64,000 bases of DNA, from positions 46,835,598 to 46,899,597 of the forward strand of contig NC_030385.2 in the NCBI RefSeq assembly GCF_001625215.2. Reading direction: 5' to 3'. This document shows positions 1 to 64,000 of this stretch, in pieces; the first letter of the stretch is position 1; every line of letters begins with the position of its first letter. The DNA is from Daucus carota subsp. sativus. Lineage: Eukaryota; Streptophyta; Magnoliopsida; Apiales; Apiaceae. A model generated the notes under the pieces. The model was not told the origin of the DNA. It did no database searches and saw nothing but the letters and a program-made list of their open reading frames with translations. A program made the position numbers and the translations under genes.

Positions 1-1149
1 TCCTCAGTTTCACCTGATTTCATCAATCAGCTTCTTTGTGTTAACTTTCAGAGTATGCAGGTAACATGTGACACAACATCATTTTTACGTTAAAAGCTGA
101 AAAGTGTTTATACTTAAACTAATATCACTCTTTTACCTGTGCTTTTAAAATATATGCACTTCACCAGAGGCTAGGGGATCCAGTGCTTAAACCATTCCTT
201 CAGGTCACTAATCTTTTCATGAACTTTTGTCTTTGCTCTTCTTGTTGTAAGAACTTCTGCTTTTAGCTGTCTCATGTATAAATATATCCAGTTCTCTCCT
301 CTATTGACATCTTCTGCTAATCATCGACTACATTGTGATTTGTGAATGTGTGATACTGAACAGGATGTTATACAGTTTGGCCCTCTTGTGAAGACATTAG
401 GGCTGGTCATGCTGACCAAGCCTCAACTTCTTCCATCAATATTTAGACAGGTAATAATTTTGTAAACCTTATCTTTTCTATTTTGCTTGTTTGATTACCC
501 CAGATAAATGATTTTTAAATGGATATAATGTGTCTTTTTGGTATGGAGTCGAACCATAGGTTTACTATTGTAATAAATTTTACAGGATTTATGTGAATCC
601 TCTGTTGAACATAATTCATCCAGGCTATTTAGGTCGATGCTTTAAATCCTATCAAGAAAAGTCCATTGTATTGCGTTGTCTATATTACGATATCTTGATC
701 CTGTCAAGAAAAGTCCTGTCTGCGTCTATGATATTTTAAATCTCCAGAATATAATGCTTATAAACATTTTGCTATATGTTTCAGGTTGGCATCCCAGTGC
801 TTCTCGACTGGTTTGGTCATTTCACAATGCTGGGATACTACACATTTTTGTCAGTTTTTATTGACCCAATTATTAGGTAATTATCTGCAGACTGCAGGCA
901 CTGACATTCCTTCTTAAGTTGTGTGGAACAGAGGATTGAACTTCATATACCTTAATTTCCCCACCAAAAGAAAAAATTAGCGAATCCTAGTGCTTAGTAG
1001 ATGTCTAATGAGTATCATGTTTTGACAGTCCGTCGATAGGTACACTTCCAGACAAAACAAGGTTTAAATGGAAGCGCCAACTTGAGGCTTGGAAATATGG
1101 AGCTGGTTTAGACTACACAATGAGTGCCTCTGAGGAACGAAACCACTGA
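1..1149 (+). CDS. 3' end of an unidentified membrane-protein gene (partial)
   Basis: Three final exons are supported: 364-450, 785-876 and 1029-1149, with AG acceptors and GT donors whose phases join exactly (0, then 2/1) and end in TGA. They encode about 100 residues that run DVIQFGPLVKTLGLVML..., then a hydrophobic stretch LDWFGHFTMLGYYTFLSVFI that looks like a membrane segment, then a basic tail ending MSASEERNH. The gene starts left of the window; a further exon may lie before position 60 but I could not confirm it. I do not recognise the family. The two hydrophobic stretches suggest a membrane protein. The region after 1149 is its likely 3' UTR. Confidence 0.6.
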
Positions 1150-2458
1150 TGAAACAATAAAGATGGAAAAGATCTCGCTACTAGCTAGCTTTGTCTTGCA
1201 AATCGAAGGAGGAGAGAAATAGAATTTCCTGTAGTATAGCTCTCATACAAAGTAAATACTTGATTCCTGCAGGTTGAAGGATGATTTTTTATATATATAT
1301 CATAGTAAATGAGTTGAGATATAGAGGTTTGTCTTTGTAGTTTGTACATTGATTGATCATCTATATACAAGTTTCTTGATATAACAATGTTTCTGCTATG
1401 TCAAAACAGTACTGATACTTGAAACTAAAATATCGAAAGATGACTTAGTAGAGACTGCTATACGGATTTTGAGATCTCATGTGTGGTCAGTGGCCGCCAC
1501 CACGAATAGAAAAGGCCCGGGGCTGGGTTAGTCTCTTACTAAATCCGCCACTATTGATATCGAGGCACTACTGCTAAAACGAAGTCAAAAAGAGAAGGGA
1601 CAGGAAAAGGGGAAGAATAATTAGAAAGCAGCACGCATATAAAGCAAGTGGGATTACTGTGCACAGCATTGACGCTCACTCCATCGAAATCCCCTAGTCT
1701 ACATGACACTCGATGGATGATCGTTTCTGCGGTGCTTGTTACAGAGGGAAATACACTCTCTTTATGTCAACTAACACATGATCATTATTAAGTATGTCAA
1801 ACTAAGCATACTCACAATGGAGAAGTTTCAATAGAACCACTTAACTCTCTAGTTGAGTTAGTTCCGTAATTAGGTGCCCAGAAAATATATTGTAACAATC
1901 ATCTGTCGGACATGAACCACAACAAAAAGTCGGGCCTTGCAGTTTCACCTGCAGTACCTGCATGTGTTCTAGATTACCTAGCTGTTAGAACCTTAATTCC
2001 AAGTCACACAAACAAAATATACAGTACCCCAAAAACTAGAACTCAATCAGAATATTTTTAAGGTTTTGATTACATAGTCAACTTCAGGTGCATATATAAA
2101 CTTATCTGACTATCTAGTATCTACATATGCACAGTCTCTCTAGCAAAATGGTAATTCAAAGTCTGAAAGTGAACAGACAACAATAACTATAAAAATCAAT
2201 GATTCACTAAATTGGAGTAATCTCAAGCATGGTTGGTAAAGGCTGTCAAACCCGACCAATCTCCCGTAACCGACCATTGTCATCGGTCGGTTATGAGACC
2301 ACAACCGACTGATTCCTACCTTAACCGATCATTTTGGACGGTCGGTTTTGTCCTCTTTTCTCGTAGTATCTCACCGTATCATTATATATCGGTATATATA
2401 CAAATGAAATGCAGGAAACTAATGGTGTGTACGTGCAAGTCTCCCCGAATTTTGAACG
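1150..2458. other. Gap between convergent genes
   Basis: This stretch holds the likely 3' UTR of the leftmost gene (to about 1400) and then noncoding DNA up to the CLE gene stop codon. No ORF with recognisable content, RNA gene or repeat with clear ends was seen. Confidence 0.5.
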
Positions 2459-2677
2459 CTATCGTCGCTTGTTGTGCAGTGGATTCGATCCAGTCGGGAC
2501 CTTCCGCTTATCAACATCAAAATCTTTAGTCGTATCATTTACAGGACGATGAGGACCAAACACTTGTTCTTCTTGTTGATGATCAACGCTTTCCGCTGCG
2601 CTGCTAAAGAGCTGCCCTCCACTCCTCACGCAAATCAGACAAAATAGGAAGAGAAGCAACAACTTAAAGCCACCCAT
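2459..2677 (-). CDS. CLE (CLAVATA3/ESR-related) signalling peptide precursor
   Basis: A 72-residue intronless pre-propeptide. Residues 1 to about 22 are a signal peptide (MGGFKLLLLFLFCLICVRSG), followed by a variable hydrophilic linker and, close to the C terminus, the CLE motif RKVPTGSNPLHN followed by KRR. Known CLE precursors have this layout: a secreted short precursor cut to a 12-13 residue, hydroxyproline-bearing ligand for CLV1/BAM/PXY-type receptor kinases at the cell surface. The RKVP start resembles CLE25/CLE26 and the NPLHN end resembles CLE8/9/14-type peptides, so the exact orthologue is unclear. Small CLE genes are often missed by gene finders. The motif is complete and no damage is visible. 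The next annotated gene on either side is unrelated. Confidence 0.88.
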   Translation of the reverse strand: MGGFKLLLLFLFCLICVRSGGQLFSSAAESVDHQQEEQVFGPHRPVNDTTKDFDVDKRKVPTGSNPLHNKRR

Positions 2678-2908
2678 GCTTGTTTGTTTTCTTGTTTGAC
2701 ACTGATATATATGTGTGTGAATTTATTGTGGAGGAAAAACAAGGTTGTGTGCAAATAGGTAGATTGGACTTTACTGTGGAGGTGTGTACGTGGGGCATCA
2801 TATTCATACGTTTTGTATATGCATGGTTGGCCAAGTAATAAAGTGGAAACCGATTGTTGCTGCTTGCATGGCCGTCAGATCTTTCTAAGATAATGACCAT
2901 TAACACGT

Positions 2909-2917
2909 ATTTATAAG
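2909..2917 (-). promoter_or_regulatory. Candidate TATA box of the CLE gene
   Basis: On the minus strand this reads TTATAAATA, about 230 bases upstream of the CLE start codon. It is the best TATA-like match in the right place, but the long leader it implies makes it only a candidate. Confidence 0.3.
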
Positions 2918-2930
2918 GGAAAGATTACGG

Positions 2931-3062
2931 TTGATATTTCGAACGATTATTATTTGGGAACCGAAGAAGGATAGTTGATATTTCGGATGATTATTATTTA
3001 GGAACCGAAGAAAGATAGTTGATATTTCGGATGATTATTATTTGGAAATCGAAGAAAAATGT
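2931..3062. repeat. 44-bp tandem repeat, three copies
   Basis: Three consecutive 44-base units start at 2931, 2975 and 3019, each opening TTGATATTTCG and containing GATTATTATTTGG. The first two differ at a few bases; the third is more diverged at its end. The array lies about 250 bases upstream of the CLE start codon, just beyond the candidate TATA box. Confidence 0.9.
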
Positions 3063-3312
3063 TTATCAGTTATTTTGAGAAAATATTTTTAAATATCGAG
3101 AATGATAAATGTATGTTCTGATAAATATCGAGGATGAATGAAAGTAGTCGAAACTGAGAGGAGAAGGAAGATTAGCTTTAGTTGGGGCGGTGAGCTTAGC
3201 GTAAAGGCCAAGTCCTTTTGTGTGTGGAGATTAAAGGGGGAGCAAACTCAAAACCTACCCTTTTACGCTTTTAACGCAATCTTGGTAAAATCTAGAACCC
3301 ATAATATAAGTA

Positions 3313-3544
3313 CTCCCTCAGTCCTTCTGTCCAACAGATTCTTTACGTTATTTTTGACATGCACTTTAAGAATCCTATAAAATATACTTATATTATATAT
3401 TTATTTTTAAAAAAAAAATCTGGAAAAAAATTTTGACGTTTAAACTTTTATTCAAAAAAGAAAAACATTATTGAACTATACTTTATAAGAGTTTTAAAAT
3501 GCGTGCAAACAGTGAACGTAAACATCCTACTGGGACGGAGTTAG
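3313..3544. mobile_element. Stowaway-type MITE (Tc1/mariner)
   Basis: The element opens CTCCCTCAGTCC and closes with GGGACGGAGTTAG, the inverted form of the Stowaway end CTCCCTCCGTCCC, and is flanked by TA on both sides (3311-3312 and 3545-3546). It is 232 bases long and has no coding capacity. Its right part (TTTATAAGAG...AAATGCGTG) resembles the right part of the element at 63504-63800, so both belong to one family. Confidence 0.85.
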
Positions 3545-3546
3545 TA

Positions 3547-4456
3547 ATATAGCGGAAGAGCGACAAAATCTAGATTGTGGCTAATTCCAGGCATTGAAAT
3601 TGTGAAAGTCAAATGCTGCTGTACTTACTCCACTAGTGCCGTTGAAATTAGCAAATGTTGAAACAGTTACAGTTTTTGCCAGAGATTGGCAAGAGGCCAT
3701 GGAACCTGTGTTAAGACTTATAGGAAAATGCATGAGGACAGAACTGTTTATAGATTTTTGTATATTGGAGAGGTTTAATTAAAATGGCCTCTGTATCCCT
3801 ATCAACCACCCCCCTTAAAATATTTCCATCAATGTCAACTATGTAACATGAATTTATGGTTTTTCTATTAAAAAACCATGTCTGTGTTCTTACTGACAGC
3901 TCCGGCAAGCATTATTTAGGTATTACAATTATTGAACAGCGAAAAATATCTTTAGGTTAAATGATGCATGATGGTTCTAACCTGAATGTTGTTTTAAATC
4001 TCATAATTACTCCGTTTGGGAATTAAGATTTGACTTAAAATTTTGAATCAAAAAACATGTTTGGATAGTTTAAAGAATTTGGATTTGGATTTTATTTCAA
4101 ATCCAAAACATTCAAATACTAACTGAATTTTGAGAATTTGAAATGACAACTCGAATAATTGAAATTCTCATTTGAAATGAAATTAGTGTTCTCAAATGCA
4201 ATCTTAATGCATTCGCAGTTCATGGACTACACGCGCTGGACTTTACTTTTAATGGGCCTGAACCTGAAGAGTTGGGGAGTTTAATCTGAATCATATCTGA
4301 AGTTGGGCTTTATGCTCCTCATTCCTGAACTTGAGCGCCCGGGCTCTCAAAAGGGAAAACCCTAATATTTTATATGTAATATTTGGTCAAAATTTGATAT
4401 ATTTAATCAAAAAAAAATCTAGTATAGAAAATATGGGGTGAAAGGAGCAAATAATT
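3547..4456. other. Noncoding gap
   Basis: No gene is seen here. The stretch 4010-4200 is rich in short inverted AAATTC/GAATTT-type matches and may be a degenerate MITE, but I could not define its ends. Confidence 0.4.
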
Positions 4457-5362
4457 TGTTAAAGATTTTACCGCTACTACTTTTTAATATTTCATGATTT
4501 GAAAAGATCTATAAGATCCTACCTAGATACTAATTTTTTAACGATGTTTTAAAAAAATTGGATTGCAAATTTTTTAAAATCCCGCACATGTCACTAAAAT
4601 CCAACCACATTCATCACACACATATGAATTTATGAAATCTAAAATAATAAATAATCTTTCTACCATGTGCTCGTGTGCATACATTAACCACTACTAATTG
4701 ATTGTACTAAATTTTTGTGCATGCAACAATCATTATTATTAAAAAAATATTAGAATTAATAAAAATCTTCCACATAACCAAAAATTGATTGTTATCGTAT
4801 GTCCATAAATATACGATAGGGCTGACTATAATCGTTGCCTTAATTGGAGCTGTAAAATATTACGTAAAATCTGTTGTACATTGATTGTATTGATATATTG
4901 ATTGGTTATAATTTAAAAACGATATATTGTTAGATTATTATAATAAAATATATCAATTTAATATGATAATAAATTATGTGTAATCTTACTACAAATTTTA
5001 AAAATAATATTTTTAACTATGTAATTAAAATACTTTAACATACAAATAAAATAAAAATAAAAAGCAGACATTCAAGAAGCACGGAAATATATAAATTCTC
5101 TATTAAATACTCGTAGATCAGGTTGAGAATAAAAACGTCCAACCGAATTAAAATGCAAAATCTCGTACATGTCGCTAAATTCCGGCCACGTGCATTAGAT
5201 ACAGCTGTCTTTTTGAAAATCTTAACTCAAAAGCACAAAAAGACAAGAAAATACAGTTGGGACTTGGTAAATGAAAAAGCGCGTGACTCACACTGCCCAA
5301 AATGGGCCTGGGTTAAGTACAAAACACCCTAATTTCTTCCCGTGTTCTCACTCGCTCCTCAA

Positions 5363-5370
5363 CTATAAAA
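5363..5370 (+). promoter_or_regulatory. TATA box inherited from the RAD16-like promoter
   Basis: CTATAAAA lies in a block shared with the intact RAD16-like gene (CTATAAAG at 62066-62073, minus strand) and with truncated copy 2 (11184-11191). Its conservation in all three suggests the truncated copies could still start transcripts. Confidence 0.6.
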
Positions 5371-5795
5371 CCCCCCTCCCCCCACCATACAAAACACATC
5401 TCACTTTGTAACTTTCTTTTACAAAATCCCCTAGAATTCTCTCTCGTTTTACTCCTGCTATGTGTCTAGTCCATCATTATTTTCTTTAAGATTGTCTTGA
5501 ACTCCGATACCATGTTAAGTAAAAATAACAACTCCCCGCATCCTCTATTTGAGGGTATATACATCGACTCTTAAATTTCTGAGTTTTGTTTTTGTATCTA
5601 TAAATCTTACAGTGGATTTGACTAATTTTACAGTTTTGTTTTATGTATGATTGTTTATGAAATGTTAGCCATGTATTTTATTTATTTATTCTAAACTGGT
5701 TTTCTCCGTGCAGATTCGAGCATGGCTGATGATAATGAGCTTGTCAGCAGAAAGAAAGAACAGAATTCCCATATTAATGTGGGAAGTATGTGTGG

Positions 5796-5881
5796 GAAGA
5801 GGAGCGGAAAAAGCTGTAGAGCCACCTGATCGATCTGAGAAGAGGAGCGGAAAAAGCTGTAGAGCCACCTGATCGATCTGA
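5796..5881. repeat. Perfect 43-bp tandem duplication
   Basis: Two identical 43-base units (5796-5838 and 5839-5881), each beginning GAAGAGGAGCGGAAAAAGCT, lie inside the coding remnant of truncated copy 1. Identity without visible change points to a recent event. Confidence 0.95.
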
Positions 5882-6540
5882 TTGTGCTTGAGAAGCACGA
5901 GGAGTCTCCGAATATGATTTTGTAATCACCACCTATTCAATCGTAGAAGATGAATATCGAAAAAATGTGATACACAAGTTCCAGTAGTGCTTGTATAGGT
6001 TTGAAATTATTAAACTAGCAGAAGATGTAACATGTTTATTAATATAAAAATATATTGTAATAATTAAATGTTGGTTCTTTGTATTTTGTACTTTTGTATT
6101 CTATATACTTGTTTTGTTGAAAATGCATTTCGTTTGTTATTGAGGACAGCTTTTCTCTATTTTATTATTCAGAATATTCTGTGTATTTGTTCTTTGTGTA
6201 AAAAAATATTATAAAGGCAAATATGGCTTATAAGTTTAAATCTGAAGAGAAGTTAAAAATCATACTCATTTCAGTGGATTAATTTTTGTAAAAAAAAATT
6301 GACTATATAGAAATATATAAGACCACTTTTAAAAATAATAAGTAATTATTTATTACAATATAAATAAATTTTATACTAATAAGTTGTAAAGTTCAAAAAA
6401 AATTATTCAAATACATAAATTAAAATTTCTTTCTGCTATAAATTAATTTTATTTTATAATCAGTTATTTAAGCACCAAAATTATCAGTGTGTTTTAAATT
6501 ATCGATAGGATTTATAAGCAGATGACGAAAATAAAAGATC

Positions 6541-7282
6541 CCAAAGAAAGGGGAGCGCCAGAATAAAGATAAAATGGAAATCTATACCGTTGTTCGTGCA
6601 ACACCCATTAATTCTACACTAGTATATGATATTGTCCGTTATTGATCATGACTAAACTCGCTTGAGTTTATTTTTGAATTTCTCCCAAAAGCCTCGTACT
6701 AACAGAGTTGTATTATTAGAGGTGTTCTGACTGTTGTTGATAACTCCTAACAATTTTTCTTCTCACACGGACTTGACACATGACGAATAGTGTTCCTCAT
6801 ACTCAAAATCCATTTGACTATCTTCCAGGTCCATACCGAAAGGCCCACTTGTCTTATACTTAAGCATATCCAGGATAGCACCGGTTCGACAAATGTTGAA
6901 TACAACCTCTCATATTCGAAATCCGTTTGACTATTTAGACCCATATCGAAAGGCCCACTTGTCTCATACTTAAACCTCTCCTAGATAGCCCAAGAGCTTT
7001 TTCCTGACCCGTTCGTCAGAGATCGTTAACAACTGTTAACATATGACTCACATATTATATGCACAAATTTCATTCTGAATTCATCCTTAAAAGTCACGTA
7101 TTACAAGAATAAAGTTGTTTTAACTCTCAGAAAACTAGCGGTATGGGATTAGAATTAGGAATCGAATTACGGAAGTATGGGATTAAGGTATCAATTCTGA
7201 TATCATGTATTTGATATTAGAACGGATGATATCATGCTAACTCTGAGTTAAGGTGTTACGCAACCAACATGGATGAGGTCAC
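6541..7282. other. Gap with two diverged tandem segments
   Basis: Two neighbouring segments, about 6797-6875 and 6913-6995, share ATCCATTTGACTAT / ATCCGTTTGACTAT, then CCGAAAGGCCCACTTGTC / TCGAAAGGCCCACTTGTC, in the same order. They are an old direct duplication of about 115 bases. Their origin is unknown and there is no credible ORF. Confidence 0.6.
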
Positions 7283-7662
7283 AAAGCCTTTGACACAATT
7301 TAGTGGATGGTTTCTATTTTTTGTTACAGGCAAAATAACACGATAGAGGTTGTTCTTTCCTAGTAATCTTCGTACAATTGGGCTTTAAGTGGCACTCTAC
7401 AAAATTGTGTTGGAGAACTTTACTCTCTGGTAAGATTTATGGTAGATGAGTTATCTTATATGGTACACAACTCAATTTATGGGTATTTATATCTAACTTA
7501 TTTTGTGGTTCCTCTGGCCCGGATCCTTTATCCTCTAGATTAATCCTTATTCTTACTACTTGTTTAAGGATTGTGATTGCCAGACGCTTGATTTCCAGAA
7601 AGATATGTTAATGTACTTGTAATACTCCACCACTTCATAATCCTCTTGTCAATCAATCAATT

Positions 7663-8373
7663 TAGGGGTGTGCATGGTGCGGTTTGGTGCGGTTCCGGAC
7701 ATTAACCGTTACCAAACCGATGAATGCGGTTCGGTTCGGTTAATCATCATTAACCGTAACCGCACCAATTAAAACGGTTTTTCGGTTGCGGTTAACCATT
7801 AGTCGGTTGCGGTTTTTTTTCGGTTTTTCCACTATTATTTATTACTCTTGTGCATAATGATTTTTTTAAAAAAAATATAAAATTTTCATGAACATGTACA
7901 ATATGTTCGGTTACTATTTACTATTGTTTCTATATGAGGATATAAGAAACATTACATACTTTCATCTAAAAAATCTTAATACACAATAAAAACTAAAACA
8001 TACATATTTTGATAAGAAATTAGATGTGAAGTTTAAATATTTGAGTGCCTGGTTATTTAAGTGACTTAGCAAGTATGCAAGTACGGGTCTGTGGAAGAAG
8101 AACCTCTATATAAAATTAGATGTGAAGTTTAAAAATGACTAAGGTGCTTTATTACTATTATTAATATATATATAAATATATTTATATATATATATTTCGG
8201 TTCGGTTAATTTCGGTGCGGTTTTAACATAAAACCGAAAATAAAACCGCACCACTAATTTCGGTTTTTTATCTCGGTTATTTTCGGTTTTATTTGCGGTT
8301 TGGTTTTTTTCGGTGTGGTTTTTCGGTTTTTTTTAGGTTTTTTTGCGGTTTCGGTTTTTTCTGCTCGCCCCTA
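7663..8373. mobile_element. hAT-type MITE with CGGTT-rich subterminal repeats
   Basis: The 711-base element starts TAGGGGTG and ends CGCCCCTA and is flanked by a perfect 8-base target duplication AATCAATT (7655-7662 and 8374-8381), the hAT signature. Its ends are packed with GCGGTT, CGGTTCGGTT and their complements, as expected of hAT subterminal transposase sites. No transposase ORF is present. It sits within the intron 5 homology of the RAD16 copy, and parent-like sequence resumes directly after it. Confidence 0.88.
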
Positions 8374-9351
8374 AATCAATTTGCCTCCAAATTCACAGCT
8401 TAACAACGTCAATATAATTGATAATCTCATGACAAAGCTGCTAGTTTCGGAAATTGCAAGCCATTTCTTAGTGTTCAATTCAGCTCCCAATGTTGAATCT
8501 GGTTTGCCAAGAACATGTTTATGATACATGCACCACAGTGCAAAGTTATTTCTGAGCATAAACACAATATTTTTGCGCCTTTAATAAATGCACTTCATAT
8601 AATTAGTACATAAAAAGTTGATATATACATATATAGATGCTAGAATATGGTAAGATTGATATAATTTGGATGGCACATAGTTTTCTTTATTGGCGACATC
8701 TGGCTATCTGAGCAGGTCCCAGGTCTTTCCCAGTTATAATGACTTCTTCACATATTTAAAAGCCGAAGAAAAGATAGTAGAACATAGTAGTCTTTTTAAA
8801 ATTTTATATTTTAGAAAAAAAATGTACACATAAACAATACAGTGCTGCTATCTTCTTTGTATGTCTTTAAATGTGTGTAGAAGTCAAAGTACAAATCGTG
8901 AGATGAAGCAACTATGTTTTTTCTTTATATGTGGTTAGAGTTCTATTTAAGTTACCTAAATATTTTTTGGGTCTTAAGATTGCTAAATCTGGTTTTGATG
9001 ATTATAGCTATAATTTTTTAAAATTTTTTCCCTTCATATTGCTAATTTTTAAAAAAGTGTGCTAATGTGTCACCCCTCCCACCATACTTATAAACTATCA
9101 TGTTGCTTCACCTGCACAATGCGACGAAGGCTTGCTTTGCAAGGTTTCACACTTATTGCTTGTTTTGCACACTTTTAAGAACCAGGTCAGTGGACTTAAA
9201 ATTAATGACATGTCTATTGACCGTTTCACGGGGCGTGGTAAATATTTTTGTGCATTCTATGTGGGGCACATTTTTTTAGGCACTTTTGCTAATCATATCA
9301 TGTATTTTGATTTGAGGATGTACTCAAAAATTTCATGCAAATTTCATGTGA

Positions 9352-9478
9352 CTTCTCAAATCATGTGTTACAGCAATATCATGGCACCTCTGCCAGGCTG
9401 AGCATGTCCAATAAAAATGGCAAGGACATGCTCGGCCTGGAGGTGCCATGATATTGCTGCAACACATGATTCGAGAAG
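9352..9478 (+). other. 127-nt foldback made of inverted copies of RAD16-like exon 7 (MIRNA-like candidate)
   Basis: Two arms of about 55 bases, about 9352-9409 and 9424-9478, are near-perfect inverted copies separated by a loop of about 14 bases. I count two mismatches, one G-U pair and one 3-base bulge in the stem. Both arms derive from exon 7 of the RAD16-like gene. The left arm, read on the plus strand, contains 22 bases (9372-9393) perfectly antisense to the parent mRNA (parent positions 57917-57938). The shape (short loop, long stem, one locus, related to a gene) is what is known for young plant MIRNA or hairpin-siRNA loci arising by inverted duplication of a target gene. Transcription and processing cannot be judged from sequence, so the structure is sure and the function is not. 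Confidence 0.6.
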
Positions 9479-9499
9479 TTTACTTCTTACACGTACTAA

Positions 9500-9838
9500 G
9501 AGCAACTCTATTTTTCCTTTTAAGTCATATTTCAACAAAACTAACACAAAAAATTGCTCCAACACTCTCCTTATGTCTCCCTACAAATTTAGGAGCCTAA
9601 AAACCTTCCTCTTTATTGAGGAGCATGAAATGCCTCCGAAACCAATTTTATATTAGTATATACTACTTCCTTCTCATGTAGTCAACCTTCATTAACATAT
9701 ATTGTCTATAATCATAATTTTGAAAAGAAGTAGAGACAAGTTGAGGAGGATTGTTGGAGTTTGGTGGTGATAATGACTAAAGAGTCTGTATAATAATCAT
9801 ATAGTTAGGAGTTTGTCGAGCAACTCTTGGAGTTGCTC
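9500..9838. mobile_element. Harbinger-like MITE inside the exon 7 copy
   Basis: The 339-base insert starts GAGCAACTC and ends GAGTTGCTC, with TAA on both sides (9497-9499 and 9839-9841), fitting a PIF/Harbinger-type 3-base target site. Exon 7 homology to the RAD16-like gene stops at CGTACTAA on the left and resumes as AGCGTGTAGATC on the right, which defines the insertion. There is no transposase ORF. The family call rests on the short ends and TSD only. Confidence 0.75.
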
Positions 9839-9970
9839 TAAAGCGTGTAGATCTGGTGATCTTGCCCTCCCTCCTAAAATGGTAACTTCAATACTTTCCT
9901 ATATTTTAAGGCACCAGCCAAGATATGCATATCTACTTCATGATTATGTTATATGCAATGTCGTTTGCAT

Positions 9971-10289
9971 GATTATGTTATATGCAATGTTGTTTTCGTT
10001 GTCAGTTCATGTTAAGATTTCATTAGAATTGTTAAGATTTTATTGTAAAATCATACAACCAGATTTTAATGAATTTTAAATAATTATTGAATACAATCAT
10101 ATTATACTCGTAATTGTGGATCATGATTAAGTACCTTTCAAATTTTAGATCTAATTTAATAAATTAATTGGATATCCCATAGTCTTATATTTTTGTATTG
10201 CGAATTGAATCAAATTTCATGAATAAAAATATTATGAAAAATTTGAATTGAATACACATCCTAATTATTATGAACAATTATAATAAACG
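9971..10289. other. Noncoding gap between RAD16 fragments
   Basis: AT-rich sequence with a short direct repeat near 9940-9990 (ATTATGTTATATGCAATG twice). I see no gene. Confidence 0.4.
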
Positions 10290-12660
10290 ATTAGTTAGAG
10301 ATTTTACCGTCTCTGCTTTTTAATATTTTAGGACTTACAAAAGATATATAAGATCCTAACCAGATACTAATTTTTCAAATATATTTTCAGATATGATTGT
10401 AAAATTTTTGAAATCTCTCACATATCACTAAAATCCAACCACATTCATGTACGAATAATGTACGTATTTCAAAAAAAAAATCCATATTTTTTTACTAAAT
10501 TAATGATGTAACACGCAAGAGGAAAATTATGATCGGGTGATTAATGTATATACAAGGTCTCATTATTGTTGGACTGAATGCAATTAATCAGACTTCGACA
10601 CAGAAAAAAATGAGATAATATTTTGATATACCTGTCATTTTCCGTCGTATCACCTTTGAATTTCTAAAAATCTAAAATATATCGAAATCGTTATATATAC
10701 TAGAAGATAAGGTTAAGAATAAAAATTTCCAACCAAATCAAAATGCAAAATCTCCTACATGGCACTAAATTCAATCATATTCAGCAGATAGAGCTGACTA
10801 TTTGAAAAACTTAACAATTTTTTAGAATCTCTACCAAAATCCAACACATCCATACACACTTGAATTTCTTAAAACTGAAAATAATATATCGAAATCTTTA
10901 TCAGATAAGGTTGAGAATAAAAACTGCCAACCAAATCAAAATGCAAAATCCCAGTAAATCTCACTAAATTCAATCATATTCACTGCATACAGCTGGCTTT
11001 CTGAATCTTACAGTAATAATTTTATAAAATCTCTCCCAACTAATCAATCAAATGCACAAAAAGACAAGAAATTACAGTTGGGATTTGGTCATTGCAAAAG
11101 CGCGTGATTTAACCGCCCAAACATGGGCTTGGGCCAAGTACAAAGCACCCTAATTTCTTCCCGTGTTCTCACTCGCTCCTCAACTATAAAAACCCCCTTC
11201 CCCCACCACACAACACATTTCATTTTGTAACTCTCTCTTGCAAAATCCCCTAGAATTCTCTCTCGTTTTACTCCTGATAGGTGTTCAGTTCATGATTATT
11301 TTCTCCCATAAGCCTGCCTTAAGGCTTAAAACCCCGAACCTCGATACCATGTTAAGTGACAATCTCCTCAAACCCCCGAACCTCAAATTCCTGTCGTCTC
11401 CATTTAAGGGTATACACACCAAGTCTTAAATTTCACAGTTTTGTTATTAAATCTATAAATCTTAAAGTGAATTTGACTAATTTTAGAGTTTTGTTTAATC
11501 AATGATTGTTTTTGAGATTTTAGCTATGTGTTCTATTTGTTTAATCTAAACTGGATTTCTCCGTGCAGATTCGAGCATGGAAAATCCCGACAAAAATTCC
11601 CATATTAATGTGGGAAGAGGAGCAGAAAGCTGGATGGGGATGGGTAAAATGGTGCAAGCAATTGCACTGGTACTAGCTAGGTTGCGAGAGGTTAAGGCAA
11701 CCCTTGTGGTATGCGCTCTGGTTGCTATGAGCCAGTGGGTGAACGAGATCAATCGATTCACCTAGTATATCATGGAGCCAATCGAGAAAACACGCTTCAT
11801 GAATTATGAGTTTTCTGACTATGATTTTATAATCACAACCTATTCGATTGTAGAAGTTCCAGTAGTGCTTGTATAGGTTTCAAATTATTAAGGGAGCAGA
11901 AGATGTACCATGTTTATTAAAATAAATTGTAATAAACAAATTGTTGGTCCTTTGTATTTTGTTTTGTACTTTGTATTGTGTAGTGGTATTTGTTTCATTT
12001 TTGTTTATTAACGAAGAGTATAGGCCTGTTTGGCAATCACTTTTCGGCCCGTTTGTATAAAAGAAATCGAATTTTAATATACGAGTATGGATGTGATCAT
12101 GTGAAGATAGAATAAAAATCGTAGCTTATTAGTGATTTAATATTATTTTTTAAAATATAATTTTACAAAATGTATTAAATCACTTAAAATATAATTTATA
12201 ATATTTAATTATTATATTAATAATTTTTATATGTAATAAGTTATAAATTACAAAAAAATTATTGAAACACATAAATTAAAAATTTCTTTCCACTTATAAA
12301 TTTCACAAGAGAATCAATCTTTAAAATGGAATATTAGAAAATAGAACTTCTCTCTAAATTTTAAATAAATTTTCATGATCCAAATCTAAATACATGTTTT
12401 TTACATCGCTAATTGTGTTCAAATAAATTTATTTGTTTTTTGCAATATTTTATGTGTTTAAAAATAATTTTAAAATATAATATATAAATACGATATTTTT
12501 TACGTCATAACTCTAATTAATAGTAGAAATAATACTACGAGTCTTTTGAAAAATTTTAAGTGAAACATAAATTATTATTATTATTTTTTTAAGTTGTATC
12601 CAATTATTTATGCACTGAAACTATCATCGTTCCAAATGCCGGTAGGATTTATAAGCCTTA
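10290..12660 (+). pseudogene. Truncated copy 2 of the RAD16-like gene, with a 62-codon ORF
   Basis: Same architecture as copy 1: flank, promoter with TATA at 11184-11191, leader, intron with acceptor before ATTCGAGCATGG, short ORF, then the shared 3' UTR-like end (AGTTCCAGTAGTGCTTGTAT). The ORF 11577-11765 encodes MENPDKNSHINVG... and then a clear remnant of the helicase ATP site region: GMGKMVQAIALVLA matches parent GLGKTVQAIALVLA, and VKATLVVCALVA matches LKATLVVCPSVA, then WVNEINRFT. The Walker A threonine is replaced by methionine and the rest of the motor is gone, so ATPase activity is not expected. The upstream region holds its own direct duplication of about 198 bases (GATAAGGTT at 10706 and again at 10904). 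It could be a transcribed mini-gene or a plain pseudogene. Confidence 0.8.
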
Positions 12661-14816
12661 GATATAAAAAAGGATTAGGTGAAAAATTCTCAATTGCACT
12701 CGATAAAATGAAATCAAGGGTTGATAGTCTTTGAGGATGGGGTTATGAAGAAGGATTGGGATTTGGGGGTGAAGAGATTCTAATCTCTCATCCGCCTAGC
12801 TAGTTTTAAGTATCCCCTCTTTTATTGTCTCAAAGGGCACCACTCCTCTCATACTGCCTACTGCGCCCTAGTTACTTGCAACTTCTGCAGGGACATGGGT
12901 CAAGCAGCTGGAACTTGTGCTGCAGATGAACGAGATAGAGTAAGAGGGCTTTCACAGCATCACAGTGGAGCTAATCCGCCCAGTAAAGATAATATAGTCG
13001 AAATGTGTTAATGGGAATGAACTACAAGCTCTCAACTTCAGCAATATGAACTTTTGGGTTTTCTGGAATCTCTCTTTGCAAATTATGCAATGAATTCGGT
13101 TCCGGACATCAGACATGGGACAACAGAAGATAAGCCCTTGTTACCAACATTATCCAATCGCGCTACTTACAAACTAGATATTAATTAATTATTTTCCAAA
13201 TGAACGATGAGACAGTTCTACTATCTGGTCGGTTGCATTGGATTAAAAAATCATTAGTATTAAACAATGCCCTTACCAGTAATTTGGATCCATTTGTTGT
13301 AAACTGATTGATTAACATGTTGCATAAAAAACAGGCCGTAATCGAATATAGAAATGTAAAAGAAGATTATTTTATCCCTACATTAAAATTCATCTAATTT
13401 GATACGACTTCTAACTGCTTCTTCCTTGAATTGTACCACGTATCCAACTACTATGGTTTATTCTAATACAATGTTCCTTAAATTTTGCTGCTAATCTCAT
13501 TTTAACATTTTTAAATTTGCTGCAAGCTCGGTTCCCTCCTGTGACTAATCACCATCTGTATTCTATCTCAGCTTTGTATATACTAATAAAGTGGAGTTGC
13601 ATGAGTAAGCATTCCAGAAAAAAAGGCTAAAAGAAGTCATTAGAATAATAAGATTAATGTTGGCATTTTAGTTTTTTGTTGTATATGGGAAGAGAGTGAC
13701 TCAAACGTGGTTGTAGACATGTATCTTTTCACAGTTCACATGCTCTTTTCATATTCTGAAACTGTTGCTCATTTTTTATACACATATTCAAGATTCTTGA
13801 ATTTTCTACAAGGCTTGCAAGACTGATCAAGATTTGAACTTTGAAGTGATTTCAAGATCAAAGACTCAAAGGTAGGTTCTCTCATGCACTTCACTACTGT
13901 TTGCCTCGTAAATCTCATAGATATTGTTACTTTATGTGCTTGTGGATGTGTGTAGATTCATGATAATGCAAGTTTTTAGATATTTGATATGGTATGTTCT
14001 GATTCGATGGACAGAGCCTGTTTTCGGAGTTTAGATTAATTAGCTAGGATTAGGTTCTTGCTGGTTGCACCTTATGTATTAGGAATTCTGTTTGTGATTT
14101 ATTGATTGCATATTTGCATATATAGACACACATATTGCAATCAAATTACTTATTTCTGCAGAATCTGGCTGGAACAGTAGAGAAAACTTGATACTTGAGT
14201 TGATAATTTCCCCAATTCATGCTTGTTTTGTGTGGAGATGTCCTCTATAGTCTATAGCATGGGAACTGCTGTATATAGTTAGAAGTATAAGTCCTGTATT
14301 GGCTTCATATCCGCAGTTCAGATGACTAGAAGTATACACTTTCAACTTACTTGATGCTGTTTTGGACTATAGTAGAGAGTAAAATAATGCATTTTGCTAT
14401 TGATGACGCGTTTCTTGGTTTCATATATTTTAAATTTATTTCTACCTACTATTTCATGACTTGTAATCTATACTATAATTTTTTATTAATCTGAGATTCA
14501 TAAGCAATGTTAATCGTGTACCAGTGCTTCAGGCATGCACCTATTTTAGAACAAGATGCATAACCAACTTTGTAACCATTATCGGTACATAAAGTGGCAG
14601 CTATGATAAATATGAATAAGGTAAGAATTTTATTCCATTTGGTGATTATATGTGAATGTGCTCTAATTAACACCACATGATCCATACACTTGTTTTAAGT
14701 TCTCACTTAGATGTTCTATAATTTATGTGACTTATGAAAGTCATCAAAAAAATTGCATGTGATTTTTTTTTTTTTTAAATTTCTGACAGGTGTAAATATC
14801 TTTCTGGGCCAGATAT
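12661..14816. other. Gap and upstream region of the OSCA gene
   Basis: About 12880-13010 has a less AT-rich patch reading DMGQAAGTCAADERDRVRGL in one frame, which I do not recognise. From about 13790 to 13871 there is a likely noncoding first exon of the OSCA gene ending CTCAAAG before GTAGGTTC; the matching acceptor is CTGACAG at about 14790, just before the start codon. Confidence 0.45.
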
Positions 14817-17800
14817 ATGGCTACACTGTCTGATATAGGGGTTGCAGCATCTATTAATATCTTGAGTGCATTAGCATTCTTTATAGCGTTTTCAGTTCTC
14901 CGGATTCAACCATTTAATGACAGGGTCTATTTTCCAAAATGGTACTTAAAGGGTTTAAGAAACGATCCACTGCAGACAAGTGCACTTGTACAGAAAATTC
15001 TAAATTTGGACTGGAAGTCGTATTTGAGTTTCCTGAATTGGATGCCTGCCGCACTGAAAATGCCAGAGCCTGAACTTATTGATCATGCAGGATTGGATTC
15101 TGCGGTTTACTTGAGGATTTACAGGACAGGGTAATTCTTTCATATATATAAGGAAAAAATATTTGATGAAGATGCTTTAGTATTCTGCATAAAATATTTA
15201 TCACAAGTAATATCATCATAGCTACTCTATCCTTACTATAAACGCACAGAATGTATAGGTCAACTCAGCATGTACTATATTGAGTTACACATACTTCGCT
15301 ACTTAAGAACTCCTTGTAAACAAGATTTGACTTATTTTATTTGTACATGTATTGGCATTTGGCAAAATTGTCCAAACTACTAGCATTATATTAGGATAAG
15401 GGCTGGTGTTCATTAAATATAGGGTTATAAGGGATTTTCTTGAGCAAATTGGATTGTAAACATTATAAAAACAGATTTTCTACTTATGAATGTGACACAC
15501 AGTATTGCATTGCAAGTTTGTGTATATTTGTCTCCAACTTGATCTCTACCCCTCCCCCTCTTCCGCTTCCCCCATCCCAGACATACCGTGGTTTTATTAT
15601 CAATGAGTCAAGAGTGTTCCCTAATAAGTAACTGAATGCTATAATGACAATCTTCTTTTTTTCATTTGTTTCTCAAGTAACATTATTTTCCTTGCAGGCT
15701 TAAAATATTTATTCCAATTGCAGTGGCTGCCTTTTCAATCATTGTTCCAGTGAATTGGACAAATCGCACTCTTGAGCACTCCAATCTAACTTACAGCACC
15801 ATAGATAAACTATCTATTTCAAATATTCCAATTGGATCAATTAGGTATGGTAAGCTTTTACCTTTTCAAGTTGCTTTTGTTTTGTTTATTCTCTTCTTCC
15901 CCCCAGTACCAGTTCCCTGTTAAATTATAGCGATAGACAAAACTTTCTTATACCGAGCGCGTGATATCGTGATGGCCGATGGGAAAATTGTAATCTTATG
16001 AAGTACCATGCCAGCAACAAATCACTATTTAGCGATTGATTAAATAAACCCTTACCTTTTAATTGGCTAGAAGAAAACCTTCTTTTTTACCATATACCAT
16101 GTGCTGACATTTATTCATAGGAACCTCTTGCCAGTCCACTTAACTGCATTTATTGTTAAGCACAGATATTTCTCCTTGAATACATGCTGTAACAGTGTCA
16201 ATCGGTTAAATTTAATAATTATTATTTGCAGATTCTGGACACATTTGGTCATGTCGTATGCTTTTACCCTCTGGACATGCTATGTGCTGAAGCAGGAGTA
16301 TGAAATTGTTGCATCAATGAGGTTGCATTTTCTTGCATCAGAACATCGTCGGCCAGATCAATTCACTGTAAGATGAAATTCTGATGCATTGATGAATAGT
16401 TGCAAATGCCATGTGTTGATTGTACACTAGTATAGAACTCTACTGGATTTGCAGTGTTTTGCAACAGGATATTAGATATCATTCTTGTGTTTACTGTTTA
16501 GGGATCATCCACTAATATTTTTTATATCAGTAATTTCCTATCCTTTTTAGTCATAAAGAGTAAGGGACCTAGTTGATGACTACCATTTGCCATAAATTGT
16601 TAAACTTGAGACCTAAAATGGCGTGTCTGGGTTTTCATAGGAACTATTTGGCATATTACTTACTACTCACTAGATATCTAGAGAGTTACATAATTGTTAC
16701 TCTATTTTAATGAAACTGCAAGGACAGATGATAGTAACTATGGGCACCTAGATTCCTTCAGCGCACATCTACTCATATCAATTTATTTTCTACAAAAATA
16801 ACTGATGTGAGGATTTATATGATTCTGATAGGTACTTGTAAGAAATGTGCCACCAGATCCTGATGAATCGGTAGGTCAACTTGTGGAGCACTTCTTCTTG
16901 GTCAACCATCCAGAACACTATCTCAGCAATCAGGTTTTTAGTGTTTATTTATTTATTTAGTTGATTGCACTAGAAATAAATTTATATATTGCAATTAATT
17001 TTGAATGTAAAATCGTTGTTTCTGGTAACAGCCTTAATTATTACTCATTTTGAGCTAACAAGAATGATGCCTGTCTGTATTGTGCAAATATGGTAATATG
17101 TGGCCGATGATATTATTTTATATACAATTTGATTTATATTAAATTCTGTCTATTGAGATCATTTCCAACTATCGGTACGTATTCTCTTTTTTAAGTCAAC
17201 TAATTCATCACTATATGTGTAATAGGTTATAGAAAGCCATCATAAGATGTCTGCAAATGCATGCAAGGAGTGAATGATGTCAATAATGACACAGTAGAGT
17301 TAATACACTAGTTTCCTTTCTTTGATATCTTGGTCTCTATTTTTCCTGACCTGGTAATTTCTGCGCAGGTTGTGTATAATGCTAACATACTGTCGGGACT
17401 TGTTGACGAGAAGAAGAAGAGGCAAAATTGGCTAGACTATTATCAACTGAAGTATACCAGAAAACTGTCAAAAAGACCAACTATGAAGGTAAATAACCTG
17501 CTTTAATAATATAATACAATGATAGATTTATGACACATCTGTAAGGCTGAACGTTATTTTATTTTTATTCTTTCATGACTCTCATTGCTAAGCATGTTGT
17601 AAAATGGCTCTCTTATAATGCAGACTGGACTGCTTGGCCTTTGGGGAAAGAAAGTGGATGCAATTCAATATTATACATCGAAAATTGAAAAACTCTCTGA
17701 AGAAGTAAGACAAACCTGTCATTTTGCGATGATTGATGGCAAAATATCTGCTAATATGGTTGTTAGTAGTACTTTTTTTAATATTATTTAGACTTAGTAA

Positions 17801-20264
17801 GAATTGATCATCCATAACAGTGATGCAGATTAATTAGTGAGAGTTCCAGCTTTAGAATTAAGCTTCTAGATTTCTTTTTCTCCAGATAATATTGAACAAA
17901 AATTGTTTTCTTGTTGCAGCCCGCTGAATGTTTTTATTTAGTAGAAGTATATATACTCGTATTATCTTGATATGTGATGGCTTTGGCTTACACTGCTTTT
18001 TTACAAACATATGATTTATAGATTTTTTCAGAAAGATTGAAAATGGCCAAGGATCCGAAATTCATCATGCCAGCCGCATTTGTTTCATTCAAAACGCGAT
18101 GGGCTGCTGCTGTTTGTGCACAAACTCAACAATCTAGAAATCCAACTGTCTGGTTAACTGAGTGGGCACCTGAACCCCGTGATGTGTATTGGGATAACCT
18201 GGCAATTCCATTTGTCTCCCTCACAATAAGAAGGCTTGTTGTTGCCGTTGCTTTCTTTTTTCTTACTTTCTTCTTCATGATACCTATCGCACTTGTACAG
18301 TCTCTTGCAAACCTTGACGGAATAGAGAAAGCAGCACCGTTCTTAAAGCCTGTGATTGAAGTGTAAGTGTCTTTTCTCTGTTTTTTGTCTTGGTAACCCC
18401 TACCCAATTTCTGGTTTCTGTATAAGTACAGTTGGTTGGGCCAAGTTCGAAAAATTCAGTAATGAAGACCACTGATATTATTTTCAACATATATATTGCA
18501 TCAGTAGAAATCGAATAACATATATCTATGTACTGGCTAGAAGAGATCTACATTATTTTCAAATAATTGCTTAATTCTTTGGATGTAACGAGTTCCCATA
18601 TATTTTTTTTACCTTTTTTCCTGCTAATTAGAACCTTTGTTCTGCGTTCAGGAAAGCTGTGAAAGCATTCATTCAAGGTTTCCTTCCGGGAATTGCTTTG
18701 AAATTTTTTCTTATATTTCTACCATCAATATTGATGCTGATGTCCAAATTTGAAGGCTTTAGCTCCATATCAAAACTAGAAAGGAGATCCGCTAGTAGAT
18801 TCTACGTTTTTCAATTTGTAAATGTTTTTCTTGGGAGCATAATCGCAGGAACTGCATTTCAACAGCTAAATAATTTCATCCACCAATCAGCAAATGAGTA
18901 AGATGATTACAGATGACTCCTATTTATTTAATCTTGCTATGACCTGTGTTATAGAATCAGCTGGAATTGTCCACACGGATACTTGTCCAAATGGCGGACT
19001 CACCAATATTTTGAATTTGATGTGCATGTTTTTGGCCCAAAACGAAGTCTTGAGTGAATGACTGTGTTATTGGTCTACTGCAGGTTTATCATATCCATTT
19101 TATATCTTACTTGATGAAATGTTGTGCAGAATCCCAAAAACTATAGGAGTCTCCATCCCCATGAAAGCAACTTTTTTTATAACTTACATAATGGTAGATG
19201 GATGGGCTGGAGTTGCTGGGGAAATTCTGAGATTGAAGCCACTGATAATGTATCACTTGAAAAATTTCTTCTTGGTGAAAACTGATAAGGACAGGAAAGA
19301 AGCCATGGACCCAGGAAGCATTGAATTTTATACAGGGGAACCTCAAATACAACTTTATTTCTTACTCGGTCTTGTCTATGCTGTTGTGAGCCCAATTTTA
19401 CTTCCCTTCATAGTAGTGTTCTTTGCCCTGGCGTTCCTTGTATATCGCCATCAGGTACCTCTTTGGTATCTTTCAGTAGAAGTACAATTATATATGCTGA
19501 ACGAGTAAGACTTGTTATGACTGGTTCTGTATTATGTTAAAGGATAGAGTCGCACACGGATGCCTATAGTCAGAAGATTTATGAGTTTCTTGTGTAACTT
19601 GTGTTCTTTTTCTTTAAACATGTAGATTATAAATGTCTACAATCAGGAATATGAAAGTGCTGCAGCATTCTGGCCTGATGTCCATAGGCGTATTATAGTG
19701 GCGTTGATCGTCTCACAATTGCTTCTTTTGGGATTGTTGAGTACAAAAGAAGCAGCTCAGTCAACCCCATTGCTCATTGCACTCCCAGTACTGACAATTT
19801 GTTTCCACATATTCTGCAAAGGTCGTTATGAACCAGCTTTTCTCCGATATCCACTACAGGTTTGAATTTTTACTCCATTTTTATATCTGTTTTTTGCCTT
19901 TGAGCTTCACTTCATTGTCTTATGCTAGAGTCTCACGCAAAATATAACACGTAGTCCTAATTTTGCAAAGATGAATATAATTTTCTATGCAACTGTTCAG
20001 GAAGCGAAGATGAAAGATATATTGGAACGTACACGAGAGCCAAACCTGGACTTGAAGGAATACCTTCAAAGGGCTTACGTCCACCCAGTCTTCAAGGCTG
20101 GAGATGATAATGATAGTGATGCACAAGCTCAAGAATGGGAATTGAAGACTACTCTTGTTCCCACAAAACGGACTTCACGGAAAAATACTCCGGTCCCTAG
20201 CATAAAGAGCTCAGGCTCTACTGGACCCTTATTATCTGATGTTCAGGGAATTCCAAATCCATAA
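14817..20264 (+). CDS. OSCA1/CSC1-like hyperosmolality-gated calcium-permeable channel
   Basis: Eleven coding exons: 14817-15130, 15698-15844, 16232-16367, 16832-16933, 17369-17488, 17624-17704, 18022-18362, 18652-18897, 19130-19454, 19626-19859, 20001-20264. They total 2310 bases, 769 aa plus stop, close to Arabidopsis OSCA1 (772 aa). The N-terminal part (MATLSDIGVAASINILSALAFF) has the extracellular-first membrane helices. Residues about 195-350 form the cytosolic PHM7 domain, with AFVSFKTRW near 317 and CAQTQQ near 330. The DUF221/RSN1 multi-helix pore region follows, with FIQGFLPGIALK, MSKFEG, IPMKATFFITYIMVDGWAG and EPQIQLYFLLGLVYA. Family members are mechanically and osmotically gated cation channels of the plasma membrane. 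For exon 7 I use the acceptor TTTATAG at 18021, which gives IFSERLKMAKDPK in frame. A 5' UTR intron is likely. I see no damage. Confidence 0.95.
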
Positions 20265-20579
20265 AATCTGCTTAAATATGGTACTAGGTTACTTAGTAGA
20301 CCGCGAGATGATAGAATATTAGCAGCGATAACAATGCAGCTGTACAATAGTAGATGACAGGAGGTAGACTGCTTAGATAAATAGCATTATGAAATTTCGT
20401 GTTCTGACAAATTATGTAGTCAGTTTGGTTGATCTTGTGTCAGCCATGGAAAATGCGACAAAGAGAATGTTGTAACAGCAGTACTGGCTTTTATAAAATA
20501 CAGTTCCTGCTTGATTTCTCACCAGTCACCATGAGTGACAGACTGAGGAGAAGCATAGCTGCATAGGGGAGTTTTTAAG
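20265..20579. other. 3' UTR and downstream region of the OSCA gene
   Basis: Downstream of the stop codon is T/A-rich sequence with AAAATACAG-type polyadenylation context near 20495, reaching the target duplication of the next MITE. No other feature is seen. Confidence 0.4.
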
Positions 20580-21268
20580 CAGGGGTGAGTACGGTACGGG
20601 TAAAGTCGTGGTTCCCGAGTTATCCAGGACAATCCCAATTTTCAGATATTCAAGATGTTAGAGAATCAAAATTGTGTCATTATTATAAATATCCGTATTG
20701 TATTGTTCCAAATTTTCGGGACAAGATGGGACGGGATTTCAGGTATTCGGTCCTCTTGATAAAATGACATTAAAAAAAGTAAATATCAGAAAAGTAAATA
20801 AATCTAAACAATAAAATTTCAAGTCATACTTGGTAAATAAAGAAGCAAAATTTCAATTGCATGATATATTATATCACAAAAATGACTAAAATCACAAATA
20901 TTGTGCTATTACATCATATTTGTGAAATTTGATATTAGTTATTAAACACAAAACTAAAAAGAAAACAATATGTATATCAAACTATGTCATAATATATGAT
21001 ATATATTATTAATATTATATTATATATATCTCATATATTTTTTATATATCAATCAAAATTTCAATTATTCAGTTTGGTACAGTTCGGTATAGTTCAACAT
21101 AGTTCGGTACAGTTCTTATGTATAAACCAGAACCATCCCATATTTTAAAATTCGGTACAGTTCAATACAGATATAGTCAAAAATCAACGGGATTTCAATT
21201 TTTCGGAACTTTCAGTTCCGTTATTTGGTAGGTACGTACGGCGTCTTCAAGACCCATGCTCAGCCCAA
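20580..21268. mobile_element. hAT-type MITE
   Basis: The 689-base element begins CAGGGGTGAGTACGG and ends with the imperfect inverse CCATGCTCAGCCCAA. It is flanked by a perfect 8-base duplication TTTTTAAG (20572-20579 and 21269-21276). The right part carries repeated AGTTCGGTA/TACAGTTC motifs, typical of hAT subterminal repeats. No transposase is encoded. It lies about 315 bases after the OSCA stop codon. Confidence 0.85.
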
Positions 21269-21639
21269 TTTTTAAGCATGACTTGTACACATTTTGTACA
21301 TTACGGATTCTAAATATAAGTCGTTTTTATATATTACATTAAATTTTTTTGTAGGATTAATTATTTAACTCTCACGAAAAAATATAATTATAATAAATTG
21401 CCGGCATAAGTATAAAAAGAAAAATTCAAATATTTTACAATATTATAATAATATTTAATATATTAATTTAATTTACTATATTACATATGTTTTTTACGGG
21501 ATTTAGCCAAAATTATCGTGACGTATTGTTAAGAAATAAAAATCCGCCTTACGAAAGGATTTCTTATAATTATTATAAAAATTAATTGAACGTTAAAAAA
21601 CAGGGAAATCTACAAAACTACCTACCTTTTCTTTTATTG

Positions 21640-22480
21640 TTTTAAAAAATACTACCTTCCAGAATTATTTTTAAAAATACCTTTTCATAAAATTTTTTTT
21701 TCAAAAATACTGTTTGCAACTTTTGCAACCTCATTTGCAACTACAGGCGGCGCCAGCCGTGTTGCAACCTGATTTCCAGTTCCAGTTTTCAAATGTCATT
21801 TTCGACCTCATTTTCGGAATCGATATATATATATATATATATATATATCGATTCCGAAAATGAGGTCGAAAATGACATTTGAAAACTGTAACTCGAAATC
21901 AGGATTTGTAATTGCATATATGGTTGCATATGGTTGTATTCAGTTGCATATGGTTGCATTCAGTTGATTCTATTGTAATCTAATGGTCCCGCCAGGGGCA
22001 CACCAAACATCTGTTGTTACTTACAGTTTTCAGTTGCATTTAGTTGCAACTGAGGTTGCAAAAGTTGCAACTGCAGTTGCAACCTCATTTGCAACTTTTG
22101 CAACCTCATTTGCAACTTTTGCAACCTCATTTGCAACTATATATAGTTTTCAGTTGCATTTAGTTGCAACTGCAGTTGCAAAAGTTGCAACTGCAGTTGC
22201 AACTTCATTTGCAACCTCATTTGCAACTTTTGCAACTTACAGTTTTCAGTTGAACTAGTTGCAATTGCAGTTGCAACAGTTGCAACTTTCCATTTTTATT
22301 TGCAATTTTTGCAACCTTTGCAACCTCATTTGCAACTTTTACGGCTGCGCCGCCCAAGGTTGCAAATGAGGTTGCAAAAGTTGCAAATCGCATTTTTGAA
22401 AATTTTTTTTTATGAAAAGATATTTTTAAAAACAATGAAAAAGATGGTAGTATTTTTAAAAAACTAATTTTACAGATGGG
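21640..22480. repeat. GTTGCA-rich foldback element with long inverted ends
   Basis: The left end (about 21640-21765) and the right end (about 22335-22480) are inverted copies sharing AAAATACTACC, TTTTTAAAAATA, CTTTTCATAAAA, TTTGCAACTTTTGCAACCTC and a GGCGGCGC...AGCCGT block. The interior is filled with GTTGCAACT units in both orientations, some as CAACTGCAGTTGCAA palindromes. The arms of about 140 bases and lack of a gene suggest a non-autonomous long-TIR DNA element, perhaps Mutator-like, but I could not define a target duplication. It ends about 200 bases before the CAP-H start codon. Confidence 0.7.
21769..21902. repeat. Near-perfect 134-bp palindrome
   Basis: Two arms of about 60 bases sharing CTGATTT, TTTTCAAATGTCATTTTCGA, CCTCATTTTCGGAATCGAT meet at an (AT)n centre near 21836. 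Only a few positions near the outer ends differ. It is inside the GTTGCA foldback and would extrude as a hairpin or cruciform. Confidence 0.9.
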
Positions 22481-22689
22481 TATTTTTAAAAAGATCCATA
22501 AAAAACAAATGAATCTGGATTTTAGGTCAGCCTGTGCCGCAGCCCGCATCTGGAAATTTCGCTGGAATTCAAAATATAAAGGAGGGAAAAAGCAAAAAAT
22601 AAAAAATAGTTCTGTGAAATTCATCAATTGCATCTCCTTCAATCTTACCCGAAATCAAAATCTCAATCTCTCTCTCACACACACGCGTG

Positions 22690-25600
22690 ATGGGTGAACA
22701 ATTGAGCCCTAATCCAAAGCAGAGAGCTCAGCTTTTCTCTCCTTCAAGTCCTCACTTCTTAGGCTCTAACGATGACAAACTAGAACGCGCTCAAGCACGC
22801 GCCGCCGCACGTGCCGCCGCTACTCGTCGCAAAGCAGTCGCCGCTGCTGCTGCCGCCGCTCCTGAATCTACCCCGTGTCTCGATAAGGAACATATCCTTG
22901 ATTTGTTCCACAATTGCATCAAACTCGCCAGCGAAAATGTCGGTTATCCTTATTCCTTTTCTTTATAGACTAATTAATGGTCTCGGCACCGGAGAATTTT
23001 ATACATTTGTAAAGATAATTAAATTAATATGTTAGGACTTAGGACGGAGAATTTTTTTTTTTTTTTTTTTTTTTATGGAGGTTGTGTTATACTTTGGTAT
23101 TGGTTATTTTTGGATATTGATATTTTGGTATTGGTTACTTTTTGATATTGATTTGAAAATAATTGTGGTTTCAGAAAATAAATCAGAAGAATACGTGGGA
23201 GCTGAGTTTGATTGATCATTTGTGCGATATAATTAAGGTTGATGAGGAAGATGATGTGGAGACTAATTTTCAAAAGGTACTTTTTTAGTCGATTGAAATT
23301 GTGTGGATTATAGTTTGGTTACTTGTACATGTCTTGTTTGGTTGTCTAATTTGACATGGGTTACTGTAATGGATAAATGATTTCTTGCTATCACTTTTTT
23401 TGATGTATTTGATATGGGTGACAGACTGACAGTGATGGATAAATGAATTCTTGCTATAACTTTTCTGATGTAGAATTGAGTTTCATCTACATTTTCTTAG
23501 TAGTTTTTGAGACACTGTAAATAAGTACTAAATTGAGTTTTTTTATTAAGAAGGTAAATCTTTAATATATCTGTTTGGAGTTTGGAAAACTTTAGCTCAT
23601 TTGTTTATGTACTAGTAAAAATTTATTGTCAGGATGGAGTCAGATAATTATTTGACTCACCTAGAGATTATTTTAGTGCAGGAATGAGTTGTTTAATCAT
23701 ATGTGACTCAATATAGTTAATTAACAAAAAGGCCAATTCTTATAACCCTGATGCTGCTTGTCGAAAGATATGAGCTATTCTTGGGATTTTTTCTAGTAAA
23801 ATGGTGCAATTCATATATGTGTGCTCCCAGTAACTAATCATGCTGAATACTTTACATGATGCAATGGTTCTTTCAACAAAATTATTTGTACCTCTGAGGC
23901 AAAGTTCATTCTCATTTTGAACTTGGAACACAAAAATGCAAAGTTCATTCTCAATCTATAAGAATGTTGATTTGACCTTGGCATTCTATTATGTCTAGTA
24001 CTTTGACAAGTTCATTCTCAGTCAAAACCATTATTTATCTAATTTGCACTTGTGCAGGCAAGTTGCACTCTTGAAGCTGGGGTCAAAATATACTCTATGA
24101 GGGTTGATTCTGTGCATTCAGAGGCATATAAGGTGCTCGGAGGGATTAATCGAGTGGGTCAAGAAAATGAAGAAGGTTAGTTAATATAGCAATGCTAAAT
24201 TGCTGATAGTCTAAATTTCGGTTTGTTTTTCTTTTTCCTTCATAAAGTCACACAGTTTTGTGACTTTTCTGGGAATGTTCATCTAAACAGTCAAACCGTG
24301 ATTTTGAACCAGACGGAGACAATTCAAATCAATTTAAACCGCAATCGGAAGAAACTGTTATAATTGTTCTGTTATCCGGATAAACTTATATGGTTTGGAT
24401 ATGGTCTGTTGAAGATAAACCTTCTTCCCAAACAGTTGTTATTTGATGTTTTCACTGGCCTTCCTACTAAATCACTCAGGCAATGTAAGTAGGGATGACA
24501 AAAAAAACCAACCGGATGGATATTCGATCCATTTCGACCTGAATGGATTTTATCGAATCTGATATTTTGGATTTGGATCCATTTTTTAAACCTGAAAGAA
24601 TTTGGATATTAGGAATTTCGAACCGAAACCTGACCCAAAATCCAATATCCAATCCAAACCAGATTCGAACCTGAAACCCGAAAAAAATCCAATATATATA
24701 TGTAAGTATTTCACATACTAATATACTTTTTTCAATTTTAGATATACTAAATTTTGCTTATAATATATATAGATAAGTGTGAATGTGTATATTCGTAGGG
24801 GATGGTGTCTTTTTTTTGTTTAATTAATGAATACTTTAAAATTTCAGACTCCATATAATGAAGATTTTTATTTAGAAATTATTAAATACAGTTTAAGATT
24901 TTATTAATGTGTAATACTTTATTATTAATGTAGTTTAAATATAAAATAAATGAAATTCAAGTGCGAGAAAATAAAAGGTAAAATTACTATAGCACTACTT
25001 ACTATTTGGAATTCGGGTTTTGGATAAACCCGAACGCGATCTGAAATCCGTGGATTTGGATTTGATATGTGATACCCGGTTGGATTTGGATTTTAAAAAT
25101 AATATGGATTTGGATTTGGATATCTTAGATATCCGAACGATTTGACCCGTTGCCATCCTTAAGTGTAAGTGTGTTTTGAAATCATGGAAAGCCCTAATCT
25201 CTGACCCTAATTTAATCAAGACCCGTCTCACCAGAGCCTCCGTAACTAAACTCATTCTCATTTCCATCTTTTCTGACCTTTGTGCCCTGTGCACTATTGA
25301 TTTTGTTGAATTTTTATCATTCGCAAAATATATTCTCTCTTCATACCGTTTGTCTAAAAAAGTTGTGCTGGTTGCTTTTAGTTGATTTTTTGATTTGCTT
25401 TTAGTTGATTTTCTGGTTGATTTTGTGATATTAATATTGGCCCTACAGGGGGCACTCAGTTTTCGACTTTTGCAACTACTTGCCACTTATTATGCAATAA
25501 AATATAATTTTTAATAGATTTTTCCGAAGTTGTATTTGTAGTTGCATAAATGGTTGCTAGCAGTTGCAGATATAGTTGCAAATGCAACCTCTGTATTTTT

Positions 25601-28600
25601 GCAATTTTTATTTGGAAGATTGTACTTTTGCAATTTTTTTAAAAAAATTACAGTATATTTACAAAAAAACTCTCGTGGTTTGGGCATTTATGAAAAAGAA
25701 AACCCTTAATTTGAATAGCTTAAAAAATGGATTATCTTACATCCAGCTAGCATGACTCTTTTATGACAAAAACTAAAGATCCAACTACATCAAAACTTTG
25801 AAAATGGTTCGTTGATCTTTGCGCTTCCCTTTATAGAGATAGAATTGAATATATTAGACTTCTGGGTAACTCTTGTGTTAATAAATGAAAATGTTCAAAA
25901 TTTTGAAACAACAATTTTTAATTTTAAAATTCTGATTCCATAAGACTTTAAAGTGTTATTATTATCTCTTTTTAAATACAATAATTAAATTATAAAAATA
26001 ATAATTATCAAAGTCAAATCATGGTTCAATATGTGCCAATCTTTCAGTTTCACTTTATTTATTAGCAGATTTCGAGTTCAATATATGACTATATTGTTAA
26101 ATGATATTTCTTTTGTGTTCTGTTATGCTAGATGGTACAGTGGAAGATTCAAATCTTGGCAATGGGCAAGAGGAAGATAATTCAAAAATAGAAAAGAATC
26201 GAAAGGTCTGTTACTAAGTGATTCATACATTATATTTGTAATTTTCAACAACTTTATCATAACTTTTATCAATGCGTAACTGCAGTTGTCACCTTTATCA
26301 ACACTTGAATCTTCATTTGATGCGCTTAATGTGAAGAAATTCGATGGTAGCATTCTATCTATATCTTATCGTAATAGTGATACTTTTACTGCAAGGCAAC
26401 AATTAATGAGGTGCTTTGATTCCCCTTCTTTTAGCTGCATTTGCGGTAGATCCTCTCTATCATCAAACATCTGCACAGTTTGATGAAGGCGGGGCCAAGG
26501 GTCTCTTGCTAAATAATCTGGGAGTATACGGTGGCTGCCGGGTACTTTTTGATTCACTAGAAGTTCCAGCAAAGTGTTCATCATGCTCTAATCAGCATGA
26601 TAAAACAGAGACAATTGATATCTACTTTGCCAAAGGTTTGTCATATCTAACAACTGTGATTTTTCCTTTTCCATGTTTGCTTTTAGTAGAACTTATTGGT
26701 ATTCCGGTCTTTACTTGATAGAATGCAAGGAAGAGATGGTTGCAAACATGTTAAATAAATTTGAGATCTCACCTAGTTTGAGGGAAATAGTCAACCACTT
26801 TGATGATGATAATAAAAGACCTCCAAATACATTTTCTTTTGAGACAAAACAAGCAGAAGAAATTGATGAACCCTACGACAATGGTGCTGAGTTCAATGCT
26901 GACACATTTGGTAATGGGGGAACATGGGACGATGATCTTGAGGACCAAACTAATGTGGCTGACGACGGAACTTTTGGTGGCGACCCAGTTATCTCAAGTC
27001 AACATGAGGTGCTAGGCTTTCTTTCATTTAGTTCTGACCTTGTGCACATTTTTTGATGTTATTTCATATGGAACAATGAAGCTTTCTAATATTTGAGAAA
27101 TGATTTTTTACAGGTTAATGAACCAACTCATTTTAATGACCATGACACAGATGATAGGTTTGCTGAAATTGATGACTATCTGTTTTTAAATCTGGGCTTC
27201 ACTTCAAAGCTAAATGCCTGGGCAGGGCCCGATCACTGGAAGTTCCGGAAAGTTAAAGGTAATCATTTGTGGGTTAGTTCCCATTTTTTTCAATTCCATC
27301 CCTGTTTGCTATAGACTTTAATTTTGTTGCTTTAGCAAGTAGTTGAAATATTAACCAGATTCACAATTTGCAGGTCAGGAGACTGTTTCGGAGGATAAGG
27401 AATCACCAATAAAAACTAAGAAAACAAAGAATAAGAAACAAACTACTGTTGATATTGATTTTTTGAAGTGCTTGGACAAAGATGTTTCAGATGTTTTTGC
27501 CCCTCCTAAAAATCCAAAAACTCTACTTTTGCCTACAAGTAGGGAACCTTGTAATACACTTCTTCCAGAAGATTGTCACTATCAACCTGAGAGTCTCGTC
27601 AAGCTATTTCTTCTACCGAATGTGTTGGTAATATTTGTTCCTTCTATAAGATACTTGCCTTTTCAATTTTTTTCTTTTGTAGTTTTCACAGATTGTATAT
27701 AATGTTGCTTTTGTTCTGGTTATAGTGCCTTGGAAAGAGTAGAAGAAAATCTGCAGGTAAAATTACTGTTATGGTTGGTTCGTTTTTTATACCCCTTTGT
27801 TTTACATGTATTTTGTAAAATTTGTTAGTATTCAACTATTCACAACTTGTGTGTCCCGCTCATATTTGTCTGCTGTTAACTTTATAGTATTGAAGATAGA
27901 TGCTTCAGTTATGAAGTTTGCTTCATTTTAAGATATGGTGGCTTTTAAATATGACAGAATGAATACACTCTACTGATATGAGTAACAAAATCTGCAAGAA
28001 TGACGTCCAAATTATTACATTGTGGCTTTTCAACTCATTTGCAGAACATATATCTTCATTTTGAATTTACAGATGAACTTAAAATTTATAATTTTTTTAA
28101 CAGATTTTCCCTGCTGTTCAAGTAAAAAGCCTGTACTATAATATCAAAGAAACGTTAATATCCAGTTCTCAATTCTGTTTTTTCCAGCTGAAATTAATCA
28201 TGAGACGGATAATTACGATAATATGCCATCATGGGATGATGATACTGGGTTTGCTGATCATTTTGATGATGGAAATGATTGTGGCGATGTTGACGAATCA
28301 AATACACTTGTCTCCCAGCCGCGTCAGGTTTGTTTACATAATATTACAGTCTACCGCTGCTTCAGCTATCTTAATCTATTAACATAAGTTTGGTTGTTCG
28401 CCAAACATCTGTCAATAGAGTATTACTGTATATGTTTTCCTATAAATCTGAAAATTCATTGGTGAGTTTTACATCTTTTCCTTGTTTGAAAGAAACCCAT
28501 TGTATCTTTAATCGACAACAATTTACTCATCATACCTTTGTATTATCTCTCTTCACTGTTTAGAATGTCCATGTGTCTAACAGTATAATGGAAATGACAT

Positions 28601-29400
28601 GAGTTCTTTCTAATAAAAAGATATTATTACCTGAGTGACGCAGGTAAATAAGATTGAAGTCCAGTATGACCGAAAATCAAAACAAGTTGATGTTCAGGCA
28701 CTAAAAGAAACACTTTGGGGGTCTCTGCAAGAATCACAATTGCAGTCTGTTCAAGTAAGTTAATTTCTCTCATTCTCAAAATTGTCTATATGTGACATCA
28801 AAATTTCTCATTTTAATATATGCTCCCTTGAATTAAATACTTCTATCCAAACAGTATGCTATGTAATTTTGAATTGAAGTGGAACATGTCAAAGATTAAA
28901 TGCTTGATTAAGATATTACAAGAATAGAAAAAAAGTATTGCAGCAATTTTGCTGACATTTCTTGTGCTATTATGCTGCTTTGTGAACACAGTTTATCAAA
29001 GTAGAGGTATTTTGCTGATTGCCTGCATGTAGGATGTCCACATGGAATCACATGGGTCTCCTATACTGAACTTTATATAACATGCTACTGCAATGGCCTT
29101 CTTTATATTTCCTTCTGTGCACTTGCTGTATTTAGGTATATTAGATGTCAGTCTGTTGCTTCTGATATATCCATGTTGCCATCATCCTGTTTTGTCATTG
29201 TATATGAGCAGGGGGGAACAATATCTTTCAAGGATGCTTTGGCAGCATTTCCTGATGACTGCAGGGCGGCTGAATCCCTTAAAGACATCTCACCACACTT
29301 ATGCTTCATATGTTTGCTGCACTTAGCAAATGAGCATGGACTGAGTATCCAGGGTCAGGAAAGTATGGATGATCTAACCATACAGCTTCCGCAGCAATGA
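22690..29400 (+). CDS. Condensin complex subunit 2 (CAP-H, kleisin)
   Basis: Thirteen exons: 22690-22938, 23175-23276, 24058-24175, 26132-26205, 26286-26346, 26435-26635, 26722-27008, 27114-27258, 27374-27627, 27726-27756, 28188-28327, 28644-28754, 29212-29400. They total 1962 bases, 653 aa. CAP-H is the kleisin that bridges SMC2 and SMC4 and recruits the HEAT subunits of condensin I to compact mitotic chromosomes. Family signatures seen: CIKLASENKINQKNTWELSL near residue 80, SCTLEAGVKIYSMRVDSVHS, DPLYHQTSAQFDEGGAKGLL near 210-230, GLGVYGG-type LLNNLGVYGGCRVLFDS, an acidic middle, LNAWAGPDHWKF, and the C-terminal LKETLWGSLQ...FICLLHLANE winged-helix region that contacts SMC4. An alanine-rich stretch lies at residues 38-58. 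I start at ATG 22690 after a CT-rich leader. Intron 3 (24176-26131) holds an F-box fragment and a hAT MITE. Confidence 0.94.
24421..25340 (+). pseudogene. F-box gene fragment split by a hAT MITE, in CAP-H intron 3
   Basis: Left part 24421-24489 reads LLPKQLLFDVFTGLPTKSL then RQCK. Right part, from about 25164, reads CVLKSWKALISDPNLIKTRL and then continues to LILISIFSDLCAL. Together these match the N-terminal F-box of plant SKP1-binding F-box proteins (the LPxELLxDILxRLPVKSLLRCKCVCKSW pattern). The MITE 24490-25161 separates the two parts exactly between the CK and CV codons. The fragment is short, intronic and ends without a recognisable C-terminal domain, so it is a dead gene piece. Confidence 0.75.
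24490..25161. mobile_element. hAT-type MITE with GGATTTGGAT subterminal repeats
   Basis: The 672-base element starts TAGGGATGACAA and ends TTGCCATCCTTA. The flanking 8-mers AATGTAAG and AGTGTAAG (24482-24489 and 25162-25169) match at seven of eight positions. Near both ends it has many copies of GATTTGGAT or its complement. There is no transposase; the 163-codon minus-strand ORF over its right end is a by-product of these repeats. Confidence 0.82.
25440..25690. repeat. Second GTTGCA-rich segment
   Basis: Repeated TTTTGCAACT, AGTTGCAGATATAGTTGCAA and TTTTTGCAATTTTT motifs resemble the foldback at 21640-22480 but without long inverted ends. It is probably a diverged or truncated relative, in CAP-H intron 3. 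Confidence 0.5.
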
Positions 29401-29839
29401 TCTGTTAAATAATTACAAGTCGCACTCATCTTTTGATCTTGACGGACTTTGCCGAACATTAGTTGGATGCTTTTTATGATATGTTAATCTCTTGCGCACC
29501 AACTATCATATTAAACAGAAATGACCTAGTGTATTCCTTCTTTCGGCTTGGAAATAATTTCTATTGATATATAGTTTATTTTGTAACTTGTACTCACACC
29601 AAGGGAATGGAGTGTGAATTGCTACTGCTGATTGATTGTGATCCCTTCCTTTTTTGTTTCGGATGATTTCCTCACAAATTGTGGATGCTTTTAAGAAATG
29701 AAAAGGTTTCATGGATATCAGTTTACCTGAAGGAATGCTTGTTATTAATAGTTGTGCATATACTTTGCCCAGGCCAATGGCTTATTGCAAGTAACTAACC
29801 AGCAACTTTCATTATTATGTTTATCCTATCCAAGATGAT
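29401..29839. other. 3' UTR of CAP-H and short gap
   Basis: This is the CAP-H 3' UTR followed by noncoding sequence up to the cellulose synthase-like fragment on the opposite strand. No other feature was recognised. Confidence 0.4.
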
Positions 29840-30176
29840 CCTTGTAGAAATGACCAGAAGTATAATATGAGTGAAGCTCATACCTTTTCTCCGCTCTTCC
29901 CACTCCATCAACACTATCAACTGGTGGCTGAAAACCAACCACTCTGACATATAGAGCTGTCATCATTACCAAAATTGTCGTGCCAGGCACAAATATGGGC
30001 AATTTGTCAAACACAAAACTTCCATATTTTGTGCTAGCCTCATATTCATAAACTTGACCTTGTTCTTTGTTAGTGACCTCAAATACAGTCCGAGACAACC
30101 CAAGTCCAAAGACCATGATATATATAAACTACTAATAGTGTTACAGGGATGAGAATAGCCGGCTCGTCCACCTAAA
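29840..30176 (-). pseudogene. Last-exon fragment of a second cellulose synthase-like gene
   Basis: On the minus strand an AG acceptor is followed by GTGGACGAGCCGGCTATTCT ([13 protein letters not shown]), matching [13 protein letters not shown] at the start of the last exon of the intact neighbour (30778-31338). After an internal deletion it continues LGLSRTVFEVTNKEQ...FVFDKLPIFVPGTTILVM, matching the neighbour's [14 protein letters not shown]...[18 protein letters not shown], then degrades. No catalytic part is present in the window. It is the tail of a tandem paralogue that has otherwise been lost. Confidence 0.85.
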
Positions 30177-30777
30177 ATATAATGACGCTTCATATTTAGC
30201 TTTACATGAACTCGTATTCTCTATATCACTGGAAACCAATTTTTTAGGTAAAATATTTATAATAATTGTTTCAGCGAGATTTTAGTAACAAATTTTGCAG
30301 GACACACTGTTGATTTTTTTTGCGGAACATATGTAAGTCCTTGTGGTTCTCCGATATTTCAATTGAACTTTCCCATGAATATATGCACAAGCTTTCACAG
30401 TTAATATATGACACAAAATATTCATGCTTATTTATATAGTTTAATAATATATGAACTCAAACAGTTTTTCTGATATAAATCCAGGCACTTTGTGTGACTG
30501 AAGTACTGAACTTTGTAAACACCTGCCTTCGTTCACAAATCTTGATTTTAAAAAAACAGAAATGCATATTACAGATAAGGTTGAAACTCTAGGCTTCTGT
30601 TTACTAAACAAAGCACACTGCATAATTTCAATTGCAGTTGCGTTAAACTGCAAAACTATATCAACTGTCCAAGGCCATTGCAGGTTTGCAGGGACGATCA
30701 TACTCTCGTTCCTTCAATTTATTTTCCCAAACAAATAATCAGACTAATTTGATAAACAGCAGATTTTTCTTTAGACC
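30177..30777. other. Gap between Csl fragment and Csl gene
   Basis: Noncoding sequence containing the likely 3' UTR of the intact Csl gene (minus strand). I see no gene or defined repeat. Confidence 0.4.
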
Positions 30778-33700
30778 TCAAGTCTTTACAGACCATTTGC
30801 AGAAGTGCATGAAACATAATGCCATTACTCCGGACTTGAAGATAGTTGTAGATGGAAGCCCATATTTCCCTTTCCCGAACAGCCCTTTTAAAAATATAGA
30901 AAAATATAAAACTACCCATAAACAACATATTATTTCTCCTACCCCCACGTCACTCTCATCATAACTGGTATGTCGAAAATCTACCACTCCGACCGCCAAA
31001 GCTGTCAAGTTAACTAGCAAAATAGTGGTACCCGGTATGAATATGGGAGACTCATTAAATGTGAATTTTCCATAATTTTTATTCTTCTGGTCATCCCCAT
31101 CATCGTCTTGGGATTGGTTCTTTTGCGTTACTTCAAAAGCTGTTTGAGACAAACCTATGAGCTTTAGAAAAATGCTGAAACAGGCAAATAGCCATGATGA
31201 AGTGCAATTTGTTCTTGCCATTCGTTGGTTGTTCCACCATGCACGAGTAGATAACCCAATTCTGAGGTACTCTGATAGCGTGTATAGATTATAAGTCACA
31301 CAAATTGTGACAGGGATAAGAATAGCTGGCTCGTTCACCTGGATAAATACAAATATGTGCTACTTGAGTTACACTGAAGGAATACAACATGATATCAAAT
31401 CAAAGTAGATGTGATTTATTTTTACCTTGGGCAAGAAGTGCGAGTGGGTAATGATGCAATAGGCAGGCAGAAGAGAATAGACCAACTCAGGAATGGAGCG
31501 TAAACCCCAAATTAAGACCCACATGTAGGCTAGGCATTGCCTGAACTGGAGATTCCCGTTGATGGTCGAGATAATTGGACTTCTAGAGCTAAATAGAATT
31601 TCGAGAAGCCCAGTGGCCCATCTCTTAGTTTGGATCATTGTGGAAGGTCCACATGATGGAGCACATCCCAAAAAAGCTGGCGAGTCAGGTGTACAATATA
31701 TAGATCTCCATCCTTTTTCTTGGATTCCAAGTCCAGTGAGGATATCTTCAGTTGCAGATCCATATTTCCATCCAACCTGATATAACACATTATACCATGT
31801 GTTTTTTTTAGGGAAGCATACTACTAAATTTACTTATGTGTCAAATTATTACAAGATGCTTGTTTTAAAGAGGGAAAATTACCTCTGTTCCCCAGCAGGT
31901 ATCGTGTTCATAGGCACAACCAGCAACTAGTTTTGCAGCTTCCACAGAGCTGGAAAGTCCGCCCTGCCTCTGACTATGTGGGGATGCTGATAAAATTTGC
32001 TCAGCCGATTCCTTCAATTTATTTGATTTCCCAAACCTTTTTTCCAAGTCCTCATCAGTAAGTTTTCCTAGCAATCGAAGATAAACATATGGAAACATAT
32101 ATACAACTGAGAAATTGCAGTTTTATCAATCAGATAGAGCTTGGAAGTGCAGGACGGGAATATGCAGTGAACCAAGGAATCCTACAAAGTAATTTTCATA
32201 CCGGCGGTAGCTTTGTGAAAGGGCAATAGTCCATAAATAACTTTTCTTCTGTGAAAACAATTTGTTCCTCCATAGAAAGGTCCTTGAATTCCCGCTAGTC
32301 CTTGCGCCATATACTATATATAAGTTACATAACAATCAGTTACTGTCCATCTATTCAATAACTGATACAGGATAATTATAAGTTTATTAATTGCATATGG
32401 AACCCAATTACAGATTAAATTAGACGAGTTGGGATAAAATAGAATGGTACTAACCTTAAACAGGACGACCATTTGGTTTCCAAAAGGATCATCATTTAAG
32501 CCGTCGTAAAACTGCTGTGGGAACTGAACAAAGGCACAATCCTTTTCATTTTCTACACCAAAAAATATGCACATTGCACGGAGAATAACTTGTGGATCAT
32601 TCACATGCATATCACAGTCCACGTTCAGAATGAAAGGTGCATTTGTCATCAATCCTGATACTCTTGTCTGCTCAGTATAAAAATAGTAATCATTTGTCAC
32701 TATATCATAATGAGTAATACAACAACTCCGAAATTGATATTATGTTGCTTTATAAAACAAGCTAAATATATTTCATAAATATTATATTTTCCAGATATTT
32801 TTAACTAAGTAACTAACATTTATCAAATGCAGCCAATTCTGGTAATAATAAAGTTTATATATAATTTTTTTTATGTATTTTCTCACTCAAAATTGTGTTT
32901 ATATACCAGAACATTCATAGCACCAGCTTTGAAATGATGTGGATGCTTTGGACGCTTCTCTCTTGAGATGTAGACTAGGTTGGGCAGACCTTCCTCTTCT
33001 TCAATCATTACCTGCAAAATGTAAAATGAATAAAGCTGCTTACTATCTAGAGCAGCAAGGCGGCTGTAATTATTACATGACTCCAGTCTCCTCAATCTAT
33101 AAGATTTATCCACAAGTAGGCGTTCTATATAGTCCATATATAGCATAGAAAATTAAGTTGTCACAAATACATTGAAGCCCATAACAGAAAGATCGATAGC
33201 ACTGTGCTACATACTGCCAAAAATAGTTGTTTAATTTACATTATTATGTAGCCTCAGGTGGTTTATAGATATAATTTTTTCTTTTATGTGGTTGTAATAT
33301 ATTATGTAGGCATTAATTAGTACAAAGTGCTCTATAAAACACGAACAGATAGAGTCAGTAATTACCTTTAATATGGAGGGGTGATTCTTTTTGTCCACCT
33401 TTGAGAAAACTTCGGAAGGGACATTAGTTTGTGACGCAGCTTCAATCTTTTGACATAGCATGTCGTACTTATCCTACAAAATAATACATACGAATAATTA
33501 GATTGATCTGCACGAGGTCAGAAAATAGACGTAACATGCACCTCAGAAGTCTCTTCAAGTCCTAATAGTGAAAATTATGTAAAATGAAAGCTAAATACAG
33601 CACAAGCACATTATAAGGCGAGTTTACTGGTGAGCAGTTACCTTCACTGTTTTCCATTCTTGTCGAAATTCGAAGGGATTGTCTTCAGATGGTTTTGAGC

Positions 33701-34427
33701 AGCTACTAAAATATCGAAAAGGAGCTCTGATACTAATCTCATATTTCTTACAGAAAGGAACCCAAATTCTAGCAAATTTGGAGGTTTCAACCAGAGAGTA
33801 ATATGTGAGAGGAGATGCACCATCGTCAGACAAGTAACAAGACAATTTCTGAGGTGGATAATCAACTGCCAACAATGATAACACAGTGTTCATTGTCAGT
33901 ATAGGCGGTTCTAGTTCAGCATCAGCAGTGGTCACAAATATGTCTACCGCTGGAAGCTCAGATACCCTACAACCATTAATTACACAGAATTAAATTTATA
34001 TAATGAATAAAGTCTTGACAAGGTCATAAAATGGAATATAAATTCAAAAACATGCATATATATTGGGTGCAGTACTGTGTGTGCCTATGACCATGACCAG
34101 CAGCTATACAAAAAAAATAGTCCTGTAGAAAGATACTGTGTAGCATGCAACAGGAGAGGTAGTCACTAACACTTTTGAGAGTCGATCTGTGTATGGTATG
34201 TATTTGACTTGATTCCATTTGCAGTTGATAACAAGAATCCAACAAAATGCAAAGCAGGACTCGCATAGGAAAGCAAGCAGGGTAGGGATTCCATGTTGTT
34301 TTAGAGAAATGAGATGATACGCAAGGAGAGAGATGAGAAGAGAGAGGATCAGGAGCTCCACTGCTCGTGGTATACTGTTTTTGAGATGAACCCTTTCATA
34401 GAGTGGTAGAGTGCTCTTGATGGCCAT
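30778..34427 (-). CDS. Cellulose synthase-like glycosyltransferase (CslB/CslH type)
   Basis: Nine exons, in order of transcription: 34171-34427, 33642-33966, 33366-33473, 32907-33011, 32455-32667, 32202-32313, 31883-32067, 31426-31776, 30778-31338. They total 2217 bases, 738 aa, the usual size for CslB/CslH (about 750). Two N-terminal membrane helices (to residue about 70) follow [13 protein letters not shown]. The GT2 catalytic signature is complete: SDDG (133-134), DCD (282-284), TED (D446) and QTKRW (484-488), followed by a C-terminal cluster of membrane helices. Family members polymerise beta-linked glucan backbones at Golgi or plasma membrane; the product of this one is unknown. The N terminus lacks the zinc RING of true CesA proteins. 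Exon 1 is read to AAAGT before GTTAGTG because only that donor keeps frame. A TATATAAG on the minus strand at about 34530-34537 is a fair TATA candidate. Confidence 0.92.
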
Positions 34428-35627
34428 TGTTCTACTCTATTTTTTTGTTGTTTATACCTGGCGCACTCAAACTTACAAGGATAACTGAAGTTAGAGCACT
34501 CTAGAGATGGAGCATGGAGGTGATCGACTTATATAGATAATGAATCTGTACAAGAAGTGTCTTTATGTATAATGGAACTTTGGCGCCATCTAGGGACTTA
34601 ATAAGTGAAAGCTAAATATAGCCCCAATAATGACAATGGACCTGGTGAGGAGAGAAATTTGAAAATATGTATGGCCAAGACAAAAGGCTCAGCATCAAGG
34701 ATATGCATACATCTTGAATTAAAATGATGTAAGCAATGATGTCTGGTTTTCTGAATAAGGACATCCCACATCATTATAACAGACAATTGGCGGAAGCATT
34801 CAGTACTACAGTTAAATGCAGTGATCATAAACAAAGACATCATAATAATGCAACAATTCAATACAAAATGCATATAATTTTCACAAAATATGCACTAATT
34901 CGATACAAAATCATCCTGAAATACAGTTCAGAAAGTGCAGCTACATTGTTTTGCTAAAGTTTTTAAATGCCAAAATTCCCGGGTTTCCATCAAGGAAATG
35001 AATCAATAGGGACAGTTACCAACACCGACGCACAGAGAATAGGCCAATAGAATCCGAAAGTAGGGTAGGCAAAATAAGCGATACTGAGAAGTATGAATAC
35101 GCAAATATGGGTGAGCATAGAACTAATTAAAACATGCGCAATTTACGTGCAAGTATCTAATTAGGACAAATATTAATAAGTACTAACTAAGAAAAGGACA
35201 GAACTCCATGTACTATTGTTATGTACACGACAGTACAGTCCTTGATAACCAGATGAAAACAGATTTGTAATGATACTCTAGTTTAGAGTGTTTCTGATAA
35301 ACTGTAACAAAATTCAAGTGGGTTGGACAATCTAGCGAACATGCAGCATGCAATAACACACAACTTGTCAGAATTAGTTTGCACAAAACAAATTGTGGTC
35401 GTCCTCTCTAACAACAACTTCTAGAAGCCAATTTGTATTATTATTGCAGGCCTATTTGATTGTGGACGGAAATGTGTTAAATTGTTCATCGGACTCAAAC
35501 CCCGGCTCAACACTTCAATTCAAATCAATTTATCATAAATATCCAGGCTTAAATTTTTTTTTTTAATATGTTGAACATGTTTTAACGTTGGAGAGTCATT
35601 TCTAACGGTCAAAAAACCCTGATGTAA
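34428..35627. other. Gap upstream of the Csl gene
   Basis: Promoter region of the Csl gene and noncoding DNA up to the target duplication of the retroposed insert. No ORF is supported. Confidence 0.4.
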
Positions 35628-36156
35628 TAATAAGATCAAAATAATTTTATCCTCCTCTTCTCTCTCTCAAAACCCTAGCCTCCGTCAAAGATTTTTGAAG
35701 GGGCTTCTATCAGTTTTCACTGGTGGAAAGCCCCGATTCCCTTTTTTTCCCTGTTTTCTTATTTTGAAATCTTATTTCTCATTCAATAAGTTCCCAATTT
35801 ATTTGGGTTTTGTTAGTCTCTCCTTCTTGTGAGAGTTGGTTTGTTTTGTGTTTGGTGTGTTTTGATGTTTTTCATGACCGAGGTTATAGATCGGCATGAT
35901 TTTCATGGGTTTGATTCAGATTTGAAGGTTATCATGGGATCACATCTATGGTCGATTGTTCAGAACACTCAGGTGAAAACCAATCAGATGAAAACAAGTG
36001 TGTATATTCAAATCATCTTCAAATCGCTCAGTTGCCTCTCCAAGAAGGAAGGATTCAACAGCGATATTTTTCAGCGTCTGTCCAATTTCGATTGTGTTTG
36101 TAGATGCCGTATGGCTTTTAATTAATGAATTGATTCCTTTTTATCAAAAAAAAAAA
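35628..36156 (+). mobile_element. Non-autonomous LINE-type or retroposed transcript insert
   Basis: The insert of about 530 bases ends TTTTTATC followed by about 17 A residues. It is flanked by the same 17-base sequence AAAAAACCCTGATGTAA (35611-35627, and ending at 36173 after the A-run), so it is a target-primed insertion. Its 5' part is UTR-like (CAAAACCCTAGCCTCCGTC). The TTATC-poly(A) ending is typical of plant L1-like LINEs. No reverse transcriptase is present; the 98-codon ORF inside it matches no family I know. An internally deleted LINE or a mobilised mRNA are both possible. Confidence 0.75.
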
Positions 36157-36173
36157 AAAAAACCCTGATGTAA

Positions 36174-36523
36174 AAGATCGGTGATCACTGCGGATCAGAA
36201 CCGTTGTTTTATTAATACAATTTTTAAGTTGTACATAATATTTAATAAATTACTTTTACAAAATTTTCTTCTAAAATATAATAACATAAAATAATATTTT
36301 TATAAAATTTTTAAAATACATGTCAAAATTATTTATCGTTTAAATAATCAAATATGATATGGGTAAAACAATTTTTAACCTTATTAACATTGAAAACGAA
36401 ACTAGTCACCAATTTTCAGAAATTTGCCAAAATATTAAACTAATAATTTTTGAGGTTATTTTGTAACTGATTAAAATTCTATTTGCATCAGTGAAGAGTA
36501 GAAGTGAGTAGAAAAATATAGAA
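36174..36523. other. Gap upstream of the dienelactone hydrolase gene
   Basis: AT-rich noncoding DNA, including the promoter and 5' UTR of the next gene. No clear TATA box was picked out. Confidence 0.35.
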
Positions 36524-39452
36524 ATGGTAGCTTTGGTTTCCAGACTCTTCTTTGCAACTCCTAAACCTAAAACCCTATTCCCCAATATTTCAGCGCCTTT
36601 TGCTTTCGCGACGACTCGATCCATGGCCTCTTCTCCGTTCCAGAAAGTTCAGATTCACCGCGACGACACTGTCAGTTTCATTTCACAATCTATTTACATT
36701 TATTCTTGCAATTTAATTACTTAAAATTCTACATAATTATTCGTTTGTTTTTTCTTATAGTTATATGACTGAATGAAACATTATGAGTTTATTAATTAAT
36801 TGATAAATCAATATGTGTAACAGACATTTGATGCATATGTTGTTGGCAAAGAGAATGCTCCTGGTATAGTTGTGCTTCAAGAATGGTGGGGGGTTGACTT
36901 TGAGATTAAGAATCATGCTCTTGCTATTTCTCAGTTTGGTTCCGGTTATCGAGCGCTTGTTCCCGAGTATGTGGTTGTGCTTTAGTGTTGTGTGAATTGA
37001 ATTTGGTGCTTATTTGTGATTTGATATTGATTTGGGTTTGGCAGTTTGTATCGAGGGAAGGTTGGGTTGGATGTTGCTGAAGCGCAGCATTTGATGGATG
37101 GTCTTGATTGGCAAGGTGCTGTGAAGGATATTCAGGCGTCGGTTCAGTGGCTCAAGGCAAATGGTTCGCAGAAGGTGTCTTATCTGTTATTTATGCATGT
37201 GCTTTCCTTTATATCTGTTGAACCTTGTGTAGATAGTATAAGAATAGGTCACAGACATTGTAGCTAATATAAGAGTAGGTGATATTGGCTGCGTAAGGGG
37301 CACTGGTGTGCCATGTCTGAGGTGTTTTGGTGGTTGATGTGCTTATGGGGATGTTGGCTTAGGTAGCATTGGTGATTTAGGTGCTTGTGGAGGATGAGGT
37401 GTTGGTGGCTGCGCTATTGGTGTGGAAAGTGTTGGAGGAGGTGGTTATTGGGGAGCTGATGCAGAATTAGCATAACCATAGACAAGGCAATGCCTACGTG
37501 ACAAGAGAATCAATTGTGGAACGGCCACAATTCCTTGGGTAGGTTAGGTCACCGTGACATGCTAAAACCCTTTTTCAACGGATTTTGAATATTATAAATT
37601 GCTAATTGGATAAGTCTAAGGATTTCCTTGTGTTATACTGATCCCATGGTGTGACAGGTTCTTATCCTTACTTTGAAATCCTTCTCTTTTTTTTGGACCT
37701 TGTGCTCCATCAAGTCAACAAAAATTCGTGACACCTTTGATCTACCAATTTTCTTCCTACTGGGCTTTTCAGCCTGACTGTTTTGTAAAAGTTCAACGGA
37801 ACCCAGTTTCTTTGTAAAAGTTTGTTACGAAATTAAGCCGAGATTAAAAGGCATTTGTAGCAGCAAGATCATCATTGCTTAATCTCAAAATTTTAAAATA
37901 TATCTTCTTGTGTCGACTCTGTAGCACCAAAGGTTAAGCTTCACACCTTGATGCATTACTTTGTGCTTTGGACGGTATCCTTAAAAATTATATCCACGTG
38001 ATTTTGTACCATGCAGTTATGAAGAATTGAACATAAAACGTAAACAATTGTATGATGGGTGATAAGATGATGATGGAATTTTTTTTTTTGATGCATCAGA
38101 CAAAACTGTATGAAGAGTTAGGTATCAAGTTGACAAATTTCCAAAACCCCAACTCTGTATATTATTACTGAGAACACTCTTGCAAATGATTAATATGTAC
38201 AAGTTGAAGAAGAAGATCTTGTTTCTCCTTAAATTCATGTTTTGGATCTTCAAATATATGGTATGGAACAAGTTGAGATATTTACAAATGGTCTACACAG
38301 TTTATGATTCCTAAATGGTTTTTTCAAGTCAAGCATGCACATTGTTATTAATAAGAACACATGTTATTAATGATTCTAGGAAGCAACCTTCATTATTATT
38401 AAAGAATATGTTTCACTTGCAAGAAGCTTTATAGTCCATTTACTAATCATACCCTTTTTTTGCTGCTGTGGAAACCAATTTTTCATTTGAGTTCTTTTTT
38501 GACACAGGTTGGCGTAACAGGATTCTGTATGGGTGGTGCTCTCACTATTGCAAGTTCTGTTTTGTCACCTGGGGTTGATGCTGCTGTTGCCTTCTATGGA
38601 GTTCCTCCACCAGAACTTGCAGACCCTGCCCAAGCCAAGGCTCCTGTGCAGGCTCATTTCGGGGAGCTTGATGGTTTTGTGGGTTTTTCAGATGTCAAGG
38701 TAATATTAATACAGTTTAAGATTTTTATATAATGCAACTCTTAAACTCCTTGTATTATTTGCCTATGTCCATTAGTAGTTTTATGCAACCATGTATTAAT
38801 CATAGATTTGATTATAATATGTGACATGCTGATTGCTGAATAATACCCTGATGCAGCCGAGATGTTTCCTTGTAGAATAATACGCCTCCATCATTTACCT
38901 ATCCCTGTTGACATCGTCTGCACATTTTGTACTTTCTAAAAATTGGCATATAATGTGAAATTTGAATAGAAAAAAGATACAAGTTGATTATATTCAAAGC
39001 AAAACTGTAAAAATTATATCATGCAGAGGACATCATCATTTAGAACTCTGAAAAAGGTGGAGACAAGTAGATTATTACCATGGAAGTACAAAGCTGGCAT
39101 ATCAAGTCATACCATACTCTACTTGATATTGTTGAATAAGTGATGCATTTGTATCCTACAGGCATTTAGTTGGTTATTTATACATCTTTGAGCCTGAAAA
39201 TGTAGGATTTATGTGTGTGTTTTCTTAATTATTTTTTTCCAGACTGGCAAAGCTTTGGAGGAAAAGCTGAAGGCAGCAGGAGTGCCACATGAGATACACT
39301 TGTATCCAGGTGTTGCACATGCGTTCATGAATAGGTCTCCTGATGGTGTGAAGAGGAGGAAGGATATGGGAATGAATGATGATAATGAGGCGGCTGCTGA
39401 GCTGGCATGGTCTCGCTTCCAATCATGGATGTCTCGTTACTTATCTTCCTAA
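36524..39452 (+). CDS. Dienelactone hydrolase family protein (carboxymethylenebutenolidase homologue)
   Basis: Five exons: 36524-36670, 36824-36966, 37045-37174, 38508-38699, 39243-39452. They total 822 bases, 273 aa. The alpha/beta hydrolase fold is complete, with the nucleophile elbow GFCMGG (Cys147), the acid in FGELDG (Asp195) and the histidine in YPGVAHAF (His230), the Cys-Asp-His triad of dienelactone hydrolases. LQEWWGV near residue 70 is also conserved. Plant homologues are small cytosolic or organellar hydrolases with poorly known substrates. Residues 1-33 are basic and rich in Ser, Thr, Phe and Pro, like a transit peptide. A second in-frame ATG at 36623 (MASSPFQKVQIHRD) would give a 240-aa form about the size of the Arabidopsis homologue. 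Intron 3 holds a GC-richer block of unknown origin. Confidence 0.93.
37270..37860 (-). other. Possible transposon or gene fragment in dienelactone hydrolase intron 3
   Basis: About 37270-37450 is unusually GGTG/TTGGTGG-rich for an intron; on the minus strand it reads as a proline-rich stretch. Further on, about 37700-37790, the minus strand reads KPSRKKIGRSKVSRIFVDLM and then EHKVQKKEKD. This looks like remnant coding sequence, perhaps of a CACTA-type element, but I cannot name the family and found no ends. Confidence 0.3.
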
Positions 39453-40172
39453 ACAATAATGTCTTGTATGAGTGGATACTTGATTTCCCTATATCTGTAT
39501 GCACAGTAAAGTCTCCTGTAATCGTGTGCGTTATGGTATTATGTTACAATAATCTGGTATATTGCATCTGGATTTTGGGAGGTGAATCGGATGTTGTTAA
39601 TTGGTAACATGTGATTATAAAACTCTGAAAGTTAACTTCGCAGCCCGAAGTTGAGGTGACTTGCCAGTTACCACCACGTAATCTCTGTCAATCTTGTGCG
39701 TTGCAACTTTTTAACAGATAAGTGTTGCATATAATATTGCATCTACTGCTGTCTTGTATGTACCTTGCTAACTTGCGTAATGCTTAGTAGTGCAATTATC
39801 ATTTCTGAGTTTATAGAGACTGTCATCGAGACAATTTGTAATTGGCGTTCCATGGCTCTAGTTGGACATTATATCAGCACCAATGTTGTAGAAATTGTAA
39901 TTTTGTTGACTAATAATGAAATTAACTCTTTAGACTTATCAAATCCCAGAAGCCAACACAATAGAATCAAAATGTAGAATTGCTCCTTCCTCCGATTCTT
40001 ATATCGCCGTGATACATTTTCTAGTTCAAGATTCATTACGATGTTTTAGTGTATTAATAATAAATTAAATATACTTTGCTTTGTTGTAGGCGGATTAGAG
40101 ATTTCTAAAAAATTAGAGATTGATCAATCAATGTTCTGTACACTGTGCAATTACTAAGTACTACCCGTATTA
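39453..40172. other. Gap between convergent genes
   Basis: The 3' UTRs of the dienelactone hydrolase gene (+) and the MAPKKK gene (-) meet here. No other feature was seen. Confidence 0.4.
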
Positions 40173-41177
40173 CTATCCTCTGATTGTAATCCACGTTTCT
40201 TCACATGTCCAGTTCGGCACTCTTGAAGTTGATAACTGTGTGATTCTCTGATCTGGACCGGAACTCAGATACCTTGTCTGGAGATCAAAAACATCAGCCG
40301 AAGTCTCGGGTTCCTCTTCAACCGAGTTCCATACCCCTTGATCAAGGATGCTTGTCGGAGAATTAGTATCTGAAAATTGATTCTGGTTCTTGACGTAACT
40401 TAAATGTTCAAGAAACGGGTGCCTGAGAAGTTGCTTAACCGTCCACCTCTCTGCCGGATCTCTCTTTAGACACTTGCTAACAAAGTCTTTTGCTTGGCAT
40501 GACAAATATTCAGGGACATCTGGTGTTTTCCCAGAATAAGCGATTTGATAAAGAATGGACATCGGGTCACTATGATTAGGCCACGGGGAGTTCCCCGTAG
40601 CCATTTCAATAATCGTACAGCCAAGTGCCCAGATATCAGCTGCAAACCCCTGCTCTTCCCCTCGGGCCACCTCCGGTGCCATAAACATTGGCGTGCCACC
40701 AAATGTCGCTGTCAAGTCACTTTTCTGATCAACCCTCATCGCGCAACCCAAATCAGCAATTTTAGCACCAGCTTCACCTATCAAAATGTTGGTCCCCTTG
40801 ATGTCACAATGTGCTACGCCGCTTAAATGAAGGTACTCCAGGCCTCTTAAAATTTGTTGCGTGTAACATCTGATCATGGCCTCATCTAATCCTCTGCCCT
40901 TCCTCCGAATCACATCGCTAAGCGTGCCAGCCGCAACATATTCCAGCTTCAGATTGTACATAAGCCTGTTATTCTCACTAGTAATATCAGACCCTCTGTA
41001 GCTAACAATGTAAGGACTTGACATACTGCACAAAAACTTCTCCTCCCTCTGCAACCACTCCGAATGTGATAACTCCACCGATTTAACTGCAAAAACCTCC
41101 CCAGAACCGCAACAACTAGCCATCGAGACGGTGGCAGAGGATCCACGGCCAATAGTCTGACCTCTCCTCCACTCCAT
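40173..41177 (-). CDS. MAP kinase kinase kinase (MAPKKK17/18-like, MEKK subfamily)
   Basis: Intronless, 334 aa from ATG at 41177 (MEWRRGQTIG); upstream in-frame codons lack an ATG. The kinase domain spans about residues 5-260. It has a glycine loop GRGSSATV, catalytic lysine K32 in FAVKSV, the catalytic loop HCDIKGTN with D125, ADLGC where most kinases have DFG (142-144), the activation loop GGTPMFMAPEV, and DIWALGCTIIEM. A C-terminal tail of about 70 residues follows. HCDIKG, the single-exon gene and the small size are typical of the MAPKKK13-20 group; MAPKKK17/18 act in an ABA and drought MAPK cascade through MKK3. The exact orthologue is an inference. A TATATAAG on the minus strand near 41270-41277 lies about 95 bases upstream of the start. 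Confidence 0.93.
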   Translation of the reverse strand: MEWRRGQTIGRGSSATVSMASCCGSGEVFAVKSVELSHSEWLQREEKFLCSMSSPYIVSYRGSDITSENNRLMYNLKLEYVAAGTLSDVIRRKGRGLDEAMIRCYTQQILRGLEYLHLSGVAHCDIKGTNILIGEAGAKIADLGCAMRVDQKSDLTATFGGTPMFMAPEVARGEEQGFAADIWALGCTIIEMATGNSPWPNHSDPMSILYQIAYSGKTPDVPEYLSCQAKDFVSKCLKRDPAERWTVKQLLRHPFLEHLSYVKNQNQFSDTNSPTSILDQGVWNSVEEEPETSADVFDLQTRYLSSGPDQRITQLSTSRVPNWTCEETWITIRG

Positions 41178-41269
41178 TTTTCTGTTTAAGTGTAGTAAAA
41201 AGAACTTCTGCTGCTCTTCTTTTTTCTTCAATGTGTTGTTTTATTGGAGTATCTGGTTAGTTGGTATCT

Positions 41270-41277
41270 TATATATA
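41270..41277 (-). promoter_or_regulatory. Candidate TATA box of the MAPKKK gene
   Basis: On the minus strand this region reads TTATATATAAGATA, about 95 bases upstream of the start codon, a suitable distance for a plant TATA box. Confidence 0.55.
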
Positions 41278-41289
41278 ACAAAATTTCTT

Positions 41290-44191
41290 GATGATTCCTT
41301 TAACGGGAGCCCGAAAACGTGGCGCTACGTGATTGGTGGAGAGTTGGAAATTGAGGGGGAAACCATATGGCATAATGAGAAGTGGACAAGTGGTCACATA
41401 AACTTAAATGATTTGTAGATTTAGTTAGGTGTAAGGAGATAGATTTTGTTGATTGGATTAGATTAGACAACTTTAATTAAATGGATATTGTACATAATCG
41501 TGGACTCTTTAACTTGGATCCTTAGTTTTGTATCATTGTGAAGGATTGAAGTAGGTGAAATGTTCTTCCATTTGGTTGATATTCCCGAACTCACTCGCTA
41601 CTGCTAGCAGTGTGTTATCTGAATTTTTTCAGGATCGTTACGAAATTTAGTCTAGCGGATACTTCTCCCGTCTTTTAATAAACGCAAAATTAACGGTTGA
41701 ATTCGACTAGGCTAGTGGCTTGGGAACAAATGAAGGTATATTCCGAAAGGATAAGATAAAGGTGGTTATCGAAACTGAAACGCACGCATGGTGATTAAAC
41801 GAGGCCCAACATAATAATTAGAGGAAGGGGAAAGAAAGTGTAAGATTGTGAAGAAATGGTCCAAATCTGCGGTTAAACTATTTCTTTCTTCCTTGCGTTA
41901 TAATTTTTGGTTGGTCTAATTGGAGTAGCTTTCTTTGCGTTTCATTATGGTTTCGAAACAATCATCTGAAGGCCAATAAGTCAACCAAATGTATGATGTT
42001 TCTATTTGGGCGGTAAATAACAAAATAACAATACTAAATTGAAAGAAACTAATCTGAATATACATGCATAATATCTCTTAAAACTTGTATTTTAAAAAGA
42101 GTTTAGGGATGTAATGAGTAATAATTATAGGAGCTCAAACTTACATTTAAACAAGGGTTTGTTTAACTAAGCGAGATAAAATAATAACTAAAAATTATAA
42201 TTGATTTTCACATATAATAAAATATATGATTTCATGGTTTGAACAAAAAACTGCCAAGTGGAATAATTAGGAAAGCATGTTAATGGTAGGGATAGAAGCT
42301 AGGTTTGTTAGAGAAGCAAAGTGAGTGTGAGGTGTACCAAAGAAGTTGGAAGTTGTAACCACTAATCTCAATCGAAGCTATTTTAGTCACTTGATACATA
42401 TTCAATTGTTTACTTGCACACGCACATTAACAACTCTAATCCCACACTAAATCAAATAATTATTCATGATATTACAAGTAGGGCAGAGTTTATTGGTTGT
42501 TAATGAAAAGATTAAGTTGAGACATAGCAATGCTTTGAGTTTGAGAGAGGCTGCCTTGTTCTGATGCGTGGCTTGTAAGGTAGCTAAGCATCACTAAGGG
42601 ATTAACTCACGTGTCGCCATTTTGGCCTAGGCATCTCTATTTTACGTAATCAACTTTCTTCAATCATTTGATTCTTCATTGCTGTTTGTAATATTCCATC
42701 GTCGACATTTTTAGGACTGACACTTGCTTATAACAACACACCATCCTCTGCTTCACACGTAATCTACCTCTTTCCAGATACATTGTAGCCGTGCCTCGGC
42801 AAAAGTAATCCATGACTTTACCGTTAGCAAAAGAGAACGGAGTTATTCGTGAACAAAACTCGAGCTCGACTCGTTTAAACGAGTCAATTGAATTCGTTTT
42901 GTTAAAAGAATCCAATCTCGGAAATGAATATTTATTAGGTTACGGTCCTTACGGAAACAAATCATGAAGATAACGGAAATTGATATTGTAAAGTATTGAA
43001 GGGTAACTTAGAGTGAGAGTTGGGGCAATTTCGCAGGGCTTTTGCTTTGGCGTTCCGTTATAGAAAGTTGAGTAGTGTTTGGTAGTGGGGACTAATTAAA
43101 GCTAAAACAACCTACTTAACTACTTTGGATTGCCATAATGCCATGTGTTTATTGTTAATAAGACTCTTTCTTATCAATATGTTTACTCTTTTTTTCTTTC
43201 GATGAATACTCGTTCTGCATTTGACACCTAATGTTTGGTTGGTCAGAGTATAAGTAGTCCAACAATACAGGTGACTGTACAGGCTTTTACACAAAAGCCC
43301 AACTACAGTGTAGCACTGTTCTGCTGGCTATAATTTGCATCGATTCTAAATCGATAATAATACTTTCATGAGTAATATCGTCACACTTATAATCTCAATA
43401 ATTGATCATGGCTTTTTTTATTTGACCTAACTTTCAACTTCTTGATAGTTGAACTTTACAATTTTTATATGATTCTGATTACCGATCAAGATCTTAGAAT
43501 TAAATTCATATGCTACGATTTACACAAGATTGTGTAGCTCAATAAAATATATGTTAGCAGCCTAGCAGTTTCCCGGAAGTCGCTAATTAGATAAATTAAG
43601 TAAAAGATATCGTTTATTACAATTACAATAAACATCCAAGATCCCACAAGAGTCAACAAGTTTTATGATCTCGGTTGCTTTCGAAAACCTGCAAATTGAA
43701 TATCACTCGCTTCCTACATTTTACGTTTTTCAACTAGTTACCACTCACCGGTGATTACCCAAGTCAGGTTTGCCGTAAATAAGTAGAGCTGGCCAAACGA
43801 GCGGGCTGTGCGAGTCAGGTCGGTTCATAGCCGGGAATCAACCGTGGCAGAATAGGGTTTTAAGATAAAATTTACTAGAAAATACATGAAATTTTCACTA
43901 CAAAATAAAATTTTACAGCTTGGTACTCCACTGAATCTACCGGTCGTCCAGTGCTTTTTTAGCGCAGAATGTGACATTGAATCCGAATCCCCGTGTAGGA
44001 ACACACTTATATAGACAAATCGATTAAAATGACATTTCAACAAGCAACTTAAAGTCTAAACATACTTGTCAATTTCTTAATTAGGTAATTAAGAAACCAT
44101 GGATTGACAAATAATCAGAAGAATATTAACTGCATTTATTAAAGTATTGATTATGTAGATTTATTCAAAACCAATCAAGCATAACTCTCTC
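41290..44191. other. Long noncoding gap
   Basis: About 2.9 kb upstream of the MAPKKK gene and downstream of the WRKY gene. No ORF, RNA gene or transposon with defined ends could be supported. A GAGCTGGCCAAACGAGCGGG-like stretch near 43787 looks like a hAT-type terminus but has no partner. Confidence 0.4.
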
Positions 44192-46225
44192 TCAGTTCCC
44201 AGAGTTGGTTACTCTGATGTTGCCATTGCTATTATTGTTGCTAGTTGTTAAACTCCCATTGTTAGTTGGTGTCTGTGTAACATTCACATTATTAGTAGGG
44301 CTTCCAGTAGGATTAGATCCTCCTCCGATAACAGAGGAGATGGCCGCGGCCAGGGCTGCAGTGAAATTTGGATCTGCAGTGAGTGCATTGACAGTGTCAG
44401 CCAATGATCCAGCCTGGTGGGGTGGTACTAGATCCTGAGACATTTGAAGGCCTGAGAATCTCGATTGATTATGTAATGCATGGGAGAAAATCTGAGGTAG
44501 CAGAGCAGCGGATGAGGCGACGTTCTGTTGAGGATTGTGGAATGGGAGCTGAAATTGGTTTTGTGGCCTTTGACAGTCCAAGGGGTTTGGATTTTGTGTT
44601 AAATCTAGGGTGACTGTTGGAAATGGAGCAGAGGCGGAAATGGTGGCCATGTTGTTAGAGCAGGGGAGGAAACTTCTGGCTAGTACATTTGAATTTATGG
44701 TACCATCTGCACTTGGCATTGATCCGGAAAGCAGCATCCGAGCTGCTGATGACGTTGAGGATGCCATTGCCATTGCAGCAGGAGGCAAAGGGTGGTTGTG
44801 ATTGCCTTCATATGTTGTTATCAGAATGCTTCTGTCATCGGCACATCTTTGTACCTAATTAGGACATAATCATCTAGAATTTTAAAGAGATTATCAAAAA
44901 ATATGTGCGTAGATACGTTATTGCTATGTACCTGCTTTCTAACTGGGCAGCCAGTGGCCATGGTGCATCTATAATATGCTCGTGGACATGGATTTCCTTT
45001 AGCTATCTTTTGTCCGTATTTTCTCCATTGACATCCATCTGTTATCTGATTATGAATCAAAAGAATTTGATCTTGAATATACTATAAATGTCACTATAAT
45101 TCCACTTCAATAGTCTAATATATTAACTGAATTTGTTATAAGCTAAAAGTACCATGGGTGCTTCTGATCGTGCTCTAACAGACACTCTAGCTTTTCTTAT
45201 AGTGGCCTCAGTGGCCTGATCAACACTATTCGAAGGATTTAGCCTAGAGACCTTGTGACTACCCATCCACGCGTTCTGTGATCCTGGATCTACATCATCT
45301 TCCTTAGATGAATGATCCATGTTATTCGCAGGAGACCTTATGTGTTCGCCTCCCTCAGGCAAAGATAAGGAAGGTTCAGCATCTGCCTCAGCACTCCTTT
45401 GACCTCCAAGTCCCAGATTGATGAATTCTTCCGGTTCATAATCAGCTGATTTGTGACTCTGCTGTTGCATAACTGTGACTAGATGCATTTGAAGAGTGTT
45501 GTAATTATTGGTCACTTGACTCAGCAAGTCCTTCAGTCGATGATTTTCTATGTTGGTACGCTCCAGATCTGCTTGAAGTGCCCCTAGCTACAACATCAAA
45601 ACCTTATATTCACAAATCATGCATTTATAAAAAAAAACAAAAAAAAAACAAAAAAAAACGTATATGTAAATTAAGTGACTCTCTGATATTATGTACTTAA
45701 AAATCACCTCATTTTTCGCTTTTTTATCATCAGAATCGGGAGATAATCCATCATCCACTATCGAATGATCACTACAGGTGTTTGCGGTGACAAGATGCAG
45801 ACCAGTCTGCACAAAGAATGATCCATCAAGCTAGAACAATAGCACTCTTGTCAAGTTGAAATAACAAAATGATTAGCAAAAAAACGATGTAATTAAATTA
45901 GGTATATTACATTAACATTGAAATCTGATAAGTCTCTATGATCATCAGCCTCACTAGCCAAATTATCCGTCACCTTTGACTGATCACGATCATGATCATC
46001 TCTTTTACGTGCAAAAAAATCCATCTCATCAGGCCTATCTTGATCATGATCATGCGCGGTGCTGAGCTGGAACTGGAAACTCCCTCGCGGCGGTGACAAG
46101 TCCATAGGCCTTGCTTCAGCCTTCCAATGGCTCTCTTGTTGCGTGGGAAAGGAGTTGATAATGTAAGACTGAGGTGATAAGTTGTTGTTATGATGAAGAA
46201 AGGTGAGTCCACAGGGCTTGGCCAT
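44192..46225 (-). CDS. WRKY transcription factor, group IIb (WRKY6/31/42-like)
   Basis: Five exons, in order of transcription: 45911-46225, 45708-45830, 45153-45587, 44932-45045, 44192-44854. They total 1650 bases, 549 aa. An N-terminal region is followed by a leucine-zipper-like coiled coil ([22 protein letters not shown], starting near residue 147, shown here as its first 20 or so positions in exon 3). The WRKY domain spans residues about 292-355: WRKYGQK from W298, then a C-X5-C (CTMATGC) and HNH zinc site. The intron after VRKQ and before VQR is the position typical of groups IIa and IIb. The C terminus carries [18 protein letters not shown] and [18 protein letters not shown], hallmarks of IIb factors. 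These nuclear proteins bind W-box DNA (TTGAC) and act in phosphate starvation, senescence and defence. The orthologue within IIb is inferred. Confidence 0.94.
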
Positions 46226-47638
46226 AGAAAGTATAAAAAGTGAGAATGAGAAACAAAGGGAGACTTGAAACGGTAGTGCAATGGACTCGGCAAAGGAAGT
46301 GGAGACTAAGGAGAAGAGAAGACCAAATACGAGGTGAGTGTTTTAGATTTGTTTCAACAGAAATAACTGGGATTTGGCATCTTTATTTATCAACAAACTT
46401 GCTTTGCTTTGGTCTGATGATCCTCAGAGTCTTCCTTTAATTTCTACTTGTAGTGGTCTATTTTACACTACATGGTCTTTGCATTATTAACTCAGACGAC
46501 TGCCTTCCTTGTCAATCTCTTCTGCCATTGACTTTGAAAACCCAACATAACTTTTCCTTTCTCAAAAATGAGACATATATTAATTAATGTCTTATGAATT
46601 ATATTATATATACATAAAAACTCACTAGAATGTTTCATATTTGTATTTGTAGGACTGAGCAGATAACGATATAGAAATAGTTTTTTTTTACAAAATGTGG
46701 ATAAAAAATACACTCCTTTCGGGGCTATCAGATTTTTGCTCATGTGCTTTGATGCTTATTTATAGATCATTTCAGAAGTTAAAGTAATGAGATCATTTTG
46801 CTTAATTTAAAATATGTATTTATTATTCATACAAAGTTATTTAGTAAAAAATAAATTTTGGTTTCTATGATTAAATAAAGTTTTTATATAATTTATTAAA
46901 TAAAAAATTCTTAATATAATAATAAAAAATCTTGATGAGAGATTTTTAATATAATACAGAAAGTCTAGTGGAGCCCAGGGATATATGGACTTAAATGCTT
47001 GTACGTATATAGTCAAAGGATGAGAGATTTGACTGTTTCCCGAAAAGATTTACCACCTCAAAAAGTCCGATAAATCCTCCTGACAGTCTATAGTTTCCTC
47101 ATTTTTTATATAGACTGTCAATCATCTTCGAATTTTCTTTTACAGAGTTTGGTTATAAGTATTTGTTTATCTTATATTTGTTTATTTTAAAATATTTAAT
47201 AAAATTCGAATATATAATTATACTATTTCTCAGATAAAAAGAAGGTAGACATCTAATAATACTATATTATTAATTAAATATTATTAGAAATTAAATTATA
47301 AATAATGAATTTCAACTTATATATAGTATGAGTAATGAAGGAAATCATAGGAGTTTCGTACATGTATTCAGGAAAAATAACAATACAAATATATCAGCAC
47401 CTTATTCGATCGATTTCACTTAAATTTATAAAAGTAAAAGTATTCATCTACAGATCAATTAACTCTCTTGATATGAATTAAACAAATAAAATGTCTATCA
47501 CCGTGTTCAAAAAAAAAAAAAAATGACTATCACCTGTCTATAGAGTCAAATCGTTTATACAGTTATACTAATGAACGAGAGTATCTGAAAAAAATAAATT
47601 TTTAGGGATACATATCATATTTGAGATTTTAAATAGTA
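46226..47638. other. Gap upstream of the WRKY gene
   Basis: Promoter side of the WRKY gene. The minus strand has a GATAAATAAAG-type TATA candidate near 46380-46390. The rest is very AT-rich with no gene. Confidence 0.4.
47503..47520. mobile_element. Tiny poly(A) insertion with target duplication
   Basis: GTGTTC plus an A-run lies between AAATGTCTATCACC (ending 47502) and AAATGACTATCACC (47521-47534), which match at 13 of 14 positions. The pattern fits a target-primed insertion truncated almost to its tail. The small size leaves replication slippage as an alternative. Confidence 0.5.
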
Positions 47639-47718
47639 CTCCCTCCATCCCATTTTAAATCTCCATTTTACCCAAAAAAAGATTCTCAAAATATATGTCA
47701 TACTCTTTAACCCATATA

Positions 47719-48273
47719 CTCCCTCCGTCCCAATATACATGTCCTTTGTGGAAAAAAAATTTGTCCCAAATTACTTGTCCTTTTCTTCTTTCAATGCAAA
47801 ATTTAATGACAATTTTTCAAAATTTTGTTTATAATTGTTATTTCCAAGATTTGACTTTCTAAAATTAGTACTTTCTCCATTCCTTTTTAAGTGTCATTTT
47901 TTGACTGGGTTTAAATTCCAAATTAAGTGTCACATTTATATTTTCAAGACAATTATTTATGTTCTCAATACAAATGTATATTCCTTTTACCTCAATACCC
48001 TTACCTTTGAAACTCTCATTAAAATTTATTCATGGTAGTTTGATGGACAAAATTAGAAAATAAAACTTACATTAATGACAATATAACCAAATAATTGCAC
48101 ATCTTAATAGTTGTGCCGAGTCAAAAAATGACACTTAAAATGGAATGGAGGGAGTATCTATTCTCTCTTTCCAATGCATTAAATGAGGTATTTTGTTGAA
48201 ATTGTTATCCAACTAACTTTTTCCTTGATATGTGTTTTTTTTAAAAGAGACATGTAAATGGGGACGGAGGGAG
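47719..48273. mobile_element. Middle Stowaway MITE of a triple nest
   Basis: It starts CTCCCTCCGTCCCAATATAC and ends with the inverse of CTCCCTCCGTCCCCATTTAC, flanked by TA (47717-47718 and 48274-48275). It is inserted into the outer element and itself holds the inner one. ACATGTCC/GACATGT near both ends are paired. Confidence 0.88.
47871..48154. mobile_element. Inner Stowaway MITE of a triple nest
   Basis: This 284-base element starts CTTTCTCCATTCCTTTTTAA and ends with the inverse of CTCCCTCCATTCCATTTTAA. The ends go on matching through GTGTCATTTTTTGACT, an inverted repeat of more than 35 bases. TA lies on both sides (47869-47870 and 48155-48156). Confidence 0.9.
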
Positions 48274-48592
48274 TAAAATTTATACTATTTCCAATATAGT
48301 ATATTACATACAATCAACAACTCCTCATAAATATATTTAGAAATTATAAATGTATAGTGTAATTTGAAGTGAGACAATGTCCAATACACAATAATTAATG
48401 AGATGCGTAATTAATATGTATGAAAACTAAGCTGATTGGTTGTGGAAAGATGATGATAAAAACTTTATATTAATTGTTTCTTAATATGTGTGAAAATTGC
48501 AAAGTGGACACTTAAAATAGGATAGAGGGAGTATATCATATTTATAATCGGCCGCCCGTCTTGAATATCAAGGGGTACATGACATTTTACTC

Positions 48593-49132
48593 CTAGTAAT
48601 GTTGAATAGTAACATTACAGCGAGAGACAACATGGGACTTGCTAACACGAAACGACTCGAAGGTGGCGTATCCCCTAGCAGACCGAAATTGTCCGGTCCC
48701 ACCGACCACGGCCACCTCTCTGGGGTTCTCATACTGATGATCAGCTCCTTGTATCTGCAACGTACTTCCCTTGTACTCCTTCCCGGTGAAAACAATCGAT
48801 AGCAATAGTGTTAGACTAGTTCCATCTTGAGCCGATGTCAGAAACATACCTTGACCCCTGCCAATTTCAGCTGTCTTCCTATCGAATCCTTCTGTCATTG
48901 CTGCATCAGTAGCAAAGGCAGTTCCATATTTCCCGTATGTCCAGTCTTGTCCGGGGATTCCAGCGATGGCTACTGAAGTGGCCTTGGGACCTGACGGTCG
49001 ATTCTGGAAAAAAACTGTAAATGAGGTTTCTCTGAGGGTACCTAGTTTGGCATGTGATAATGTCATGAAAATGGCTAACAGAGATAACAATAAGGATAGT
49101 CTGGTGCTGCAGATCAGTACTGCTTTCGTCAT
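48593..49132 (-). CDS. Dirigent protein
   Basis: Intronless, 179 aa. Residues 1-28 are a signal peptide ending LSHA. The dirigent domain follows as an eight-stranded barrel type sequence: FTVFFQNRPSGPKATSVAIA, GTAFATDAAMTEGFD, EIGRGQGMFLTSAQDG, LLLSIVFTGKEYKGSTLQIQ and the signature VVGGTGQFRSARGYATFESF. NVT near the C terminus is a possible N-glycosylation site. Dirigent proteins act in the cell wall and steer stereo-selective coupling of monolignol radicals into lignans or related products; which coupling this one directs cannot be told. A TATA box and short leader fit the start chosen. The triple MITE nest lies just past its stop codon. Confidence 0.95.
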   Translation of the reverse strand: MTKAVLICSTRLSLLLSLLAIFMTLSHAKLGTLRETSFTVFFQNRPSGPKATSVAIAGIPGQDWTYGKYGTAFATDAAMTEGFDRKTAEIGRGQGMFLTSAQDGTSLTLLLSIVFTGKEYKGSTLQIQGADHQYENPREVAVVGGTGQFRSARGYATFESFRVSKSHVVSRCNVTIQHY

Positions 49133-49238
49133 TGATGGTTCGGTAGTATTTAGTAACCAAGATGAGATGAAGGGAACAGGAGAGGAGAAACAGATGTGAA
49201 GGATTGAGTTGTGTGATACTGAGATATAACATGAGAGC

Positions 49239-49250
49239 TATTTATAAAAC
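49239..49250 (-). promoter_or_regulatory. TATA box of the dirigent gene
   Basis: TTTTATAAATAG on the minus strand, about 107 bases upstream of the start codon, in the expected orientation and spacing. Confidence 0.7.
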
Positions 49251-49259
49251 TAGAGAGTC

Positions 49260-50374
49260 GAATTGTCAAAATGATGGGCCATTTATCAAATAAACTAATA
49301 CAGGTAGGGTATAGAAGTAGAGCATATGAGTCAAGAGATAAGAATGAAAATTGAGTAAATGAAGTTTTGTATGCTAAATTCTTGCTTTACGCCTTAAATC
49401 ACAGACCTGGAACCGATTTCACAACAGTGAGGGAAAATGATAAAATTAATAAAGAAATACTCGCATAACAGAAGTGGAGTATAGAAAACAGGTGAATCAT
49501 GATGAACTATTTGCAAAAACTCTCGTCCAGAAACTCACAGGATCACAGGTCGAATTCTCACTATTTCTCAAATACTTTAAACTCTATGTACCAAAAAAAT
49601 ATACTGCAATTAAAGCATGAGTTGGAAATTTGCAGGAGACTGTCATTAAAACAAACACTAGCTAGCTAGTAAAACTCCATACTAAAACACTAATAGAAGG
49701 AAGGTGAAGAATATGCTCCTGCAAGATCCAGAATTATTGTCTGGATTGTCACGGATTATGTTGAGCTGCCAACTTTGAATCGTGTGTATATTATAAACAA
49801 GAGGTGTGAATGAAGAGAGTTGGTAACTTGGTATATGGTTATCTATTGCTATGGCTGCTATTTATATATGAAAAAACGTGTTTCTAGAGCACCAATCCAT
49901 ATCTTGTTTGTCTATTAGTTTCTGACTTTACTAAAAAAAAATCCTGCACAGCAAAGTGTAATATAATTGAATTTTTGTTCAATAAAAGATGGTCAGAAGT
50001 TATGTGAACCTTGCAATCAACAAACGACTCATATCGACAAACTGAATAAGGTCAGAAGTTAAATGAACCTTGCAAACAACAAATGACTCGTATCGAAAAA
50101 AACAGAATAAGCACACCAAAAAATTTCTAAAGATTGACAATATAATGCTGATCATGTAATAATACTCAAGTCCATAAACTGGTATATATCACTTGAAAAT
50201 TGACAAACTAAGAGAAAATTGATGCTTCCTGTACTACATTCTTTTTACTAGAAGACAGATCCTTACTGTAAAACTAGTAATGTATCTTTAATCTGAGTAA
50301 CATGCACCGCAGACCACAGATTTTAAAATTTTAAAAAGGGAACTTGACTTTTTGTGACCAGGTATTACTTACCC
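49260..50374. other. Gap upstream of the dirigent gene
   Basis: Noncoding DNA. A second TATATAAATAG on the minus strand near 49865-49875 resembles the dirigent promoter's TATA context but no ORF follows it, so it may be a relic promoter or belong to an unseen RNA. Confidence 0.35.
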
Positions 50375-53156
50375 TTACATGTTCTTCTTGTCTTCGGAAT
50401 GCGATAAACTTTTATCTATAGACTGCAGCTGGTCTCGAAAGTTTTTATTTTCTTCCTGCAAGCGTGAAAGTTCTTGGGTGTATCCTTCGGACTGACTTTT
50501 AAGGGCCACGAAATTGCTTTGAGCAGATTTTACCTCATTGTCTTTTGACTCACATTCAGATTCTAGCTCCTTGATCTTTGTCCTCAAATTAGAGACCTCG
50601 TCACCCAAGTCTTTTAGTTCCTCCGCGCCACCATTTTTGCTATCCTCGAAACTATGACTCTGTTTCTTTGCCGTTTCCATGGCCTTTCTAAGCAGGCGAA
50701 GTTCCCTGATATAATGGTGCAGTTTATCTATCATGAAAGATAAAAACAGCGAGAATCCTGCATAAATGGAAAATTCTAGATTAATAAGGGAAAGCCTCCT
50801 ACGTCTTTTCCTGGTAAAAATTGCAGATATTTCTCTTGAAATGGTATGTTGTACACTTGTCCTCAAGTTTTGGAATTTGACAAATGAACAATTAATACTA
50901 TATTGTAAATTAGAAATTCATTCCAACATCATGCTAATTGTAAAATTATTGTTAACAGGACATTGACTGATTATCAGTGCACAGAGGTTACCCGGCAATA
51001 TTTGAACAGGAAAAATAACACACAAGTTAAGGAATATTTTATTAGCAGTTTAAAACCCCTGAGTTTTCATGTTTAAGCTACAAGAATATCCTAATTAATG
51101 CTACATCATCATCAGTCCAGAATTCCCATCTCGAAAATCCATATTTAGCGGTTCAGACAGTATCCAGTCACAGTTGACATAATGGCTGTAAGCAAAATAT
51201 ATCTACATGTTATCCTGATAAGAAGTTTAAAGTCAGTACTAGGTCATTTGCAGATAACGTGGTGTGAGAATATATTTTTTCAAGTCACCCAGAAAAATTA
51301 GCTGTAGTAATATGCTCACCTAGCATAGGTGCTTAACATTGCAAAGGATCCAGCTCCTTTAGTAATAAGAGAAATTAGCTGTAGTACTATGCTCAGGTTT
51401 TTTTTATGCCCATCAAAAGCTTTTCTTTTCAGAGAACAATACATGAAAGCATTTTAAATTTAAAATTTAGACATGGACAACAACTCTCCATCACAGAGGT
51501 TACAAACAGATTGAACAATGTTTAGTATTTAAATATTGCAAGTATACTACTAAAGTAAACTTTTAATCAATGCTCTTGCAGATTAGGAGTCCTCGGCTTT
51601 ATGAACAAAGGATAAAGGGCCTTGACAGCGAAGAAAGGCATAGCGCCTGAGACGCCAATCCAGGTGTCTGTTGTTGTACTACTATTCTACTACACACACC
51701 TGGGAAGCAAGAACTCTTGGGTCACCCAACTAATTCCCGTATCCCCATGCACCCCCATCTCGGATACTAGTATTCTCTAGGATACTCAGATACTCACAAA
51801 TCTCAACTAATTTTTCCGCACAATCTGTACTACTCCCTCCATTTTTGAATATTTGCCTTCAGATACTCACATACTCAGATATTTAAGAAAGGAGGAAGGT
51901 ATAAGAATAATTAAACTGACTTCAGTTCTTGTGTTTTAAATGCTTACATCATGCATTTGATTCAATTGGCATATAGTTATTAGCTTCGTTAGTCAATTTT
52001 ATCTTCATAAGATCAAATATATATTTCTGTATCAACCGACAACCTGAATCCCCACATAATTTTGTTTGTCGGATCAATGTATCCTTGCAATTCTCCTTGC
52101 CTCTTAGACACACACAGTTTCTTCCCATATCAAAGTGAGAATTTTAGTTCATCACATTGTAGTCACCTTCGATCATCAAACTACTAGTGCAACAGGTACC
52201 AACACATTCACAAAAAATCCATAAAGGTAACGCTCAATCACTTTTTCCCCTTTATAGTTTTGTGTTTATCTCTCATTACTACTTTCTACAAGTCACACTC
52301 GAGGAGACTAATTTTAGCATGATAACATGTTCGGCACTTTTCTCAAGTATTCAACAATAAAGCCTGAACATGAGTCTACTTTCTCTTTTACGTTCATATA
52401 TCCTTAAAATTTGAAACAAAGATTCTAAAGAAACCTTTATACTTATAAGCATCCGATACTACGTAATACATACCATCCCTATTCAAATAGTAGTTTCAAC
52501 AAAATCATAGGCTAGCATCAAACGATTACTGCTATCCCGGTAATACTTTAAGTAATTTATTCCAACCATTATCTAATGAGCACAAAGTTGGCCCTACAGA
52601 ATACTTAATCCTAACAAATCACACAATTATGAACATATCAAGTAATTACTCTCCATGTCAAATTCGATAATCAGCAACGAAAACATAAACACATACCAAA
52701 CTAATTACACATAAAAGAGAGCGCAATGAGATATTCCAACCCGTAAGGGCTTATCTCTTGTCGTCCCACATTCTGAGTTCAATTCTCGATCGCCCCAAAA
52801 TTTGTCAGAACATATGCTCATTTTGTAAGGCCTATAAGTCTAATCATTCAAAAAATTTAAATATACAAGATTGTGTTACCCATGAGAGAAGCCTGGAGCA
52901 TGTAGTCAGCCAAGAGTATCTGATCAGTAGTATTATGTGATTCAATCGGACGGCTCTGAATGTCCCGGACAGCATAAACATTGTACATCATGATCACGAA
53001 CACGGTGGCAGCAACAGATTTGACAACAAGTGGGGCCCGACCACGCTTAGCCCGATCGAAAGCCATGATAAGAAGCTTTCTGAGTGGTGTTTTGAATAGA
53101 AGTAACAAAATCGCAGCCATTTCAGACAACATTAAAATGAACAGCAACTGAATCAT
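50375..53156 (-). CDS. BAP31-like endoplasmic reticulum membrane protein
   Basis: Two exons: 52880-53156 and 50375-50757, joined across a 2.1-kb intron (phase 1). They give 660 bases, 219 aa, the usual plant size. The protein has three membrane segments (residues about 1-23, 47-63, 90-105) and then a long charged coiled coil (ELKDLGDEVSNLRTKIKELE, VKSAQSNFVALKSQSEGYTQ). It ends DKKNM, so KK lies at -4 and -3, the dilysine signal for retrieval to the ER. Family proteins help export and quality control of membrane proteins at the ER; plant roles are little known. The intron has only noncoding DNA, with an unexplained GC-richer patch near 51580-51720. Confidence 0.92.
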
Positions 53157-54191
53157 CTTTCCTTCTCTCTTTTTTTTCTTTGCAGATCTTTTAGGATTTC
53201 AAGAGTTTTTTTCTACTTTGTTTTGAAGAAGGATCTTGTGAAATATTATTACACTTTATAAAATCTATTGCAATCTAAATTGTAACTATGAATCTTCCTC
53301 TTCTTGGGTTAATTAAAACTCGTCGAAGATCATTCTCTAATCTCCCTTCTCCACCAAATTTATTAGAGTAAATTATATAAATGATGATAAGCAGGTATTA
53401 TTACCAATTTCTTTTAAAAATCTGAACATTTTTTGTAATTGATGTATTACGATATAATACAGTGACGAATTACATATTTCATAAAAAAGTATAGATATTC
53501 GTTGATATATCCAACGAAAGGCATTAACATATTTGATGATATTATGAATTAATATGCAATAAATTTAATAAATAATCAGACCTATATTTTGGTTGCCAAA
53601 ATTCGTGGATTTTTATTGTCTGAAATTAATTTAATTAGAAAATTTAGAAATTTATACTCCGAAAATAATTTAAAAAATACCTTTTCAGAAAATCACCAGA
53701 AAAAAAACTTATATTATATCTTTAATTTGAATATATGGTATCTCCATGCTCCGTGAAATTGGTACAGGACACCGTGCATAAAAAGATACAGTAGAGCTCA
53801 GAGAAAAGATATCAAATTTGGAAATAAAAGTGATATTCACTTTATCAAAAAAAAAAAAAAAGAAGAAGTGATATTCACTCTTTTCTCCTCCAAGACGAAA
53901 CATACGAGGCAACAAGGCAAGATATACCAGGATTATGCTCGAAGATCATATTTATACAGTAAAAGCACAACACCCCATTGAGGCTAATCTTTAAAATCTT
54001 AGGTGTTACATACAGGATAAGAGAAAATTTTGAGGATATACAAGCTCATATTTTAAGTAGCTACATTTCTCCTGGTATCTACCAGAAAGAGATACTCCCG
54101 ACTTCTCGTTCAATTGTATACCTTTGGGACGGAGGGAGTAGGTAACACTTGTATTATCACAACACTAGAATTCATATGTAACTTCAACATT
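53157..54191. other. Gap between BAP31-like and RAD16-like genes
   Basis: AT-rich noncoding DNA with a tiny LINE-tail insertion (53842-53865). A lone Stowaway-like end GGGACGGAGGGAGTA lies at about 54126-54140 without a credible partner. Confidence 0.45.
53842..53865 (+). mobile_element. LINE insertion reduced to its tail
   Basis: Only TTATC plus an A-rich run (24 bases) separates two perfect copies of AAGTGATATTCACT (53828-53841 and 53866-53879). TTATC-poly(A) is the same ending as the insert at 35628-36156. This fits a target-primed insertion truncated almost completely at its 5' side. Confidence 0.75.
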
Positions 54192-57100
54192 TTATATTAC
54201 TAACAGGAATCTAATGTCAGCCTCTGTTAACCTTCCCACGTCCTCGCCTGCGCCACCAACACTAGTCCTGTAAAAAGGCAGGACAATGATCAGATAATTT
54301 AGATTGAGGGTTATTAACATTAGGTGTGTGGCTAGTAGATACCCTTTATATACTGATTCGTTTCTCTCTTGCAACTTCAAAATTCTTTCTTCGATTGTAT
54401 CTTCTATTACAAACTTCACAACCCTGCAAATTTTCACAAGAGATTTAGGAGACGAGTTACAAATTAGATTACTAGAAGTGTGATGTATGCAACTGTAAAG
54501 CGGCACTCGCCTTATAGGTTTATACTGCCCTATTCTATGAACTCTGTCTTGCGCCTGTTGTTCAATAGCTGGATTCGACCATGGGTCCATCATGAATACC
54601 TGCATGAGTCGAAGAAGAACACACACCAAGTCTTTCAGTAGGATCAAAGCCGAAATCAAAAAAAAAAAAAAGAAAGAAGCTTCTGTATGGCTGCATTTCA
54701 GGTTTTTAGCAATATAATATTCTCTTACATGTGATGCCACTGTGAGATTAAGCGCAACCCCTCCTGCTTTTAAGCTCATGAGAAATAGTCTGCAATTTGG
54801 ATCCTCGTTAAATTTTTTGATAGCGGTATCTTTTGCCTTCATAGACATAGATCCATCCAACTGAACACACTGAATTCCGGACTGCAAAACATTTCAACGC
54901 CAAACAATATTCGTTTTAGTGTAGAAGCAGATATCAAAAACTACTTCTTGTAAAATCATCACGGACCTTCTGCAGGGTATAGCGAATCAAGTCCAGGAAT
55001 GATGTAAATTGGCTGAAAACAATTCCTTTTGCTGATCCATCCCTCTCAAACATAAATCTAATTTCTTCCCTCTATGTAATAAAATGAAGATCAATGTTAG
55101 TCAAAGCACTACTAATAATTTAAGAAACAGGCGCTAGGGTAATCTGAAGCTCAAATAGACTTCAAGGGTGTGTTTTACATTGCTTTAGGAAGTAGCAATT
55201 AATTATATAAATTAAGTTCAGATAAGCAAGATTATACTGCACCCTAAGTAAATTTGAATAGTTTAGCAGTTCCCTAATCATTTCATCAAATAGCCCACAA
55301 AAGATGGCCACCTAACAGTAGAAACACATTGTAGACATTAATAAAGCGCAAAAGTTCTAAAAGGATAATTAACAATTTACCAAAGCATCGATTTTTGTAC
55401 TAGTCTGGAAGTCATCAAGCCGAATTCTGTTGATAATACTTGAGGGCTTAAAACCTTTAATAGTCGTTTTAGTATCCTTGTCTTCTTGCTCTTCTTCTGT
55501 ACCTAAGTCTATAGTAAGCGGTTTCTTGCATGTAGGGCACAAGACTTGTCCCGCACTAGTAGAGAAAAGATCCCAACAATATGAGCAGAAGCTGTGTTTG
55601 CATGCGCTAACCTGGAATAATTATTACATAAGCTTTAATAATGTGGATGAGTAGAATCATATATAATTTGACAGAAATACAACTAAGTATTATTTCTTCA
55701 TCATATCTTGATTCTCTGGTAAGTTTCACATCTGAAGTATCTTTAAATTGAAGAGCTAGAAGACTTTCAAGATTCTCTTTATATTATGGCCAAGGAGAAT
55801 AAACACATTATACAAGAAAATGAAATTCAGAAAACAATGTAATATGCACTCACCAGAGGATCTTCTGCTAATTCGTGACACAGTCCACATAAGACTTCAT
55901 TGTTGTTTCGGCTTTTAGAGTATATCACGAGGTAGGGATGATCCAAAGCCTTTTTTATATAATCAGAAAGAATAGTTAGAGTTAAAAGAAGGCTAAAAAG
56001 ATCTCTTAATCAATTGAGCAGATGTGTATCACCAAGGAAATTCACAAAAGGTCACAGTTAAAAGTGACTAATATACAATAATAGTATGGTTAGATTTGAA
56101 AGAAGGCTAAAAATATCTCATAATCAATTGAGCAGATGCGCATCTCCAAGGTACTTCACATAAGAGCACAGCTATGAGTGACTATACATAAAGTAACAAA
56201 CAATTAAACATTATGAATTTATCATCAATACACTAGATGACATGGAGGGGGGTTCGAAATAATTTTAGTCCATATTATCACCCACCCTCAAATGAATAAT
56301 TAAATAGAAACCAAAAACAGGTGCTTATACATACTCATAATTCGGTGTGGATCATCAGGTGAGTATCTCAAGTGACCGAAAAGCACAAGAACCTAACGGT
56401 GAACTATGTGGTCATACTTTACTATATATTCCACGATCATGATCCCACTACTAGAAAAATTGGCTTAGACATCGGTGAATAGCCACTGTCTATTAAAATA
56501 CTGCTACGATTTTAAACAATTGCATCATTTAAGCAAATATTTATTTTATATACGTTCAGTTTTTTCCATATAGTTGTCTTTAATTAAGTAGTTTCCTTTT
56601 ATATATATAACAAAAATGCTATAATAAGTACCTAAAACTCAAAGTAATTGGTTATTGCAATCTACAGAGAAACTTGTATAATTTAAAGATGCTTGTAGAT
56701 TGTAAGTAAATCCTGGTCACCTGTCGCAAACGTGTGAGGAGACCAAAGATATTGCCATAGTTATTCATAACAGTTCCTTCTGTGACATATCTGCACATGA
56801 GAAAAGCTAATTACGTAACAATATGGACAAAGAAGTTAGCATGATGCAAAGATCTATGTGACTCTGGTCATTCTCAGCAATCATTTTAAGCATGGATTTA
56901 AGCACTAGATACCATGCAAAATTATTTAAAACGAAGAACTTCAAGACACAGCTTATCAATATGTTAGGTGAATTATACCACACAGAACATAAAGGTCGTC
57001 CTATTTCTATGTTTATATATTGTTATTGAGGCAATAATTTCCTACTCCTTTTGAGTTATGTCATAGAAAATAAGTAGCAGAACATTTAAAAAGGTATAGA

Positions 57101-60100
57101 ATAAATCGTATCTGATATATACTATAGCTAGGCAAACTTACTCAAAATGCCACCATAATAATATCCACTTTAACTGAACAAGATGATTAAATGCTTTAAT
57201 CTGGCAAACCCAATTTTAACAAATCATCTAGACCAAAGTGCCTGTTTTTTCTTGAAAATGAGCCCTAGAATTTGGAAGTTCAAATGTAATTAAGGGTCCC
57301 TATTTGGCTTCAGTTTATTCTGCTTTAAAGTATTTTCCCAAAGCATACTTAGCTCAGTTACCATCTTCAGTAATATAATATATCACAGTTTGAGCAAATT
57401 TATCAATTCCAAAGTACCAGTCCATGTGTAATTACATCTATAAAAGTGACACAATGCATTGTCCAAATGACATCTATGGACTATGGTAGTATGACAATAA
57501 CCAATCAAACTAGAACTAACACCCAGGTAGAATTGAAAGACGTAAAGAGCCCAATAGACGTATATATAATGAATATATAAATTTATTTTTTTAAAAAAGG
57601 TCCAGCAATTAATGATCTCTAAGCAAACACCTTAAACCAAATGAGAATGAATTAGTTGACTCACGTGTTAAATTGTGCCTGACTTTCATTGTACAATGAG
57701 GTGTAATAATCTTCTTCCTTGATATCCAATGATTCCCGTCTTAAAAAGATCTGACAAAAGAATATATTGTATAACATACTGAAGCAGATATGCAAATCTT
57801 AGTGCACTGCAGCATAAGAAAGTATTGAAGCTACCGTTTTAGGAGGAAGTGCTAGATCATCACATCTACCCTTCTTAGTACGCCTAAGGAGTATTCCTTT
57901 CAAAATTTTGTGTTTGAGCAATATCATGGCACCTCTGCGAGACCCAGTATGTCCTTGTGATTTTATTGGTGTGGCAATATACTTCACAGCCAATATCACA
58001 TGAAATTTGCATGAAAACTTTTCAGTACGTACTCAAATTAAAAAGCATATGAGAAACCTAAGCTTTTGTGACTTACTTTATTCCACCAGCAAAAGTGTCT
58101 TGTATTTGCATGAGTGCAGTGCAAACAATATTCACTTTCAAAACTGCAAGATAATTAATGACATACAAGATATTAGATAACAAACAGTTTATTGTGTGTA
58201 AAGCACACTAGAGCAAGATGATTTATTTGTTTTTTGATCAAGAACATCATGGTCATACACCTGATGATTGACAGAGGATTTCTTACTTATTTTTCGTGCC
58301 ATCATTAGAACATTAGAGCAGTCAAAATATAAATAGAAAAACACATGCAATATACACAACAATTTAGTTCCACTGAGATTTTGCCTACCCTATAAAAATC
58401 AAGGCGGGCTAAACACCTACCGATTTTTTTTGCTGCTTGCTTCGCCTAGACAATGCGCACAAATATTTTCCACACCCCGTGAAACGGTGAACAAACATGT
58501 CATTATTTTCAAGTCCATTAGCCTAGTTATTAAAAGCTTGCAAAGAAAGCAAATAAGTGTGGAACATTGCAAAGCAAGCCTTCATCGCACATTCAGGTGA
58601 AGCAACACAACAGCCCACATTTTTTTAAACCTTAGTAGATTTTGAAAAAGAAATCTAAAAGAGTTATAGGGGTAGTCATCAAAACCATATTTAGCAATCT
58701 TAAGACCCCCAAATATATTTAGGCGGCCTCAATAAAACTTTAACCACATCTAAAGAAAAAACATACTTCCTCCCCATTTTTTGTCACTTTGACTTCTGCA
58801 AACATTTAAAGAAAAGCAAAGAAGATAGTTGCACATAGTATTAATATCAAAAATCTGTTTCTGTAAAAATGTTTATTAGTTTATTCCAAACAATAAAATT
58901 TTGAAAGATATTTCTGTGCTACTTTTTTTTTTCAGCCTTAAAGTATGTGAGAAGTCATTGTGACTGGGAAAGAGTTGGATACATCCTCATATGTAACACC
59001 AACAAAGAAAACCATGCCCTTTCTAGATTATCATCTAGAAGGCGCTTACTTGGGGTGGAGATCCATGAGACAGAATTTGAAGGTGTTGAGGAGCATGACA
59101 ATAATCTTGATAAAAAATTTGGAAACTTTGGTGAAGAAGATGATTAATTTAACACAAAAAAGGAACACACTTTAGTCGCTAGTTTATCTCTTCTATTATC
59201 AAAAATACACATTCTATCTTGACTCTTATGACTGTTTTTTATTAATTTAGTAATACTATGTTCATCAATCTTGCCATGTTGTGGCATATAAGTAGGTATA
59301 TATCAACTTTTTATGTATAATTTGAAGCGCATTGCGCAAATGCATTGGGAAAACGCATTGCGCTTATGCTCATGGATACCTTTGCACTTGGTGCGTGTTT
59401 CACATTTAATAACTATGAGTGCAATCATGATTAGAGAAAGCAACATATTTTGGACAAACCAGATGCAACATTGGCAGCTGAACTGGACATTAAGACATGA
59501 CGGACTAAAGATTCTAGCATACTAAAGAACATATCTTGCAATTTCCGAAATTAACAGATCTGTCAAGAGACTGTCAATCATATTGACTTTGTTGAGCTGT
59601 GAATTCAGAGGCAAGTTCATTAATTAACAAAAAAAATATGGACGGTGGTGTACTGGTGTTCAAGTACATTAACTTATATTTCGGGAAAGATAATTTAATC
59701 ATGAACAATACCTAGGATCAAGTTCTGTGCAATCACAGTCCCTACAAAAGTAGTTAGAATAAGGACCAATCTGGAGGAAACGGATCTGTGCCAAAGAAAC
59801 CAGAAAATAAATTACATATCAACAACGACAGTATAAATTTTATACCATATAAGATAACTCATTTACATATATCTTACCAGAGTGTAAAGTTCTCCAACGC
59901 GATTTTGAATAGGAGTGCCACTTAAAGCCCATTTATAGGGAGATTCCAGGGAAAGAACGGCTTTTGTGGTGTAACCATGTCGATCTTTGATATAATGAGC
60001 CTGTAACAAAAAATAGAATCCATCCAGTAAATTTAGGTATTAATGTTTAAGTCAAACACTAAAAGGCGCCTAAAAGAGCTGTAGAATTTGTTTTGACTCT

Positions 60101-61935
60101 TAACTTAATTTATTATCTACTATAAAACAGCAGTAAGCGTATAGGTATAAGCTAAATAAGCCAGGTCTGAAACATATTCTAACAAACAGTACTAGTCATA
60201 AAAAAATGCACCTCATCCAATATGATACGATTCCACTTTATGGAGTGCAAATTAGAATTTCTTTCACCCAGGCCTTCTTCAGCTCCTCCATCTAAATCAT
60301 TGGTAGAAGTGCCAGCTCCAAAGGCCTTATTTTTGTTGTGGCACTTCCCTTTGTTTGGAGTTTCCTTATTTCCACCCTTCATCGGCTTATAAGTTCTTCC
60401 ACCATTTAGAAGACGACAACATTCTTGGTGCAAAAATAACTTGCGTGCATTAAACAACTGCCCACACCAAAAGCATTCTTTCTTCGAAGGCATGACATGT
60501 TTCCTGAATTCAGCTTGGACAATAGAATATGTTGTTATAACAAAATCATAATTAGAGAATTCATGAAGGGTCCTGCCCCTTTTGGCTCCATGATACACCA
60601 GAACCTTGTTGCTGCCTTTAAGGGTAGAGCGGTCAATCTCATTCACCCATTGAATTACAGCAACAGAAGGACATACTACAAGTGTAGCTTTAAGTTCTGG
60701 CAACCCAGAAGATGAACTAGGAGGGAATAGAACTCCATCCACTGCTGGATGATATGCCCGCTTTGCCAGTACAAGTGCAATAGCTTGTACCGTCTTCCCC
60801 AATCCCATTTCATCCGCTAGGATGCCTCCTCTTGCTGCAGACTCCTCTTGCTGCAGCGCCCAAGCCAACCATTCCTTCTGATATCTTAGCAGAGGCATAA
60901 TTAGATCAGGTGGCGGTTCAGCTGTTTCAGCTATAACATCATTCAGATTCTCCAAATCTATGTCAGCATCCTCATGAGATGCCAACCATCTTTTATTTTC
61001 TTCTTCCAATACTTCCCAAATCAGAATGGGCTTGCTCTTGTTGCGCTTTCTCTTGCTTATAATGGCTCTATGAATGGAAGCATAATCTTCAACTGCATTT
61101 GGAGAAATCCAGTATAGATTAAATGCTACGTAAAGAAACATATCAGGGCAAGCTAATTAATAATTCCTTTTTTATACATCAGAAGTCACTTCATTACTAA
61201 CACGATGCAGCGATGAAACACATAGCTAACATTTTAAAGATAACAATAAATAAAATAAAACTCTAAAAACAGTCAATCCGAGAATAGAAGAAAAATGATG
61301 AATTGAAAAAACAATTAGGACATTCATAATACCATATATACCTTCTCTAATACTATCATGATCAGGATTGTCTATGTCCATAGGGTGGTGATCATCTCCC
61401 TCAGAGCTTCCAATGATCTGACCTTCATTTCCTGGTCGACATTTTATGCGTAAATTAATCAAATCAATAACAAGCACGGTGGCAAAAAAGACTCATCACA
61501 TCTATGAATTCGAAAAATCTTCTAAATCATATACACATGCAAACAGCAAGAACTACACACAACTCTTCCGCAAATTTTCGACGAAAGTAAAATCAATACA
61601 AATGACGACTAAAAACACGGCAATCAACAAATCGAAATCAAAAACTTAGCAATTATAAACATAAACTCAATTTATTTCAACAGATAAGCATGCAACTAGT
61701 GAGTAAACTTGTTGAATAATCACATCAACTTACTAAGCATGCAACCAGAGACATATACATAGCAATCATGTGATACACCGCTTAAATCGAGATTTACACG
61801 ATAAGAAAGAGCTGGAAATGATCATAAACAAATAATTTGAGTTGATTCGATAGAATTAAATCGAAGCAAAAAGATAAAGAGTTGATGAGTTGATTTACCT
61901 TCGGTCTGAGGTAGGGGATTGTTGTTGGGATCCAT
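54192..61935 (-). CDS. RAD16-like SNF2 family DNA-dependent ATPase with RING finger
   Basis: Sixteen exons, in order of transcription: 61899-61935, 61342-61431, 60212-61092, 59878-60000, 59712-59785, 58077-58143, 57835-57981, 57665-57750, 56721-56790, 55854-55949, 55381-55611, 54967-55071, 54729-54881, 54511-54599, 54343-54423, 54192-54267. They total 2406 bases, 801 aa. Lobe 1 has DEMGLGKT (Lys142), TLVVCPSVA, the DEAH box split across exons 3/4 (335-338) and SGTPIQN. A C3HC4 RING (CGLC, CKHSFC, CSYC, CPTC; about 546-595) sits between lobes, as in RAD5/RAD16. Lobe 2 has GIVFSQFTSFLD, QLDGSMS, SLKAGGVALNL and DRVHRIGQYKPIR. Yeast RAD16 works with RAD7 in global genome nucleotide excision repair and has ubiquitin ligase activity; a repair role here is inferred. 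Intron 14 has a GC donor. Partial copies of this gene lie at 4.5-12.7 kb. Confidence 0.95.
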
Positions 61936-62065
61936 CGGAGCTGAGAGAGTGAGAGCGAGAGAGAGAGATGAGAGAGATTTCTAGGCGAGAGAGAGATGAG
62001 AGAGATTTCTAGGGGTTTTCGGTGGGAGAGAATAAGACAATGAAATGTGTTGCAGGGGGCCGTGG

Positions 62066-62160
62066 CTTTATAGCTGAGAAGCGCGTGAGAAAGCGGGAAG
62101 AAATTGAGGTGCTTTGTACTTAACTCAAGCCCGTGTTTGGGCGGTGTCAAACACGCGCTC
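62066..62160 (-). promoter_or_regulatory. Promoter of the RAD16-like gene, duplicated elsewhere in the window
   Basis: CTATAAAG (62066-62073, minus strand) is the TATA box, about 130 bases upstream of the start codon. The 95-base block above it, with TTCTTCCCGC, AAGTACAAAGCAC, CCGCCCAAACA and GCGCGTG, is conserved in the truncated copies at 5278-5371 and 11098-11191, suggesting these are its core elements. Confidence 0.75.
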
Positions 62161-62761
62161 TTGAATAGGCAAAGTGCAGATAGTATTTTCTTTTCATTTT
62201 GGGTATATTAATTTAGTTTGGAATTTATTCTTGTGCTTATCCGTTTAGGTGTGTATTTTATAGATTTTTGAGGATTCTATTTCAGATATTTAGAAAATCA
62301 AGTATATATATATGCACTAGATAGGATGAAAACTGAGCGGTATCCATAGATTTTAAGAAAATTTGCAAATATATTCGTATTTTCAAAATATCCAGTCAAA
62401 ACTATAATATCAAAATATTATATTCGATTTGCATATTGCACGAGTTGTAATTAAATTTCCATATACGGTTGAAGCGTATTTTTAGAAAAATTATGATTTA
62501 AATATTTTGAAAAGACCTTAAATTTCTTTATTTTATTTTTTTTTAAACTAAAAGACCTTAAATTTCAGTAAGTTAATATTGATTATTGAGATAAGATTTT
62601 ATGTTGATATCTTAACAAGCCCAACGGCCTTTTCTTACAAGGCATCAGATATTATAAGCCCAGTTTACATGTATTTGATTTTGCTAATTGCTACCATAGA
62701 ATGTGAATTTGTATGGATAGCGTTATAGGCCCCAAATATCGTAAGTCCAATCTATACGTTA

Positions 62762-62790
62762 CTAGTTGATAGCCCGTGCCAAGCACGGGT
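62762..62790 (-). mobile_element. Helitron-type 3' terminus
   Basis: On the minus strand a perfect 7-bp hairpin CCCGTGC-TTG-GCACGGG (62773-62789) is followed by CTATCAACTAG and then T. A GC-rich hairpin a few bases before CTAG, next to a T, is the known Helitron 3' end. The matching TC 5' end would lie to the right and could not be found, so the element's length is unknown. Confidence 0.5.
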
Positions 62791-63503
62791 ATTCATGAAT
62801 AGTTTTATAATATCTCAAATAGATGTAATTTTTGTAAGTTTATATAATTAATCTGATTGTATTAGAAAATTTTTTTAAACATATTTGTGTAAGATATTTT
62901 TGTATACAAAATTTTCATTTATCAATATTTGTTGATTATAACTATAATAATGCTTGTTCAGACATGTTATGAGCGATTTTATTGTAATATTATAATAAAA
63001 TCATTGTGCACTGTATTGTTGATAAAATTTAAATTTTCAATTATCTTTCTAATGTTGTTTTTTTTGTCAAGATAAAAATTGTAAATATGAAAGGTGAAAT
63101 TCCGTGTGATGAGATAATTACTTCATAATATGTGTTAAGTTATATACAATTTAGTAAGATAGTTTGTCTAATATAAGATGATCTTAACTACTTTTCATCA
63201 TTAAATAAGAAATAATATTTAAAATACATTTGTTTTAGGTGTAGATATTATCTTTTGTTCGAATATCTATAAAATAAGTATCTATTCCGAGATCTGATTT
63301 ATAGCGATTATATTAATTTTTAATTATTTAGAAATCTTAACAATTTATTCTCTATTTTTAGAGGATATGAACAAATTATAAAAAATGTTTGCAATACAAA
63401 TGCAACATATAATTTCTTTGTAATATATTTTATACTTACAAAAACTAATTTGAATCAAAGAACAAATCATATATAATATATTATAAAATATTGTAAAAAT
63501 ATA

Positions 63504-63800
63504 CTCCCTCCGTCCCCCTGAGTAGTATACGTCGGGGGACGGGGACGCGGCACGGACTTTAATGATCTTGCAAAGTGTAGTTGTGCAATCTATTTTTAAA
63601 ATTTTTCTTTTCTGAATTAAAGTTTAGATGTTATATTTTTATACAAAAAAAGAAAATCTCAAAAATAAGTTATGGAACTATATTTTATTTTATTTTATTT
63701 TTTTTGTTTTTGCCAGTATGGAACTATATTTTATAAGAGCATTGAAATGCGTGTCGAACAGTTAAAAAGAAACGTATAGAATTAAATGGGACAGAGGGAG
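63504..63800. mobile_element. Stowaway-type MITE
   Basis: It starts CTCCCTCCGTCCCCCTGAGT and ends GGGACAGAGGGAG, with TA on both sides (63502-63503 and 63801-63802). The 297-base sequence has no gene. Its right part resembles the element at 3313-3544 (TTTATAAGAG...AAATGCGTG), so both belong to one family. Confidence 0.88.
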
Positions 63801-64000
63801 TAATTATTTATTTTTTTTAAAAGTCATCGGTTCTTAAATCAAATTGCATATGAATTTTAAATAAAAATTTCAATTAAATAGAATTGAGATCAAAAATATT
63901 AAATTTTTGGGTATATTTTTGGATTATTTCTTTGAAAAGAAAGAACCAATTTATGCAGTAATATAAAATTTTTGTCGTTTGTAACATTAAGGGAGAATCA

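What the first reader, a model, noticed from the sequence alone, without database searches (positions are those of the whole stretch)
9352..9478. Candidate young MIRNA or hairpin-siRNA locus aimed at the RAD16-like gene
A 127-base foldback with a stem of about 55 bp and a loop of about 14 bases is built from two inverted copies of exon 7 of the RAD16-like helicase gene. On the plus strand its left arm holds 22 bases (9372-9393) perfectly antisense to the mRNA of the intact gene (57917-57938). Plant MIRNA genes are known to arise by inverted duplication of part of their target gene, and this has that geometry with the target 48 kb away in the same window. If transcribed, Dicer-like processing could silence a DNA repair and chromatin helicase. 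Function is inference.
Basis: partly seen in the sequence, partly recalled or inferred. Interest (0 to 1): 0.88.

Follow-up and report, generated by a model that had tools for sequence, protein, structure and literature searches.

The report
Hairpin inside a dead helicase gene
A broken copy of a plant DNA-repair helicase gene contains a near-perfect 53-base-pair hairpin, apparently made in one DNA-copying accident from its own exon; it is the kind of sequence that can become a microRNA gene, but nothing here shows that it makes small RNAs or silences anything.

Summary
The foldback is real: 9352-9478 folds into 53 pairs (+ strand) or 54 (- strand) around a 14-nt loop, far beyond shuffles. The 22-mer 9372-9393 equals 57917-57938 and is antisense to the RAD16-like mRNA. 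The foldback lies inside a collinear, decayed RAD16-like pseudogene (about 5236-9953, + strand), where the left arm replaces 26 bases spanning the exon-7 acceptor. The arms share 9-10 differences from the intact gene, so both come from the pseudogene's own diverged exon, most simply by one replication template switch or a foldback insertion during break repair. A predicted protein from an unnamed contig (P0121) reads through the same foldback. Both of its differences inside it can restore arm pairing, and they imply that the copied exon already held a stop codon. Change inside the foldback (2 of 42 codons) matches that outside (6 of 106), so no constraint is visible. No Rfam family matches at gathering score. 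No small-RNA or transcript data were available. Best reading: a drifting hairpin, raw material for a MIRNA or hairpin-siRNA locus; targeting of the intact gene is possible but undemonstrated. New member of a known kind.

The parts
9352..9409 (+). Left arm: inverted copy of the pseudogene's own exon 7; antisense to RAD16-like mRNA
   Evidence: Only antisense block of 18 (9358-9409 against 57903-57954, 82.7%); 3-way alignment; pairing
9372..9393 (+). 22 bases identical to 57917-57938, so perfectly complementary to the RAD16-like mRNA; three of them are the unpaired bulge of the stem
   Evidence: Exact comparison; the only one of 212 22-mers with 0 mismatches to the gene
9410..9423 (+). 14-nt loop, sense pseudogene sequence
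   Evidence: Dot-bracket; sense alignment
9424..9478 (+). Right arm: exon 7 of the pseudogene in its own place and orientation, with a 3-nt deletion that makes the bulge
   Evidence: 9408-9501 against 57969-57873, sense, 76.5%
9351..9352 (.). Junction 1: intron-6 sequence jumps to the inverted arm; 26 bases present in the intact gene (57995-57970: 14 of intron 6 with the 3' splice site, 12 of exon 7) are missing here; about 1 bp microhomology (A)
9408..9410 (.). Junction 2: inverted arm returns to sense at CCAATAAAA; about 2 bp microhomology (CC)
5236..9953 (+). RAD16-like pseudogene 1 (5'-flank-like block, scraps of the exon-3 region, exons 4-5, introns, exon 7), host of the foldback
   Evidence: 10 sense blocks collinear with 62201-57770 of the - strand gene
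11034..12715 (+). RAD16-like pseudogene 2, 5' part only
   Evidence: 7 sense blocks
9499..9842 (.). Short element with inverted ends (GAGCAACTC/GAGTTGCTC, flanking TAA) splitting exon 7 just after the foldback
   Evidence: a second copy in other surroundings is suggested by P0122
54195..61935 (-). Apparently intact RAD16-like SNF2/RING helicase gene (ends approximate), the putative target; exon 7 at 57981-57835 contains the site
   Evidence: SNF2-rel_dom 2.7e-29 and Helicase_C 1.7e-12 above cut-off, RING models below cut-off, no family for the exon-7 frame alone; some homologues named RAD16 or rhp16; frames and splice sites read by eye, no full coding sequence assembled

Best explanation
A local inverted duplication inside a diverged, now dead RAD16-like paralogue. 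SHOWN by sequence: after the copy had diverged from the gene, about 57 bases of its exon 7 stand in reverse complement just upstream of that exon, where 26 bases carrying the intron-6 acceptor and the first 12 bases of exon 7 are missing; this makes a 53-54 bp hairpin. INFERRED: both changes came in one step, by a replication template switch (four switch points) or foldback synthesis at a double-strand break with end joining. INFERRED: the exon was already broken, because the ancestral state of both arms reads TAA in the gene's frame. INFERRED: the hairpin has since drifted neutrally. If the pseudogene is transcribed, the RNA would most likely be diced into mixed 21-24-nt siRNAs acting mainly on the pseudogene itself; a 21-22-nt product of the left arm could in principle cut the mRNA of the intact gene. 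So it is raw material for a MIRNA, not a demonstrated MIRNA.
For: 17 of 18 blocks sense and collinear, one antisense. Three-way alignment, 54 ungapped columns: 41 identical, 10 where both arms differ from the gene alike, 1 left-only, 1 right-only, 1 three-state; plus a 3-nt deletion in the right arm. Of the 10 shared differences 9 remain if a 1-base gap is put at its best-scoring place. In the 16 codons from GGACAT on, 6 of 7 codon differences between left arm and gene change the amino acid, one of them to TAA. The missing 26 bases include the acceptor. Relative P0121 keeps the foldback; V at codon 84 puts T at 9460 opposite A9370, so both arms there carry the TAA state, and R at codon 64 allows C at 9399 opposite G9434. 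No constraint: 2 of 42 codons inside, 6 of 106 outside, Fisher p = 1.0. Precedents: template switching can make perfect stems in one event (PMC8794818, abstract and passages); foldback inversions at breaks with 0-5 bp microhomology (PMC11724301, passages).
Against: The pre-event sequence is not held, so the 26-base loss could be a separate deletion. Junction microhomology of 1-2 bp is no more than chance would give. With each arm's core cut out, the rest is only weakly similar to the intact exon (33 and 14 of 1000 shuffles as good). A 1-base deletion that shifts the frame scores best inside the arms (50 matches of 62), but 49 if put just beyond them, so it does not date the event. The relative's bases are inferred from a predicted protein; silent differences are invisible, and R at codon 64 could also be AGA, which would not pair. 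The lack of constraint rests on 8 changes.
Confidence: 0.85

Rival explanations
1. A young MIRNA or hairpin-siRNA locus that really silences the intact RAD16-like gene in trans through the 22-nt site at 57917-57938.
For: Stem geometry; perfect 22-nt site and, on target, 25 plus-strand and 19 minus-strand 21-mers with 4 or fewer mismatches, of 214 tested on both strands; foldback kept in a second genome; pseudogene-linked MIRNAs exist (PMC3237417, abstract and one section) and young loci may give siRNA-like products (PMC1790633, passages).
Against: No expression data. The foldback changes at the same rate as its flanks. The perfect run has chance 0.015-0.039 given the observed mismatches and sits in a protein-coding motif. 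The window-specific change at 9460 adds a mismatch to the + strand stem, and three unpaired bases lie within the 22-mer near its 3' end.
Confidence: 0.06
2. The foldback is a foldback transposon or MITE that captured gene sequence.
For: It is a near-perfect inverted repeat and a MITE-like element lies next to it (9499-9842). Many rice miRNA genes are MITE-related (PMC3237417, abstract).
Against: No target-site duplication was seen by eye around 9352-9478; both arms are pseudogene exon and the right arm lies in its own collinear place; in the window only exon 7 of the gene matches the foldback. The neighbouring element has its own ends.
Confidence: 0.03
3. Two inverted copies of the intact gene's exon 7 were inserted from the donor gene (the target-gene inverted-duplication reading of the first reader).
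For: Both arms are homologous to exon 7.
Against: Nine or ten differences from the gene are shared by both arms; the right arm is part of the collinear pseudogene.
Confidence: 0.04

Closest known systems
Inverted-duplication model of plant MIRNA birth (MIR161, MIR163 and others in Arabidopsis; PMC1790633 passages, Allen et al. 2004 recalled)
   Same: Foldback arms homologous to a protein-coding gene; near-perfect stem; candidate site in a gene of the same family
   Different: The donor is a dead paralogue's own exon rather than the target gene; no small RNA shown; with the core removed the arms reach only 33 and 14 of 1000 shuffles, short of the p<0.001 used in that paper (my test is similar, not identical)
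Pseudogene-derived hairpins and siRNAs in rice and Arabidopsis (PMC2708354 passages; PMC3237417 abstract and one section)
   Same: RNA hairpin built from pseudogene sequence whose parent gene could be hit in trans
   Different: Those are two neighbouring inverted pseudogenes (PMC2708354 asks for stem over 100 bp, loop under 2 kb) with small-RNA reads; here one pseudogene carries a 53-bp foldback of one exon, without read data
Template-switch mutations that create RNA stems (PMC8794818 abstract and passages; four-point model, PMC7954356 passages)
   Same: Reverse-complement copy of adjacent sequence replacing a short stretch; a perfect stem made in one event
   Different: An arm of about 57 nt in a plant pseudogene; single event without a sampled pre-event relative
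Short foldback inversions at double-strand breaks (PMC11724301 passages)
   Same: Templated inverted insertion, junction microhomology of 0-5 bp (median 2), sizes 2 to about 150 bp (most under 14)
   Different: Yeast, experimentally cut; there one end is primed by a 10-bp imperfect inverted microhomology, for which I did not look here

Membership tests
Plant MIRNA gene | Foldback with a miRNA/miRNA* duplex of few mismatches in a short hairpin (criteria recalled) | tested here: met
   127-nt hairpin, 53 pairs, two single mismatches, one 3-nt bulge; this does not discriminate from a plain inverted repeat
Plant MIRNA gene | Precise processing: one abundant 20-24-nt duplex in small-RNA libraries | not testable with these tools
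Plant MIRNA gene | Member of a described family | tested here: not met
   0 Rfam matches at gathering score in the whole window; the best sub-threshold match on 8500-10500, MIR8562, scores 48.1 against a cut-off of 211. A new MIRNA would also fail this
Plant MIRNA gene | Stem conserved more than its surroundings between relatives | tested here: not met
   P0121: 2 of 42 codons differ inside, 6 of 106 outside, Fisher p = 1.0; low power, and young MIRNAs may lack constraint
Inverted-duplication (gene-derived) foldback | Both arms homologous to one protein-coding gene beyond the small-RNA site | tested here: inconclusive
   Arms intact: 0 of 1000 shuffles; core removed: 33 and 14 of 1000, weak. 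Collinear flanks still place the right arm in exon 7
Inverted-duplication (gene-derived) foldback | Donor is the gene it would target | tested here: not met
   Shared differences place the donor in the pseudogene
Template-switch / templated inverted insertion | Arm is the reverse complement of adjacent sequence at one point, with flanks otherwise collinear | tested here: met
Template-switch / templated inverted insertion | Pre-event allele or relative lacking the foldback | not testable with these tools
   No plant DNA collection; two protein searches across the foldback gave one sequence spanning it, P0121, which has it
MITE / foldback transposon | Target-site duplication and multiple copies | tested here: not met
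   No duplication seen by eye at 9352/9478; only exon 7 of the gene matches in the window; the rest of the genome could not be searched

The most novel reading that the evidence does not exclude
A plant small-RNA gene caught near its birth: one templated copying error inside a dead paralogue made a 53-bp hairpin that has survived the separation of two genomes, and its left-arm products now repress the intact RAD16-like repair helicase through a perfect 22-nt site. That would mean MIRNAs can start from the target's dead cousin instead of from the target itself, with the origin readable base by base.
Probability: 0.06. Interest if true: 0.65.

Novelty: new member of a known kind. Interest (0 to 1): 0.36.

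Why it matters
The first long, perfect stem of a new MIRNA is usually inferred from older, eroded loci (general knowledge). Here the source exon, the displaced bases, the likely order of events (divergence and a stop codon first, hairpin later) and a second carrier genome can be read from sequence. The locus is therefore a clean test case for hairpin birth in a pseudogene, and for whether such a hairpin is diced at all. As a regulator of a repair helicase it is unproven and most likely ordinary.

Tried and rejected
Rfam at gathering score (0 matches) and at E up to 1 on 8500-10500 (12 matches, all below cut-off; 9 lie on the foldback and look like generic long-hairpin matches; that some of those families are animal ones is recalled). 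A transposon origin was considered and rejected (no duplication seen, collinear right arm). Outside the foldback and exon 7, the best match in the window to any of 214 foldback 21-mers has 3 mismatches (37852). P0001 (99% identical to the exon-3 frame) was first taken for a possible transcript; it reads past the exon-3 end into intron 3, so it is probably genomic and gives no expression evidence. In one search the 59-column/14-mismatch setting (0.0068) was a rough guess; the measured setting is 57/12. In one search the two arm-mismatch lists at the end used a wrong coordinate sum and were discarded; the pair table above them is correct. On checking, I withdrew a frameshift as proof that the exon was dead before the event: the gap could lie just beyond the arm. 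The shared TAA state took its place.

Literature: six searches answered, 66 rows listed; none is on this locus by its title or the start of its abstract. A template-switch-to-miRNA paper that I recalled is not held and is not used.

Full report
WHAT IS THERE. The stretch 9352-9478 folds on the + strand into a 53-pair hairpin with a 14-nt loop, two single mismatches (9358/9472 and 9370/9460) and one 3-nt bulge: -92.5 kcal/mol against a shuffle mean of -32.6, 0 of 200 shuffles as good (pairs counted, partners). The - strand folds slightly better (-97.7, 54 pairs). The 22-mer 9372-9393 equals 57917-57938; of 212 22-mers from both strands it is the only one with no mismatch to the gene. A search for inverted repeats with arms of 40 or more bases lying within 500 bases found 9 pairs in the window, this one included.

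THE SETTING. The putative target is a SNF2/RING helicase gene on the - strand (about 61935-54195). SNF2-rel_dom E = 2.7e-29 and Helicase_C 1.7e-12 are above cut-off; RING models are below cut-off and the exon-7 frame alone matches no family. Of 690 homologues of the exon-3 frame, 120 were listed; those that bear an organism's name are plants, and some are named RAD16 or rhp16. Exon 6 ends ...HFCWWNK, and exon 7 is 57981-57835, YIATPIKSQGHTGSRRGAMILLKHKILKGILLRRTKKGRCDDLALPPKT. The left part of the window holds two decayed relatives on the + strand. BLASTN of 4000-13500 against the gene region gave 18 blocks. Seventeen are sense and collinear within two series: 5236-9953 (10 blocks, the last, 9847-9953, after an insertion) and 11034-12715 (7 blocks). 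The one antisense block, 9358-9409 against 57903-57954, is the left arm.

HOW IT AROSE. Just before the left arm the pseudogene matches the gene up to 57996; the right-arm side resumes at 57969. The 26 bases between (57995-57970) are absent: 14 bases of intron 6 with its acceptor and 12 bases of exon 7. In their place stands about 57 bases of inverted exon 7. A three-way alignment of the intact exon and the two arms gives 54 ungapped columns: 41 identical, 10 in which the arms agree with each other against the gene, 1 left-only, 1 right-only, 1 with three states; the right arm also lacks three bases. The pseudogene lacks one base relative to the gene in this stretch. The best place for that gap is inside the arms (50 matches of 62), which leaves 9 shared differences, but a place just beyond them is only one match worse (49), so I do not use this frameshift to date the event. 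The arms were therefore copied one from the other after the pseudogene had diverged. Six of 7 codon differences between left arm and gene in 16 codons change the amino acid, one of them to TAA, which suits an exon no longer under selection. Arm-arm divergence is 3 of 54 (JC 0.058); the ten sense blocks of pseudogene 1 differ from the gene by 12.5 to 36.6%. The hairpin is thus younger than the gene copy, unless later template switching has homogenised the arms. Junction overlaps are A (1 base) and CC (2 bases), compatible with a template switch (four-point model, PMC7954356 passages; PMC8794818 abstract and passages) or with foldback synthesis and end joining at a break (PMC11724301 passages: 0-5 bp, median 2; sizes 2 to about 150 bp, most under 14). 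These agents cannot be told apart here.

A SECOND GENOME. A protein search with the open frame that enters the left arm (9066-9398) returned 1 hit of 2 candidates: P0121, 148 aa, from a 769-base unnamed ENA contig. It is probably not a real protein, but it reads the other genome's DNA across 9210-9653, through both arms, the loop and the start of the inserted element. That genome may belong to a congener or to another line of the same species; I cannot tell. It differs at 8 of 148 codons: 2 of 42 inside the foldback and 6 of 106 outside (Fisher p = 1.0). Inside, the window's TGA at 9399 is R there (CGA or AGA by one change; CGA would pair with G9434), and GCA at 9459 is V (GTA by one change, which pairs 9460 with A9370). 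The simplest reading is that both changes fell in the window's lineage and that the other stem is more perfect. The second site also shows that both arms once carried the state that reads TAA in the gene's frame (AAA in the gene), so the exon probably held a stop codon when it was copied. The 9358/9472 mismatch (Q opposite S) and the 3-nt bulge (PLPG, SAWRC, no length change) appear to be shared. The foldback therefore predates the separation of these two genomes, and there is no sign that pairing is being protected. A last search with P0121 gave 2 hits of 5 candidates, itself and P0122, which shares the inserted element in another setting.

WHAT IT DOES. If the pseudogene is transcribed on its own sense strand, the RNA carries the hairpin. 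PMC1790633 (passages) says that new foldbacks may first give heterogeneous siRNA-like products and that DCL1 has limited activity on perfectly paired RNA. PMC12825306 (passages) says that young loci usually depend on DCL1 and/or DCL4 and that inverted repeats are processed by DCL2, DCL3 and/or DCL4. PMC13128112 (abstract and introduction) reports that proto-miRNA-like precursors with mixed processing can still be functional. So a mixed siRNA source is the likeliest active form, hitting mostly the pseudogene. Against the intact gene, 25 plus-strand and 19 minus-strand 21-mers of 214 have 4 or fewer mismatches at the exon-7 site, 2 of them none. A run of 22 identities has chance 0.015 (57 columns, 12 mismatches) or 0.039 (52 columns, 9 mismatches) given the mismatches, before allowing for protein constraint on the gene side.

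KNOWN OR NEW. Gene-derived foldbacks, pseudogene hairpins with small RNAs (PMC2708354 passages; PMC3237417 abstract and section on de novo origins) and template-switch stems are all described. In PMC3237417 the pseudogene route is two adjacent inverted pseudogenes; here it is one exon copied back on itself. None of the 66 rows listed by six searches is on this locus by title or abstract start; the library lacks most subscription journals. I class it as a new member of a known kind, unusually well resolved in origin and undemonstrated in function. Its own genome could not be searched.

Noticed in passing
21768-21903: Palindrome with two abutting 68-base arms, 97% complementary, centred on a TA run, nested between inverted flanks 21640-21767 and 22330-22462 (79.9%); looks like part of a mobile or repeat element.
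   Followed up: partly
22020-22390: Dense array of inverted and direct TTGCAAC/GTTGCAA repeats with several overlapping inverted repeats.
   Followed up: no
47869-48156: Inverted ends of 41 bases, 90% complementary, 206 bases apart, resembling a Stowaway-type MITE (resemblance recalled).
   Followed up: no
9499-9842: Element with ends GAGCAACTC/GAGTTGCTC and flanking TAA splitting exon 7 of the pseudogene; protein P0122 suggests another copy elsewhere.
   Followed up: partly
5115-5725 and 10903-11580: Two copies, 76.1% alike over 682 aligned bases, that include the part resembling the 5' flank of the RAD16-like gene: the 5' end of the gene seems to have been duplicated more than once.
   Followed up: partly
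P0121 (unnamed 769-base contig): The other genome's frame is open through the whole foldback, where the window has TGA at 9399-9401; probably a random open frame in a pseudogene, useful as a DNA witness.
   Followed up: yes
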